Below, in pieces: positions 1 through 64,000 of a DNA stretch of 64,000 nt; the first letter of the stretch is position 1, and the number at the start of each line of letters is the position of its first letter. Source of the DNA: Actinomycetes bacterium (lineage in GTDB: Bacteria > Actinomycetota > Acidimicrobiia > Acidimicrobiales > Palsa-688); assembly GCA_021799445.1 (NCBI GenBank), contig JAJZAM010000001.1, positions 30,634-94,633 on the forward strand. Reading direction: 5' to 3'. Below the pieces are notes generated by a model that saw only the letters and a list, made by a program, of their open reading frames with translations, was not told the DNA's origin and searched no databases. The translations under genes were made by a program, and so were the position numbers.

Positions 1-2
1 TG

Positions 3-1307
3 GACGAGATAGTCAGGCTGTGCAAGCAGCGCGGGTTCGTTTTCCCCTCAGCGGAGATATACGGGGGGTTCCGGTCCACCTACGACTACGGGCCGCTTGG
101 GGTTCTGATGCTAAGGAACGTGAAGAACGCGTGGTGGCGTTCCATGGTGCAGTTACGCCACGACGTCGTGGGGCTTGACGCTGCGATCCTTTCTGCCCCT
201 AGGATCTGGGAGGCTTCGGGGCACCTCGCGAACTTCACGGACCCGCTCGTGGACTGCCGGAGTTGCAAGGAGCGCTGGAGGGCCGACCATTTGGAGGTCG
301 ACCCCGCCGACGGGAAGGTCCACTGCCCCAAGTGCGGGAGCACGGACCTGACCGAGGCGAGAGCGTTCAACTTGATGTTCAAGACTCACGCCGGCCCGGT
401 CGAGGACGAAGGCAGCGTCGCCTACTTGCGTCCCGAGACGGCGCAAGGGCATTTCGTGAACTTCTTGAACGTGCTTCAGACGTCGCGTAAGCGCCCGCCG
501 TTCGGCATCGCGCAGATCGGCAAGTCTTTCCGTAACGAGATCACCCCGGGTAACTTCGTGTTCCGCACCAGGGAGTTCGAGCAGATGGAGCTCGAGTTCT
601 TCGTGCCGCCCGAGGAAGGCCCGAAATGGTTCGAGCATTGGTGCGCCGAGCGTCTCGCCTGGTACGTCGAGCTCGGAATACCCTCCGGCATGCTGAGGCT
701 GAGGGCGCACGAACCCGAGGAGCTGTCGCACTACTCGGCGGGCACATCCGACGTCGAGTTCGCCTTCCCGTGGGGCTGGGGTGAGCTGGAGGGCATAGCC
801 AACAGGACCGACTTCGACCTCAAAGCGCACTCCGCGGCGAGCGGCGTGAAACTAGAGTACTTCGACCAGGCGACCAACACCCGTTACGTCCCCCACGTGA
901 TCGAACCGGCAGCCGGGGCGACGCGCACGATGATGGCCTTCCTCCTCGCAGCCTACGACAAAGACCAGGTCGGCGGCGAGGAGCGCACCGTGCTGCGCCT
1001 ACACCCGCGGATCGCCCCCTACCAGATTGCGGTCCTTCCACTTTCGAAGAAGGAGACACTCTCGGCTGTCGCAACCGAGGTGCTCGACCTTTTGTCCCCG
1101 CAGTACATGTGCGACTTCGACGAGACCCAGTCGATAGGACGCCGTTACCGCCGCCAGGATGAGATCGGCACGCCTCTGGCGGTGACGGTCGACTTCGACA
1201 CCCTCGAGGACCGGGCGGTCACCATCCGCGACCGTGACAGCACCGCGCAGGTGCGCGTGCCGATCGCCGGGCTTTTGGAGGAGGTCCGCTCCCGCCTGGG
1301 CATGTGA
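3..1307 (+). CDS. glyS: glycyl-tRNA synthetase, 5' truncated by window edge
   Basis: Open from position 3 (DEIVRLCKQRGFVFPSAEIYGGFRSTYDYGPLG) in frame with ORF 108..1307; class II GlyRS motifs (LRPETAQGHFVNF, FRNEITPGNFVFRTREFEQMELEFF). Confidence 0.95.
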   Translation, partial: DEIVRLCKQRGFVFPSAEIYGGFRSTYDYGPLGVLMLRNVKNAWWRSMVQLRHDVVGLDAAILSAPRIWEASGHLANFTDPLVDCRSCKERWRADHLEVDPADGKVHCPKCGSTDLTEARAFNLMFKTHAGPVEDEGSVAYLRPETAQGHFVNFLNVLQTSRKRPPFGIAQIGKSFRNEITPGNFVFRTREFEQMELEFFVPPEEGPKWFEHWCAERLAWYVELGIPSGMLRLRAHEPEELSHYSAGTSDVEFAFPWGWGELEGIANRTDFDLKAHSAASGVKLEYFDQATNTRYVPHVIEPAAGATRTMMAFLLAAYDKDQVGGEERTVLRLHPRIAPYQIAVLPLSKKETLSAVATEVLDLLSPQYMCDFDETQSIGRRYRRQDEIGTPLAVTVDFDTLEDRAVTIRDRDSTAQVRVPIAGLLEEVRSRLGM

Positions 1308-1328
1308 CCTCCCGGGCGGACTTAGACT

Positions 1329-3962
1329 GTGGTCATGCCGTTCGTCTACGCCTTCGACCACAAGCACCGCAAGCCTCCGATGGAGATGAAGGACCTTCTC
1401 GGGGGTAAAGGCGCCAACCTCGCCGAGATGACCTCGGTGCTGGGCCTGCCGGTGCCACCCGGCTTTACGATCACCACAGACGCGTGTCGCGCGTACATGA
1501 GCGGAGGCTGGCCCGAAAGCCTCGACGCTGAGGTCGCCAAGCACGTAGCGCGACTCGAGAAGGCGATGCACAAGAAGCTGGGAGACGCCGCCGATCCTTT
1601 GCTGGTCAGCGTGCGCTCCGGTGCCAAGTTCTCGATGCCGGGGATGATGGACACCGTGTTGAACCTCGGTCTAAACGACGCGTCGGTCAAAGGACTCGCG
1701 GAGCAGACCTCAGACGAGCGTTTCGCCTACGACTCGTACCGGCGGTTCATCTCCATGTACGCCAGGATCGTCCTCGGCCTCGAAGGGGCGCTGTTCGACG
1801 GACCCTTCGAAGAGGCCAAGCGTGACGCCGGCGTGGCCAGCGACGCCGAGCTACCCGCCGGCGCCCTAGCCGGGCTGTGCGAGACTTTCAAGGCTGTAGT
1901 GGAGGCCCAGACCGCAGAGCCGTTCCCCCAAGAACCCGCAGCCCAGCTTCGCGGGGCGATCGAAGCCGTGTTCCGCTCCTGGAACGGACCCCGGGCGGTC
2001 GCATACCGGGTCCGTGAGCGCATACCCCACGACCTTGGCACCGCGGTCAACGTGCAGACGATGGTCTTCGGAAACCGGGACAACACTTCGGGCACCGGTG
2101 TCGGTTTCACGAGGGACCCGGCCAGCGGAGCCCCCGGCGAGTACGGCGACTTTTTGGTGAACGCTCAAGGCGAGGACGTGGTAGCGGGCATCCGCAACAC
2201 GCTGCCCCTCGCCGAGCTCGGCCGGATCTTCCCGGACATCTTCAAGGAGCTGAAAGACATCTTCGCCCGTCTCGAAGCCCACTACCGGGACATGTGCGAC
2301 ACCGAGTTCACGATCGAGCAGGGCAAGCTTTGGATGCTACAAACCAGGGTCGGTAAGCGCACAGGCCGGGCTGCGCTTCGTATGGCCGTGGACATGACCC
2401 GTCAGAAGGGCTGGAAGATCACCCGTGAGGAGGCGGTCAGCCGTGTGAGCGCCGACCACCTCGACCAGGTGCTGCACCCGCAGTTCGCCGAGGAACCTTC
2501 GGTCGTGCTCGGCAAAGGCCTAGCCGCGTCGCCGGGTGCTGCAGTGGGAAGCGTCGTGTTCGAAGCCGACGAGGCCGCAGCCGCCGCGGCTCGGGGTGAG
2601 AGGGTGATCCTCGTGCGTAACGAGACCTCCCCCGAGGACGTGCACGGCATGATCGCAGCCCAGGGTGTCCTAACCACCAGGGGTGGGCTGGTCAGCCACG
2701 CAGCGGTCGTCGCCCGGGGTTGGGGCAAGCCGGCGGTGGTAGGGGCCGAAGCCGTTCGCATCACCGGCGAGGCTTTCACCATCGGGTCGCACACGATCCG
2801 AGCCGGAGACTTCATCTCCATAGACGGCAGCAGCGGGCTCATCGCCCTCGGAGAGGTTCCTCTCAAAGACGCAAGCCCCCCCGAGGAGTTCGACACGATC
2901 CTGTCCTGGGCCGATCAGATACGCAAAGGCCACCTCGCCGTCCGGGCGAACGCGGACAACGGTCCCGACGCTGCCAAGGCGCGTGAGTTCGGCGCGCAGG
3001 GTATCGGGCTGTGTCGCACCGAGCACATGTTCCTCGCCGAGGACCGCCTTCCGATAGTACGGCGGATGATCCTCGCAGCAGACCCTGAGGAGGAAGCGGC
3101 CGCCCTGGAGCAGCTCAGGGTGGCTCAGAAGCAGGACTTCGTCGCCATCCTCGAAGCCATGGACGGCCTGCCGGTGACGGTGCGCCTTTTGGACCCGCCT
3201 CTACACGAGTTCCTCCCCTCGACGTCGGAGCTTGAGATCAAAGAGGCCACGGTCGGCTTGGACGCCGAGGAGCGCCGGATGCTTCAAGCTGCGCGCGAAT
3301 GGCACGAAGCGAACCCGATGCTCGGAACGAGAGGTGTCCGCCTGGGCGTGGTAAAGCCAGGTTTGTACGCAATGCAGGTACGTGCGCTGCTAGAAGCCGC
3401 CGCCGAGCGGACGGCTGCGGGAGGCAAGCCGAAAGTCGAGGTGATGATCCCTCTCACCGTCACCCGCCAGGAGCTGGGCCTCGCACGCTCGTGGGTGGAG
3501 GAGGCGATAGCCGAGGCGTCCAAAGGTTTGCGAAAGAAACTTGACGTTGCGATCGGCACCATGGTGGAGACGCCCAGGGCCGCGGTGAGAGCCGACGAGA
3601 TGGCGGAGGAAGCCGACTTCTTCAGCTTCGGAACCAACGACCTGACCCAGATGACTTTCGGTTTCTCCCGCGACGATGTCGAAGGCCGGATGATGGCCAC
3701 CTACCTGGCCGAAGGCCTGCTAGCCAGGAACCCGTTCGAGACCATAGACCAGACCGGCGTAGGCCAACTGGTACGCGACGCCGTGCAGCGGGGCCGGGCC
3801 ACCCGCCCAGACATCAAGCTCGGCGTGTGCGGGGAGCACGGAGGCGACCCCGAGTCGATCGACTTCTTCTACCGTGTCGGGCTGGACTACGTGTCGTGCT
3901 CGCCGTTTAGGGTGCCCATAGCGCGGCTGGCCGCGGCTCAAGCGGTCGTAGCGAACCGCTGA
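1329..3962 (+). CDS. ppdK: pyruvate, phosphate dikinase (ATG at 1335 is an alternative start)
   Basis: 877 aa; LLGGKGANLAEM, TTRGGLVSHAAVVARGWGKPAVVG, GTNDLTQMTFGFSRDD, GVCGEHGGDPESI. Confidence 0.96.
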   Translation: MVMPFVYAFDHKHRKPPMEMKDLLGGKGANLAEMTSVLGLPVPPGFTITTDACRAYMSGGWPESLDAEVAKHVARLEKAMHKKLGDAADPLLVSVRSGAKFSMPGMMDTVLNLGLNDASVKGLAEQTSDERFAYDSYRRFISMYARIVLGLEGALFDGPFEEAKRDAGVASDAELPAGALAGLCETFKAVVEAQTAEPFPQEPAAQLRGAIEAVFRSWNGPRAVAYRVRERIPHDLGTAVNVQTMVFGNRDNTSGTGVGFTRDPASGAPGEYGDFLVNAQGEDVVAGIRNTLPLAELGRIFPDIFKELKDIFARLEAHYRDMCDTEFTIEQGKLWMLQTRVGKRTGRAALRMAVDMTRQKGWKITREEAVSRVSADHLDQVLHPQFAEEPSVVLGKGLAASPGAAVGSVVFEADEAAAAAARGERVILVRNETSPEDVHGMIAAQGVLTTRGGLVSHAAVVARGWGKPAVVGAEAVRITGEAFTIGSHTIRAGDFISIDGSSGLIALGEVPLKDASPPEEFDTILSWADQIRKGHLAVRANADNGPDAAKAREFGAQGIGLCRTEHMFLAEDRLPIVRRMILAADPEEEAAALEQLRVAQKQDFVAILEAMDGLPVTVRLLDPPLHEFLPSTSELEIKEATVGLDAEERRMLQAAREWHEANPMLGTRGVRLGVVKPGLYAMQVRALLEAAAERTAAGGKPKVEVMIPLTVTRQELGLARSWVEEAIAEASKGLRKKLDVAIGTMVETPRAAVRADEMAEEADFFSFGTNDLTQMTFGFSRDDVEGRMMATYLAEGLLARNPFETIDQTGVGQLVRDAVQRGRATRPDIKLGVCGEHGGDPESIDFFYRVGLDYVSCSPFRVPIARLAAAQAVVANR

Positions 3963-3990
3963 GGGTACTTCAGGGTCGTAGGCTCTGGCT

Positions 3991-5865
3991 GTGGGGATAG
4001 TCGACGAGGACATCGCCAAGGTCAGAGCGGCCACCGACTTCGTCGCCGTGGTGAGCGAGCACCTGGCTTTGCGCCGGGTCGGTACCCGCTGGGTTGGGCT
4101 CTGCCCTTTCCACACAGAAAAGTCCCCGTCGTTCTCCGTGAACGCAGAGATGGGCTTGTACTACTGCTTCGGCTGCGGGGCGAAAGGCGACGCCATCTCT
4201 TTCGTGCGTGAGATGGAACACCTCGACTTCGTAGACGCCGTCGAGAAGCTCGCCGGACGCGCCGGTATAACGTTGCGCTACGACGACGCTTCGGGCGGCC
4301 GGGACCGCAGCAGGCGCAGCCGGATCCACGAGACCCTCGAAGCGGCGATCGCCTGGTACCACGAACGGCTGTTGTCGTCGCCCGATGCCGCCGCCGCACG
4401 GGCGTACCTGCGACGCGAACGCGGTTACGACGCCGACGTGGTCCGCCGGTACCGTCTCGGCTGGGCGCCCCAAGGCCGCAACGAGCTTATAAAGGCGTTG
4501 CCCGTTCCCGCGGCTGCCCTGGTCGACGCCGGGTTGGCGACACTCGACGAGGCCGGAAGCTACGTCGACTTTTTCCGGGGGAGGATACTGTTCCCTATCT
4601 TCGAGCCGGGCGGTAAACCGGTCGGCGCCGGCGGGCGTCTCCTGCCGGGCGGGCGAGGACCGAAGTACAAGAACACGTCCAACACCGCCGTCTACGACAA
4701 GAGCCGCACGCTTTACGGTCTCAACTGGGCCAAGGAGGCGATAGTCGCCCGCGGGAGGGTGGTCGTATGCGAGGGTTACACCGACGTCATAGGTCTGCAG
4801 CGTGCCGGGGTGGAGGAGGCGGTCGCGACGTGCGGGACCGCTCTTGCTGAGGGTCACATCAAAGCCCTCACCAACTTCGCCCGGCGCGTGGTCCTAGCCT
4901 ACGACGCTGACGCAGCCGGGCAGACGGCGGCTGAGAAGTTCTACGGCTGGGAGTCGCGCTTCGAAGTTCACATAGGCGTCGTCGACATGCCTCCGGGTTC
5001 GGATCCGGCGGACATGGCAAGGCAGCACCCTGAGCGGCTCCTAGCCGGCGTCGACGCTGCCACCCCTTACCTTGGGTTCCGCCTAGAACGCCTCTTCGCG
5101 TCGAGCGACCTGACGCACCCCGAGGGACGGGCCAGGGCGGCCGGGGTGGCGATGTCCATGATCGCGCAGCATCCCGACCCGCTGGTGAAAGACCAGTACA
5201 TCATGGTCGTCGCCGACCGTTGCGGGGTTGCACCGGAGCGTCTGCGGACTATGAGCGCACCGCGCGAGGACCGGCCGGTGGCGGTCGTGCGCTCACGGGC
5301 TGTCGCGGTCGCGGGCCCGGAGATGGAAGCTCTGCGCCTGCTCGTGCAGAAACCCGCCGAGATAGCCGGCCTGCTCGACGCTTCCATGTTCTCCCCGGGC
5401 GTGGCGTTGGAAGCCTACAGAGCCCTGACAGCTTCGCCCGACGTCTACGCGGCGATAGAAGCGTCGGTGCCTCAAGTTGCGGAGCTCCTGCAGCGGGCGG
5501 CAGTGGACGAGTCCGACGCGGAACCCCTCGACGTGGTCAAGCTGTTGTTGGAGCGGGCGGTGGACAGGGAGCTGGGCGCCCTCAAAGCCGAGATGCGCCG
5601 GGCGGCGCCGGGGGATCAGGCGGCGTACCCGGCGACGATCGCATGGCTCAAGCTGGCCTTGGAGACTTTGCGCGCCGACACTTCCAGGGACGCGTCCGCT
5701 GCGCTGGACGCGGCGGACGCTCTCGTCGGTTGGCTCGTCGCGCGGCGGGAGGCGTCGAGCTCTCAGGACCGGACGAACCTTCCTGATCAGCCACCCTCCG
5801 AGAACCCGACGGTTTCCGAGGACCAGGTGCTGTCCGGCGGGCCCCGGCAGGAGCTGGTGCCGTGA
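3991..5865 (+). CDS. dnaG: DNA primase
   Basis: N-terminal zinc finger ([13 protein letters not shown]...[11 protein letters not shown]), Toprim [12 protein letters not shown]; adjacent to rpoD. Confidence 0.95.
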
Positions 5866-7226
5866 GCGCGCCGAACGCCGGGACTGAAGGAGCCGGGCGG
5901 GAAGGTCCGGGGTCGTCTCCCCGTCCGGGGATGTTCCCCGAAAGCGAGTTCGTGGCTTTGCTGCTCGTCGGCCGGGAGCGAGGCTACCTCGACGCCGACG
6001 ACGTCATCGGCGTCCTCGAAGGCGTAGAGCTCACGCCGGAAGTCATCTCGACGGTCATCGCCAGGGTCCGTGCGGCCGGTATCGACTACCGGGGTGAGGA
6101 CGCGCCCGCACCTGACGACGGGGACGTGACCGAGATGCCCGGAGCCGAGATGCCCGGAGCCGAGCTGCCCACAGCCAGGGAGGCAAGTCCGGGGACCTTT
6201 CCCGCTAGGGGGACACGACCCGACAGCCACGCAGGACAGCCGGCGCGAAAGCGGCCCGCACGAAGCCGAAACGTCGGGTTCGACGCCGCGTTCGAATCCC
6301 CCGGAGGCGAGGATCCTGTCAGGCTCTACCTCAAGGAGATCGGCAAAGTTCCGCTCCTCAGCGCCTCCGACGAGGTGTTCCTCGCCCGGCGTGTCCAGGC
6401 CGGCCTGGCAGCCTCAGAGCGTCTCAGCACCCGCGTCGGGGAACCTGAACCCGACGCTCACGCTGCGAGGCTCGAAGACGAAAGGATCCGCCTCGAAGGT
6501 CTCGCCGCGAAGCGCCTTCTGATCGAGGCGAACTTGCGCCTCGTGGTGTCCATAGCTAAGCGCTACCGCAACAGGGGTATGGCCTTCTTGGACCTGATAC
6601 AAGAGGGCAACGTGGGCCTGATGAGAGCAGTCGACAAGTTCGACTACTCGAAAGGCTTCAAGTTCTCGACCTACGCCACTTGGTGGATACGCCAGGCCAT
6701 AAGCAGGGCGATAGCTGACCAGGCCCGCACGATCCGCATACCGATCCACATGATCGACACGATCAACTCGGTGATAAGAGCTCAGCGGCAACTGCTGCAG
6801 GACCTCGGTCGCGACCCGAGCGTAGAAGAGGTAGCGGGGCGAGTGGGTATGACGCCCGGCAAGGTACGCGACATCCTCCTCGCCAGCCAGGAGACCATCT
6901 CTTTGGAGCAGCCGATGGGCGACGACGACTTCAGCTTGTTCGACCTGATCGAAGACCCCGCAGCTGTAGCTCCCGTTGAGGCCGCAACCCAGGCGATGCT
7001 CAACCAGGCCCTCAACGAGGCGTTGGAGGACCTACCCGAGCGGGAGCGCAGGGTGCTCCAGCTTCGTTTCGGTCTCGTAGACGGGCGGATGCACACCCTC
7101 GACGAGGTGGGTCGAGAGATAGGAGTCACCCGGGAGCGGATACGCCAGATCGAGATCAAGACCCTCGCCCGGCTGCGCAACCCGGTGCACTCGGGGCACC
7201 TGCGAAGCTACCTAGAGCTCGAATAG
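5862..7226 (+). CDS. rpoD: primary RNA polymerase sigma factor (RpoD/SigA type)
   Basis: [16 protein letters not shown], sigma region 2 ([37 protein letters not shown]), region 4 HTH ([19 protein letters not shown]). Confidence 0.95.
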
Positions 7227-7278
7227 GCGGGGTCGCTTGTGGGGGCCGGGAGTTTTCCTGATATCGTTGGGCGTCCTT

Positions 7279-7351
7279 TCCGGGGTAGCTCAATCGGCAG
7301 AGCGGGTGGCTGTTAACCACTAGGTTGGGGGTTCGAGTCCCTCCCCCGGAG
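7279..7351 (+). tRNA. tRNA-Asn (GTT)
   Basis: Acceptor TCCGGGG/CCCCGGA, anticodon loop CTGTTAA, T-arm GGTTCGAGTCC. Confidence 0.93.
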
Positions 7352-7360
7352 CGCCTTCGG

Positions 7361-7702
<342 letters not shown>

Positions 7703-9004
7703 CTACCGCTCCCGTCGCTCGGTTTGATGGGATAAGCCGGCTGATCGCGTGCCGGCCGACGCGTCGAAGTCGTAGGCGCTCTCCTCGAAGAGACTGAGGT
7801 CCAGACCCGCCTGCTCGTCGGGCTCGGAGACCCTGAGACCGACCGTCTTTTTGATCACCCAGGCGATCGCCGCCGTCACGACGAGCGAGTAGCCGCCGAC
7901 GGTCACGACCGCCAGCGCCTGATGGCCGAGCAGTGTCAGGCCTCCGCCGTAGAACAAGCCGTTCGCCCCCAAGGCGGCGGAAGTTCCGAGCAGGCCGACC
8001 GCCAGGGTCCCTATGAGCCCGCCGACACCGTGGACGGCGAGCACGTCGAGGGAGTCGTCCAAGCCGAGGCGGAACTTGAGGCTTACAGCCAGAGCGCACA
8101 GCCCCCCGGCGGCCACTCCGATCAGCGTGGCGCCGAGCGTGTCGACGTAGCCGCAGGCCGGGGTGATCGCGACAGCCCCGGCGACGGCACCGCTGACAGC
8201 CCCGAGGGTCGTCGGCTTGCCGGTGCGGAGCTTCTCGACTGCGATCCACGACAGCAGAGCGGCTGCGGTGGCGGTGTTGGTGTTGACGAACGCGACTCCA
8301 GCCCCGACCGAGCTCAAAGCCGAGCCGGCGTTGAAACCGAACCAACCGAACCACAAGATCCCCCCGCCCAGCACTGTGAGGGGGATGTTGTGCGGCCGCA
8401 TCAGCGATCTCGGCCAGCCGCGACGGCGGCCCACCACAAGCGCCAGGGCGGCTCCCGCCAGGCCGGCGTTGAGCTCTACCACGGTGCCGCCGGCGAAGTC
8501 CTCGGTGCCCATCTTCGCCAGCCAACCTTGGGGGGAGAACACCCAGTGGGCGATAGGAGCGTACACGAGCACCGACCAGGCCACGATGAAAGCGAGGAAA
8601 GCCCCGAACTTCATCCTGTCCGCCCCTGAACCGGTGAGCAAAGCCGGGGTGATGATAGCGAACATCATCTGGAATGCGATGAACGCCACCGGCGGGATGT
8701 GCTGGGCGTGCGTGCCGGTGAAGCCCGGCACCGGCTGGTTCAGATGGCCAAGACCAGCGAAGTGCAAGGTGCCGATCAGCCCGACGCCGCCGGCGTCAGG
8801 GCCGAAAGCGAGGCTGTAGGTGACCCACACCCACACCAGGCTCACCACCGCCATCACCGCGAAGTTCTGGATGAGCATGCCCAGGACGTTCTTACGTCTG
8901 ACCATCCCCCCGTAGAACAGCGCGAGACCCGGTGTCATGAAAAGCACCAGGGCGGCGCTCACGAGGACCCAAGCCGTGTCCCCAGAGTTGTAGTGCACGT
9001 GCAA
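7703..9004 (-). CDS. amt: ammonium transporter
   Basis: 433 aa multi-TM; MTPGLALFYGGMVRRKNVLGML, DFAGGTVVELNAGLAGAALAL, GVAFVNTNTATAAALLSW. Confidence 0.95.
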   Translation of the reverse strand: MHVHYNSGDTAWVLVSAALVLFMTPGLALFYGGMVRRKNVLGMLIQNFAVMAVVSLVWVWVTYSLAFGPDAGGVGLIGTLHFAGLGHLNQPVPGFTGTHAQHIPPVAFIAFQMMFAIITPALLTGSGADRMKFGAFLAFIVAWSVLVYAPIAHWVFSPQGWLAKMGTEDFAGGTVVELNAGLAGAALALVVGRRRGWPRSLMRPHNIPLTVLGGGILWFGWFGFNAGSALSSVGAGVAFVNTNTATAAALLSWIAVEKLRTGKPTTLGAVSGAVAGAVAITPACGYVDTLGATLIGVAAGGLCALAVSLKFRLGLDDSLDVLAVHGVGGLIGTLAVGLLGTSAALGANGLFYGGGLTLLGHQALAVVTVGGYSLVVTAAIAWVIKKTVGLRVSEPDEQAGLDLSLFEESAYDFDASAGTRSAGLSHQTERRER

Positions 9005-9094
9005 AGGAGTCTCCGTCGAGGTTCACGTCGACGCGGCGGCGCAGGTCGAACTGCGACAAGATAGCGCCTCGGGATCTCGGCTACGATATCAAGG

Positions 9095-9766
9095 GTGCAC
9101 AACGTTGAGTTTTACTTCGACGTGATGTGCCCTTGGGCTTACCAGTCCTCCAAGTGGATCCGCGAGGCCCGAGCCGTGCGTCCGATAGAGGTCACCTGGC
9201 GTTTCTTCTCCTTGGAGGAGGTCAACCGGGAGGAAACCAAGAAGCACCCTTGGGAACGCCCGTGGTCCTACGGTTGGTCGATGCTGCGGGTCGCGGCGCT
9301 GCTGCGGCGGGGTGATCACGGCAACGAACTGGTCGACCGCTTCTACGGGGTTGCCGGGCGGGTCCTGCACGAGGAGGGAGTCAAAGTGCACACCCCCGAC
9401 GGCCTCGCCGGCGTCTTGGAGGAGATCGGCCAGGATCCGGGTCTTGTCGAAGCCGCAGTGGCGGACGCCACCACGAACGCTGACGTCCTCGCAGACCACG
9501 AAAGTCTCGTGGCCCAAGGGGGTTATGGGGTGCCGACGCTGGTGATAGACGGCTCCTGCGTGGTCTTCGGCCCGGTCATCACCCCAGCCCCGACCGGTGC
9601 TGCCGCCGGGCGGCTTTGGGACGCCGTCGCGGCATGGGCGGAGTTCCCCCACCTGTACGAGATGCGCCGCCCCAAGACGGACCACGACTGGCGGCACATC
9701 GAGAGCTCCTTCGCCCCATACCTGAACGCGCGCGACTGGCGTAGCGTGCAGAACCCGGTGCCGTGA
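9095..9766 (+). CDS. DsbA-family protein resembling the mycothiol-dependent nitroreductase Rv2466c group
   Basis: N-terminal EFYFDVMCPWAYQSSKWI, C-terminal GVPTLVIDGSCVVFGPV...LWDAVAAWAEFPHLYEMRRPK. Confidence 0.8.
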   Translation: MHNVEFYFDVMCPWAYQSSKWIREARAVRPIEVTWRFFSLEEVNREETKKHPWERPWSYGWSMLRVAALLRRGDHGNELVDRFYGVAGRVLHEEGVKVHTPDGLAGVLEEIGQDPGLVEAAVADATTNADVLADHESLVAQGGYGVPTLVIDGSCVVFGPVITPAPTGAAAGRLWDAVAAWAEFPHLYEMRRPKTDHDWRHIESSFAPYLNARDWRSVQNPVP

Positions 9767-10623
9767 GCGTGCCCACGCCCACCCCGGGCATCCTGGCCGA
9801 CAACTCGGCCGGCGGGCTTCGCCGCCAGCTTGAGGAGGTGTGGACGAGCCTCTCCGGCCTAGGCGAGAGCATCAGCGACGCCGAGTGGAACCTGCCTACG
9901 ACCTGCCCGGGCTGGGATGTCGCCGCTCAGTTCGCCCACATGATCGGCACTGAAAGCTCGCTTCTCGGACGGCCGGTCCCCGAGGCTCCGGCCCAGGTCC
10001 CGTCGCACGTCCGCAACCAGATCGGCGGTCTCAACGAAGCTTGGGTGCTCAGCCTCGCCCCGGCAAGCCGGACAGAGGTCCTCGAACGCTTCGGTGAGGT
10101 GACCGCCGCTCGCCTCGAAGCTCTCAATGCCATGAGCGAGGAGGACTTCTCCCGGCCGTCGTGGACGCCCGTCGGGCAGGCCGACTACCGGCGTTTCATG
10201 CAGATCAGGGTCTTCGACTGCTGGGTGCACGAGCAGGACATCCGCGACGCCGCAGGCCGCCCAGGGCACGGGACCGGCCCGGCCGTGGAGCAGTCCCTCG
10301 ACGAGATCGTCCGCGCCGCCGGCTACGTCGTCGGCAAGCTCGGCAAGGCTCCGACGGGCTCTACGGTGCTCTTCGAGCTGACGGGCCCGGCTCGCCGTGC
10401 GGTCAAAGTGTCGGTCGCTGACGGCCGGGCCCGGGTCGTGGCCGACCTCCAAGCACCTCCTACTACTACGCTGCGGCTCAGTTCCGACGCGTACGCCCGT
10501 CTTTCCTGCGGGCGGGTGGACCCTTCGGCGGTACTAGAAGGAGGGGCTCTCGGCGGGGTGGAGGTCGCCGGCGACGTCGAGCTCGGCCGGCGAATAGTCG
10601 CGCACCTGGCGTTCACTATCTGA
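9763..10623 (+). CDS. maleylpyruvate isomerase-family, mycothiol-dependent enzyme (DinB-like)
   Basis: TTCPGWDVAAQFAHMIGTE motif, conserved H (WVHEQDIRDAAGRPG); 4-nt overlap with upstream gene. Confidence 0.8.
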   Translation: MSVPTPTPGILADNSAGGLRRQLEEVWTSLSGLGESISDAEWNLPTTCPGWDVAAQFAHMIGTESSLLGRPVPEAPAQVPSHVRNQIGGLNEAWVLSLAPASRTEVLERFGEVTAARLEALNAMSEEDFSRPSWTPVGQADYRRFMQIRVFDCWVHEQDIRDAAGRPGHGTGPAVEQSLDEIVRAAGYVVGKLGKAPTGSTVLFELTGPARRAVKVSVADGRARVVADLQAPPTTTLRLSSDAYARLSCGRVDPSAVLEGGALGGVEVAGDVELGRRIVAHLAFTI

Positions 10624-10650
10624 CTAACCCCGCGGGGCTGACTAACCTCC

Positions 10651-12261
10651 TTGGATATGACAGATGTCACACCTTCTTTCCCGGTGACGACCGCCGGCGC
10701 AGGCGGCGCCTCAGGGGATCAGCCACTCAGCACCGCTGACATCCTCCGCCGCTGGGCGACGCTCAGGCCTGGGCATCCCGCTCTGCGCTGGGAGAAGGGG
10801 GAGCTGTCCTACTCAGAGCTCGACGAGCGGGCTAACAGGGTCGCCCAGGCGCTCGCAGCGGACGGGATCGGCCCCGGCGACAGGGTTGCTTTCTTGGACA
10901 AGAACAGCCCAGAGCAGGTCGAGTTGTTCTTCGGCGCGTCCAAGCTGGGGGCGGTGCCCTGCCCAGTCAACTACCGTCTCGCAGCGCCTGAGGTGGCTTT
11001 TATAGTCGGCGACGCTAAAGCCAAAGTGTTCGTCGTTGGCGAAGAGTTCGCAGCCCTCGCGGACAAGATCGCAGGGGACCTCCAAGGTGTTCACATCCTC
11101 ACGACCGGGGCCTCCTACGATCGCTGGCGGGACCGACAAGAAAACCAAGACCCCGCCGTCGAGCTTGCGCCCGGCGACGTCGCCTACCAGCTCTACTCGT
11201 CGGGCACTACAGGCAGGCCCAAAGGCGTGCAGCTCACCCACGCCAACCTGACCGCTGGCATTGGCCTGTACCCGGCGGTCATGGGCCTGGGGCCGGAGTC
11301 GGTGAGCGTCGTGCCGATGCCGCTGTACCACATAGGAGGTGGCGGTTGGGCGCTCGCGGGGATCTCCCAGGGGGCTACCAACGTGCTCGTACGTGAAATA
11401 GTCCCGGACCGTTTCGTCGACACCCTCGTCGACGAGCGAGTCACCCACGGGTTTCTTGTGCCCGCGGTCCTCGGGTTCATGCTGGCCGTGCCCGACGTCG
11501 AAAAGAAGGACTTCTCTGCACTTCAAGCCTTCCTCTACGGGGCGTCGCCGATATCGGAGAAAGTCCTCGCCGCGTCCGTGCGAACATTCGGCTGCAAGTT
11601 CGTGCAGGCCTACGGCCTGACCGAGTCGACCGGGACGATCATCTACCTTCCAGCCGAAGACCACGACCCCGACGGCCCCAACCGGCACCGTCTGCGAGCG
11701 GTGGGCGTCCCCACCCCCGGCTCCCAAGCCAAGATCGTCGACGCAGCGACCGGCGAGGAGCTCGCCGTAGGGGAGGTAGGGGAGATCTGGGTGAAAGGCC
11801 CGACCGTCATGGCGGGCTACTGGAACCTCGACGACCAGACAGCCGAGGTGATAACCCCCGACGGCTGGTTGCGAACCGGCGACGCCGGTTACGTCGACGC
11901 CGACGGGTATTTCTACGTCCACGACCGGGTGAAAGACATGATCGTCTCGGGCGGCGAGAACGTCTACCCGGCGGAGTTGGAGAACGCTTTGATGGCGCAC
12001 CCAGGCGTAGCCGACGTTGCGGTAATAGGCGTCCCGAGCGAACGCTGGGGTGAGACGCCGCTGGCAATGGTCGTGCGGGCGCCGGGCTCGGAGGTGACCG
12101 AAGCCGAGCTCATCGCTTTCTGCCGGGAGCGCCTCGCCGGCTTCAAGGTTCCAAGCGGCGTCGTGTGGCTGGACTCGCTTCCCCGCAACCCGAGCGGCAA
12201 GGTCCTAAAAAAAGACCTGAGGGAACCCTACTGGCACGGACGTTCCCGGATGGTCGGTTAG
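10651..12261 (+). CDS. long-chain fatty-acid--CoA ligase / AMP-dependent acyl-CoA synthetase
   Basis: YSSGTTGRPKGVQLTH, GYWNLDDQTAEVITPDGWLRTGDAGYVD, NPSGKVLKKDLR; TTG at 10651 or ATG at 10657. Confidence 0.92.
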   Translation: MDMTDVTPSFPVTTAGAGGASGDQPLSTADILRRWATLRPGHPALRWEKGELSYSELDERANRVAQALAADGIGPGDRVAFLDKNSPEQVELFFGASKLGAVPCPVNYRLAAPEVAFIVGDAKAKVFVVGEEFAALADKIAGDLQGVHILTTGASYDRWRDRQENQDPAVELAPGDVAYQLYSSGTTGRPKGVQLTHANLTAGIGLYPAVMGLGPESVSVVPMPLYHIGGGGWALAGISQGATNVLVREIVPDRFVDTLVDERVTHGFLVPAVLGFMLAVPDVEKKDFSALQAFLYGASPISEKVLAASVRTFGCKFVQAYGLTESTGTIIYLPAEDHDPDGPNRHRLRAVGVPTPGSQAKIVDAATGEELAVGEVGEIWVKGPTVMAGYWNLDDQTAEVITPDGWLRTGDAGYVDADGYFYVHDRVKDMIVSGGENVYPAELENALMAHPGVADVAVIGVPSERWGETPLAMVVRAPGSEVTEAELIAFCRERLAGFKVPSGVVWLDSLPRNPSGKVLKKDLREPYWHGRSRMVG

Positions 12262-12415
12262 CCGCCAGGCCCTCCCACAGATCCGGGCTTTCGACGCTCC
12301 GAACCGGCTCGACCCGGCGCCCCCCTACGTGTTGCGCAGGGCGAGCCTGTGGATGGGGCCGCACTTTGGTGGATACAGGTGCAACAGTTCGTGCTCGTAG
12401 GGCGTCTGTATTGAT

Positions 12416-12874
12416 GTGAGAGACCTGGCGACACAGGACGCGGTTCTGTACCGGGCCTATTACAGCGAGTTGTTGAAGACGGCTTTCTGCTTGACCGGGT
12501 CGAGGGAGACGGCCGAGGACATGGTTCAAGACGTCTTCGTGCGCTGCTCGGGGCGTCTGGAGGGGATGGAAGACCCCGCCTTTTATCTAAGGCGAGCGGT
12601 GGTGAACGCTACCCGCTCTCTGTTCCGTCGCCGCTTGGTCGCGCAGAGGTGGGCTACTACGGTGTCCGCGTGGGACGAGATGCCGGACGAGCTCGTCGAA
12701 CTACGGGATGTGCTCATGCGGCTGCCAGTCCGTCAGCGCAGCGTGGTCGTGTTGCGCTACGTCGTCGGCCTAGACGACGACGAGATCGCCGCGACGCTTG
12801 AATGCTCCCGCTCGACCGTGCGCAGTTCGGCCCGCAGGGGCCTTGGACGTCTAAGAAAGGAGCTGACACCTTGA
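12416..12874 (+). CDS. ECF sigma-70 family factor
   Basis: 152 aa, region 2 (LTGSRETAEDMVQDVFVRC) and region 4 (RQRSVVVLRYVVGLDDDEIAATLECSRSTVRSSARRGLGRLRK). Confidence 0.88.
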   Translation: MRDLATQDAVLYRAYYSELLKTAFCLTGSRETAEDMVQDVFVRCSGRLEGMEDPAFYLRRAVVNATRSLFRRRLVAQRWATTVSAWDEMPDELVELRDVLMRLPVRQRSVVVLRYVVGLDDDEIAATLECSRSTVRSSARRGLGRLRKELTP

Positions 12875-14337
12875 TATCGGAAGAAGAGGTAGCCAAGCGT
12901 ATGGTCAGATTGGCCGAACACGCGCTGGTCGAACACGCGCTGGCCGGGCCAACTGCAGGGGGCCGCCTCGTCGAGAGCCGGCCTAGACGTCGCCCGGGGA
13001 GGGTCCTGGTGCCACTGGCGGCAGTCGCCGCCTTGGCGTTAGTGCTCGCAGTAGCAGCAGCACACATATACCGGCCGGGGGGATCAACGAGTGTCAGCAT
13101 GTCTTCCAGGCTTCAGCAAGGCGTGTTCAGCGCCCTGCCCGGCGCGCCGATACCGCCGTTAGGCTACTCGGCTTCGGCTTGGACGGGATCCGAGTGGCTG
13201 ATATGGGGCGGTGTCGACGGTCCAGTCGGTCCAAAGGAAACCACTCCCGACGTGGGTGCCGCCTACCGACCCTCCACTTCGACTTGGACTTCGCTGCCCC
13301 CGGCCCCCATATCAGGGCGTCACAGCGCCGTGTCGGTGTGGACTGGCTCGGAGTGGATCATCGCCGGCGGCGCCGGCTCAAACGGGGCCGCGCTTACTAG
13401 CGCCGCCAGTTTTGACCCTAGCCTAGACCGATGGTCGGTGCTGCCCCCAATGCCAGACGCTCCGGGGCCAAATGCCGCCGCAGTTTGGACCGGCAAAGAG
13501 ATGATCGTCGTGACCGGCTACTCGCCGGGGCCAGGTGTTCCCACCGGCGGGAGCGGTGCAGCGGAAGCGTACAATCCCGCTACACGACGCTGGACGCTGC
13601 TGCCTACACCGCCCGGCAACCTCATCTTTGGACAAGTGCACCTGGCCTGGTCGGGATCGAAGCTGTACGTTCTGCGCTCCCCGGCGGGCGTGTACCTGTC
13701 AGTGTCATTTGCGGCGAACCCCCCGGGTAAAACAATTGGCTCACTGCCGATGGGACCGATACCCAACCCGGTGGTAGCGGTCTTCGATCCATCTACCGAC
13801 ACGTGGGCGACGCTGACTATACCCACAACCATCCGAGGTTATCCTGTCTTGGCGGCCTACGACGGCAGACTGCTCGTCGTCGCCGGCCCGGGAGGGGGAA
13901 GTCTTCTGCAGGTGAACGACAGACAGGTGCTCATATCGGCTCCGAAGCCGTACCGGCAAACAGAGAGCTACTCCTATGACCCCGCCAGCGGGGCTTGGGA
14001 GCCGCTGGCAGGGTCGGTCCTAACCGGAACCGATTTGAAACCCGGCGAAGCTTACGACTACGGCGGCGGACAGGCGGTGTCGACCGGGACTGTCTTATAC
14101 TTCTGGTCGGGTGCCGGATATGGTTCCGCTTTTGACGCCGCAACTGACAGCTGGACCGTCCTACCAGCCGGATTGGACAATCAGCCCGACGAGTCGGTGA
14201 TCGGCAGCGTCGTGGCCTGGACGGGCAAGGACCTCTTGGCGTGGGGCGGCCAAAAGCTAGACCCATCGCCTTCGGGGGAGAATCCTGTCGTGAACGGGAC
14301 TCCCTTCGGCGGAGCCTCCTATCGCCCCGAAAACTGA
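12871..14337 (+). CDS. membrane-anchored kelch-like beta-propeller protein
   Basis: Frame of ORF 12802..14337; TTG start at 12871 after RBS AAAGGAG; overlaps the ECF stop (TTGA). Short N-terminus, one TM (VLVPLAAVAALALVLAVAAAHIY), then repeated blades such as SASAWTGSEWLIWGG, VSVWTGSEWIIAGG, AAVWTGKEMIVVTG, VAWTGKDLLAWGG. Confidence 0.75.
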   Translation: MISEEEVAKRMVRLAEHALVEHALAGPTAGGRLVESRPRRRPGRVLVPLAAVAALALVLAVAAAHIYRPGGSTSVSMSSRLQQGVFSALPGAPIPPLGYSASAWTGSEWLIWGGVDGPVGPKETTPDVGAAYRPSTSTWTSLPPAPISGRHSAVSVWTGSEWIIAGGAGSNGAALTSAASFDPSLDRWSVLPPMPDAPGPNAAAVWTGKEMIVVTGYSPGPGVPTGGSGAAEAYNPATRRWTLLPTPPGNLIFGQVHLAWSGSKLYVLRSPAGVYLSVSFAANPPGKTIGSLPMGPIPNPVVAVFDPSTDTWATLTIPTTIRGYPVLAAYDGRLLVVAGPGGGSLLQVNDRQVLISAPKPYRQTESYSYDPASGAWEPLAGSVLTGTDLKPGEAYDYGGGQAVSTGTVLYFWSGAGYGSAFDAATDSWTVLPAGLDNQPDESVIGSVVAWTGKDLLAWGGQKLDPSPSGENPVVNGTPFGGASYRPEN

Positions 14338-14457
14338 CAGCAGGAGACGGGTCGCTGTAGTGGTTGCCGATATCGAAGAAACGTTGTTCGTCGACTACGA
14401 AGTTTAGGGCTTGTCAGAGCTCCACTTTTCCGGCGAGCCACACTTGCGCAAAAGGGG

Positions 14458-15150
14458 CTACAGGTGGAGTCCGCATTCGGTCTTCTCGCTGTCTGCCCAC
14501 CGGCCCGCCCTTGGATCCTCGCCGGGTTGCACCGGGCGGGTGGTGGGTGCGCAGCCGATGGAAAGATAACCCTTGGCGCTGAGAGGGTGTAGGGGTAGGT
14601 CGTTCGCGGCGACGTAGGAGGCTATGTCTTCGTCGGTCCAAGTGGCGAGCGGGTTGACTTTGACCATATTTCGGTTGGCGTCCCAAGATACGACCGGAGT
14701 GTCACGGCGTGTGGAGGCGTCGACGCGCTTCAGCCCTGTAATCCAGGCGCTGCGACCTGCCAGTGCCCGCTCTAGTGGTTCTACCTTGCGGAAATCGCAG
14801 CATCTAGCGGTTCCGCACGGCCACGCCAGCGCGGGCGGGCCGGGTTCGACCACGCGCAGGTTGAGTTCGTAGCGCCGGCGTATGTCCTCGACGTAGCGGA
14901 GCGTCTCGGGAAAGTGCGCGCCGGTGTCTAAGAAGATGACCTCGACGCCGGGGTCTGCCTTGACTGCAAGGTCGACCAGGACGGGGTCCTGGAACGAGCA
15001 GGCGACCGACACCGAGCCCTCGAAGCGCTCCACCGCCCACGCCAAAACTTCGGACGCACCGGCCGTCTCAAGGTCAGCCGATCTGAGGGCGAGCTCTTCT
15101 TGCAGGAGCGGTGGCGCAGCGAGGCCGGTAGGTGAGGCGGGGGATTCCAT
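14458..15150 (-). CDS. cysH: phosphoadenylyl/adenylyl-sulfate reductase (4Fe-4S type)
   Basis: Trimmed from ORF 14458..15486 to ATG at 15150 (MESPASPTGL); ACSFQDPVLVDLAV, TARCCDFRKVEPL, C-terminal ECGLHL. Confidence 0.92.
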   Translation of the reverse strand: MESPASPTGLAAPPLLQEELALRSADLETAGASEVLAWAVERFEGSVSVACSFQDPVLVDLAVKADPGVEVIFLDTGAHFPETLRYVEDIRRRYELNLRVVEPGPPALAWPCGTARCCDFRKVEPLERALAGRSAWITGLKRVDASTRRDTPVVSWDANRNMVKVNPLATWTDEDIASYVAANDLPLHPLSAKGYLSIGCAPTTRPVQPGEDPRAGRWADSEKTECGLHL

Positions 15151-15262
15151 CGGTTCATCCTTGTCGTGTCGGAGGTGGAAGGAGGGCAGGGACTTGCGCG
15201 AGCCTTGGCCTGCGGAACTCAATATATGACTAAGTAGATCATAATAGTGATATATTTGGCGC

Positions 15263-16189
15263 ATGGAAACAGGATTCCGTGTAGCCCCCGCCCGGCGTCT
15301 CGGGCATCTCGACGTGCTGGAGTCCCACGCTGTGTTCGTCATAAGAGAGGTTGCCGCCGAGTGCGAACGTCCCGTGCTTCTATTCAGCGCTGGTAAGGAT
15401 TCGGCTGTGCTAGCGCACCTCGCGTACAAGGCTTTCAGCCCCTCGCCCATTCCTTTCCCCCTGCTGCACGTCGACACCGGTGACAACTTCGACGAGGTGA
15501 TCGACTTTCGTGACCGTCGGGTGTCCCAGCTCGGAGCGGACCTCGTGATTGCCTCTGTGCAGCAGTCGATCGACGCCGGCCGTGTAGCCGATCCCGGCGC
15601 GGGCGCTTCGAGGAACCGGCTTCAAAGTGTGACTCTCCTAGACGCTATCGCCCTGCACGGCTTCGACGCTTGCCTTGGCGGGGCTCGCCGCGACGAGGAC
15701 AAGGCGAGAGCCAAGGAGCGAGTCCTTTCGTTCCGTGACACTTTCGGCCAGTGGGACCCGCGCAGGCAACGCCCTGAGCTGTGGCAGCTCTACCACGGCA
15801 AGGTCAACCAAGGCGAGCACCTGCGGGCCTTCCCTCTGTCGGATTGGACCGAGTTGGACATCTGGTCCTACATCCAGCGGGAGTCTATTGAATTGCCCTC
15901 CATCTACTTCGCGCACCGCCGGCGGGTCGTCGAGCGGGACGGGATGCTCCTCGCAGTGTCGCCGTCGGTGTCGCCGAGACCAGGCGAGCCAGTAGAAGAC
16001 GCTCTAGTGCGTTTCCGGACGGTCGGGGATGCGACGTGCACTGGAGCAGTCCGTTCCCAGGCGAGAAACGTGGCTGAGGTCATCGCCGAGGTTCGCAGCA
16101 CGCGGGTCAGCGAACGCGGTGCCACTCGCGCCGACGACAAGGTGTCGGAATCCTCCATGGAGGACCGCAAGAGGGAGGGCTACTTCTAA
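15263..16189 (+). CDS. cysD: sulfate adenylyltransferase subunit 2
   Basis: LLFSAGKDSAVLAHLAYKAF, GGARRDEDKARAKER, SDWTELDIWSYIQRE, EDRKREGYF C-terminus. Confidence 0.95.
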   Translation: METGFRVAPARRLGHLDVLESHAVFVIREVAAECERPVLLFSAGKDSAVLAHLAYKAFSPSPIPFPLLHVDTGDNFDEVIDFRDRRVSQLGADLVIASVQQSIDAGRVADPGAGASRNRLQSVTLLDAIALHGFDACLGGARRDEDKARAKERVLSFRDTFGQWDPRRQRPELWQLYHGKVNQGEHLRAFPLSDWTELDIWSYIQRESIELPSIYFAHRRRVVERDGMLLAVSPSVSPRPGEPVEDALVRFRTVGDATCTGAVRSQARNVAEVIAEVRSTRVSERGATRADDKVSESSMEDRKREGYF

Positions 16190-17544
16190 TGTCCCAGCTC
16201 CTCAAAGGCGCCGACCGGTGTGAAGCCTACACCGGGCGGCTGGCGCCAGATCCCCTGCCGGCGCCGGAGCGGGGGCACTCCCCGGAGTCGGAGTTGCTCC
16301 GCTTCGCAGCGGTTGGATCAGTCGACGACGGCAAATCCACGCTCATCGGCCGGCTCTTGTACGACACCAAACAGCTATTCGACGACCACATCGAGGCGCT
16401 GTCCTCGGTGAGCCGACGCCGCGGTGCAGGCGAGATGGACCTGTCCCTGCTCACCGACGGGCTCAGAGCCGAACGTGAACAGGGCATCACGATCGACGTC
16501 GCCTACCGCTACGCAGCCACGCCTAGGCGCAAATTCATCATCGCCGACTGCCCTGGGCACTTGCAGTACACGCGCAACATGGCCACCGGCGCATCCAACG
16601 CCGACCTGGCCTTGGTCGTGGTGGACGCATCCGTCGGGGTGCGAGACCAGACCCGCCGCCACCTGTGCATCGCTGCCATCCTCGGAGTGCGCCACGTGTT
16701 GGTAGCGGTGAACAAGATGGACCTCGTCGGCTGGGATCCCTCGGCCTACCAGGTCATCGCTGAGGACCTGGCGAACCTCTCGTCGCTGCTGGGCGTCAAG
16801 TCTCTGCAAGCCGTCCCGGTATCGGCGCTCGACGGCGACAACGTCGCCGAGCGCTCGCAGAACTGCCCCTGGTATAGCGGACCGACGGTTCTGGATGCGC
16901 TCCACCAGGCGGACGCCGGGGTGTGGTCCCATGAGGAGGACGGCTCGGGCGGGGCTCGTCTCCCCGTCCAGATCGTAGCCAGACGTCCCGGTGGCGGGAG
17001 ATGCTACAGCGGGTTGCTGAGCGGTGACCGGCTCGCTGTGGGCGACGAGGTGGTCGTGCTGTCGAGCGGACTTCGCAGCCGGATTGCCGAGATATGGGGG
17101 CTCGACGGACCGAAAGAGCGAGCTGTGCCGGCTGAGTCGGTTTCAGTGACACTCGCAGACGACCTGGATGTGTCGCGAGGTGACCTGATCGCCGCCAGAG
17201 ATGGCGCACCTCATCCAGTGCGAGACGTCGAAGCTACCGTCTGCTGGTTCGGTCAGGACCCGCTTCGAACCGGAGGGCGCTACCGGATCAAACACACGAC
17301 TCTTCTAACCCGGGCCGAGGTCATAGCTGTCGACGGGCGACTCGATGTCAGTGACCTTCGCCTCGTCGCCAGCGACCAGCTGGCCGACAACGAGATCGGC
17401 GTTGTCCGCTTCCTGACAGCCGCGCCGCTAGCCGTTGACCCTTACCGTCGCAACCGGGTTACGGGCAGCTTCATAGTCGTCGACGAGGTAACGAACGTTA
17501 CCGTCGGCGCAGCCCTGGTCGGACTCCCGTATGTCGCCGGGTGA
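16189..17544 (+). CDS. cysN: sulfate adenylyltransferase subunit 1 (GTPase)
   Basis: FAAVGSVDDGKSTLIGRLLYDTK, DCPGHLQYTRNMATGAS, NKMDLV. Confidence 0.95.
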   Translation: MSQLLKGADRCEAYTGRLAPDPLPAPERGHSPESELLRFAAVGSVDDGKSTLIGRLLYDTKQLFDDHIEALSSVSRRRGAGEMDLSLLTDGLRAEREQGITIDVAYRYAATPRRKFIIADCPGHLQYTRNMATGASNADLALVVVDASVGVRDQTRRHLCIAAILGVRHVLVAVNKMDLVGWDPSAYQVIAEDLANLSSLLGVKSLQAVPVSALDGDNVAERSQNCPWYSGPTVLDALHQADAGVWSHEEDGSGGARLPVQIVARRPGGGRCYSGLLSGDRLAVGDEVVVLSSGLRSRIAEIWGLDGPKERAVPAESVSVTLADDLDVSRGDLIAARDGAPHPVRDVEATVCWFGQDPLRTGGRYRIKHTTLLTRAEVIAVDGRLDVSDLRLVASDQLADNEIGVVRFLTAAPLAVDPYRRNRVTGSFIVVDEVTNVTVGAALVGLPYVAG

Positions 17545-17602
17545 TCTCAGCGGCCAGCCAGCCTTTAGTGCAGCGGGATGGTCCTTGGCGCAGCTGTGAG
17601 TT

Positions 17603-18397
17603 TCAGGGCCGGCGGCCCGCCTGGGCTTGGGAGATCATCTTGGAGGTGGAGCCGGCTATGCGTGCCTGGAGGTGGGCTGCGAGGCCGGGTGCCAGCCCGC
17701 CGAGGGCGGCGCCGAGGCGCAGGCCTACAGGGGCGACGTCGATCTCCGCCCGGTTCGTGCGGATCGCCCGGATCACAGCGCCGGCCACCTGCTCGGGGCT
17801 GACCGTGCCGACACCGGCCGGTAGCGCAACGCCGGTATCGGCGAACATGCCGGCGTCGCGCACGAAACCCGGCGAGATCACAGAGCAGCCGACGCCGCTT
17901 CCGTGAAGGTCGCAGCGCAGCCCTGAGGCGAAACCCCTGAGCCCGAACTTTGTGGCCGAGTAGAGGGCTCCGCCAGGGGACCCGACCTTTCCTGCCAGCG
18001 AGGACACGTAGACGAGATGCCCGCGGCGGGCTTCGAGCATGCCCGGAAGCAAGGCCCGCGTCGCTGCGATGGGACCGGCGAGGTTGATCTCGAGCGCCCG
18101 GTCTATCTGGCCCTGCTCCCAGGCGCAAAGGTCCCCCGATGCGGGAACCGCTGCGTTGAACACGGCGATGTCGAGCTCGCCGGCTTCCTCTAATAGCTTC
18201 TCCAGCTCACGCCTGTCGGAAAGGTCAGCAGCGACGGTCCTCGCCCCGGTTGTCGAAGCGAGACGCTCTAACACGCCACGATCCCGCCCGGTGAGCACCA
18301 GGTCGCATCCGCTAGACGACAAGGCGGAGGCGATAGCACCGCCCAAGCCGCCTGTAGCACCGGTCAGCAGCACCCTAGCCCCGCGAAGTTCGGTCAT
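17603..18397 (-). CDS. SDR-family oxidoreductase
   Basis: Trimmed to ATG at 18397 (MTELRGARVLLTGATGGLGGAIA); YVSSLAGKVGSPGGALYSATKFGLRGFA. Confidence 0.85.
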   Translation of the reverse strand: MTELRGARVLLTGATGGLGGAIASALSSSGCDLVLTGRDRGVLERLASTTGARTVAADLSDRRELEKLLEEAGELDIAVFNAAVPASGDLCAWEQGQIDRALEINLAGPIAATRALLPGMLEARRGHLVYVSSLAGKVGSPGGALYSATKFGLRGFASGLRCDLHGSGVGCSVISPGFVRDAGMFADTGVALPAGVGTVSPEQVAGAVIRAIRTNRAEIDVAPVGLRLGAALGGLAPGLAAHLQARIAGSTSKMISQAQAGRRP

Positions 18398-18439
18398 GGG
18401 ACCAACATAATGGTCTAGCCTCACAACGGTGCCTAGAAC

Positions 18440-20005
18440 ATGAACGGAGCCCAAGCCCTGCTGCGGACGCTGGTCGCTTCGGGCGTCGACACGTGCTTCA
18501 TGAACCCGGGGACCTCCGAGATGCACTTCGTGGCCGCGTTGGACACAGTGGCGGAAATGCGGCCGGTCCTGGCGCTCTTCGAAGGCGTCGCGTCCGGGGC
18601 CGCTGACGGTTACGCGAGGATGTCCGGCCGTCCCGCTAGCGTACTTTTGCATCTCGGCCCTGGTCTCGCCAACGCCGGTGCGAACTTGCACAACGCCAGG
18701 AGAGCCGCGAGCCCCGTCGTGGCCGTCGTCGGGGACCATGCGACCTACCACGAACGCTTCGACGCCCCCCTGCAGTCCGATATCCGCTCGCTAGCGTCCA
18801 ACTTTTCCGGCTGGTACGCGAGGCCGGCGAGCGTCGACGAGCTGTCCGCGTCGGCGTCGGCCGCGGTCGCCGCCGCTTACGGGCCGCCCGGCAGGGTAGC
18901 GACGCTCGTCCTGCCGGCGGACGTGTCTTGGTCGGACGGCGCCCTAGTGTCACCCCCCGCCCAGCGTGAGCGGCCAGCGAAGATAGACGACGCCACCGTC
19001 GAACGGGCGGCTGCGGCCCTGCGAAGCGGCAGGCCAACGGCTTTCCTTGTCGGCGGGCCGGCCTGCCGGGCCGATCTTCTCGGCCGGGTAGCCTCCGTTG
19101 CGGCGCTCGCCGGCGCTCGGGTGATCTGCGAGACCCTCCCCGCCCGCTTGGAGCGCGGCGGGGGGCGCTTCGAACCGGAACGCCTCGCGTACCTGGCTGA
19201 GATCGCGATGACGCAACTGGAGGGCTTGGAGCACCTGATACTGGTCGGGGCAGCGCCTCCGGTGTCTTTCTTCGCCTACCCGTCCAAGCCGAGCTGGCTT
19301 GTTCCGCCGGGCTGCGAGGTCCACCACTTCGCCAGCAGCTCCGAGGACTGCTCGGCGGGGGTGGACGCGCTGGCCTGCCTGGTCGGTGACGGCAACACCC
19401 GGGGCGCGACGCGGCGGGTTGGCGTCGAGCCGCGGCCGCAAGCGCCCGAGAGCGGTCCCCTGGACAGTCGGACGCTCGGCCAGGCGGTCGCGGCTCTCCT
19501 CCCCGACGATGCGATCGTCTCGGACGAGTCGATAAGCTCCGGCCTCGCGGCGTTCGTCGGGTCGGCATCCGCCGGTCCCCACGACTGGCTGACCTTGAGC
19601 GGCGGGGCTATAGGCCAGGGCTTGCCGCTCGCCCTCGGCGCGGCTGTCGCCTGTCCTGGGCGCAGGGTGCTCGCATTGCAGGCCGACGGGTCGGCGATGT
19701 ACACCCCGCAAGCGTTGTGGAGCATGGCACGCGAAGGGGCAGACGTGACCGTGGTCATCCTCTCCAACCGCAGCTACGCCATCTTGAACATGGAACTTGG
19801 CCGCGTGGAGGCCTCGGCTGGAGGTGACCGGGCGCGCCGGATGCTCGACATAGGCGATCCCGACATCGACTTCGTGGCTCTAGCAGCGGGTTTGGGAGTA
19901 CCGGCCCGCCGCGCTAGCGACGCCGGGGAGCTGTCGGCGGCGCTGGCGGAGTCGTTCGCTACCCCAGGCCCTTCGCTGATCGAGGCTGACCTGCGACGCC
20001 GCTAA
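18440..20005 (+). CDS. thiamine-pyrophosphate-dependent enzyme, acetolactate synthase-like
   Basis: 521 aa; FMNPGTSEMHFVAALD, FEGVASGAADGYARMSG, ALQADGSAMYTPQALWSMAREGADVTVVILSNRSYAILNME. Confidence 0.88.
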   Translation: MNGAQALLRTLVASGVDTCFMNPGTSEMHFVAALDTVAEMRPVLALFEGVASGAADGYARMSGRPASVLLHLGPGLANAGANLHNARRAASPVVAVVGDHATYHERFDAPLQSDIRSLASNFSGWYARPASVDELSASASAAVAAAYGPPGRVATLVLPADVSWSDGALVSPPAQRERPAKIDDATVERAAAALRSGRPTAFLVGGPACRADLLGRVASVAALAGARVICETLPARLERGGGRFEPERLAYLAEIAMTQLEGLEHLILVGAAPPVSFFAYPSKPSWLVPPGCEVHHFASSSEDCSAGVDALACLVGDGNTRGATRRVGVEPRPQAPESGPLDSRTLGQAVAALLPDDAIVSDESISSGLAAFVGSASAGPHDWLTLSGGAIGQGLPLALGAAVACPGRRVLALQADGSAMYTPQALWSMAREGADVTVVILSNRSYAILNMELGRVEASAGGDRARRMLDIGDPDIDFVALAAGLGVPARRASDAGELSAALAESFATPGPSLIEADLRRR

Positions 20006-20082
20006 TCCTTGACGGTTACTCTAATCCTGGGCGGTAACTCTAGGAGCCAAGGTGACCTTCGGCCCTAGAAAAAAGCCCTACG

Positions 20083-20598
20083 GTGCCGTATCTTCGGTTA
20101 GCGATGGCAGCAGCGGCAACGGAGCCTCGACGCAGCGCAGTGTTCCTATTCGAGTCGGTCGACGTCGACCGGCCCGCGGGTTCGATCTCGGAGCGGATCT
20201 GCGGAGACGGGCTGTGGTTGGCGCCCCTGGCGACGAGGGCGACCGAGGATGGCACAGCGTTGATATTGAGGATCGGCCCGACGCCGTCCACGTCGGCTGT
20301 CGGCCCGAAGGTGCGGATACTCCTAGGCGGTTGCCGCACACGTGGATCGTCGACGGCTGTGGCCATACGCTGGGAAGCGACCGAATTGCGGTCTGTCTTC
20401 CCGGTACTCGACGGTGACCTCGTGGTCGCGGCTGTGGACGCCGCCAAGAGCAGGGTTACCTTGCAGGCTTCGTACCGGCCGCCGCTCGGACGGCTCGGCG
20501 AGAGGTTCGACCAGGCGCTGATGCACCGTCTGGCCCAGGCGACGGTGCGGTCTTTCCTAGCCCGGGTCGCCGAAAGACTCGAAAGTCAGCCAAACTAG
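20083..20598 (+). CDS. conserved hypothetical, possibly SRPBCC/START-like
   Basis: 171-aa ORF; true start probably ATG 20104 (MAAAATEPRR); typical codon periodicity and late amphipathic helix (QALMHRLAQATVRSFLARVAERL). Confidence 0.55.
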   Translation: MPYLRLAMAAAATEPRRSAVFLFESVDVDRPAGSISERICGDGLWLAPLATRATEDGTALILRIGPTPSTSAVGPKVRILLGGCRTRGSSTAVAIRWEATELRSVFPVLDGDLVVAAVDAAKSRVTLQASYRPPLGRLGERFDQALMHRLAQATVRSFLARVAERLESQPN

Positions 20599-20602
20599 CG
20601 GT

Positions 20603-21778
20603 GTGGGTGCCGGCCAGCTCGAGCTCGAAGCCTCGACCATGGCCTCCGACGGAAGGGCGGTAGCCCGGGCGCTCGACGGCAAGGTCACGTTCATCGAAGG
20701 AGCCCTGCCAGGGGAGGTGGTCAGCGTCGAGGTCGTCGACGAGCGCTCTTCGTACCGGTCGGCGGTGCTGCGACGGGTGCTCGAAGCGTCCCCTGACAGG
20801 GTTGAGCCCTCCTGCCCGGCTGTGGCTATGGGATGCGGAGGTTGCCGCTGGCAGCACGTGTCTGTCCAAGCTCAGCGGCGCCTCAAAGAGCTCATGGTCG
20901 GGGAGTCACTAAGACGCATCGCCAGGATCCCCGGACCCACCCCGGCGCTGGTGAAGCCGACTGTCGAGTTGACGCCGTGGCGGTACCGGACCACGGTCCG
21001 GGCGGGAGTCGCCGGCGGCCGGCCGGGTCTTCGTCGAGCGGGCTCGCACGACCTTGTGGCGGTCGCGGACTGCCCGGTGGCTGACGTACCGGTCGCCCGG
21101 ATGCTCGCCACTTTGGAGTTCCCCGGGGCGAGGGAGGTCGTGCTTAGAAGCGGCGCCCGGACCGCCGAGCGGATGGCAGCGCCGACACCGAAAGCCGGCT
21201 TTTCGTCTCTTCCCCCTGGCGTCTCCACCACCCACATACACGAGCGGGCAGGCGGAAGGTTGTGGCGGGTGTCCGCCGGCTCTTTCTTCCAGACCAGACC
21301 AGACGGCGTGGACGCTCTCGCTTCGATGGTGACCGAACTGGCAGGGGAGCTTCCCACGCCGGGACGCGCAGCAGACCTCTACAGCGGCGTCGGGGTGTTC
21401 GCCGGGGTTCTCGCCCAAGCGGGCTGGCAGGTCGCTGCGGTGGAGTGGTCACGGTCGTCTGTCCGTGACGCCCAGCGCAACCTTTCGGGGTTGACAGCCC
21501 GAGTCGTACGTTCCAAGGTGGCCGATTGGACACCGTCGGCGGCGGACTTCGTCGTAGCCGACCCTAGCCGCCAGGGCCTCGGGGTCGGGGGCGCGAGGAC
21601 CGTCGTCGCAACCGGGGCGCCGCTGGTCGCCCTGGTCAGCTGCGACGTGGCGAGCCTCGGACGTGACGCCAAGCTCCTCGTCGACGCCGGGTACCAGCTG
21701 AGGTCGGCCACCCCGGTCGACATGTTCCCCCACACAGCTCACGTGGAGGTTCTGAGCGTGTTCCAAAAGCCGGCTTGA
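20603..21778 (+). CDS. TrmA/RumA-family RNA (uracil-5-)-methyltransferase
   Basis: TRAM-like N-terminus, C-rich CPAVAMGCGGCRWQH, SFFQTRPDGVDAL, DLYSGVGVFAGVLA, SCDVASLGRDAKLL. Confidence 0.9.
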   Translation: MGAGQLELEASTMASDGRAVARALDGKVTFIEGALPGEVVSVEVVDERSSYRSAVLRRVLEASPDRVEPSCPAVAMGCGGCRWQHVSVQAQRRLKELMVGESLRRIARIPGPTPALVKPTVELTPWRYRTTVRAGVAGGRPGLRRAGSHDLVAVADCPVADVPVARMLATLEFPGAREVVLRSGARTAERMAAPTPKAGFSSLPPGVSTTHIHERAGGRLWRVSAGSFFQTRPDGVDALASMVTELAGELPTPGRAADLYSGVGVFAGVLAQAGWQVAAVEWSRSSVRDAQRNLSGLTARVVRSKVADWTPSAADFVVADPSRQGLGVGGARTVVATGAPLVALVSCDVASLGRDAKLLVDAGYQLRSATPVDMFPHTAHVEVLSVFQKPA

Positions 21779-21806
21779 CCGGGCTTTCGCTCAGGTCCGC
21801 TCCAAA

Positions 21807-22763
21807 TCAGATCCTCTCCAAAGCAACACCGTCGAAGAGCGGCGCGACGTTCAGGCTCTCCAAGTCGGCTTGCATCTCCGCTTGCGAGGGGACCGGCCAA
21901 GGGTTAGAAGCTGCCTGCAGAGTCATTTCGAGCAGGCCCATGTCGCTGGACGAGTTCAAGAACACCTGAGGGTTGCCGAGCACGAAGCGTACAGCTCGGG
22001 TCAGTTCCTCCCCGGGGGGCAGCGGCTGGTACCAGCTGTGGCGGACACCGTCGTGATCGGCCGGCCAGCGCCGCCGGGCCAGCGACTTGATCGTCTGGAC
22101 AGCGACGTTACGCTCGGCGCAGACCTCCAGCAGCGCTTCGGCGTCGCGGCGGTAGTCGGCGTTGGAGAGCAGTGCGAAGTTGTAGGGCAACAGCACCGAG
22201 TCGAAGTCGTATCGTTGCAGGCTGCGCAGATGCATGCCGGGTATGCGCAGACCGTGCCCGGTGACCCCGACGAAGCGGGTGAGCCCCTCCCGCTTGGCGG
22301 CGAGAAGCCCTTCAAGAGCCCCGCCGGGGGAGAGGGCCAGCTCCCACTCGTCGTCCTCGACGAGGTTGTGAAGTTGTATCAAGTCGACCGAGTCCACACC
22401 GAGACGCTCAAGCGACCGCTCCAGGCTTCTGCGCGCTCCGTCAGCGTCGCGCTGTCCAGTCTTGGTCGCCAGGAAAACCTCGTGGCGGTGCGTAGCTAGC
22501 CAAGGAGCCAGGCGAAGCTCCGACTCGCCGTAGTCGGCAGCAGTGTCGATGTGGTTCACACCGTAGGAGGCGATTAGCTCCAGGTAGCGGTCCGTGGTCT
22601 CTTGGCTGGCTCTGCCCAGGCCCGCAGCTCCGAAAATGACCCTCGTGCTTAGATGCCCGGTCCTGCCGAAAGGGACCTTTGCGATCCCCGACGCGGTTTC
22701 GCCGACCTGGCCGGCGTTCGGTTCGCTTCGTTGGGGTCCACTGGTCCGCGTTGAGTCGGTCAT
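21807..22763 (-). CDS. aldo/keto reductase
   Basis: Trimmed to ATG 22763 (MTDSTRTSG); FGAAGLGRASQETTDRYLELIASYGVNHIDTAADYGESE, DSVDLIQLHNL; ATGA overlap with hrpA stop. Confidence 0.88.
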   Translation of the reverse strand: MTDSTRTSGPQRSEPNAGQVGETASGIAKVPFGRTGHLSTRVIFGAAGLGRASQETTDRYLELIASYGVNHIDTAADYGESELRLAPWLATHRHEVFLATKTGQRDADGARRSLERSLERLGVDSVDLIQLHNLVEDDEWELALSPGGALEGLLAAKREGLTRFVGVTGHGLRIPGMHLRSLQRYDFDSVLLPYNFALLSNADYRRDAEALLEVCAERNVAVQTIKSLARRRWPADHDGVRHSWYQPLPPGEELTRAVRFVLGNPQVFLNSSSDMGLLEMTLQAASNPWPVPSQAEMQADLESLNVAPLFDGVALERI

Positions 22764-25700
22764 GCCCCCACCATAGAGCCCGATGGGGGTGCCGCGCTCC
22801 TCAAAGCACGCCAGATGCGCTCCTCGCTGACCGGTACGGCGGTGCCGAGCGGCTGGGCCCACAGCGAAACCCTCAACTCCTCGATCATCCAGCGTGCCTC
22901 GGCAAGCGCCGCCGAAGCGTGGGAGTCCAGGAGCTTCTCGTAAAAGTCCGTAAGCCGGTCCGTCACCGCCTGGCGGGCCTGATCCCGTCGCAGGTCCCCC
23001 GGCAGCAGCTCAAGGCGTCTCGACGCGGCGTCGAGGTAGCGGGGAAGGTGCTCGACGCGCTGGGTTCCGGTCACCGTTATAAAACCGGGGAACACGAGGC
23101 CCCTCAACTGGCGTCGGACGTCGGAGAGGCTCGGCGTCAGCCGACCGGAGTGCTCAGAGGACTCGAGCGCTGTCAAAGCCGCCTCAACGGCGACCGCTTT
23201 GCGGTAGACGGACGCAGCCAGCCTTACGAGCGCTTCGAGCCGGGTGGTGTAAGCCTCGCTCACCTGGGCTGCGAGAAGCTCGAAGCTGGCTCGACGGAAG
23301 GTGGGTCCCCCGTTGGCGATGAGGGCGTCGTCGACTAGCGCTGAAGCGGCGTCGTGGATGACCTCTTTCGGGGAGGTTCCGGCTCGGCGAATACAACCAA
23401 CCGCGTCTTTGGGCAGTCGCCGCTCGATGTGATCGACGGGCGGGGGGGTTGTTAGTTGCAGCAGGCGCCGGGTGCCTTGCCACATGTTGAGCGCTTGATC
23501 CCGCCGCGAAGCGAAAAGGCGAACCCCGACCGTCAGCCCTTCGTCGACGAGCCCCGGGAAGACCCGGAGGGTGTCGCGTTCTAAGATGTCTGGCAGGTCG
23601 TCTAGCTCCCAGGACACGAGACCGGAGCTTTCGACGCCCGGAAGCTGCGCTCTCGCCGCGGCCAGGAAAGATTCGGTCAGGTCCTGCTGGGCCGCTGCGA
23701 GATCTTTGGTGTAGCACAGCGTCGACCCGTCCACTCCGATCACCTCGAAGCCGACCCTGAGATGACCCGGAAGGCGATCGAGGTCGAACATGTCAAGCGT
23801 GACAGCTTCGCCGCTGATGCGCGAAAGACCTTCGGCTATCGCCGCCAGGAAGCCCCGGCCGTTCCTTGCGCTGACATCCCCGGTGGTCTCGGCGGCTTCG
23901 ATGAGCATGTCCGCCGTGTCGTCGGTGCCGGCGATGCTGCGCCGGACGGACTTGGGCGCGAGGTGTATCAAGGCGCGCACCAGTTCGCGGCGCAACCCGG
24001 GGATGTGACCTTCGAACGCTGCTGCGTCGAGGCGGTTCAACGCCACCAGAGGCGTCTGGACTGTCACCCCGTCGTCGGCTTCGCCTGGGGCGTACCGGTA
24101 ACGAAGTCGAAGTCTGAGCCCGTCGGTCTCCCACCAGTCCGGGTAGTCCGAAAGTCGCAGCGGAAGGACCTCGGGATCGACTATCACCGACAGAGGCGGT
24201 CGCAAAGGGTCGAAGTCGGCGGTCTTGGTGTGCCTCCACCACCGCTCGAGACGGCGGGTGCCTGTGACGTCGGCCGGTAGGATCGTATCGTAGAAGGCTT
24301 GGAGGGCGTCGTCGCCGGCGTACACGTCCCGGCGGCGTAGCCGATCTGCCAGGCGGCCGAGTGCCGCGATCCGCTTGCGGGTGTCTTCTAGCACCGAGAG
24401 ACGCAGAGGCGATTCTCCCTCGATTAGGGCGTGGTATATCAGCAGCCTTCGGGCTTCGGCGGGGTCGACGCGAGCCAGAGCGGCTCTGCGCCCGTCGACT
24501 ACTACAAGCCCGAGAATGGTGACGCGTTCGGTGGTGAAGGCCTCGCCGCGCGACGCGTCCCAAAGGGCGTCCCCGTAGGAGCGCTGCGCAAGGTGAGAGC
24601 CGGCCGCTTCCACCCAGGAGGGCTGCACGGCCGCTGCGCTGTGAGCCCAGATGCCCTCGGTCTCTACCAGCGAGCCGGCGAGCACCCATGGGGCGGAGCG
24701 TTTCGCCAGGCAAGAGGCTCTGCTAATCCTCCACCTCGTGTTGCGAGTCCCCTGATAGTCCCTGCGAAGGCGGTCGCGCCTGCCGACGTTCGACAAAAGA
24801 CCGGGGAGCATCGCCCGGTGGATGCTGTCGGACGGCGCCGGAGCCGAGTTCGCGTGAAGGCCCTCGGCGCGGTAGGCCTGGCGTATCTGGCTGACAAGAT
24901 CCTGCCATTCGCGAACCCGCAGGACGTTCAGGAACTCCGCCCGGCAGCGCCGCCGGAACGCGTTGCCTGACATGCCCGTCCCCACTTCCGAGAGGTACTC
25001 CCACAGTCGCAGCAGCCCGAGGAAATCGGAGTCGCCAGCGTCGAAGCGGCTGTGCATCTGCTGGGCCTTGTCTCGCTCGTCGGCGGGAACCTCGCGGGGA
25101 TCTTGTATCGACAAAGCAGCGGCTATCACCGTCACTTCTCTAAGGCAGCCCAGGCGGTCGCCTTCTACGACCATCCGAGCGAGCCGCGGGTCCAACGGCA
25201 GCCGTGCCATGCGCCGGCCGACCGGCGTGACCCGCCATTCGCCGCCGTGGTGTTCTATCGCCCCTAACTCTTGGAGCACGCCTCTAGCGTCGGAGATCGA
25301 ACGCCTATCCGGGGGCGTCATGAAGGGGAAGTCCTCGACGGCCCCGAGTCCCGTGGTGATCATGGTCAAAAGCACTGACGCCAGGTTCGTTCGAAGGATC
25401 TCAGGGTCGGTGTACTCAGCCCTGGACAGGTAGTCTTCGCGTGAGTAGAGCCTGACGCAGATTCCCGGGGCGACCCGGCCGCAGCGACCGGCCCGCTGGT
25501 CGGCAGAGGCGCGGGAGATCGCCTCGATCGGCAGACGCTGAACTTTGCTTCGATGACTGAACCGCGAGATCCTCGCAAGCCCGGTGTCCACTACGAAGCG
25601 GATGCCCGGCACCGTGAGAGACGTCTCAGCGACGTTGGTGGCGACAACCACCCGCCGCTTGTCGTGAGGTCGGAACACTTTGTGGGACTCCGCCGTCGAC

Positions 25701-26674
25701 AGCCGAGAATAAAGGGGCAGTATTTCCAGTTCGCCTGCGCTGCGGGATCGCAATGCCTCTGTGGCGTCGCGAATGTCGCGCTCGCCGGGTACGAAAACGA
25801 GCACGTCTCCCGGTCCCGTAGCGCACAGCTCGCCTACCGCATCGCAGATCGCCTCGTTGATGTCGGCGTTTTTGTCGAAGCTGCCGTGCGCACCGCCGGC
25901 GGTGCGAGCTCGGCTCGTCTCCGCCTCAAAAGTGCCGGAGCCCGACGGGAGATCAGAGTCCTCTAAGGGGCCACCGGGCGGTCGGTAGCGGATCTGTATC
26001 GGATAGCTGCGGCCGGAAACCTCGATGACGGGAGCATCGAAGTGGCTGGCGAAGCGGTAGGTGTCGATGGTCGCCGAGGTGACGATCAGCTTCAAGTCGG
26101 GCCTGCGGGGCAGGATCCGGGTCAGGTAACCGACAAGGAAGTCGACGTTGAGGCTTCGCTCGTGTGCTTCGTCGACGATGATCGTGTCGTAAGCCCGCAG
26201 AAGTCGGTCCCGGCGGACCTCGGCGAGCAGCACGCCGTCGGTCATCACCTTCACCATCGTGGCCGGACTGACGCGGTCGTCGAATCGGACGGCGTACCCT
26301 ACTGCGCCGCCGAGCGGCACTTTGAGCTCCTCTGCGAGGCGCTCGGCGACCGACCGGGCCGCTATCCTCCGGGGCTGCGTGTGTCCTATCATCGCGGCCC
26401 GTCCCCGGCCCAGCTCCAGGCACATCTTGGCCAGCTGGGTGGTCTTGCCCGAACCCGTCTCGCCTGCGACGATGACCACCTGGTTGTCGGCTAGGGCCGC
26501 TTTGATCTCGGCTCGTTTCGCCGCCACGGGGAGGTGCTCGGGATAGGAGATCGGTGGCGGCTCGGGCGGATCAGCCGACCTTGGCGGGCGCTGGGGCCGA
26601 CCGGAGAGCGAACCCGCCCGTGGCTGGCGGCGGCGGGGAAGGCCGGGGCTTTCGGGTTGTCGGTCCTGGCTCAC
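22760..26674 (-). CDS. hrpA: ATP-dependent RNA helicase HrpA
   Basis: 1304 aa; VAGETGSGKTTQLAKM, DEAHERSLNVDFLVGYL, TNVAETSLTVPGIRFVVDTG, QRAGRCGRVAPG. Confidence 0.95.
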   Translation of the reverse strand: MSQDRQPESPGLPRRRQPRAGSLSGRPQRPPRSADPPEPPPISYPEHLPVAAKRAEIKAALADNQVVIVAGETGSGKTTQLAKMCLELGRGRAAMIGHTQPRRIAARSVAERLAEELKVPLGGAVGYAVRFDDRVSPATMVKVMTDGVLLAEVRRDRLLRAYDTIIVDEAHERSLNVDFLVGYLTRILPRRPDLKLIVTSATIDTYRFASHFDAPVIEVSGRSYPIQIRYRPPGGPLEDSDLPSGSGTFEAETSRARTAGGAHGSFDKNADINEAICDAVGELCATGPGDVLVFVPGERDIRDATEALRSRSAGELEILPLYSRLSTAESHKVFRPHDKRRVVVATNVAETSLTVPGIRFVVDTGLARISRFSHRSKVQRLPIEAISRASADQRAGRCGRVAPGICVRLYSREDYLSRAEYTDPEILRTNLASVLLTMITTGLGAVEDFPFMTPPDRRSISDARGVLQELGAIEHHGGEWRVTPVGRRMARLPLDPRLARMVVEGDRLGCLREVTVIAAALSIQDPREVPADERDKAQQMHSRFDAGDSDFLGLLRLWEYLSEVGTGMSGNAFRRRCRAEFLNVLRVREWQDLVSQIRQAYRAEGLHANSAPAPSDSIHRAMLPGLLSNVGRRDRLRRDYQGTRNTRWRISRASCLAKRSAPWVLAGSLVETEGIWAHSAAAVQPSWVEAAGSHLAQRSYGDALWDASRGEAFTTERVTILGLVVVDGRRAALARVDPAEARRLLIYHALIEGESPLRLSVLEDTRKRIAALGRLADRLRRRDVYAGDDALQAFYDTILPADVTGTRRLERWWRHTKTADFDPLRPPLSVIVDPEVLPLRLSDYPDWWETDGLRLRLRYRYAPGEADDGVTVQTPLVALNRLDAAAFEGHIPGLRRELVRALIHLAPKSVRRSIAGTDDTADMLIEAAETTGDVSARNGRGFLAAIAEGLSRISGEAVTLDMFDLDRLPGHLRVGFEVIGVDGSTLCYTKDLAAAQQDLTESFLAAARAQLPGVESSGLVSWELDDLPDILERDTLRVFPGLVDEGLTVGVRLFASRRDQALNMWQGTRRLLQLTTPPPVDHIERRLPKDAVGCIRRAGTSPKEVIHDAASALVDDALIANGGPTFRRASFELLAAQVSEAYTTRLEALVRLAASVYRKAVAVEAALTALESSEHSGRLTPSLSDVRRQLRGLVFPGFITVTGTQRVEHLPRYLDAASRRLELLPGDLRRDQARQAVTDRLTDFYEKLLDSHASAALAEARWMIEELRVSLWAQPLGTAVPVSEERIWRALRSAAPPSGSMVGA

Positions 26675-26677
26675 CGG

Positions 26678-27328
26678 CTAGTCCTCGGCTGGCCCGGCTT
26701 CGCCGGGGCTCCCGGCAGGTCCGCTAGCTTCGAAGGCCCCGACGTTTCGTGTCGCGGTGTTCGTCACGAGCCTGGTGAAAGCAACCGTAATGGCGGTCGG
26801 GTTGACGTAAGAGTAGTTACGGTCCGACGGCAGCCTAAGGTAACTGCCCGAGGCGAGCGGGTAGCAGCGCCCTTCGACCTCGACGTGGAGCGTGCCGGCC
26901 GACACGAGGAGGCACTCCTCGCTGCCGGGGGGGTCCGGGTCGGCGTCGTAGCGAGCTCCGGGGGCCAGTTCCCAACTCCACATCTCCGCACCGCTAAGCG
27001 ACGCGTACGAGACCAAAAGTCGGGCGCTGCTGCCCGCATCGTCCTGCCAGATCGGGGACACCTCGCCGAAGCGCTCCGCTACAAAGGGGGCCGCCTCTCG
27101 TTCGGTTACGAGCTCGCCGAAGGTGCTCCCCAAAGCGAGGGCGAGCTTGTCCAAGGTCCCGAGGCTGACGTTGGCTTCTCCAGCTTCGAGTGAGATTATC
27201 GTGCGGCGACTCACTCCTGATTGACGGCTGAGCTTGTCCAAGGTGAGGCCCTGGTCCAAGCGCATAGCTCTGATACGGCGTCCTACTTGTTGTATCACAG
27301 GCGTAACGTGTCTTTCGGGGGAGGGCAC
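26678..27328 (-). CDS. XRE-family regulator with C-terminal cupin
   Basis: HTH IRAMRLDQGLTLDKLSRQSGVSRRTIISLEAGEANVSLGTLDKLALALG plus cupin-like SEECLLVSAGTLHVEVEGRCYPLASG. Confidence 0.85.
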   Translation of the reverse strand: MPSPERHVTPVIQQVGRRIRAMRLDQGLTLDKLSRQSGVSRRTIISLEAGEANVSLGTLDKLALALGSTFGELVTEREAAPFVAERFGEVSPIWQDDAGSSARLLVSYASLSGAEMWSWELAPGARYDADPDPPGSEECLLVSAGTLHVEVEGRCYPLASGSYLRLPSDRNYSYVNPTAITVAFTRLVTNTATRNVGAFEASGPAGSPGEAGPAED

Positions 27329-27441
27329 CTAAAGAGTCTGTCGCATCGCCGACCTGCGAAGAGCTGGTCGGAGCAACCGTCGGGATCGCAACCGCCAACT
27401 AGCGGCCGGTTCCATCAAAAAGTGTAATATACTGCACTGCT

Positions 27442-28389
27442 ATGAAGCGGGAAAGTTCGGCGGTCGCTGTGGCGGCCCTGCTAGCGGTCACGGCCGCGTG
27501 GGGTTCGACGTTCGTCGTAGTCCAAAACGCGGTTGTCAACTTGCCAGTAGCGAGTTTCCTGGCCTGGAGGTTCGTGATTGCCGGCGCCATCTTGACGGCG
27601 GCCCGGCCGAGGAGCTTGGCGGCACTCGGCCGCGACGGCTGGGCCAGGGGTGCGCTCATAGGTCTGGCGCTCGGAGCGGGCCAACTGCTACAGACCGCCG
27701 GCTTGCGCTACACGACTGCAGCGGAATCTGGCTTCCTGACCGGCCTGGCGGTGGTCTTTACCCCTCTTTTGGCGTGGGCGTTGTTCGGAGCGCGCCCTGG
27801 GCGCCGAGTCCTGATCGGGGCTGGTGTCGCAAGCCTGGGCCTGGCGGTCATGTCGTCGAGCGGGCTCAGCGTGGGCAGGGGTGAGCTTCTGACCCTCGCC
27901 AGCGCCGTGTTGTTCGCCGGTCAGGTCGTCGGGCTGGGACGCTGGTCCTGCAAGGACAACGCATACGCACTAGCAACGGTACAGATACTTACCGTCGGGG
28001 CGATGAGCAGCGTCATCGGTGTGTCGCAAGGCCTAGTTGTACCTTCTAGTGCGTCGCAGTGGTGGCCGATCCTCTTGACGGCGGTGGCTGCCACCGCGTT
28101 CGCTTTCGTGGTCCAAGGCTGGGCGCAGGCGAGGCTCTCGCCCAGTCGAACCGCCGTCGTGCTCACCATGGAACCCGTCTTTGCGGCGCTCGTCGCGTGG
28201 CTAGCGGGTCAGCGCATCGGCTTGCCGGTCGTGGTAGGCGGAGCGATGGTGGTCGGAGCCATGCTGGTGGTAGAGGCCATGCCCACGAGGGTGGCGTCGA
28301 GCCCGGCGGGCACCGCCGGGGATGGTGCTGCGCCCGGCAGCACTGGCGGCGGGCTCCCAGCGCTGAGCCGTCAGGCTTCGACGTGCTGA
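27442..28389 (+). CDS. EamA/DMT-superfamily transporter
   Basis: ~10 hydrophobic segments; AWGSTFVVVQNAVVNLPVASFLAWRFVIAG, TTAAESGFLTGLAVVFTPLLAW. Confidence 0.88.
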   Translation: MKRESSAVAVAALLAVTAAWGSTFVVVQNAVVNLPVASFLAWRFVIAGAILTAARPRSLAALGRDGWARGALIGLALGAGQLLQTAGLRYTTAAESGFLTGLAVVFTPLLAWALFGARPGRRVLIGAGVASLGLAVMSSSGLSVGRGELLTLASAVLFAGQVVGLGRWSCKDNAYALATVQILTVGAMSSVIGVSQGLVVPSSASQWWPILLTAVAATAFAFVVQGWAQARLSPSRTAVVLTMEPVFAALVAWLAGQRIGLPVVVGGAMVVGAMLVVEAMPTRVASSPAGTAGDGAAPGSTGGGLPALSRQASTC

Positions 28390-28457
28390 ACGCGGATCCA
28401 GGCGCCGGCGCCGGCCCGCCCTGATACGCAGGTCAACGCGACAGGCCAAGACCAGAG

Positions 28458-28505
28458 TGAATCTATTCTTTCATACGATTGACAGGTGTTGAATGATCTG
28501 ATTCA
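28458..28505. promoter_or_regulatory. candidate tandem operators upstream of hutU
   Basis: TGAATCTATTCTTTCA (28458..28473) and TGAATGATCTGATTCA (28490..28505), both TGAA-N8-TTCA, 32-bp phase. Confidence 0.5.
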
Positions 28506-28513
28506 CTAGGGTC

Positions 28514-30196
28514 ATGTCTGCTCCTACGAACCACAGAATCCTGCGCAGTCCCGTGGGGACAGAGATGTCCTGCAAGACCTGGGAAGCGGAGGGCGCGCTG
28601 CGAATGCTCCACAACAACCTCGACCCTGAGGTGGCCGAGCACCCCGACGAGTTGATCGTCTACGGCGGTAACGGCAAGGCGGCTAGGAACTGGAGCAGCT
28701 TCGACGCGATCACGGCTTGCCTTAGAACCCTAGAAGCCGACGAGACGCTCCTGGTGCAGTCGGGTAAGCCGGTTGGTGTCCTGCGCACCTGGGAGTGGGC
28801 ACCAAGAGTCCTGATAGCCAACTCGAACCTCGTACCGCAGTGGGCCACGTGGGAGGAGTTCCGCCGGCTTGACTCACTAGGCTTGACGATGTACGGGCAG
28901 ATGACCGCAGGCTCGTGGATCTATATAGGCTCCCAGGGCATTCTCCAGGGTACCTACGAGACTTTCGCAGCCGTCGCCGAGAAGCGCTTCGGTGGGACCC
29001 TGGCAGGCACGCTGACCCTGACAGGCGGTCTCGGAGGGATGGGAGGAGCCCAACCGCTCGCCGTGACCATGAACGGCGGTGTTGTCATCGCCGTCGACTG
29101 CGATCCCAGCCGCATCCGCAGGCGGGTAGAGACCCGCTACCTCGACGAGCACGCCTCCTCACTCGACGAAGCCGTGGAAAAAGCGATGATCGCCCGAGCC
29201 ATAAGGCGGCCACTGTCGATCGGGGTTCAAGGCAACTGCGCCGAGGTCGTGCCGGAGCTGCTTCGCAGGTCCGTTCCGGTAGACGTCGTCACCGACCAGA
29301 CGTCCGCTCACGACCCGCTCAGCTACCTTCCGGTCGGGATCGCCTTCGAGGACATGGCCGACGCGCGCCGCGCCGACCCTGCTGGCTTCACCCGCGCCGC
29401 GAGAGAGTCGATGGCGCGCCACGTCGAGGCGATGGTCGGCTTTGCCGACGCAGGAGCAGAGGTCTTCGACTACGGCAACTCGATCCGCGCCGAAGCCCAA
29501 CTGGCCGGCTACCACCGAGCTTTCGACTTTCCTGGGTTCGTCCCGGCTTATATACGCCCGCTGTTCTGCGAGGGCAAAGGCCCTTTCCGGTGGGCCGCTC
29601 TTAGCGGCGACCCTCACGACATAGAGGTAACCGACCGTGCGGTGCTCGAACTTTTCCCCGACAACGATCCTCTCGCCAGGTGGATCCACAGCGCTGCTGA
29701 GAAAGTGGCCTTCCAGGGTCTGCCCGCCAGGATCTGCTGGCTGGGTTACGGAGAGCGAGACAAGGCCGGTCAACGCTTCAACGAGCTGGTCGCCAGCGGA
29801 GAGCTCGCCGGGCCGATCGTGATCGGCCGGGACCATCTCGACTGCGGATCCGTAGCGTCGCCGTACCGCGAGACCGAAGCGATGCTCGACGGGTCCGACG
29901 CGATAGCGGACTGGCCTCTGCTTAACGCCATGGTCAACGTGGCCTCCGGTGCGTCGTGGGTTTCGATACACCACGGCGGCGGCGTCGGCATGGGACGTTC
30001 CATACACGCCGGGCAAGTCTGCGTGGCGGACGGCAGCTCTCTAGCAGGCGAAAAGATCGCAAGGGTGCTGACAAATGATCCGGCGATGGGGGTGCTGCGC
30101 CACGCGGACGCCGGCTACGACACCGCAAAGCAGGTCGCGTCGAGTCGCGGGGTGAAGGTCCCCGTATCGCACACCGCAGATAGGGTTCGGCCGTGA
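28514..30196 (+). CDS. hutU: urocanate hydratase
   Basis: 560 aa; [58 protein letters not shown]. Confidence 0.96.
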
Positions 30197-31491
30197 GCTA
30201 CGCGCAAGGCGACGATTTCGAGGAGATGTGGACGTCTCTTGCGCCTCTCGGCAGGGCCCCCGACGGCAGCTACCAGCGTCTCGCATGGAGCGACGCGGAG
30301 CTTTCCTGCCGGGACTGGTTCCGCCGCCAGGCCCGACTGCGGAACATGCTCTTAGACGAGGACCGCAACGGGAACCTGTGGGCGTGGTGGGGTGAACCCG
30401 GAGCTGGAGCGATCGTCACGGGCAGCCACCTAGACAGCGTCCCCGGTGGAGGGGGCTTCGACGGGCCGCTCGGTGTCGTGTCGGCGTTCGCCGCCGTGGA
30501 CCGTCTCGCTCGACGTTACGGCCAGCCGCCCAAGCCGCTGGCCGTAGTCGACTTCGCCGACGAGGAGGGCGGACGCTTCGGCGTGGCGTGCGCAGGCAGC
30601 CGCCTCATGACAGGGCAGGTGGACCCGTGCGCGCTCCTCGCCCGGACGGACCGTTCGGGCGTCACACTGGCCGAGGCCATGACAGCAGCCGGTTTCGACC
30701 CGAGCCGCTGCGGAGCTGATCCGGGGCGGGTCTCGAAAATAGCCGCGTTCGTCGAGCTTCACATCGAGCAGGGTCGAACCCTCGACCACCTTGGTGCGCC
30801 CGTCGGGGTCGCCGCTGCCGTCTGGCCGCACGGACGGTGGCGTTTCGACTTCACGGGGCAGGCAGACCACGCTGGCACGACACGCATCGTCGACCGGCGC
30901 GACCCGCTGATCCCAGCCGCGCACCTGATCCTCGACGCGCGCGCGCAGGCCGAAGCCGCCGAAGCTCTCGCTACCGTCGGACGCGTCGAGGTGAACCCGG
31001 GAGCCACCAACGCAGTGGCGTCGCGAGCGTCGGTGTGGCTTGACGCTCGCGCCCCGTCCGCTGAAACTGTCCGCAACCTCGTCGAGTCGATCCGGGTCGC
31101 GAGCGTGCAGCGTTGCAGCCACCACCGCGTGGCCTTGGTGGCCTCCGAGGAGTCTTGGAGCGACGGTGCGAGCTTCCCCGCCGCCCTGCAGGAGCGTCTC
31201 GTGGCGTCTGTGAGGGCGGTCCTGGGTGACGTCCCCAGGCTGACGACCGGGGCTGGGCACGACGCCGCGGTGCTCGCAGCCCAAGTTCCGACCGCCATGC
31301 TGTTCGTGCGCAACCCGACGGGCGTGAGCCATGATCGAGCCGAATCCGCCAGCATGCAAGACTGCCTCAGAGGGGTGGACGCTCTCAGCGCGGTCCTGGC
31401 AGCGCTGCTCGACGACGCCGGCGGCTTGTCGGACGTTCCGGCGCCCGCCGCCGACCGAGCTGGATCGCCGAGCGCGGTGGCGACAAGATGA
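30193..31491 (+). CDS. M20-family amidohydrolase (allantoate amidohydrolase / N-carbamoylase-like), candidate N-formylglutamate deformylase
   Basis: [56 protein letters not shown]; inside hut operon. Confidence 0.88.
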
Positions 31492-33023
31492 TCGTCGAGC
31501 TGTCCACGTCAGGGTTGCGTCCCGAAGACGTCCTTGCGGTCGCGCGGGGCGGTGCCCTGGTCGAGCTGAGCCGGGAGGCGGTCGCCGCCATGAGCCGCTC
31601 ACGCTTGCGCGTCGAGGAGCTGGCGGCCTCACAGACGCCCGTGTACGGGGTCTCTACCGGCTTCGGGGCTTTGGCGACACGTCACATCCCCCCGTCGCGA
31701 CGCAAGGACCTTCAGCGCAGCCTGATCCGCTCGCACGCTGCGGGCACCGGAGACGAGGTGGAAGTCGAGGTGGTACGCGCGATGATGCTCCTCCGCTTGG
31801 CGACTTTGGCGTCGGGGCGCACAGGCGTCAGGCCGTCGGTGGCGGCGTCATACGCGTCTGCCCTAAACGCGGGTATCACCCCCAAAGTTCCAGAGTACGG
31901 GTCTTTGGGCTGCAGCGGGGACCTGGCCCCCCTAGCCCACACGGCCCTATTTATGATGGGAGAAGGACAAGGCCGTGACCGCGACGGTGTGCTGCGCCCG
32001 GCTGATGAGCTTCTATGCCTGGCGGGGATCGAACCGCTCGAGCTCGAAGAAAAAGAAGGCCTGGCTTTAGTCAACGGTACTGACGGCATGCTTGGCATGC
32101 TGGTCATGGCGGTGAGCGACATGTCAACCCTTTGCAAGACGGCTGACCTTACGGCGTCGATGAGCGTCGAAGCGCTCCTTGGAACTGACCGTGTCTTCGC
32201 CGCGGACCTTCACGCGCCTTTGAGACCCCATCCAGGCCAGGCCGCAGCGGCGGACAACATGTGGCGTCTGCTGCGACACTCTCAGATCGTCGGGTCGCAC
32301 CGGGTGGGCGACACACGAGTCCAGGACGCGTACTCGCTGCGTTGCGCCCCTCAGGTGTCCGGGGCTGCACGCGACACGCTGTCGCACGCTTCGATGGTCA
32401 TCGGGCGAGAGCTCGCCGCTACCGTCGACAACCCCGTCGTGCTTCCCGACGGACGTGTAGAGTCCAACGGTAACTTCCACGGCGCTCCGCTCGCCTACGT
32501 GGCGGACTTCTTGGCGATCGTAGCCGCTGATCTCGCGTCGATGAGCGAACGGCGCTGCGACCGGATGCTAGACCCCGCCCGGTCGCACGGGCTTCCGCCT
32601 TTCCTCGCCGACGATCCGGGAGTCGACTCTGGTTACATGATCGCCCAGTACTGCGCTGCGGGCATCGTCAGTGAGCTAAAGCGGCTCGCTTCCCCGGCGA
32701 GCGTCGACTCCATACCGAGCTCGGCCATGCAGGAGGACCACGTGTCGATGGGCTGGGCGGCCGCCCGCAAGCTTCGCAGGTCACTGGACGGCTTGCGCCG
32801 GGTCGTCGCCATAGAGCTGCTCGTAGCCGCACGGGCTTTGGACTTGCGGGCTCCGCTGGAGCCCGCCCCGGCAACAGGCGCAGCCAGGCGAGAGCTGCGT
32901 TTGAGCGTTCCGGGACCGGGGGCCGACCGCTGGGTTGCGCCGGAGGTCGAAGCCGCCGTGCAGGCCGTCGCGTCGGGGCGTGTGCTCAAAGCGGCGGAAG
33001 CCGTCTGCGGGGAGTTGGGATGA
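31488..33023 (+). CDS. hutH: histidine ammonia-lyase
   Basis: YGVSTGFGALATRHI, MIO triad ASG context GSLGCSGDLAPLAH, LVNGTDGM. Confidence 0.95.
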   Translation: MIVELSTSGLRPEDVLAVARGGALVELSREAVAAMSRSRLRVEELAASQTPVYGVSTGFGALATRHIPPSRRKDLQRSLIRSHAAGTGDEVEVEVVRAMMLLRLATLASGRTGVRPSVAASYASALNAGITPKVPEYGSLGCSGDLAPLAHTALFMMGEGQGRDRDGVLRPADELLCLAGIEPLELEEKEGLALVNGTDGMLGMLVMAVSDMSTLCKTADLTASMSVEALLGTDRVFAADLHAPLRPHPGQAAAADNMWRLLRHSQIVGSHRVGDTRVQDAYSLRCAPQVSGAARDTLSHASMVIGRELAATVDNPVVLPDGRVESNGNFHGAPLAYVADFLAIVAADLASMSERRCDRMLDPARSHGLPPFLADDPGVDSGYMIAQYCAAGIVSELKRLASPASVDSIPSSAMQEDHVSMGWAAARKLRRSLDGLRRVVAIELLVAARALDLRAPLEPAPATGAARRELRLSVPGPGADRWVAPEVEAAVQAVASGRVLKAAEAVCGELG

Positions 33024-34447
33024 CCCCCCGATCTTGGTGGGCTGAGATGGCATGGCTCGGAGGACCCGACGCGGCAAGCGGTGTTCGCATCGACTGCGAC
33101 GCAAACGGGACCATACTTGCGGTCGAGCCGGGAAGCCCACGCCCGGAAACCTCCGGCGTCGGGATCCTGCCGGGGCTGACGGTCCCAGGCCTCGTCAACT
33201 GTCACTCCCACGCGTTCCACCGGGCGTTGCGGGCCTGGACCCAGTCTGGAGGCGGCGACTTTTGGACGTGGCGTAGCCTCATGTACCGAATCGCCGAGCG
33301 GATCAACCCGGACGCTTACTTGGAGCTCGCTACGGCTGTCTACGCGGAGATGCTGCTGGCCGGCGTCACCACTGTGGGCGAGTTCCACTACCTGCATCAC
33401 GATCAAAGCGGCCGTGCCTATGAGAACCAGGCGATGGAAGCAGCGATAGTCGAGGCGGCACGCGTCGCGGGAATCCGGATAACCGTGCTCGACGCCTGCT
33501 ACCTGACGGGGGGCGTCGCCCCGTCAGGGGAGGTTGTCACGGGCCTCGGGGCCGACGTTGGGACGCCAGCGGCCGTTGCGCTTCAAGGGGCTCAGAGGCG
33601 CTTCAGCGACGGCAGCGTCGAGGGCTGGCTGTCCCGCCTGGGCGAAGCGTCGCGATCTCTCAGCGGACCCACGGTGCGCTTCGGGGCTGCGGTGCACTCA
33701 GTCCGGGCGGTGCCCCGAAACGCTCTCGCTGAGATAGCAGAAGCGGTGGCGCCCGCGGGAGCGCTCATCCACGCGCACGTCAGCGAGCAGCCGGCCGAGA
33801 ACGCAGCCTGCGAGCGTGCCTACGGGCTCACCCCCACGCAGGTCCTGGCCGAAGCGGGCCTGCTCGGACCTGCCTTCACCGCTGTCCACGCCACCCATCT
33901 CGAAGCCGGGGACGTCAAGCTCCTCGGATCGTCGGGGTCGTCGGTGTGCATGTGCCCGACAACCGAGCGTGATCTCGCCGACGGGATCGGGCCTACCGTC
34001 GCCCTCCGAGGCGCCGGGGTGCCGCTTTGCCTCGGAAGCGACTCGCACGCGGTGATAGACCTCCTAGAAGAAGCGCGTGCCGTCGAGCTCGACGAGCGCC
34101 TGGCCAGCGGTCGCCGCGGATCCCACGACCCGGCGGATCTGCTCCAAGCTGCCACCCGAAACGGCTCGGCCTCTTTGGGATGGCCCGAGGTCGGGCGGAT
34201 CGAAGTGGGCGCCCAGGCTGACCTTTGCAGCTTCGACTGTTCGAGCGTCGAGATGGCTGGCACCTTCGGACCTGGGGGTACCAATGCGCCGGCCGCCTTG
34301 ATCTTCGCTGGCCGCGGTAGTTTGGTACGCGACGTGATCGTAGCCGGCAGGACGATCGTGAGAGACGGCCATCACCTGGGTGTTAATGACGTGGCAAGGC
34401 GAATGTCAGACGCGATCTCCGGGGTCATGGACCGTGGCGAAAGATGA
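33020..34447 (+). CDS. hutF: formimidoylglutamate deiminase
   Basis: Amidohydrolase fold ([74 protein letters not shown]). Confidence 0.92.
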
Positions 34448-35697
34448 GCAACCGACACGACACGCCAGACGTTCGGCGTCGAGAGGATACCAACTGCACG
34501 GGGGAGGGCAACGACGGAGCTAGCTTCGTGATCACAGGGATCGGCGAGTTGTGCGACGGCACGGGGTCGCCGCCCGCCGAAAACATGGCCATGGTCGTCG
34601 AGTCCGGCCGGATCGCGTGGGTCGGTCCGGAGACAAACCTGCCCGAGGCGTCGGGGGCCGCACTCCTAGACGTCGACGGAAGGGCTGTCATTCCAGGCTT
34701 CGTCGACAGTCACACGCATCTCGTTTTCGCCGGGGACAGAGCCCGCGAGTGGGAGGCGCGCATGGCGGGACACCCCTACGGCGCCGGGGGGATCGTCAGA
34801 ACCGTCGAGGCGACGCGCGCCGCGACGACGCAGGAGCTGTCGAGGCGGGCGGCGGGCCTGGCGGCCGAAGCGCTCGCCGGGGGCACGACGACCATCGAGG
34901 TAAAAAGCGGCTACGGCCTCGACGTTGCCAACGAAGCGCGTCTGGTTCGCGTCGCAGCGACGCTCACCGACGAGGTGACGTTCCTCGGAGGTCACGTGGT
35001 CCCCCCGGAGTACGCCGGGCGCTCTGACGACTACGTGAGCCTGGTGTGCGGGCAGATGCTGGAATCCTGCCGTTCGCAGTGCCGCTGGATTGACGTGTTC
35101 TGCGAAGAGGGAGCCTTCGACGCGGACCAGGCTAAAGCGGTGCTCGAAGCTGGGCGGGAAGCGGGTCTTGGTCTCAGGGTGCACGCAAACCAGCTTCGCC
35201 ATGGCCCTGGCGCGTCGCTGGCGGTGGCCGTCGGTGCCGCGTCGGTGGACCACTGCACCCATCTGGCCGACTCCGACGTGGAAGCCCTCGCTGGATCGTC
35301 GACGGTAGCGACGCTGCTACCGGCGGCTGAGTTCTCTACCCGTTCGGCCTACCCCGATGGCCGGCGGCTCCTCGACGCCGGGGTGAGGTTGGCGCTGGCT
35401 ACCGACTGCAACCCCGGAACGTCTTTTACCACGTCTATGAGCTTCGTCGTGGCTTTGGCGGTGCGAGAGCTCGGGATGACCGTAGCCGAAGCGCTTCACG
35501 CCGCTACGGGCGGAGGCGCTGACGCACTGCGCCGCGACGACATCGGCAGGCTCCAGCAGGGCAAGAGAGCGGACTTCTCAGTCCTCGACGCGCCGAGCGT
35601 GTCGTGGATCGCCTACCGTCCGGGAGTGCCGTTAGTAAGTGCCGTGTTCCGACTGGGAGAGCTCGTAGCCGGAACGTCACCCGGGTTGCACCCGTGA
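34444..35697 (+). CDS. hutI: imidazolonepropionase
   Basis: [59 protein letters not shown]. Confidence 0.95.
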
Positions 35698-36626
35698 GCT
35701 GTCGCGAAGAGCCCCTGCCGGCCCAACCGGCCCAACCGGCCTCTGCTGGCGGGCTAGTTTTGCCGGCCCCGGCCCCGGCCCTTTCACCTGGCGAGGAGCT
35801 ACGTCACCTCGCCTCTGGCACCAAACTGAGCCCGACGTCGCGAAGGATCCTCGCTTTGTTGCTGGAGCACCCCCAGCAGCTCGCATGGTTGACGGCGCGG
35901 GAGCTCGCAGAGCGGGTCGGCGTCAGCCAACCTTCGGTTAGCCGTCTCGCGGCGTCGCTCGGCTTCGACGGCTACGGTGCCCTCCGGGACCACCTTCGAT
36001 CCGTGCTCGTCGACGACGTGGCGTCTCCATGCGGGTCCCGGGGTGAGACACACGCCCAGGCGGTGGTCGCTGAAGAAGCCAGACACGTCGCAGAAACAGC
36101 CAGGATCGTAGACGGCGTCGTGCAAGCCGAAGGAATCGCCGCAGCTCTTGTCGCTTCGAAGCCGCTGGTAGTTGCAGCGGTCCGGGCGTCCGCCTACCTG
36201 GGTGAGTATTTCACCTATCTAGCTGCCAAAGTGCATCCCCATGTGCTGTCGGTGGCGCAAGGAGACTCCAAATCTTTAGACGTACTGTTAGGGGCCAAGG
36301 CGGCCGGTGCGGATGTCCTGCTGGTCGTTTGCATGCCCCGTTACCCGTCTGAGATGATCCGCATGATCCAGTCGGCGGCAGGTATGGGGTATCGGATCGC
36401 GTTAGTGTGCGACCGGGCGATGCCTCCTATACCGGGCGTGGAGCCCACGTGGAGCCTTGCGCTCCCGGTCGGCTCAGGGTTGACGTTCGACGCTCACCCG
36501 GCCGTGCTCGTAGCGTTGGGGCTGCTGGTGGACGCTATGTGCGAAGCCGATCCGCTGACCGCCGAGTCCCGCATGGAGATGCTCGACGAGGCAGCGGAGG
36601 CTTCGGGAACTTATTGGACCGGCTGA
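35694..36626 (+). CDS. MurR/RpiR-family regulator, likely hut regulator
   Basis: GTG start overlapping hutI stop (GTGA); [59 protein letters not shown] and SIS-like domain. Confidence 0.85.
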
Positions 36627-36631
36627 GGGTT

Positions 36632-38389
36632 TCAGCGCCGCCCGTCGGGTTCGCCAGGAGACAACGATGCGAGTATGGCCGCTGCTGCGACCTTGCCCTG
36701 GGCCATCGCTTCGACGACTGTCGACGGTCCGACCAGGGAGTCCCCGGCGAACCAAGTGTGCTTACCCCGCGGGTAGGCGGCCTGGGCTTCGCCCTTCTCC
36801 CGCCCGAGCGCCAGGAGACCCACCGGTTGGTATCTAGCGGCGGGCGGAGCCGGGTTCGCTAGCAGCCCGCTGGCCAGCCAACGGCGGTCGGGGAAGCCTT
36901 GGGTCTTCTTGGCGACGGGCACATCGCCTCCCAGCTTGGCTATATCAGAGTCGATTCGATAGCCCATTGCCATAACTACCATGTCGACTTGTATCCTCGA
37001 CGTCTTGGATTCGAGCACCTTGGGACGTTTAGAAGCTTTGTGCTGCACGGTCTCGGCGAGCTCGGCTTCGCTGACGTGGCCGTCTTCGCCGAGCAAACGG
37101 CGCAGCGTGGTCGAGAAGCGCACCTCCACCCCTTCGGTGGTCGCTTCGTCCAGCTCGTCGGGGCGCACCGGCGCGAAGCGGCGGTCCATCCAGTCGATGC
37201 AGGTGGCTTGAGCGCCGAGACGCCGAGCGCTGCGAGCGACGTCCATGGCGGTGTTGCCGGCTCCGAGCACCAGGACTCTGGCAGGCCTCGTGTCGGCGGG
37301 AGCGGAGGCGCTGAGCGCTTTGGGAGCTAGGGCGGCCATGGGAGTGCCGCTGGCGATAGCCAGACGGGCCGCTTGGAGGAACTCGGTGGCGTCGCAGACG
37401 CCTTCGAGGTCTGACCCGGGGACCGGTGCTCGCATAGCTACGCTAGCGCCGGCTGCTACGACAACCGCGTCGAAGTCATCAGCGAGCGACTTGAGCTCCT
37501 CGGCGTTCACGTTGTGGTTCGTGTGCAGGTGCACACCGGCTTCGAGCAGGTGTTCCCAAGGCCGGCGAGCGACCTGCTCGGGCAGCGTGAAGTCGGGTAT
37601 GCCCCATATGAGAAGCCCTCCGGGTGTGGAGTCGCGTTCGAACACGGTCACGTCGGCTCCACCGGCGCGCAGCGTGGCGGCTGCTGCGATGCCCGCAGGA
37701 CCGGACCCGACTATCGCTACCCGGGGCGCCCGGTCGGTCTTTGCGGCTTCGGCCACTTCGATGGGCGGGACGGGAGCGTTGTCGGCGATGAAGCGCTCCA
37801 GGGCGCCGATAGCGACAGGGCTGCTCCCGGCGAGGGACCAACTGCAGGACCCTTCGCATTGCACCGCCTGATCGCAGACCCTCGAACAGATGTCAGGCAG
37901 GTAGGTGGTGCGGCGAAGCACTTTGTGAGCTTCGTCGAGGTCGCCTGAACGTAACGCTCGGATGAAACCCGGGATGTCGTTGTGTGCTGGGCAGCCGCGA
38001 ACGCAAGTCGGGTCCGGGCAGTCGAGGCAGCGGCTCGCCTCGTCGAGGGCTTCGTGCCAGTTTGTTATGGCCCTGCGAGTCTCGCTTCGGTCGAAGGTGA
38101 GCTGATCAGGATGTACGGTCTCAAGGCTCACCCTGGCGGCTACTAGCTGGGGCCCGTCCACGAATATCGCCGAGTAGGGGCACGTGCGCTCGCACTGGCG
38201 GCATCCGACGCAGAGCTGGTCGTCGCCGACGGCGGTCCAAGTGACCGGGTCCATGTGCAGGGCCTGGGTCGGGCATCTCACGATGCACTCCTGGCAGCCG
38301 GCGCAACGGTCGATCAGAACGTGGATAGTCGGCGAGAGCATGCTCTCCTTTACAGGCGAGGAGAGATCAGATGGAGCAGTGATTGTCAT
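36632..38389 (-). CDS. GltD-like FAD/NAD(P)-binding oxidoreductase with N-terminal 2x[4Fe-4S] ferredoxin domain
   Basis: CAGCQECIVRCP, CVGCRQCERTCP, CLDCPDPTCVRGCPAHNDIPGFI, AIVGSGPAGIAAAATLRAGGADVTVFE. Confidence 0.88.
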   Translation of the reverse strand: MTITAPSDLSSPVKESMLSPTIHVLIDRCAGCQECIVRCPTQALHMDPVTWTAVGDDQLCVGCRQCERTCPYSAIFVDGPQLVAARVSLETVHPDQLTFDRSETRRAITNWHEALDEASRCLDCPDPTCVRGCPAHNDIPGFIRALRSGDLDEAHKVLRRTTYLPDICSRVCDQAVQCEGSCSWSLAGSSPVAIGALERFIADNAPVPPIEVAEAAKTDRAPRVAIVGSGPAGIAAAATLRAGGADVTVFERDSTPGGLLIWGIPDFTLPEQVARRPWEHLLEAGVHLHTNHNVNAEELKSLADDFDAVVVAAGASVAMRAPVPGSDLEGVCDATEFLQAARLAIASGTPMAALAPKALSASAPADTRPARVLVLGAGNTAMDVARSARRLGAQATCIDWMDRRFAPVRPDELDEATTEGVEVRFSTTLRRLLGEDGHVSEAELAETVQHKASKRPKVLESKTSRIQVDMVVMAMGYRIDSDIAKLGGDVPVAKKTQGFPDRRWLASGLLANPAPPAARYQPVGLLALGREKGEAQAAYPRGKHTWFAGDSLVGPSTVVEAMAQGKVAAAAILASLSPGEPDGRR

Positions 38390-38402
38390 TGTCGTATTCC
38401 TC

Positions 38403-40004
38403 TCAAGAAGCTGCGTGCATGATCACGTACAAGAACCCGGCAACTCCCGCTGACACGAGGACCATGGCGATCCCGGTCAGCTCGGCGGCGACCGGGCGGG
38501 TCGCCGAAGGGCGGATGTCTCTGAGCGCAATCTTGTGAGTCGCCCACAGCGACGCGACCATCCCAAGCCCGACGACGACTACTTGGGCTATCACGATCTG
38601 TGGGTTGGTGAGGATGTGGGTGTGATAGAGGCTGGAGTGGGTGGAACCCGCGCCGAACCACGAACCGATCGCAGGGATGATGCGCAGCGAATGCTTGAAG
38701 AACTTCGGCAGCTGGCGGGCCAAGTAGTCCGCGCCGACTACGGGGATGAGACCGTAGGCGACAGGGACGAAGAACGAGCGGAACTGGCTGGCACGGTCCA
38801 CGAAGGACTTGGAGCGGGCGAGCGCCGCGAGCCTGTCGGTGACGGGAAGCTGGGCTGGGTCCTTCATGAAAAGCCTGCTTGGTATCCATGCGAGCCCAGC
38901 GACGAGGAAGCCCAGGCCGACGATCATTCCCAGGTAGTCGATCGGATTTGGGTAGGGGCCGATGTGGGTGACCCGGTTTAGCCAGTTGTCCAAGCTCGCG
39001 TAGGCGCTGGTGGCGTTGATCTGCTGGTAGAGGACGAGGCCGAACAGGAACGCCACCGCCCAGGCCAGGTCTGCCCGGCGCCGCTGCGGGGCTATCACCG
39101 ACTTGAGCGGCGGTTGGATGAAAAGCCCGACGTTACCCGAAGGGCAGCCTTTGTAGCATTCGCTGCACAGCCCGCAGGTCAGGTTCGAGTCGGCGCTGCC
39201 TGGCCAGGTGTACCACGGGCAGCCGTAGCCTTCCTCCCCGCCTCGCATGCAGTCCTTGGTCTGGCATGTAAGGCACACCTCCCGGTCCCGCGTGCGGAAC
39301 CCTGCGGCCGATCCCATCGCACCAACACTGCCGATAAGAGCTGACAAGGGGCACAGGTAGCGACAGAAGGTCCGCCGTTCGAACACCAAGAACACCGCCA
39401 CTGCGCTAGCGACGATCCCGATGACCATCAGGCCTGTGTCCGCGGGGTTGCCCGGCCCGGCGATGTTGAAGCGCTCCTCGATCCACGTGAGCCCGACGAA
39501 GGTGCCGACGGACAGGAGCAGCCCGTACCGGGCGATCGGCTCGGGTAGCTTACGCCCGAGCCCGAGGGTCTTCTGTGTGCGCTGCCAGAAGGTGCGCCGT
39601 TGGAGCCATTCGGCGAACCCGCCGAACGGGCACATTGCGCACCAGCCGCGCCCGACGACGACCATCAAGACGAAAACCAGGCAGAACCAGATGTACCAGG
39701 TGATCGCCGTTGCGAAGTTGAGGCCGGGTACGACCGTGCCCAAGATCCCGAGGAAGATGACCGTCCAGAAGATGATCTGGTTCGGCAGGATCAAAAGGAA
39801 CTGGAACTTGCGGTTGCGGACCAGCTTCGCCACCCGCGGATTGCGTGTCAGGTCCCAAGCTTTAGGGGGGTCGGTCGGCGCGAAGTGCTCGACCAAGCCC
39901 TCACGGCTCGGGGGTCGCAGCCTGACGGTCACGGGCGCTGGGCGTGCCAGCGGTGGTGCTTGCGCCGCTTGGGGACGCTGGTCATCGGGGGCGACGATCG
40001 TCAT
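38403..40004 (-). CDS. membrane polyferredoxin (NapH/NosR-like 4Fe-4S protein)
   Basis: Multi-TM with GWCAMCPFGGF, CRYLCPLSALIG, CLTCQTKDCMRGG, CGLCSECYKGCP. Confidence 0.85.
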   Translation of the reverse strand: MTIVAPDDQRPQAAQAPPLARPAPVTVRLRPPSREGLVEHFAPTDPPKAWDLTRNPRVAKLVRNRKFQFLLILPNQIIFWTVIFLGILGTVVPGLNFATAITWYIWFCLVFVLMVVVGRGWCAMCPFGGFAEWLQRRTFWQRTQKTLGLGRKLPEPIARYGLLLSVGTFVGLTWIEERFNIAGPGNPADTGLMVIGIVASAVAVFLVFERRTFCRYLCPLSALIGSVGAMGSAAGFRTRDREVCLTCQTKDCMRGGEEGYGCPWYTWPGSADSNLTCGLCSECYKGCPSGNVGLFIQPPLKSVIAPQRRRADLAWAVAFLFGLVLYQQINATSAYASLDNWLNRVTHIGPYPNPIDYLGMIVGLGFLVAGLAWIPSRLFMKDPAQLPVTDRLAALARSKSFVDRASQFRSFFVPVAYGLIPVVGADYLARQLPKFFKHSLRIIPAIGSWFGAGSTHSSLYHTHILTNPQIVIAQVVVVGLGMVASLWATHKIALRDIRPSATRPVAAELTGIAMVLVSAGVAGFLYVIMHAAS

Positions 40005-40107
40005 CTGGTACCTCTCTTAGAACACTATTCCTATGGTGTAGCACTAAACGTAGATAAGACTAGCTAAGGTGATGACTTATGTCAAGTCTTCAGCTATACT
40101 TATTGTT

Positions 40108-41187
40108 GTGAATATGACGTTGTCGAAACGGGGGGACTACGTGGTCCGCTCGGCCCTGTCTCTCGCCAGGGCCTATCCGAGCGGGGAAGCGCGCAAAATC
40201 CGCGAAGTGGTGGCCGAGATGGGCGTGCCCCAGACCTTCGCATCGCAGATACTCGCCGACCTGGTACGGGCCGGTTTGGCGACCTCCAAGGCCGGCAAGG
40301 ACGGCGGATACCGTCTCGCCTCTCCTCCTGAACAGGTGAGCCTCGTCGAGGTGGTCGAAGCCGGCGAGGGTCCGCTGCGAGCCGAGAGGTGCGCACTAGG
40401 AGAAGGACCGTGCCGTTGGGACGCCGTGTGCCCGCTGCACGAAACGTGGCGTTCGGCGACCGAGGCCCTGCGCGAGGTGCTGCGCTCGACGTCCCTCGCC
40501 GACTTGGTGCGCCGCGACGAAGACATAGAAGCCGGTCGGGTGGAACGCCCGAAGGACTCCCACAGGGCGGGAGACCACAGTGTGGCGGTCGCCGACTCGA
40601 TACAAGTCGAAGCGGGAGTCCCGCAGCTTCTAGCCGTTCTCAGACGCGAACAGGTCTTTGCTACCGCTTTGGTCGGTGCGTTCGGCGAGGTTGACGAGTT
40701 GCGCAAGCGGATCCTCGGTGATCCAGCACCGTGGTTGCCGGTGCACGTGGCCTCGTCGACTTCTCTTGGACGAGCCGAAGGCGCGGATACGCTCGGAACT
40801 CGAAACGCAGAGGACGCCGCTCAGCTGGGCGTCTCGTTTGAGGCTTCCATGCCGGGGGGTTTGGGCGCTCACGGCGAGATCTCAATAGCCGTCGTCGCTT
40901 TGGACCCCGAGCGCTGCGAGTTGCGCGCCGGCGCGAGGATACGACTTCCCGCGCTTGACGTGTCAGTCGCGCCAGGGCCTACGCTGGGCTTGGAGGTCAC
41001 GCAATCGGGAACGGAAGCTGACCAGCTTCCCCTCGGGGACCGTCTAGCTCAGGTTCTCGTCAGGACAGTGCTCAGACGGATAGCCAGAGTTGCTGACGCC
41101 GCCGCGAGCCAGGGTCGTTCGGTGTCGACCAGCGCGCCGGACCGCCACCCCCGTGGTGGCAGGCCACGAAAAGCTGCTGTCAGCTAG
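40108..41187 (+). CDS. Rrf2-family Fe-S regulator with long C-terminal extension of unknown function
   Basis: GTG 40108 / ATG 40114 start; MTLSKRGDYVVRSALSLARAYPSGEARKIREVVAEMGVPQTFASQILADLVRAGLATSKAGKDGGYRLA, cysteine cluster ERCALGEGPCRWDAVCPLH; ~200 extra C-terminal residues. Confidence 0.85.
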   Translation: MNMTLSKRGDYVVRSALSLARAYPSGEARKIREVVAEMGVPQTFASQILADLVRAGLATSKAGKDGGYRLASPPEQVSLVEVVEAGEGPLRAERCALGEGPCRWDAVCPLHETWRSATEALREVLRSTSLADLVRRDEDIEAGRVERPKDSHRAGDHSVAVADSIQVEAGVPQLLAVLRREQVFATALVGAFGEVDELRKRILGDPAPWLPVHVASSTSLGRAEGADTLGTRNAEDAAQLGVSFEASMPGGLGAHGEISIAVVALDPERCELRAGARIRLPALDVSVAPGPTLGLEVTQSGTEADQLPLGDRLAQVLVRTVLRRIARVADAAASQGRSVSTSAPDRHPRGGRPRKAAVS

Positions 41188-41212
41188 GCGGCTGTGAGTA
41201 ATATCTGCGCTT

Positions 41213-42031
41213 GTGGGTAAGGGCACTGCGGTTGACTGGGACGAGCTGGCTCGTAGGCTGCCTGTCCGTCCGTCGACGGCAACACGACTCTTCGAGCTGA
41301 TCGACGACCCGGACGCCTCGCTTTCCCAGTTCGCTGAGATCGTCGAGATTGATCCTGTCCTTTCCACCAGAGTACTGCGGATGGCCAACTCGGCAGCCTA
41401 CGGAGGTCGGGGAGGCGTTGCGTCTGCCACTAGGGCCGTGATGATGCTCGGCGCTTCGGCAGTTCAAGCGATAACCGCCGCGGCCGCCTTCCCGCTACTA
41501 TCCGACGGCGTAGACCTAGGACCGGACACATTCTGGCCTCACGCCATGGAGGTTGGCGCCGCGGCGTCTACCATCGCGGCCGAGTTGGAGGTGGGTGCGG
41601 GGGAGGCGTTCACCGCCGGCTTGCTCCACGACATCGGCGCCGTCCTGCTGCACCTTCGTGATCCAGCCCTCTACGCTGACGTGGTGCGCCGCGGCGGGGA
41701 GCGACTCCTCGACCACGAACGTTCCGCCTTCGGCACCGACCACCCCGAAGTCGGGGCGGCGGCCCTCGCCAAATGGGGTTTCCCTAAGAGCCTCGTCGAA
41801 GCGGTGCGGGACCACCATCTTCCGCTCGTAGGCGCCGGAAAGTTGACTAAGGCGGTTGCTATCGGAGAAGCCGCGGTCGCGGAGGCCGTCGGACTTTCCT
41901 GCCACGAGGTTTCCAGGTCCCTTGAGGAAGTCATCGACGAATGCCGCCTCTGGGTGAAACCCGCTCAGGTTCTTCGAGCCACCCAGAAGTCGTTCGATCG
42001 GGTCAGCACCAGGCTCGGCGCGAAGATATGA
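41213..42031 (+). CDS. HDOD-domain protein
   Basis: LFELIDDPDASLSQFAEIVEIDPVLSTRVLRMANSAAYGG, TRAVMMLGASAVQAI, AGLLHDIGAVLL. Confidence 0.88.
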   Translation: MGKGTAVDWDELARRLPVRPSTATRLFELIDDPDASLSQFAEIVEIDPVLSTRVLRMANSAAYGGRGGVASATRAVMMLGASAVQAITAAAAFPLLSDGVDLGPDTFWPHAMEVGAAASTIAAELEVGAGEAFTAGLLHDIGAVLLHLRDPALYADVVRRGGERLLDHERSAFGTDHPEVGAAALAKWGFPKSLVEAVRDHHLPLVGAGKLTKAVAIGEAAVAEAVGLSCHEVSRSLEEVIDECRLWVKPAQVLRATQKSFDRVSTRLGAKI

Positions 42032-43341
42032 CCGCTTTGAGAGCGCTCGCCGAACGAGAGACTGAGCGTCTAGAACAGTTTCGCAACTCGGACCGGGCCC
42101 AGCTGATGATCCGGCTCGCTCACACCGAGTGCCTCTTAGAACTCGCCCGGCTGTCCGTGCACGTGACCGATGTTTCCACCTTCTCGGAGGCGGCGGTGTC
42201 CATCGTCGACCAGTTCCTGCCAGTCCGGTGGAGCCAGCTCAGCTGCGAGATAGTCGGCGTGCCTCCCATATCGGTTCGGCGAGGTGACGGAGCCGACGGG
42301 CAAACGGCGGGGGGACTTCCGCTAGGAGCGCTTTGCAGCCGGCTGGCCCTCGGCGATCAGGGATCCGGAGTCCTGACGTGTCTTTTCGAGTTTCCCGACC
42401 TCGGGTCGCAGGAGTTGGTCGACGCCGTCAGCGAGCAGGTAGCTTCCGGATTGCTCATAGTGTCGGAGTCCGAGCGCATCCGCCGCCAGGCGGCGCTCGG
42501 GGACGCTGCGAGGCTCATCCACGGGCTGGGAGACGAGCCGACCGGGCCGGACCTGCGAGACCTCGTCGAGGCCATGTCCTACTTGCCGAAACTGTCCGGG
42601 GTCAACTTGCGGATAACGCATCCTGCGGTGGGAGGCCACATAACTCTCGCTTCGGGTCAAGATCCCCAAGAGCAGCTGCCGGTGCTGGTACTGCCCGACG
42701 GCACGATAGAAGCGGGCGTGGCTTGGGCGGTCCCTCCACAACCTGAGGATGAAAAGACCGTGACCGACATGATCGGGCTGCTCGCCGCAGCGATCACTCG
42801 CGCCGCGGAACGCCAGCGCCTCCTCGCCGAGGCTCAGACCGACCCGCTGACAGGCGTCGCCAATCGACGACACGGCATCTCGGTCCTGAACCGCGTTCTC
42901 AAACTGGCGGAGATGTCCGACGACTACGCATGCGTCGTCTACTTGGACCTTGACAACTTTAAGCAGGTAAACGACACGTTCGGTCACGCAGCCGGTGACG
43001 ACGTGCTGCGAAGGTTCTCCGATCTCCTCCAAGGAAGTGTCCGAAAAGCGGACACGGTCATACGGATGGGAGGGGAGGAGTTCATGGTCGTCTGCCCCGG
43101 CATGAGCCAAAGGGAGGCTCTGCGCGTGAGCGAGGCGATCGTGTCAGGCTGCGTCGCAGCGTGCGCGAGCCCGCTCGCCCCGGGATGGGAGCAGAAGACC
43201 TCGATCGGGCTGGCGGTGTACCCTCTCGCAGCCCGGGACGCCGAAGCGTTGATGAAAGCTGCTGACATGGCGTTGTACGAGTCCAAAGGCAAAGGCGGCA
43301 ACACGGTGAGCGCTGCGGCCGAGCTTCGCTCGAAGCTATAG
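42028..43341 (+). CDS. diguanylate cyclase (GAF-like N-terminus + GGDEF)
   Basis: ATG 42028 overlaps HDOD stop (ATGA); DPLTGVANRRHGISVLNRVL, I-site RKAD five residues before GGEEF (RKADTVIRMGGEEFMVV). Confidence 0.9.
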   Translation: MTALRALAERETERLEQFRNSDRAQLMIRLAHTECLLELARLSVHVTDVSTFSEAAVSIVDQFLPVRWSQLSCEIVGVPPISVRRGDGADGQTAGGLPLGALCSRLALGDQGSGVLTCLFEFPDLGSQELVDAVSEQVASGLLIVSESERIRRQAALGDAARLIHGLGDEPTGPDLRDLVEAMSYLPKLSGVNLRITHPAVGGHITLASGQDPQEQLPVLVLPDGTIEAGVAWAVPPQPEDEKTVTDMIGLLAAAITRAAERQRLLAEAQTDPLTGVANRRHGISVLNRVLKLAEMSDDYACVVYLDLDNFKQVNDTFGHAAGDDVLRRFSDLLQGSVRKADTVIRMGGEEFMVVCPGMSQREALRVSEAIVSGCVAACASPLAPGWEQKTSIGLAVYPLAARDAEALMKAADMALYESKGKGGNTVSAAAELRSKL

Positions 43342-43445
43342 GCGACCTCAAGTTCCCAAACAGTCGGCGAATTTTCGGGGTCCGGTCTGCCGGGAAGCCC
43401 CGCCGGGAAGCCCCGCCGGGCTGCGAAGCCTAGAGCTCTAGGCCC

Positions 43446-44192
43446 TTACAAGACCATGCTCCCACCATCTACGGTCAATACCTCACCGGTGATCCAAGAC
43501 GACAGGTCACTGCTCAAAAACAGCGCTGCCTGGGCGATGTCGACAGGCAGACCTAGACGTCGCAGCGGCCAGGGGCGCTCGGCGTCCTCCCCGGTCGGCT
43601 CCCACAACGCCCTGGCGAAGTCGGTCTTGACCAGCCCGGGGGCGATTGCGTTGACCCTCACCTTGGGTCCAAGCTCGGACGCAAGATGCTTGGTCAGGTG
43701 TATCAGCGCAGCCTTACTCGTGTCGTAGATACCGATCGGACCGCTGAATTTGAAACCACCGACCGACGAGATGTTGATCACGACCCCGCCCTTTTCGGCC
43801 ATCGTCTGCTTCCAAGCCTCCTGGGTCCACACGAGCGGACCGCGCAGGTTGACCTCCAAGATCTTGTCGAAACGGGGAAGGTCTATGTCGATAGAACGCC
43901 CGTAGTAGGGGTTGGTAGCGGCGTTGTTGACAAGGACGTCTAGGGAGCCGAACCGCTCGATGGTCGCCGCCACGGCGGCTTGAGCCTCGTCTGGCCGTCC
44001 CGCATTAGCGGCGAAACAAGCTGTGCTCCCGTCGATCCCGGCCGCCGCTTGCTCCAAAGCGTCCATCTTGCGTGACGAGAGCATGACGTTCGCCCCGCTC
44101 TCAGCCAGCAGCTTTGCTATCGCGGCGCCGATGCCCTTCGAGGCACCGGTTACCAGCGCTGTCTTTCCGCTCAGGTCGATAGTAGTAGTCAC
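43446..44192 (-). CDS. SDR-family oxidoreductase
   Basis: KTALVTGASKGIGAAIAKLLAESGANVML, NISSVGGFKFSGPIGIYDTSKAAL. Confidence 0.9.
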   Translation of the reverse strand: MTTTIDLSGKTALVTGASKGIGAAIAKLLAESGANVMLSSRKMDALEQAAAGIDGSTACFAANAGRPDEAQAAVAATIERFGSLDVLVNNAATNPYYGRSIDIDLPRFDKILEVNLRGPLVWTQEAWKQTMAEKGGVVINISSVGGFKFSGPIGIYDTSKAALIHLTKHLASELGPKVRVNAIAPGLVKTDFARALWEPTGEDAERPWPLRRLGLPVDIAQAALFLSSDLSSWITGEVLTVDGGSMVL

Positions 44193-44282
44193 CAGAGAGA
44201 TCTTGTCCGCCGGTCACTGGCGGCGCAACTTGTTGGTCCCGCCGAAAGGTCTCGCCGCTTGGTCCCGCCGAAACATGCAAGG

Positions 44283-44555
44283 ATGTCCAAGGTGAGCGCT
44301 CGCGGACCCGACGACCCGTCTACCCGACAGTCGGTGCCGACTCTTAGCGACCAGTGGGCAGCACTACGAGTCGGAGTGAGGGTAGCCATCATCGGGATAC
44401 CGTTGGCCGTGGTGGCGGTAGTCGCCGCTTTGAGCCCGACGTTCGGACTGGTCTTAGCAGTGCTGGTGGTCGGCATGGGACTGGCCACCGCGACCTACGT
44501 GAAAAACAGGGCTGACCGCCTCAACGCCGTCAGCCGCGACGACCACACCCCCTGA
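44283..44555 (+). CDS. small two-TM membrane protein
   Basis: ATG 44283 in frame of ORF 44259..44555; hydrophobic VAIIGIPLAVVAVVAALSPTFGLVLAVLVVGMGLATATY. Confidence 0.6.
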   Translation: MSKVSARGPDDPSTRQSVPTLSDQWAALRVGVRVAIIGIPLAVVAVVAALSPTFGLVLAVLVVGMGLATATYVKNRADRLNAVSRDDHTP

Positions 44556-44595
44556 GCAGGCGCCCCCGCTAGGCGAGGTGTGCCGGCGAAGCCGA

Positions 44596-45156
44596 TCAGC
44601 TTCCCAGCCAGGCCGGGGCGCGTTCGAGAAGGTACTGGCTGACAGCGAGAGCCTTGTCGAAAGTCTCGCAGAGCAACTCCTCGCCGGCTAAGACCCTGGC
44701 GAGGGACACTTGCTGGCGGGCGACGATCGTTATGCGCCGCTCTGCGGGATCGGTCGCGGAAGCGTAGCTGTCGATCGCCGAGGACTCCAAGGGCAGCTCT
44801 ATGCCCCCTATGCCAGCCAGGTCGATGGCCAGGCGGAGGAGATCCGGACCCTGCGGCAGGGGGGGAAGACCCCAGGTGAACGTCAAGGGAAAGTGGAAAG
44901 TGTCAGGGGGGTCGTCACCGTCGGGCAGATCCACCACGACGTCCTCGAAAGCGAGCAGCACCCTCGGGTCGACCTCCAACGCCAGGTGTAGGTCCAAGGG
45001 GCCGTTGCAGGCCTCCTCGGGGTGCACGTCGACCTCCCAGGCTTGGCGCAGCGAGTAAGTCTCCACGAAGTGGCGTTCGTCGTGCACGTGGAACCCGTGG
45101 TCCACCGCATGGTCTTTAAGCTCGGCTACGTAACCAGCGACGTCGATGACCGCCAT
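44596..45156 (-). CDS. conserved hypothetical protein
   Basis: ORF 44596..45162, likely start MAVIDVAGYVAEL at 45156; compositional coherence. Confidence 0.65.
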   Translation of the reverse strand: MAVIDVAGYVAELKDHAVDHGFHVHDERHFVETYSLRQAWEVDVHPEEACNGPLDLHLALEVDPRVLLAFEDVVVDLPDGDDPPDTFHFPLTFTWGLPPLPQGPDLLRLAIDLAGIGGIELPLESSAIDSYASATDPAERRITIVARQQVSLARVLAGEELLCETFDKALAVSQYLLERAPAWLGS

Positions 45157-45213
45157 GCACACGACGATACCGGGACGGCGGGACTTCCAGCGACCGGATT
45201 CCGCTAGCTTGCC

Positions 45214-45999
45214 ATGTCGGTGACCCTACACGACGAAAAAATGAACCCCGCTGGCGTCCTCCAAGTCCTTGTCGAAGCAGCGTCCGCGGTCAAAAAAGCC
45301 CTAGGCGGGCTGGCCGACTGGGGTTTGGCCGGAACCCGTGAAGGCCAGTACCGAAGCGACTTGGTGGCTGATGCGGCGGCGGTCGAGGTTCTGTCGGCTG
45401 CAGGCCTGGGGGTGTTCTCGGAAGAGTCAGGGCTGCACCACCCGCAACGGCCCATCAGGGTCGTGGTGGACCCCGTCGACGGTTCCACCAACGCGTCGCG
45501 TGGCTTGCCGTGGTGGGCTACCAGCCTGTGCGCGCTCGACGGCGAGGGCCCTCTCGCAGCTGTCGTCGTCAACCAGGCGACGGGGCAGCGCTTCGAGGCC
45601 TTGCGCGGCGAGGGTGCGACCTGCGACGGCCGCCCGGTACGTCCCAGCGCATGTGCGGCCATCGAAGATTCGATCGTGGCGGTGTCGGGTTATCCCGGTT
45701 CGGACCTGGGATGGTCGCAGTTTCGCTCCCTGGGCGCGTCCGCGTTGGACATATGCTCCGTGGCGTCGGGAGCCCTAGACGTGTTCATCGACTTCGCAGA
45801 GCGCTCTCTGGCCCCTTGGGACTACCTCGGGGGTCTTCTGGTGTGTCGCGAGGCGGGAGCGTGCGTCGAGGACGCCGAGGGCCGGGATCTGATCATCACC
45901 TCAGGCGACGAGCGCCGGACGGTCGTCGCAGCCGCGACCAGGGAGCTGCTCGACTCGGCGCTCGCCGCTCGCCGCCGTGGCGGCACGAAGGGAAGTTAG
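45214..45999 (+). CDS. inositol monophosphatase-family protein
   Basis: YRSDLVADAAAVEVL, VVVDPVDGSTNASRGLPWWATSL, LAPWDYLGGLLVCREAGA. Confidence 0.88.
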   Translation: MSVTLHDEKMNPAGVLQVLVEAASAVKKALGGLADWGLAGTREGQYRSDLVADAAAVEVLSAAGLGVFSEESGLHHPQRPIRVVVDPVDGSTNASRGLPWWATSLCALDGEGPLAAVVVNQATGQRFEALRGEGATCDGRPVRPSACAAIEDSIVAVSGYPGSDLGWSQFRSLGASALDICSVASGALDVFIDFAERSLAPWDYLGGLLVCREAGACVEDAEGRDLIITSGDERRTVVAAATRELLDSALAARRRGGTKGS

Positions 46000-46040
46000 A
46001 GTCCTCTGAGCCAACTTCAAGCCAGGGAGCCTGTGATCAC

Positions 46041-47567
46041 ATGAACGTGCCGACGCTTCTAGAAATGGTCGCCGAGGCCGCCGGAGACCGCGTCGTCGTC
46101 GGCAGCCGGACGAAAGGCATGACAGCAGGTCAGCTACTTGAGGCGTCTCGTCGCTCTGCCCAGGCGTTCACGTCCTCGGGCGCGCGCAACGTCGTGTGGT
46201 TGGACTACAACTCCGACGCCCTGCCCGTGGTCTTCTTCGGTGCCGCCCTGGCGGGGTTGGCCTTCGTGCCGGTCAACTACCGTCTAGCGGACCCCCAGCT
46301 CAGGGCTATCCTAGGCAGGGTAACGCCTGGAGTGGCCGTGGTCGGAGAGGATATGGCTTGGCGGGCGAGCGGGCTCGAGGGCCTTGACGTCGTCGTCACC
46401 GACACCGTCATGTCGGACCCGGTCCCGGTCTGGCAGGGCGGTGACAGCACAGCGGGGGCATCCCCGGCGAGCGGGGAGCTACAGTGGGTTGACCCCGAGG
46501 TGGTGGCGGTCCTCCTCTTCACGAGTGGAACGACGGGCGAGCCCAAAGCGGCGGTTCTCCGCCACCGTCACCTCGCCTCCTACATCCTCTCCAGCGTCGA
46601 GTTCCTGTCCGCCGGCGAGGACGAAGCTCAGCTGGTGAGCGTCCCCCCCTACCACATCGCCGGCGTGTCGTCGATACTGTCAAGCCTCTACAGCGGAAGG
46701 CGCATCATCTACCTGCCCGGCTTCGACGCGGGCTCGTGGGTGCGCACCGTCGAGACCGAAGGTATAACCCAGGCGATGGTCGTGCCTACGATGCTAGGAA
46801 GGATCCTCGACGAGATCGAGACCTCGGGCTGTGACGTATCGACGCTGCGTCACGTCTCCTACGGTGGCGGTCGGATGCCGGTCGAGACCATCGAAAGGGC
46901 GATGATCCTCCTGCCCGACGTCAACTTCGTCAACGCCTACGGCCTCACCGAGACCTCGTCGACTGTCGCCGTGCTAGGCCCGGAGGACCATCGAGTCTCG
47001 ATGTCAAGTTCGGACCCAGCGGTGCGCGCCCGCCTCGGGTCGGTCGGACGCCCGCTTCCCTCGGTGGAGGTTTCGATTCGCGACGCCGACGGCAACGAGG
47101 TGGCCGCAGGCGAGCGCGGCGAGGTGTGGGTCAGGGGAGACCAGGTGGCGGGCGAGTACCTCGGCAGGAGCGTGCTCAACGACCAAGGCTGGTTTCCGAC
47201 GCGCGACTCAGGCTGGCTCGACGGGGGCGGGTTCTTGTTCCTCGATGGCCGGCTCGACGACGTCATCGTCAGGGGAGGCGAGAACCTCTCCCCGGGTGAG
47301 ATAGAGGCGGTTCTGATGGATCACCCAGCGGTTGCGGAAGCGGCCGTGGTCGGTGTGCCCGACCCGGAGTGGGGCGAAACGGTCGCAGCTGCCGTCGTCG
47401 TCGAACCGGGCGCCTCGGTGAGCGTCGAAGAGCTTCAAAGTTGGGTGAGGGAACGCCTGCGCTCCACGAAGGCGCCCACCGTGGTGCAGTTCCGCCCGGA
47501 GATGCCCTACAACGAGACGGGAAAGCTCCTCCGCCGCGTGATCCGCGACGAACTGGCCGGCAGCTAA
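46041..47567 (+). CDS. AMP-dependent synthetase/ligase
   Basis: ATG 46041 in frame of ORF 45510..47567; LLFTSGTTGEPKAAVLRH, NAYGLTETSSTVAVLG, YNETGKLLRRVIRDEL. Confidence 0.9.
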   Translation: MNVPTLLEMVAEAAGDRVVVGSRTKGMTAGQLLEASRRSAQAFTSSGARNVVWLDYNSDALPVVFFGAALAGLAFVPVNYRLADPQLRAILGRVTPGVAVVGEDMAWRASGLEGLDVVVTDTVMSDPVPVWQGGDSTAGASPASGELQWVDPEVVAVLLFTSGTTGEPKAAVLRHRHLASYILSSVEFLSAGEDEAQLVSVPPYHIAGVSSILSSLYSGRRIIYLPGFDAGSWVRTVETEGITQAMVVPTMLGRILDEIETSGCDVSTLRHVSYGGGRMPVETIERAMILLPDVNFVNAYGLTETSSTVAVLGPEDHRVSMSSSDPAVRARLGSVGRPLPSVEVSIRDADGNEVAAGERGEVWVRGDQVAGEYLGRSVLNDQGWFPTRDSGWLDGGGFLFLDGRLDDVIVRGGENLSPGEIEAVLMDHPAVAEAAVVGVPDPEWGETVAAAVVVEPGASVSVEELQSWVRERLRSTKAPTVVQFRPEMPYNETGKLLRRVIRDELAGS

Positions 47568-47617
47568 CCCGACCAGTTCGCCCGAACGTCGGCTAGGAGC
47601 TCTCCGGCCGGACCTGC

Positions 47618-48340
47618 CTAGGCCCCAGCTGGCCCGAGCAGGTTGTCGGAGAACCACGAGAGGCAGCAGCCCCAAGCGTCCTTTGCCGAAGCCTCGTGGT
47701 AGGAGTCCCTTGCGTCGCAGTGGAAGCCGTGCCCGGCGTCCGCGTAACGCACCACCTCGGTCCTCACGCCTGAACGGGCAGCGGCTTGGCGAAGCGTCTC
47801 CACCTCGGCGACGGGAATGCTCTGGTCGAGATCCCCGTACAAGCCGAGCCAAGGGCATTTCAGGTCCCCGGCGACGTCCGTCTGGGCTGGAAGGCCGAAG
47901 CGCCCCTGCGCTATCCCCCCGCCGTAGAAGCTGACCGCCGCACCCAGCGGGTAGCGGGTGGCGGCTATGAACGCGACCGTTCCGCCCATGCAGAACCCGA
48001 CGATTCCGATCTGGTTGGCTTCGAGACCCTCCTTGGCCAGGAAGTCGAGGGTTGCGTCGAGGTCATTAGCGATACCCTCGGAGCTCAGAGCCTGCATGTG
48101 GGGCATCACCTGGCTTATGTCTTCGTAGGAGAGCTTCGGGTCGCCGGAGCGGTGGAACAGGTGTGGTGACACAGCCAAGTACCCTTCGCCGGCGAAACGG
48201 CGGGTGACGTCCTCGATGTGGTCGTTCACCCCGAAAGCCTCCTGGATGACCACGACGGCCGCTTTAGCTGCGGTCGCAGGCCGGGCCATGTAGAGACCCA
48301 TCTTGGCGTCGGCGGTGTCGATTTGGACGGTGTCTGGCAT
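47618..48340 (-). CDS. dienelactone hydrolase-family protein
   Basis: GIVGFCMGGTVAFIAA nucleophile elbow, AVVVIQEAFGVNDHIEDVTRRFA, YADAGHGFHCD. Confidence 0.92.
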   Translation of the reverse strand: MPDTVQIDTADAKMGLYMARPATAAKAAVVVIQEAFGVNDHIEDVTRRFAGEGYLAVSPHLFHRSGDPKLSYEDISQVMPHMQALSSEGIANDLDATLDFLAKEGLEANQIGIVGFCMGGTVAFIAATRYPLGAAVSFYGGGIAQGRFGLPAQTDVAGDLKCPWLGLYGDLDQSIPVAEVETLRQAAARSGVRTEVVRYADAGHGFHCDARDSYHEASAKDAWGCCLSWFSDNLLGPAGA

Positions 48341-48477
48341 TGTGGTTCCTTCCGGTAAAGACAGGCCTGAGAATAGTTAGCTAAGTTCAGCATCTACTTC
48401 TACCAGACTGGGGTGTTGCCGCACCTGCGGGTGGGGGTAGCGCGCTTGTGGTGTCGCGCCTATCATTATTGGCTCCC

Positions 48478-48551
48478 GGGCGCTTAGCTCAGTTGGTTAG
48501 AGCACCGCCCTTACAAGGCGGGGGTCGGGGGTTCGAGTCCCTCAGCGCCTA
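48478..48551 (+). tRNA. tRNA-Val (TAC)
   Basis: Acceptor GGGCGCT/AGCGCCT (terminal G-U), anticodon stem-loop CCGCC-CTTACAA-GGCGG, T-arm GGGTTCGAGTCC. Confidence 0.93.
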
Positions 48552-48573
48552 CTATTTTTGTCACGGCGCGAGA
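48551..48573 (+). repeat. attL-like direct repeat
   Basis: ACTATTTTTGTCACGGCGCGAGA, exact copy at 51857..51879; begins at tRNA-Val discriminator base. Confidence 0.85.
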
Positions 48574-48587
48574 ACTCCGCGGACCTG

Positions 48588-49306
48588 TCAGGCGCTCCAC
48601 GTCAGGAGCGCGCGTGCCAGATCGGCACGCCGCTCGGCGTACAGGCGGGCCCGGTGTCCGTTAGCTCCCGACGGGTGGGGGACGCCGAGCAGGCACCGTC
48701 GCCGGTCTAGGAGGTCCTGGCGGGCCAAGAAGTCCACTGCAGCCTCGGCGGCCTTTCCCAAGGGCACGACGAGCTCGTGGGGGGCCATCGCCACCCTGGC
48801 CCTCAGGCAGGCGCGCACCAGCGACGCCAGCACCGGGTGTCCGACCAGGGGCGGGTTCGCCCTGCCGTAGGTGCGGCCGGGCACGAAGACGGGGTAGTCG
48901 ATGGCGGCGGCGAGCCCGATCTCGTCGATCATCGTGACCGGGTTGGCCCGCATCGGCCCTGAGAACGACCCCACGGCGTCGGCTCGGCGGAGCGCGTCGT
49001 CGGGCGACAGGCCGTTCGCCAGGGAGCGTCGGGCCTCGGCGAGCGCCTCACTCGCCTGGTACATGCCGGCGTGATCCCGACCAGCATCACTCTGGCCGAG
49101 GTGTTGACCCAGTCCCATGGGGCGTAGAAAACGCGCAGCGCTTCCTGCTGCCATAGCAGCAGCTCGGGCGCCATGGCGTGGATCGGCTCCAAGCCCATCA
49201 GGGTGTCCATCTGGTGCGACAGGCACCAGGATCGATCGACCGGTGAGCCCTCCAGCAAGCCGTGGTCGGCAGCCCAAGCCACCGGACAGGTGTGGTCGAT
49301 CGTCAT
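48588..49306 (-). pseudogene. uracil-DNA glycosylase-superfamily-like protein, frameshifted
   Basis: Two frames: 49306 to ~49070 (...YAPWDWVNTSARVMLVGITP) then continuation from ~49070 to 48588 (GMYQASEALAEARRSL...LLGVPHPSGANGHR...). Confidence 0.6.
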
Positions 49307-49382
49307 ATCCGAGGATGGTAGCCCGCCTTGCTTCTGCCGAAGCGCTACCGGCCGTCCCGCACGGAGCTGGGGGCCGGTGTTG

Positions 49383-49933
49383 TCACGCCGATCCCGAATC
49401 GGGCGAAAGATCTTCGAGGAAGTCGTCTGGCAGGTTGAGGCCGGCCTTGCTTAGCGCGTCGCGAACTGACCAGGCGAGGTCATCGGTCACGTCACGTCCG
49501 GGTCAGCGTAGGCGATGACAGTCCCGTCCTCGACGCCCTCGTGACAGTTTGCGAGGCCGCAGAGCAGCCCGAGCGCCAGCTGGCGTGCGGCATCGTGGAG
49601 ACCGAGCGCGGCCCGCCGGGAAAGGTCGTCGAGTGCTCGCTGCAGGATCTCTTCAAGGATCTCGTAGGCGGCCTCGTTTTCATGCACGTATCCGCGCCCG
49701 CGGACTCGCCCGGCCCGGTGAGCGAGCTGATCGACCTCGGCCCCACGAAGTGCTCGCTCGAGCGACTCGGCCACCTCGTCCACGTCGACGATGGCCAGCC
49801 CGGCCAGAGCGAGACGTTCGGCCTCGGCGACCTGCTTGGGATGGGCAACGAGCAGTTCGCCCAGTAGCTGGCCTTGCTCGTCATCCGTGAGCCGCTCGAG
49901 GGTGGGGGTGGATGGACGGCGAGGTCTGCTCAT
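49383..49933 (-). pseudogene. unknown small protein, frameshifted by a 5-bp tandem duplication
   Basis: MSRPRRPSTPTLERLTDDEQGQ...VIAYADPDVT then, in another frame, DDLAWSVRDALSKAGLNLPDDFLEDLSPDSGSA; (GTCAC)2 on + strand at 49486..49495. Confidence 0.5.
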
Positions 49934-50282
49934 GGTTCGGGCCATGCCCAACCCGAGGGACGTTCGGTGGGGAACGGTGGGAGGCAGAGCCAGGTTCGGT
50001 AGGCGGCGTCAGGCCATTAGGCGACCGTGTTCGGTCCGAAGTGAACGTCGGCAATTGATAGGGCGTCTTCGGTCTCCTGGTGCCGGCAGTGGGCCACCAG
50101 GCCCCGCCGTTCGTCTCCCTCCAAGTCGAACCCGGTGACCTGCACGGCCACGCCGAGCACGGTCGCAGCAACGGGGACGGCCACCTCGTCTTGGAAGACC
50201 TGGAGGAACCCCTACATCTGCTCGTCGGTGTCTTGGCATCGACGGTGATCTCCTCGATGAGCCGGGCGAGGGACTGCACCAT
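49930..50282 (-). pseudogene. small conserved-type protein with frameshift and two in-frame stops
   Basis: MVQSLARLIEEITVDA / DTDEQM*GFLQVFQDEVAVPVAATVLGVAVQVTGFDLEGDERRGLVAHCRHQETEDALSIADVHFGPNTVA*WPDAAYRTWLCLPPFPTERPSGWAWPEP; ends with ATGA overlap onto next gene. Confidence 0.5.
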
Positions 50283-50455
50283 GGTGGGGACGGTACTGCC
50301 TCGACAGGACGCTGTGGCGAATGCCCTCGTGTTCGAGCGGGCCTTGCTTTGGGACGGGGCCGGCGGGCTGGGCTGGGAGATCATCGCCAGTGTCGCTGGA
50401 GCCTCTAAACTGCTAATCTGAACTGTAATTAGCATGTTTAGCGGAAGGCTAGCAG

Positions 50456-51505
50456 ATGCGGAGCTTCGCCGAGGTTGATTCCTTGATCGGCACAGTGCCA
50501 GCGGGTGTTGTCACGCGCCTGAGTGTCGTTGATGCCGGGCGCGGCGCCGAGGCATTCTATGCCGACCAGCTCCCCGGGCTGCTGAGAGAGCTGGCCGACG
50601 CGGCGAGGGTCGAATCGGTGATCACCTCTTCGGCCATCGAGGGGATCGTGGTCGAACAGGCCCGGGCGGAACGGATCGTCCGAGGTGCTGACCAACGACT
50701 CCGCGTCCGCAACGAGAAGGAGCTGGCTGGCTACCGTGACGCCCTCGACTACCTGTTCCACGACCGACCGGGTGATCTCTCCGTCGGTCTCGTCATCTAT
50801 CTCCACCGACTCCTCTTTGGTCGGACGGGTGGTGGAGGAGGTCAGTTCAAGACCGTCGACAACCTCGTCGTGGACCGCCACCCCGACGGGACGTCGAGCG
50901 TTCGGTTCGTCCCGACGTCGCACCAGGACACGCCGTTCTTCATGTCCGAGCTCGTCGATCGGTATCGCGCTGAACAAGGCTCCGGGCGTCACCACCGTGC
51001 GCTGCTCGTGGGACTGTTCGCACTTGACTTCCTCACGATTCACCCTTTTGTCGACGGCAATGGGCGGCTCTCTCGCCTGCTCAGCACGCGCCTGCTGTCC
51101 GAGGTCGGCTACGGCGTCGGGCGTTACGTCTCCCTCGAGGGGCTCATCTACGAACGACGCGACGCCTACTACGATGCCCTGGCGGCATCGACCGTCGGCT
51201 GGCAAGACGGTAGCCACGACCCCTGGCCGTGGCTCAGCTTCTTCGTCGAGGTGATCGCCCATGCGTATGAGACCTTCGCGGCTCGTGCCGCTGATCATCG
51301 TTCGGGCGTCACTAAGCAGGACCGGGTCCGGAACTACGTGCTCAACCACGCCGGAACGTCTTTCGAGATGGCGGACGTGAGACGAGCCGTGCCTGGAGTG
51401 AGCGATCAGACTGTCCGCCTCGTGCTGCGGGAGTTAAAGGACGAGGGGCTCGTACGTCCTAGCGGTGTCGGCCGGGGAACGAGGTGGGTGCACGTTGGCC
51501 AGTAG
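50456..51505 (+). CDS. Fic-family protein (class II, N-terminal inhibitory motif)
   Basis: 349 aa; HPFVDGNGRLSR active-site motif, SSAIEG inhibitory-helix motif, C-terminal winged-helix-like region. Confidence 0.92.
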   Translation: MRSFAEVDSLIGTVPAGVVTRLSVVDAGRGAEAFYADQLPGLLRELADAARVESVITSSAIEGIVVEQARAERIVRGADQRLRVRNEKELAGYRDALDYLFHDRPGDLSVGLVIYLHRLLFGRTGGGGGQFKTVDNLVVDRHPDGTSSVRFVPTSHQDTPFFMSELVDRYRAEQGSGRHHRALLVGLFALDFLTIHPFVDGNGRLSRLLSTRLLSEVGYGVGRYVSLEGLIYERRDAYYDALAASTVGWQDGSHDPWPWLSFFVEVIAHAYETFAARAADHRSGVTKQDRVRNYVLNHAGTSFEMADVRRAVPGVSDQTVRLVLRELKDEGLVRPSGVGRGTRWVHVGQ

Positions 51506-51706
51506 CCGGGCCGAGCCGGAGCCTTTGCTCCGCGATGTCCAACGGAGAGACAGCGTCCTGTCATCTCGCCGTTGCCGTCCTCCAGGCCGCATGGTGACGC
51601 CAGCCTCTTTCAGGGCACGCCGGACCGTGCTTGCAGCGACCCCCAAACGCTCGGCTACCCGGTCGGCCGATTGACCCTCAGCGTAGAGCCGGGCGGCCCG
51701 ATCCAC
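51434..51706 (-). CDS. helix-turn-helix protein fragment, recombinase/resolvase-like HTH
   Basis: VDRAARLYAEGQSADRVAERLGVAASTVRRALKEAGV; no catalytic domain, frame closed upstream at ~51811; overlaps fic 3' end. Confidence 0.35.
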   Translation of the reverse strand: MDRAARLYAEGQSADRVAERLGVAASTVRRALKEAGVTMRPGGRQRRDDRTLSLRWTSRSKGSGSARLLANVHPPRSPADTARTYEPLVL

Positions 51707-51787
51707 CTCGTCGCCCAGGAGTGCCTGGCGGTCTCGCTGCGGTTCTGCCGTAGCACCGTCCCAAGGGCAGGCAAGCAGAGCAAAGGG

Positions 51788-51879
51788 CCATCTACCTGGG
51801 CAAACGCACTACCACCCGCCGTCGAAGGTGGTCTCGTACTGTGACAAGATAAGACCACTATTTTTGTCACGGCGCGAGA
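51788..51879. repeat. non-coding repeat copy 1 containing the attR-like 23-mer
   Basis: CCATCTACCTGGGCAAACG...CGCCGTCGAAGGTGGTCTCGTACTGTGACAAGATAAGACCACTATTTTTGTCACGGCGCGAGA. Confidence 0.75.
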
Positions 51880-51925
51880 TCATGTCTGACGGCGTGTCCT
51901 ACCGCCGGGGAAGGCTGGCGTCGTC

Positions 51926-52291
51926 TTGGGTTTTGCTGGTGTGCTGGTGGGACTCGGCGCCACCGCACAGGCCGCTGTCTCGGATGGGATCGTCTTCCAG
52001 ATAGGACTCGCGGTTGCCGTCGTAGCTGCCCTTCTCGCGGCGTGGGCGTTCCTCCCTCGTCGCTTCCCAGTGCTGGAGGTGGAGCGACTCCGGCAGGCCA
52101 ACCTCACCGCGTCGGAGGCGGAGACGCGCCTGGAGTTGTTGGACACCCAGATTGTGATGGTCAAGGAGGCTGCGACGTTGGTCAGGCAGAAGGGGTGGCG
52201 GGTTCGTGCCGCCGTCGTCTCTTTGGCCGCCGCTGCCGCTCTGGTCGTCGCCGGTATACTCACTGTAATGAGGGGTCGCTTGCATGCCTGA
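51926..52291 (+). CDS. two-TM membrane protein, possibly 5'-truncated
   Basis: TTG start; TM segments GIVFQIGLAVAVVAALLAAWAFL and AAVVSLAAAAALVVAGILTV with coil between. Confidence 0.55.
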   Translation: MGFAGVLVGLGATAQAAVSDGIVFQIGLAVAVVAALLAAWAFLPRRFPVLEVERLRQANLTASEAETRLELLDTQIVMVKEAATLVRQKGWRVRAAVVSLAAAAALVVAGILTVMRGRLHA

Positions 52292-52442
52292 CGACAAGGC
52301 GCCTCAAAGCGCACCGGTCCCGCAACCGGAGAAGAGCCGGCCTGAGCCGCCTCCCTTCCGGCCGGACAAGGATCTCATCGGCTATATCGAGAAGGGCCAG
52401 AAGCCGCCCGTTCGGCCCGCTTCGCCGTCCGAGAAGCCATAG
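52284..52442 (+). CDS. 52-aa proline-rich small protein
   Basis: MPDDKAPQSAPVPQPEKSRPEPPPFRPDKDLIGYIEKGQKPPVRPASPSEKP; overlaps upstream membrane ORF by 8 nt. Confidence 0.5.
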   Translation: MPDDKAPQSAPVPQPEKSRPEPPPFRPDKDLIGYIEKGQKPPVRPASPSEKP

Positions 52443-52512
52443 CCACCGCTTGCCCTGAGGGCTTCGTAACAGGTCCTAATTGCTGGATCCTCGCCGCGCC
52501 TGGCACCAGCCG

Positions 52513-52821
52513 TCAAAGTGCTGGTCGCAGGCCACGGATGACATTCTCGGCCAGGCGGGGTAACGCGAACTGTGACCGCTCGCGCAGGAGCGTGCACATC
52601 CCGTCGAGTCCTGCCGCGGGGATTGCGTCCCAACCTGCCCCGTGGAAGTGGCCCTGGTACGCGTCGATGATCAGGTGTCGGATGCCTGTCGTGCCTTCGG
52701 GGACCAGCGCTTCGGCGATGACTCGGTCCCGCCAGGTGCCGTGCGCGTCCCAGGAGAGCAGAAGGACGAGGTGACGATAGCCAGGCGGACGTTCCGCCTA
52801 CCAGATCTCAGCTCGGCGCAC
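52513..52821 (-). pseudogene. MazF-like toxin with nonsense codon 8
   Basis: GTG RRAEIW[TAG]AERPPGYRHLVLLLSWDAHGTWRDRV...LDGMCTLLRERSQFALPRLAENVIRGLRPAL*; open except for TAG at 52798..52800. Confidence 0.55.
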
Positions 52822-53101
52822 CGGCGGCCTGATCGTCGTCACCCCAACTGATGTCGTTCTCGCCGAAGTGGTCCTTTGCTGCCTCGTCGGCCCAAGCGTG
52901 TTCGGCGTCGGTCTCGAGTTGTATCTGGTAGGCGGCTCGCGAGCGTTCTTCGCGCTCTTCGGCCTCAACTTGGCGCCGGCCGCTCCACAACAGCTCGGAG
53001 ACGACCTCGGACCGACTGGCCTCCTCGTCGTGGCGCCGGCGCTCGATCCGAGCCAACAGCTCAGCGGGGAGGCTCACGGTCACCATCTCAGCACGACTCA
53101 T
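52808..53101 (-). CDS. ribbon-helix-helix antitoxin (MazE/CopG-like)
   Basis: MVTVSLPAELLARIERRRHDEEASRSEVVSELLWSGRRQ, acidic C-terminus; overlaps toxin start. Confidence 0.75.
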   Translation of the reverse strand: MSRAEMVTVSLPAELLARIERRRHDEEASRSEVVSELLWSGRRQVEAEEREERSRAAYQIQLETDAEHAWADEAAKDHFGENDISWGDDDQAAGAPS

Positions 53102-53162
53102 ACCGGTAGCATGCCGGTTCCCTTACCGCGTCTGGGGCCTCTTTGGAGCAGCGGCAACCGCA

Positions 53163-53262
53163 GCGCAGGGGCATCTATCTGCGCAAACGGTCGGGATCTC
53201 GCCGCCGAAGATGGTCTTGTCCCGTGACAAGGTAAGACCACTTCCTTGGCAGGGCGCGAGAC
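53163..53262. repeat. non-coding repeat copy 2 (degenerate)
   Basis: GCATCTATCTGCGCAAACG...CGCCGCCGAAGATGGTCTTGTCCCGTGACAAGGTAAGACCACTTCCTTGGCAGGGCGCGAGA. Confidence 0.7.
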
Positions 53263-53430
53263 CCTTCGCGGAGCTCCCGTTACCAGGTCACGCAGCCGCT
53301 GAACGTCAAACCGACGTCGTAGCCGCCGCGTCCGTCCTCCACAACGAATGTGACCGATTGCACACTGTCAGCCCGCCTCCCAGACCACGTAAGGGATGGA
53401 GCGACCGCTCCGGAGCGGAGGTGATGAGTC

Positions 53431-53628
53431 ATGACAACCATTCATTGCGATGCCTGCGGCCACCCGGCCGTCCACGCCCAGGCGCTGCCGCCTGGCACTG
53501 GCTTCGCAGCCACATGCGACCAGTGTCCCCGCTGCGTCGAGTTAGGATCACGCAGAACGCGACCAGATCTCCTTGTTCGAACTGCTAACTCGTCAACATC
53601 AGCAGGCGAGCGCGTAACTTATCGCTGA
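53431..53628 (+). CDS. small Cys-rich protein, zinc-ribbon-like
   Basis: GGAGGTGATGAGTC-ATG; MTTIHCDACGHPAV...CDQCPRC; preceded by palindrome CCGCTCCGGAGCGG. Confidence 0.35.
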   Translation: MTTIHCDACGHPAVHAQALPPGTGFAATCDQCPRCVELGSRRTRPDLLVRTANSSTSAGERVTYR

Positions 53629-53906
53629 GCAGACCCGTTGCATAGTGTCGCCGCCGACCTGTCCAACCGGGCCGGTTAGAGATGCCCTTCGACGGTATGG
53701 AGACCGTCGCAGTTGATGACCGACGGTCGGTCCAGCCCGACCTCGATGTGGTCGATGTCGACTTCGGCGGCGAGATCACGGATAGAGGTGGTGATCTCGG
53801 CAACCGTCACGAGGCTGCGCGCGTCGAGCACTCCGGATCGGGTCAACACTACAACGGGCCGCGTCTTGCGACCGGCCTCGGCCAACCACACATCCCCGCG
53901 TTTCAA
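53599..53906 (-). pseudogene. MazF-family toxin, frameshifted before C-terminal helix
   Basis: MKRGDVWLAEAGRKTRPVVVLTRSGVLDARSLVTVAEITTSIRDLAAEVDIDHIEVGLDRPSVINCDGLHTV then, one frame over, RASLTGPVGQVGGDTMQRVCSAISYALAC*. Confidence 0.75.
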
Positions 53907-54104
53907 GGCTCACCCCATGCTTCGGCGTCGGTCCAGAAGGCGTCGGCGCGTTCCGGCCGTCGCAGATATGCGTAACTGTCGGCTCGCGCCAAGGCGGCAC
54001 GTACGGCGTCGGTGACTCCTTGGCGGGCAGCGGCCGAAATGTTGACACCAAGCTGCCTGGCGCTTCGCGCCAACTCCTCGTCGAGCGTGAAAGTCGTACT
54101 CGAT
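53903..54104 (-). pseudogene. CcdA/MazE-like antitoxin lacking a start codon
   Basis: STTFTLDEELARSARQLGVNISAAARQGVTDAVRAALARADSYAYLRRPERADAFWTDAEAWGEP*; TTGA overlap with toxin; ATCG where ATG is expected. Confidence 0.6.
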
Positions 54105-54131
54105 GAAGCCGTATCGGAGTGCTAGCAGTCC

Positions 54132-54183
54132 CCGATGCATTAACTGCTGTCATCTTGGGCTGACTGGCTGCAAGATGCATCGG
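54132..54183. repeat. nested inverted repeats
   Basis: CCGATGCAT (54132..54140) / ATGCATCGG (54175..54183); inner CATCTTG / CAAGATG. Confidence 0.6.
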
Positions 54184-54372
54184 TCGGTGAAGGACTGAAG
54201 GTGCTTGCGTACCCGGAGCGCGCCGCGAGCGCCACCTTCGGTAACCCCGCGGTCTGATGGCTAGCGACTTCACTTGCGCGCACGGTTGAGTCCAGGATGG
54301 GGGTTTCCGAGTTGACCCAAGCCTCCCGAAGTAAATACTGTTGAGCAGTTCGTAACTTAAGGAGCGTATTTT

Positions 54373-54501
54373 ATGAGATTGTTCTCTGCGACCGAACCTC
54401 TTGTTCCATCCATAGGGGGTATCTCCTCGGTGATGGTGGACCTCGACGAGGGCTTTTTCGCTGGTAAGTTCGTAACGCAACCTGCGAGGAGGTCGAGTTA
54501 A
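54373..54501 (+). CDS. 42-aa leader ORF upstream of icd
   Basis: AAGGAGCGTATTTT-ATG; MRLFSATEPLVPSIGGISSVMVDLDEGFFAGKFVTQPARRSS*, stop TAA overlaps icd ATG (TAATG). Confidence 0.45.
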   Translation: MRLFSATEPLVPSIGGISSVMVDLDEGFFAGKFVTQPARRSS

Positions 54502-55997
54502 TGGCACAGTCGAGCGTTGACGTCCGGGCCGGGGCCGCCCCGGCTGCTCGGTCGGAGGGAGGCACTCCGATCACCGTCGCCTACGGAGACGGGATTGGCC
54601 CTGAGATCATGAACGCCACTTTGGCTATCATCACTGCCGGTGGGGCGTCACTTGCACCTGAGACGATCCGGATCGGAGAGTCCGTCTACTCCGAAGGCGT
54701 TACTGCTGGCATTGAACCGTCGGCGTGGGAGTCGTTGCGCCGGACCAAGGTCTTCCTGAAGGCGCCGATCACGACCCCCCAGGGGGGAGGGTTCAAGAGC
54801 TTGAACGTGACCGTACGCAAGACGCTCGGACTTTTCGCCAACGTCCGCCCGTGCCCTTCTTACTCCCCGTACGTGGCGACCAAGCATCCCGGAATGGACG
54901 TCGTGATAATCCGGGAGAACGAGGAGGACCTCTACGCAGGCATCGAGCACCGCCAGACGGAGGACGTCACCCAATGCCTCAAGCTGATAACCCGCCCGGG
55001 CAGCGAACGTCTTATCCGCTACGGGTTCGAGTACGCCCGCCGCTACGGTCGTTCCAAGGTGACGTGCTTCACCAAGGACAACATCATGAAAATGACCGAT
55101 GGGCTGTTCCACCAGGTGTTCGACGAGGTGGCCGCAGAGTACCCAGATCTTGAGTCGGAGCATTGGATCGTCGACATAGGAGCAGCAAAACTGGCCGACA
55201 CGCCAGAAGCGTTCGACCTGGTCATACTCCCCAACCTATACGGGGACATCCTCTCTGACGTAACGGCCCAGATCGCAGGCTCGGTGGGTCTGGCCGGCAG
55301 CGCAAACGTCGGCCCAGACGTAGCCATGTTCGAGGCAATCCACGGCTCGGCCCCACGGCGCGCCGGACAGAACCTCGCTAACCCGTCAGGCCTTTTGCTT
55401 GGCGCTGTCCAAATGCTCGTCCACATAGGCCAAGGCGAAGCGGCAACCCGGGTTCACAACGCCTGGCTTCGCACGATCGAAGACGGAATCCACACCTACG
55501 ACGTCTTCGACCCGGCGGTATCCAAGGCAAAGGTCGGCACCGCCGAGTTCGCCGAGGCTGTCATCGCCCGCCTGGGAGAGACACCTTCCACTTTGAAGGC
55601 GGTGCAGTACCCGTCGTACGCCGAACCGATCTCGGTGAAGGTGTCGGAGCGTACCCCGGCGCGCAAGGAACTGGTTGGCATGGACGTGTTCTTGGACTGG
55701 CGTGGGCCTACCGACGAGCTCGGCAGACTGCTAGAAGACAACGCCGGGCCCGACCTTTCTTTGGTAATGATCAGCAACCGTGGCCAGAAGGTATATCCCG
55801 GAGGCCTGCCGGAAACGTTCTGCGTGGACCATTGGCGCTGCCGATTCCAAGCGGCTAAACCCGGAGACCCGGTAAACCACCGACAGATAATCGACCTTCT
55901 CTCCCGACTGGCTGAGGGCGGACTGGAGTTCATAAAGACAGAAGGCCTCTTCACCTTTGACGGCCAGCCCGGCTTCTCGCTTGGCCAGGGCCAGTGA
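54501..55997 (+). CDS. icd: isocitrate dehydrogenase (NADP-type with C-terminal extension)
   Basis: ITVAYGDGIGPEIMNATL, RKTLGLFANVRPCPSY, VIIRENEEDLYAGIEHRQT, NLYGDILSDVTAQIAGSVGLAGSANVG. Confidence 0.93.
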   Translation: MAQSSVDVRAGAAPAARSEGGTPITVAYGDGIGPEIMNATLAIITAGGASLAPETIRIGESVYSEGVTAGIEPSAWESLRRTKVFLKAPITTPQGGGFKSLNVTVRKTLGLFANVRPCPSYSPYVATKHPGMDVVIIRENEEDLYAGIEHRQTEDVTQCLKLITRPGSERLIRYGFEYARRYGRSKVTCFTKDNIMKMTDGLFHQVFDEVAAEYPDLESEHWIVDIGAAKLADTPEAFDLVILPNLYGDILSDVTAQIAGSVGLAGSANVGPDVAMFEAIHGSAPRRAGQNLANPSGLLLGAVQMLVHIGQGEAATRVHNAWLRTIEDGIHTYDVFDPAVSKAKVGTAEFAEAVIARLGETPSTLKAVQYPSYAEPISVKVSERTPARKELVGMDVFLDWRGPTDELGRLLEDNAGPDLSLVMISNRGQKVYPGGLPETFCVDHWRCRFQAAKPGDPVNHRQIIDLLSRLAEGGLEFIKTEGLFTFDGQPGFSLGQGQ

Positions 55998-56036
55998 TCG
56001 GGGCCTGAGCCGGCACGCAGACACCGCCCCGTGACT

Positions 56037-56072
56037 GTGAGTCCGGCCGGCCTAAGAGCCGTCCGGACTCAC
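56037..56072. terminator. bidirectional hairpin between convergent icd and PhzF-family gene
   Basis: GTGAGTCCGG...CCGGACTCAC perfect 10-bp arms with inner CGGC/GCCG. Confidence 0.75.
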
Positions 56073-56088
56073 ACTTTGCGGTTATAGC

Positions 56089-56898
56089 TCACAGCCCTGG
56101 AGCAGACATTTCCACCCGGGCGACACGTACCGCCCGTCCGGAAAGCCGGACCCTGTCCCCGTCTAAAGACATGCCAACCTCGCCCCCCCGGGCCGACGCC
56201 TGCTCTCCCAGCAGGACCCTCTTACCCAGCCTGTGACCCCACAGCACGGCAAGCGCACAGTGAGCAGAGCCGGTAACGGGATCCTCTGGCACTCCCACGT
56301 TGGGACAAAACACCCGGCTTACGCAGTCCACGCCCGGGCTGTCTCCTCCGGCGGTGAAGATCACTCCTCTAGTCCCCAGACCAGCGATAACACCCAGGTC
56401 CGGGACTAGGTTGCGAACGGCTTCAGCATTTGGCAGTTCCACTAGCAGGTCGAAGCGTCCCCTCCAACATGCGACGGCACCGATTGCGACGAGCCGGTTA
56501 TCAATAACCGCGGGGCTGGGCGGATCCGCCGGGAAGTCCAGTTCCACCCTTCCGTCAGCCAGGTTGCGGGCGGTTAGCAGCCCGCTCAGCGTGTGGAACC
56601 TGGGGTTTCCTCCCAAGACGCTGGCGGCGGCCAAAGTAGCGTGCCCGCAAAGCTCCACCTCTGCTGCGGGGGTGAACCAACGCAGGTCGTAATCGCCATC
56701 GGTACGGAGGCGCACGAAGGCTGTCTCCGAGAGGTTCATCTCCATTGCTACCAGTCGCATCATGTCGTCAGAGGGGTATTGCTCAACTAGCGCCACAGCA
56801 GCCGGGTTGCCAGTGAATGCACGTTTGGCGAAAGCATCCACGACGGTCAACTCCAAGCTCAATCCAAGCCCTCCCTCTGTGCCATAAGTCACTATCAT
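56089..56898 (-). CDS. PhzF-family epimerase/isomerase
   Basis: VVDAFAKRAFTGNPAAVALVE, MNLSETAFV, LCGHATLAAASVL, EDPVTGSAHCALAVLW; exact start uncertain. Confidence 0.9.
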   Translation of the reverse strand: MIVTYGTEGGLGLSLELTVVDAFAKRAFTGNPAAVALVEQYPSDDMMRLVAMEMNLSETAFVRLRTDGDYDLRWFTPAAEVELCGHATLAAASVLGGNPRFHTLSGLLTARNLADGRVELDFPADPPSPAVIDNRLVAIGAVACWRGRFDLLVELPNAEAVRNLVPDLGVIAGLGTRGVIFTAGGDSPGVDCVSRVFCPNVGVPEDPVTGSAHCALAVLWGHRLGKRVLLGEQASARGGEVGMSLDGDRVRLSGRAVRVARVEMSAPGL

Positions 56899-56981
56899 AG
56901 TGGCGAACCTGCCAGTCCTCTCCGTGTAACGCCGGTGCCGAGGCCTGCGGGAACGTTGCAGCTAAATCTTCAACCTAACTG

Positions 56982-58025
56982 CTATCGGGTGTTGAGGTTT
57001 GAGGTTGTGAGAGTGTGATTTGGTTTGCTGGTCACCTCAAGGTACCGGAGTATCCTGCGGAACGACTCGCTAAACGAGGTTTCGCAGTACGAGAGTTGTT
57101 GCGTTGCGCAGAACTCCTTGACCAGCGATTGAGCGCGCTTTAGGTTCGGCCGTGGCATCGACGGAAAGAGGTGGTGCTCTATCTGGTAGTTGAGACCGCC
57201 GAGTAGGGATGTGACTACCCATCCGCCGGTGACGTTGCGGGCGGTGATGATTTGGCGCTCTGCGAAGCCGAGCTCGGATCCGCGCGCGATGATCGGCATC
57301 CCCTTGTGGTTGGGAGCGAAGCTGACGCCGAGGTAGAGCGAGAAGACCGCCTGTTGTATCAAGACGAAAGCCAGGGCCTTCACGGGGCTGAGCACAAGAG
57401 CAAGGATCATCAAGTACATCGCGCAATGTAGCGCTATGAGCAGTGTCTCGCCGGCTGCAGCCCGGTTGTGGCGTCTGATCAGAAACCTGGCTCCCGAGAC
57501 GTGCAACCCGACGCTGCGTAGGAGCATCATCGGTGCGAACAGCGGAGCTTGCCAGCGCGCAAGGAACCGTCCAATCCTTGTGCTCAGAGTCGTTGCTGCA
57601 GTCGCCGATGGCGCACAGGTCGGATACTCGGCTACGTCTGGATCCCTACCTATCTCATTAGGATGCGCGTGATGAGCGCTGTGCTTTGGAACCCACCAGC
57701 CGTAGCACAGTCCGGTCAAAGTGTTGCCAACAGCTAAACCAAGGTAGCGGTTGGCTCGCCGCGATCTGAAGATCTGTTGGTGGCCTGCATCGTGGCCGAC
57801 GAACCCGAGCTGAGTGAACACAATCCCCAGAAATACGGCCGGCAGCACTGTGATCCACGAGTTGCCGACGCGGGCGAAAGCCATCCAACCCGCAACGTAA
57901 GCGAGAAACGTGACGCCGATCTTCAGGCTGTAGTAGACGGTCCTGCGCTCCAACAGACCAGCCGACGCGACCTTGTCGAAAAGGTCGCTAAACGAGAGCT
58001 CGGGTGTGTCTATGTGGTCTTGCAC
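56982..58025 (-). CDS. membrane fatty acid desaturase
   Basis: Histidine boxes HDAGHQ, HSAHHAHPN, QIEHHLFPSMPR. Confidence 0.92.
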   Translation of the reverse strand: MQDHIDTPELSFSDLFDKVASAGLLERRTVYYSLKIGVTFLAYVAGWMAFARVGNSWITVLPAVFLGIVFTQLGFVGHDAGHQQIFRSRRANRYLGLAVGNTLTGLCYGWWVPKHSAHHAHPNEIGRDPDVAEYPTCAPSATAATTLSTRIGRFLARWQAPLFAPMMLLRSVGLHVSGARFLIRRHNRAAAGETLLIALHCAMYLMILALVLSPVKALAFVLIQQAVFSLYLGVSFAPNHKGMPIIARGSELGFAERQIITARNVTGGWVVTSLLGGLNYQIEHHLFPSMPRPNLKRAQSLVKEFCATQQLSYCETSFSESFRRILRYLEVTSKPNHTLTTSNLNTR

Positions 58026-58123
58026 GTTACTCCAAGGAGGTCGTCAGATGGACGCCACCGGGATCTAGAGCAACGCCGAGCCTAGGCTCTTACGACGATC
58101 ACTCTACTTGACTCGGCCGGTAA

Positions 58124-58375
58124 GCAGCGGTCGGCTCAGAGATCTTGTTGCGTGGCACCCTCGTCGAGCGCCGAGAGGAACGACCCTGCCCCCACGTGCA
58201 CGTTCTTTCTCCTCACTATGCGGTGAAGTCTCCCCATGACCTGCTTCTCTGCCGGTTGGGCTCGGACAACAGCCCTGGGGACAGCCTCGGTGATGCCGTC
58301 GACGCCGTGGAGGTTGATCGGCGTGGTCTCTTTTAGCCCGGCTGGTTCTCCGGCGAACTCGCTGAGGATAAGCCG
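58124..58375 (-). pseudogene. otsA 3'-end remnant
   Basis: Near-identical to ~60003..60269 (inside otsA), e.g. GTGAAGTCTCCCCATGACCTGCTTCTCTGC shared exactly. Confidence 0.85.
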
Positions 58376-58446
58376 TTGATGTCCCTTCTGTTGGGCTGCC
58401 TAGCTCAGAGGCTGTTCGTGATTGCTGGGTGGCGCATCGGAGTTCA

Positions 58447-59913
58447 CTACGGACACCTCCTGGCGGAGGCTTCGGCGTCTGAGGCGAGCCCTGCCAGCAT
58501 CCCCGGGAAGACGAAGCGGTGGAACGGTGCGACGCCGAGCCAGTACAGGCGGCCGAGGAGCCCTCGCGGCCGGAAAAGAGCGGTCTGGGTGATCTTGGTC
58601 CCGCTCGCGAGCGGTTCGAGGTCCCAGCTCAGCCAGGCCTCGCCGGGGAGGCGCATCTCGGCGTGGAGGCTCAGCCGCCGACCCGGCGTTAGATCCTCGA
58701 CCCGCCAAAAGTCGAGCGCCTCGCCGACTCGAAGGGTCGCCCTACGGCCCCGGCGCAGGCCTGGACCACCTATGAGCTGGTCCATCACCCCGCGGACACG
58801 CCACAGCCACTCGCCGCTGTACCACCCTTTCTCACCGCCAATCTGCTCCAAGCAGGCGAACACCTGATCGGAGTCGGCGGACGTCATAACGCTACGGACG
58901 TCCTTTAGGACGGTGCCGCCGGACCAGTCCGGGTCCGTTGCCGCGGGCCGGAAATGGACGAGGTCGGCGTCGACGAAGGATGTAGGAACATTGTCGTCGC
59001 GAGTCGCCGCCAGCGCCCGGCGGATCGCCTCCCGTAGACCCATCGGCGCGACCGAGAAGGCTTCGGTGGCCGGTCGGCCTTGTACGGTCACCTCGTTGAC
59101 GAGAGACTCGACCAGTTCGCGGGCTAGTGGCACCGGAACAGGCGTGACCAGTCCAACCCAGTGAGAGGAGAGCCCGGGGGTGAGCAAAGGCACACGAATG
59201 AGGCGTCGACGGGCCAGTCCGGCAATGTCAGCGTATATCGCCATCATCTCGGCGTACGTCACGACATCGGGGCCACCCACGTCGTAGACACCACGGAGGT
59301 CTCCTGGGCGGCTGACGGCGTCCACCAGAAGAGTGACGATGTCGGCAATAGCGATCGGCTGGCACCTGGTCTCCACCCAGCGGGGCGTAACCATCACAGG
59401 GAGGACTTCGACCAGGTAGCGTAACATCTCGAAGCTCGCCGACCCGGATCCGATTATCACCCCGGCTCGCAGCTCGACGACCTCGACCCCCGTAGAAGCC
59501 AGAAGGCGGCCGACGTCGTGGCGGCTTTGCAGATGCCGGCTCAGAGCGTCCCCGTCCCGCCCGAGCCCGCCGAGGTAGACGATTCGCCGGACGTTTGCGT
59601 CGGCTGCCTCGCGGGCGAAGTTCCAGGCGTCTCGCTGCTCCCGGTCCGCCCACCCGGTCCCCTGTCCGATCGAGTGGACCAAGTAGACAGCCACGTCAAC
59701 GCCCTTCATGGTTTTGGCTAGGGGTCCGCCAACATCGCCTTGGGCGACCTCTACCGAAGACCGCCAGGTAGCGGCGTTAAGTTTCGCCGGGGTCCGGGCC
59801 AGGCAGCACACCTCGGCTTCCTGCTTCAGCAGCGCTGGGACCAGACGACCACCGACGTAACCCGACGCCCCCGTGACCAGAACCCGGAGACCGCTCAAGA
59901 CGCGAGGGCACAA
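58447..59913 (-). CDS. NAD(P)-binding SDR protein with C-terminal DUF2867-like domain
   Basis: RVLVTGASGYVGGRLVPALL; C-terminal DFWRVEDLTPGRRLSLHAEMRLPGEAWLSWDLEP...TKITQTALFRPRGLLGRLYW. Confidence 0.88.
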   Translation of the reverse strand: MCPRVLSGLRVLVTGASGYVGGRLVPALLKQEAEVCCLARTPAKLNAATWRSSVEVAQGDVGGPLAKTMKGVDVAVYLVHSIGQGTGWADREQRDAWNFAREAADANVRRIVYLGGLGRDGDALSRHLQSRHDVGRLLASTGVEVVELRAGVIIGSGSASFEMLRYLVEVLPVMVTPRWVETRCQPIAIADIVTLLVDAVSRPGDLRGVYDVGGPDVVTYAEMMAIYADIAGLARRRLIRVPLLTPGLSSHWVGLVTPVPVPLARELVESLVNEVTVQGRPATEAFSVAPMGLREAIRRALAATRDDNVPTSFVDADLVHFRPAATDPDWSGGTVLKDVRSVMTSADSDQVFACLEQIGGEKGWYSGEWLWRVRGVMDQLIGGPGLRRGRRATLRVGEALDFWRVEDLTPGRRLSLHAEMRLPGEAWLSWDLEPLASGTKITQTALFRPRGLLGRLYWLGVAPFHRFVFPGMLAGLASDAEASARRCP

Positions 59914-60017
59914 CAGTTGACCATGATCTATGATCTCACGCTCCGGCGGCTAGTTCGCTAAAGCCGAACCGACCTGGTTGCGGTTTTGCTTCGCTGGGCT
60001 GAGCAGCGGCGGTCAGC

Positions 60018-61481
60018 TCAAGGGTTTTGTCCGGAGTGCCTTCCCAGGGCAGCCTCGTCGAGGGCCGAGAGAAATGACTCTGCCCACACGTGCACGTTCT
60101 TCTTCCTCACTGTGCGGTGAAGTCTCCCCATGACCTGCTTCTCTGCTGGTTGGTCGCGGACAACAGCTCTGCGGATGGCCTCGGCGATGCCGTCGACGTC
60201 GTGAGGGTTGATCAGCGTGGCTCCTTTGAGCTCGGCTGCTGCCCCAGCGAACTCGCTGAGGATGAGCCGACCCGCCAGTCCGTTGCGGGAAGCTACGTAC
60301 TCTTTGGCAACGAGGTTCATTCCGTCGCGCAGCGGTGTGACCAGCATGATGTCCGCCGCGAGGTACAACGCGATGAGCTCGAGGTTGGGTACGCTCTGAT
60401 TGAGGTAGTGGATTGCAGGATGCCCTACCGAGGAGTATTGGCCGTTGATCTCGCTCACGATCTGCTCAAGGTGGTGGCGTTCCTGCTGGTAGTGAGGATC
60501 TAGCTCCCGGCTTGGCACGGCGATCTGAACCATGACATGGCGGTCGGAGCTGAGAGTTCCGTCTTCGAAGAGCCGGCGCAGCGCCATCATCCGACGGTCG
60601 ATGCCCTTCGTGTAGTCGAGGCGGTCGACGCCTAACAGCACTATTTCTGGGTCGCCGAGATCCAGTCGGATCTGGCGGGCCCTGGCTATCACCTCAGGTT
60701 GAGAGGCCTGTCGCACGATCTGCTGTGTGTCAACTGATATCGGAAACGCGCCCAGTGCTACACGGCGGTCGCTGGTGTCGAGGCTCGTCTCGGTGCCGGT
60801 GATCCCGAGGAGTCGTCGAGCGAGACGCGAGAAGTTCGTCGCTGCGCCAGGGACCTGGAAGCCGATCAGATCCGCGCCGAGAAGCCCTTCGATGATCTCG
60901 GTGCGCCAGGGGAGCTGCATGAAAAGCTCCCGGGGAGGGAAAGGGATATGCAAGAAGAAGCCTATGCGAACGTCGGGTCGCAGCTTTCGTAGCATTGCCG
61001 GCACCAGCTGCAGCTGATAGTCGTGGACCCACACGGTCGCGCCCGGCGCCGACGCATCCGCTGCGGCCTCGGCGAAGCGTGCGTTGACGTCCCTGTATGT
61101 GCTCCACCAGACGCGGTCGAAGGTGGGGGTCCTTATGGCGTCGTGGTAGAGGGGCCAGAGCGTCGCGTTCGAGAAACCGGTGTAAAAGCCGTCACATTCA
61201 GCGTCGCTGAGGGCAACTGCCCTCAGGCCGATCCCATCCACCTGGGCTGGTATAGAGGTTGGCTCGCAACTTCCGCCGGGCCAGCCCACCCATATCCCAC
61301 TCGTCTCGCGAAGTACGGGAGTCAGGGCTGAGACCAGTCCTCCCGGGCTCGCCGGCCAGGAAGCACCGCGTTCGCCCTGCACCTGATGGACGGGTAGCCG
61401 GTTTGCGACGACGACAAAGTCGGACAGATTAGGGCTGTTCTGTTGAGGCGCACTAGCTGTCATTGGTCCGTCGTCTACCAA
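60018..61481 (-). CDS. otsA: alpha,alpha-trehalose-phosphate synthase
   Basis: VWVHDYQLQLVPAMLRKLRPDVRIGFFLHIPFPPRELF, GVDRLDYTKGIDRRMMAL, VTPLRDGMNLVAKEYVA; start may be 61463. Confidence 0.94.
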   Translation of the reverse strand: MVDDGPMTASAPQQNSPNLSDFVVVANRLPVHQVQGERGASWPASPGGLVSALTPVLRETSGIWVGWPGGSCEPTSIPAQVDGIGLRAVALSDAECDGFYTGFSNATLWPLYHDAIRTPTFDRVWWSTYRDVNARFAEAAADASAPGATVWVHDYQLQLVPAMLRKLRPDVRIGFFLHIPFPPRELFMQLPWRTEIIEGLLGADLIGFQVPGAATNFSRLARRLLGITGTETSLDTSDRRVALGAFPISVDTQQIVRQASQPEVIARARQIRLDLGDPEIVLLGVDRLDYTKGIDRRMMALRRLFEDGTLSSDRHVMVQIAVPSRELDPHYQQERHHLEQIVSEINGQYSSVGHPAIHYLNQSVPNLELIALYLAADIMLVTPLRDGMNLVAKEYVASRNGLAGRLILSEFAGAAAELKGATLINPHDVDGIAEAIRRAVVRDQPAEKQVMGRLHRTVRKKNVHVWAESFLSALDEAALGRHSGQNP

Positions 61482-61632
61482 TTGGCAACCCGGCGTCGGT
61501 TGGACCCGGCCCGAATCAACCCAGGAGGCGAGGGAATCATTCTAATTGCCACGTTGTGTTGTTACCCCAAGGCCCGCTCGTTTAAACGTGGGTGTCCACG
61601 GGCCGGAGGATGCGCCTAGCGGCCCGGCCGGT

Positions 61633-62184
61633 TCAGTGGACTCCCGGCAGGCCGTCGATGCTCGAAGCGTTCTTCTCCTTCCAATACTGCTCGATGCCCT
61701 CTTTGCCTTTGCGTGCGGCCCATTCGTCCATCGTCGGGCGGTGGCCCGCGAAACCCATCAGCGGTACGCCGTAGCCGCAGGAGTCCGAAACGCGCTCCAC
61801 GTCTACGACTATCACGGAACGAACTCCCACCCCTGCTCCGCCGGCGAAGCGTGCGGACATCCCTGCCGCCGCCGCCGATCTGGCCAGCAACGCTCGCCCT
61901 CGACCGTGGACCCTAACGATACGGGGCGGTCCGTCGAACGCGCAGAACATCAAGACGATGCGACCGTTGTCGCCGAGGTGGGCGATGGTCTCAGTGCCGC
62001 TACCAGTCTGGTCGAGATAAGCGACGGTGCTCCCGTCGAGCACAACCAACTCGCCACGGTTACCTTTCGGAGAGCAGTTGACGTGCCCGTCCGTGGAGGT
62101 GGGAGCCGTCGCCACGAAAAATACAGGCTGGCTCTCGATCCACTTTGCAAGCTGATCGTCTAGGACGTCTCGTACTCTGCCCAT
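61633..62184 (-). CDS. pyridoxamine 5'-phosphate oxidase-family protein
   Basis: Trimmed to ATG 62184 (MGRVRDVLDDQLAKWIESQPVFFVATAP); NCSPKGNRGELVVLDGSTVAYLDQTGSG. Confidence 0.82.
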   Translation of the reverse strand: MGRVRDVLDDQLAKWIESQPVFFVATAPTSTDGHVNCSPKGNRGELVVLDGSTVAYLDQTGSGTETIAHLGDNGRIVLMFCAFDGPPRIVRVHGRGRALLARSAAAAGMSARFAGGAGVGVRSVIVVDVERVSDSCGYGVPLMGFAGHRPTMDEWAARKGKEGIEQYWKEKNASSIDGLPGVH

Positions 62185-62565
62185 GCGACACTTTAGGCCC
62201 CGCCGAGCGAGGCTCCCAAGCGGGACTACGACCGGCGTCGGGTGCGCCTGGCCCTTTCGAGCATCACGTCGGCGGCTACTGCGAGCGCGCACACCGCAGC
62301 CGATCCGATCACCTCGATCAGGAGGGAGACTGCGCGGCTGGGGGGTTCGACCATGGCTGCTCCGGTGTTACTGAAATCTGGCAGGGCAGTGATGCGCCCA
62401 CCTCCATCATCGGCCAAAACGAGCGGCAACTGTAAACACCGACGATCACATGGACTTGGCCAGCACCGACGTACTAGAACGTGGGTGAGAGCCGCCGTGC
62501 CACCAAATCTACAACGGCACCAAGCATTCTAAGTCGACCACTCACCGAGCAGGGAATATAACAAG

Positions 62566-64000
62566 GTGTCAGATAATATATCGTGGAACCTCGCAGATAT
62601 TTGGGAGGCTGTCGCCGAGGTGGTTCCCACCCGTCTGGCGCAGGTGTGCGGCTCCCGCAGCTTCACCTGGCTCGACTTCAACAGGAGATCCAACGCTCTA
62701 GCGGCCGACCTACTGTCTGCCGGTCTGTCTCACCAGGGCAAGGTGGCCGCCTATCTCACCAACGGCCCTGAATATCTTGAAACGTACTTTGCGGCGTTCA
62801 AGATCGCGGCCGTCCCCGTCAACGTCAACTACCGCTACGGGCCGGGAGAGCTTGAGTACCTTCTCGACAACTCGGACACGGAAGCTGTCGTCTTTCATGC
62901 CCGGTTCGCTCCGACTCTGGAAGCTGTGAGGAACAAGCTGGCCAAGGTCCGCAGATGGTACGTCGTGTCCGACGGTCACGGCGAGCCCGACTGGGCCGTG
63001 CGCTACGACGACGTGGTCGCGAGCCGTGATTGTCGACCCGACCCGGGCTGGCAACGTTGCGGAGACGACCTTCTCCTGCTCTACACGGGCGGCACGACCG
63101 GCATGCCCAAGGGAGTCATGTGGCGCCAGGACGATCTAGTTCGCGTCCTTGGGGGTGGCGGAAGCCCCTTTTTGGGTCTCGCCCCTGCGACAGGGCTCGA
63201 CGAGCTGAAGGAGCGGTTGCGAGCCGGCAACGGCCTGATCACGACCCTCCCGGCCTGCCCTTTGATGCACGGAACCGGCCAGTTCAGCGCCTTCATCACC
63301 ATGATCCTCGGCGGTTGCATCGTCACCCTACAGGGGTCGCGCTTCGCCGCAGAGGAGCTATGGGCAGCGGTTCAGGAGAACCGTGTCAACACAATCGCCA
63401 TCGTGGGGGACGCTTTCGCCAGGCCTATGCTCGACGCTTTGGACGCGCATCCCGGCAGGTGGGATCTCTCGTCTGTGATCCTCATCAACTCGTCGGGGGT
63501 GATGTGGAGCGAGGAGGTCAAGCATGGACTGTCAAGGCACATGCCCTCGGTTATCCTCTTCGACTCGCTCGGCTCCTCGGAGGCAGTCGGCATGGGAGCG
63601 AACATGAGCGCCGGGGCTTCTAGCGCAAAGACCGCAGAGTTCGCGCTAGGAGAAGGTGCTCGCGTCGTCGGTGAGGACGACCGAGACGTCAAACCCGGCT
63701 CCGGGGAGGTTGGCGTCATAGCCCTGCCCGGCTACATACCCGTCGGCTACTACAAGGACGAGGAGAAGTCTGCCCGAACTTTTCGGACCATCGACGGGGT
63801 CCGTTACACCATCCCTGGGGACTGCGCAACCGTGGACGCCGACGGGACGATCCGCCTTCTCGGTCGGGGGTCGGTGGTGATCAACACCGGAGGCGAAAAG
63901 GTCTATCCGGAGGAAGTCGAGGAGGTCATCAAGAAGATACCCGGCGTATCCGACGCTGTCTGCGTTGGAGTGGCCGACGCTCGCTTCGGCGAGAAGGTCT
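62566..64000 (+). CDS. acyl-CoA synthetase, 3' truncated by window edge (not in supplied ORF list)
   Basis: GTG 62566: VSDNISWNLADIWEAVAEVVPTRLAQVCGSRSFTWLDFNRRSNALAADLLS...; LLYTGGTTGMPKGVMWRQDD, GGEKVYPEEVEEV. Confidence 0.88.
   Translation, partial: MSDNISWNLADIWEAVAEVVPTRLAQVCGSRSFTWLDFNRRSNALAADLLSAGLSHQGKVAAYLTNGPEYLETYFAAFKIAAVPVNVNYRYGPGELEYLLDNSDTEAVVFHARFAPTLEAVRNKLAKVRRWYVVSDGHGEPDWAVRYDDVVASRDCRPDPGWQRCGDDLLLLYTGGTTGMPKGVMWRQDDLVRVLGGGGSPFLGLAPATGLDELKERLRAGNGLITTLPACPLMHGTGQFSAFITMILGGCIVTLQGSRFAAEELWAAVQENRVNTIAIVGDAFARPMLDALDAHPGRWDLSSVILINSSGVMWSEEVKHGLSRHMPSVILFDSLGSSEAVGMGANMSAGASSAKTAEFALGEGARVVGEDDRDVKPGSGEVGVIALPGYIPVGYYKDEEKSARTFRTIDGVRYTIPGDCATVDADGTIRLLGRGSVVINTGGEKVYPEEVEEVIKKIPGVSDAVCVGVADARFGEKV

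Follow-up and report, generated by a model that had tools for sequence, protein, structure and literature searches.

A probable three-gene redox module with a long Rrf2 regulator, and an adjoining HDOD-diguanylate cyclase pair, in Acidimicrobiales

A 64,000-nucleotide stretch of an acidimicrobial genome (the window) carries five adjacent genes encoding an Fe-S flavoprotein, a membrane polyferredoxin, a divergently transcribed long Rrf2 protein, an HDOD protein, and a diguanylate cyclase (DGC), and the question it raises is which of them belong together. The preliminary description of the locus proposed that one Fe-S sensor jointly controls an electron path and c-di-GMP, with Rrf2, HDOD, and DGC forming a functional operon. 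The open reading frame list and Pfam place all five genes, with the domains it named, where it had put them (Table 1). Comparison with related genomes points to a different grouping. The explanation that we consider probable is a core redox module of three genes, namely, the polyferredoxin, the GltD-like flavoprotein, and the divergent long Rrf2, which would be the module's own Rrf2-SRPBCC regulator, with HDOD-DGC as a separate two-gene unit.

Table 1. Genes and proposed operator sites of the locus, in window coordinates
Feature	Coordinates	Strand	Details and basis
GltD/AegA-like Fe-S flavoprotein	36632..38389	-	585 aa; Pfam, alignment, PDB relatives
Membrane polyferredoxin	38403..40004	-	533 aa; Fer4_5, alignment, hydropathy
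O2, proposed Rrf2 operator	40029..40051	.	TCCTATGGT-GTAGC-ACTAAACGT; 11/14 matches; 25 bp from polyferredoxin start
O1, proposed Rrf2 operator	40079..40101	.	ATGTCAAGT-CTTCA-GCTATACTT; 11/14 matches; overlaps Rrf2 -10
Rrf2-SRPBCC regulator (putative)	40114..41187	+	357 aa; start corrected from 40069
HDOD protein	41213..42031	+	Pfam; outside conserved module
Diguanylate cyclase (DGC)	42028..43341	+	Pfam, RKAD I-site, GGEEF; listed ORF from 41941; outside conserved module

Conservation of the core and its electron path

A scan of named genome contigs yielded 206 relatives of the polyferredoxin, from which 80 loci were kept, almost all of them from MAGs labeled Acidimicrobiales, Acidimicrobiaceae, or Actinomycetes/Actinobacteria. 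With the window counted, 78 of 81 loci have a GltD-like gene accompanying the polyferredoxin, and 67 of 81 have an Rrf2 gene of the long or a related type. Across 61 relative genomes, the long Rrf2 and the polyferredoxin occurred together in 21 and were both missing from 39; Rrf2 was never found alone, and the single genome with the polyferredoxin alone is 61% complete (Fisher p 2e-15, a value that ignores shared ancestry). Within the phylum, the long Rrf2 was found only in members of the same order, and the best Rrf2 matches outside the order end at about residue 150, nearly all of them being short reading frames. Related polyferredoxins that lack the flavoprotein partner are found here and there in other classes. 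Conserved gene order and adjacency, co-occurrence, and dyads at both promoters (see below) thus uphold, at the level of sequence, the earlier proposal that a dedicated Fe-S-type Rrf2 is tied to a two-gene NAD(P)H-to-membrane path. Nothing describing the module or linking Rrf2 with a polyferredoxin was found in the titles and abstracts of the literature searched.

The flavoprotein consists of an N-terminal 2x[4Fe-4S] domain followed by Fer4_20 and Pyr_redox_2 domains (Pfam). Its alignment contains 16 invariant cysteines, enough for four [4Fe-4S] clusters, together with sites for FAD and NAD(P), and its relatives in the PDB are DPD, Nfn, and GltD. The Fer4 dicluster, Fer4_20, and Pyr_redox core is the same as that of AegA-, GltD-, NfnL-, and DPD-type proteins, but the window protein scores under every equivalog cutoff (276.5 versus 471.75 for GltD) and is paired with a membrane polyferredoxin; the neighboring genes examined included none for a glutamate synthase large subunit. 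Of the 70 flavoprotein homologues measured, 55 end in a C-terminal tail of 110 aa or more, which is recognized as a flavodoxin (Flavodoxin_1) at locus L106. The window flavoprotein is without the flavodoxin-type domain of most homologues, and two versions of the electron path therefore exist.

The polyferredoxin contains about nine transmembrane helices, judged from hydropathy, 13 cysteines that are invariant in the alignment, and the Fer4_5 domain (PF12801). Fer4_5 motifs among transmembrane helices are held in common with NapH- and NosR-type polyferredoxins, from which the window protein differs in gene context and in scoring far under the NapH/MauN cutoff (22.5 versus 213.05). A search by sequence found no related solved structure. 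A cytochrome b/b6-type protein, fused or split, adjoins the module in six loci (L032:2771-4636; L103, L112, L114, L130, and L131), and the window genome has its homologue elsewhere, on contig C229.

In the proposed path, the flavoprotein would oxidize NAD(P)H and relay the electrons via FAD and as many as four [4Fe-4S] clusters to the polyferredoxin, which would exchange them with a membrane acceptor. The acceptor is probably the quinone pool, favored because cytochrome b/b6 genes lie nearby in several loci. The same chain could operate in reverse, with quinol-derived electrons entering through the polyferredoxin and reducing NAD(P)+: the chemistry of GltD-like proteins is reversible, and many of the hosts appear from their names to be MAGs of the acid-mine or iron-oxidation type. 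Such reverse electron flow would need an uphill drive, however, and no energy-coupling subunit was seen, so that we regard it as unlikely.

The adjoining HDOD-DGC pair

The DGC has the attributes of a diguanylate cyclase, with a GG(D/E)EF site, an RxxD I-site, and a PF00990 match of 131 bits; the GGEEF and I-site, reported as intact from the outset, lie at residues 377 and 368, respectively (RKAD-x5-GGEEF). The overlap of this gene with the HDOD gene is 91 bp as listed, probably a start-site artifact, and shrinks to 4 bp (ATGA) with a start at 42028. This ATG is the most likely start, because homology to an independent homologue in genome G008 begins near there. In G008, the HDOD-DGC pair (48% and 45% identity) lies far from that genome's module.

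Joint control of the electron path and c-di-GMP as a functional unit did not survive comparison across genomes. In its favor, HDOD follows Rrf2 on the same strand after 25 bp, no separate HDOD-DGC promoter was found, and the five-gene order is kept in the sister genome G001; however, HDOD-DGC lies beside Rrf2 in the window and G001 only and in none of the other loci. The congener G002 is decisive for the arrangement as a conserved unit, which it rules out. There the order is hutF-hutI-RpiR-HDOD-DGC-SDR, with HDOD-DGC directly between the RpiR and SDR genes; homology to the window continues as far as the RpiR stop and resumes at the HDOD start, the two genes being no more than about 95 bp apart. 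A different contig of G002 carries the polyferredoxin and Rrf2 genes, and a gene for a fused cytochrome b/b6-type protein comes next after Rrf2. We therefore hold a functional Rrf2-HDOD-DGC operon under one Fe-S sensor to be improbable. Judged from gene order, two modules have recently come together to give the five-gene unit, and read-through from Rrf2 into HDOD-DGC across the 25-bp gap is possible in the window genome and G001.

The module lies beside hut genes in no locus other than those of the window and G001, and the simplest history therefore has the module entering the space between RpiR and HDOD in the ancestor of these two genomes, so that HDOD-DGC would have become its neighbor there. 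Neither a target duplication nor a mobile element was seen at the proposed insertion, and loss in G002 may be the alternative. In the window, the redox module seems to have been inserted into the 3' side of a histidine utilization cluster at 28514-36626 (hutU, an amidohydrolase gene, hutH, hutF, a HutI-like amidohydrolase gene, and an RpiR regulator gene). Farther along, at 44596-45162 on the minus strand, a 188-aa protein with no Pfam match is 99% identical in G001, its neighbors mostly being 74 to 95% identical. The apparent redox/c-di-GMP operon, produced by juxtaposition, is a caution against inferring function from gene order in a single genome.

The signaling genes next to the module vary by lineage: HDOD-DGC is found in two genomes, and 26 of 81 loci, as well as f22 genomes, have a HisKA_3 kinase, a NarL-type regulator, or both. 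This suggests that the module is often wired to local signaling, but c-di-GMP is the version of a single lineage and its presence may be accidental. Among the individual cases, a PAS-containing HisKA_3 histidine kinase and a NarL-type response regulator stand beside the module at L171:4979-7128, L107, L120, L128, and others (families f1 and f22). In three genomes (L044, L045, and L047; e.g., L047:4846-6147), the neighbor is a protein of the methyl-accepting type that has a zinc-binding CZB domain.

Operator dyads at the two promoters

In 33 divergent intergenic regions, a conserved block is present just upstream of the Rrf2 ATG. The block is a 23-bp dyad of 9-5-9 form, ACGTNNAGT-N5-ACTNNACGT, that was matched at 11 or more of 14 positions in 32 of the 33 regions versus 0.37 expected from dinucleotide shuffles, and in many of these regions a second copy lies about 50 bp away. 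These regions also bear on the Rrf2 start, which is most likely ATG 40114 rather than GTG 40069, because the 45 bp from the GTG on contain the promoter/operator block conserved at the 33 loci; MTLSKRGDY, the usual N terminus, fits the same ATG. As the motif was drawn from these regions, a fairer test is provided by another set of 31 loci with no divergent Rrf2 start recognized within 600 bp, although in some of them a divergent Rrf2-like gene had escaped the start pattern. Of these 31 loci, 26 have the dyad upstream of the polyferredoxin versus 0.23 expected, counts that are not independent, the loci being related. It was mostly absent (3 of 23) upstream of long Rrf2 genes that were not recognized as divergent from a polyferredoxin.

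Both window copies are imperfect (Table 1); the -10 element that O1 overlaps is TATACT, at 40095-40100. The occurrence of the dyad at the Rrf2 promoter, beside the polyferredoxin start, and in the test loci makes the link from Rrf2 to electron transfer well supported. A dimer of the regulator would bind the two dyads, which cover both promoters, and would thereby control its own gene and the electron path.

The dyad could instead be the site of a NarL-type response regulator, or of another Rrf2, since several loci have a response regulator rather than Rrf2 divergent from the polyferredoxin and contain the dyad as well. However, no close relative of the kinase is encoded in the window genome (best match, 30%), which nevertheless has both dyads, one of them on the Rrf2 promoter, and the size fits Rrf2, the NsrR operator consensus likewise being 23 bp (PMC9338935). 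We give this assignment little credence and keep the long Rrf2 as the candidate binder.

A genome-wide regulon was sought with an extended O1 pattern allowing two mismatches, which gave 12 matches versus 13 for the reversed control and thus no enrichment. A dyad search of the window genome found four other places, one in a promoter-like position, before a gene for an R2-like/AurF-like di-iron protein on contig C100 (L208:131-1309). That the module feeds this di-iron oxidase/oxygenase as part of the same regulon is very unlikely: its dyad is the best other one in the genome (13/14), and 10 of 80 loci have a homologue within 10 kb of the module, but orthologues show no clear conservation of the dyad in their upstream regions, no close orthologue was seen in G002 and most module genomes, and a single one-mismatch site in 3 Mb is near chance.

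The Rrf2 regulator and its C-terminal extension

The winged-helix domain of the regulator matches PF02082 with 104.9 bits (cutoff, 30). The cysteine triad noted at the outset is present as C93-x6-C100-x5-C106 and is joined by H109 (x2 beyond C106) and by D8 in the same N-terminal domain; the pattern C-x6-C-x5-C-x2-H recurs in 61 of 62 Rrf2 sequences. An Fe-S cluster would be bound at this Cys3(+His/Asp) site and would respond to redox, NO, or iron status. In pairwise alignment, D8 and the three cysteines match those of NsrR, D8 falling on Asp8, and H109 matches the IscR histidine; the operator size is also that of NsrR. The first cysteine gap is x6 rather than x5, however, and the curated family scores are far under both cutoffs (NsrR, 47.5 versus 182; IscR, 65 versus 207.55). 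The best Foldseek match of the domain is RsrR of Streptomyces venezuelae, an Rrf2 protein that is a [2Fe-2S] redox sensor (PMC5015018). RsrR resembles the window system in having two inverted-repeat sites in a divergent promoter region and a redox/NAD(P)H theme (PMC5015018), but its sites are of 11-3-11 form, its targets number in the hundreds, and it lacks a C-terminal domain, whereas the window protein has 9-5-9 sites, a target that appears to be local, and, in addition, a probable SRPBCC-like domain.

The extra residues of Rrf2, left unassigned in the preliminary description, are real and widespread, with 57 complete long forms in loci L055 to L134 besides that of the window. Structure prediction gave the topology b-aa-bbbb-a with good confidence (mean pLDDT of 83 for the whole protein; 85, with a pTM of 0.78, for the domain alone), the putative SRPBCC-like domain lying at about residues 157 to 338. 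The Foldseek matches listed for the domain alone were of the SRPBCC kind throughout (ZhuI, PYL, and COXG; E 2e-5). The window extension itself has no Pfam match; Polyketide_cyc2 (PF10604), the sole Pfam family recurring among the extensions of the 62 relatives checked, matches 20 of them (best, 1.3e-5). The predicted fold, the Foldseek matches, and these relatives make a divergent SRPBCC/START-like domain the most likely identity of the extension, and the poor superposition on SRPBCC structures (TM of at most 0.53) would make it a divergent or open member. Matches of the C-terminal profile to CFA/I fimbrial proteins were judged spurious, as neither the models nor Pfam agree. The extension is shortened in the Acidimicrobium ferrooxidans-like locus L161, and the G006 Rrf2 is cut at residue 157. 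No description of an Rrf2-SRPBCC fusion was found in the parts of the literature consulted.

SRPBCC/START domains are a class that binds hydrophobic ligands, and the extension may add a second input of this kind, such as a quinone or a lipid. The analysis offers a probable domain identity for a so far unassigned Rrf2 extension, an uncharacterized electron-transfer pair conserved in many acidimicrobial genomes, and a defined regulator-operator-target set open to in vitro testing. More speculatively, and with appreciable doubt, the regulator could be a dual-input transcription factor in which an Rrf2 Fe-S redox sensor is fused to an SRPBCC-like domain binding a membrane-derived hydrophobic molecule, e.g., menaquinone. 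If so, it would read both the state of its cluster and that of the quinone pool and adjust accordingly the expression of an NAD(P)H-membrane electron-transfer complex not described before.
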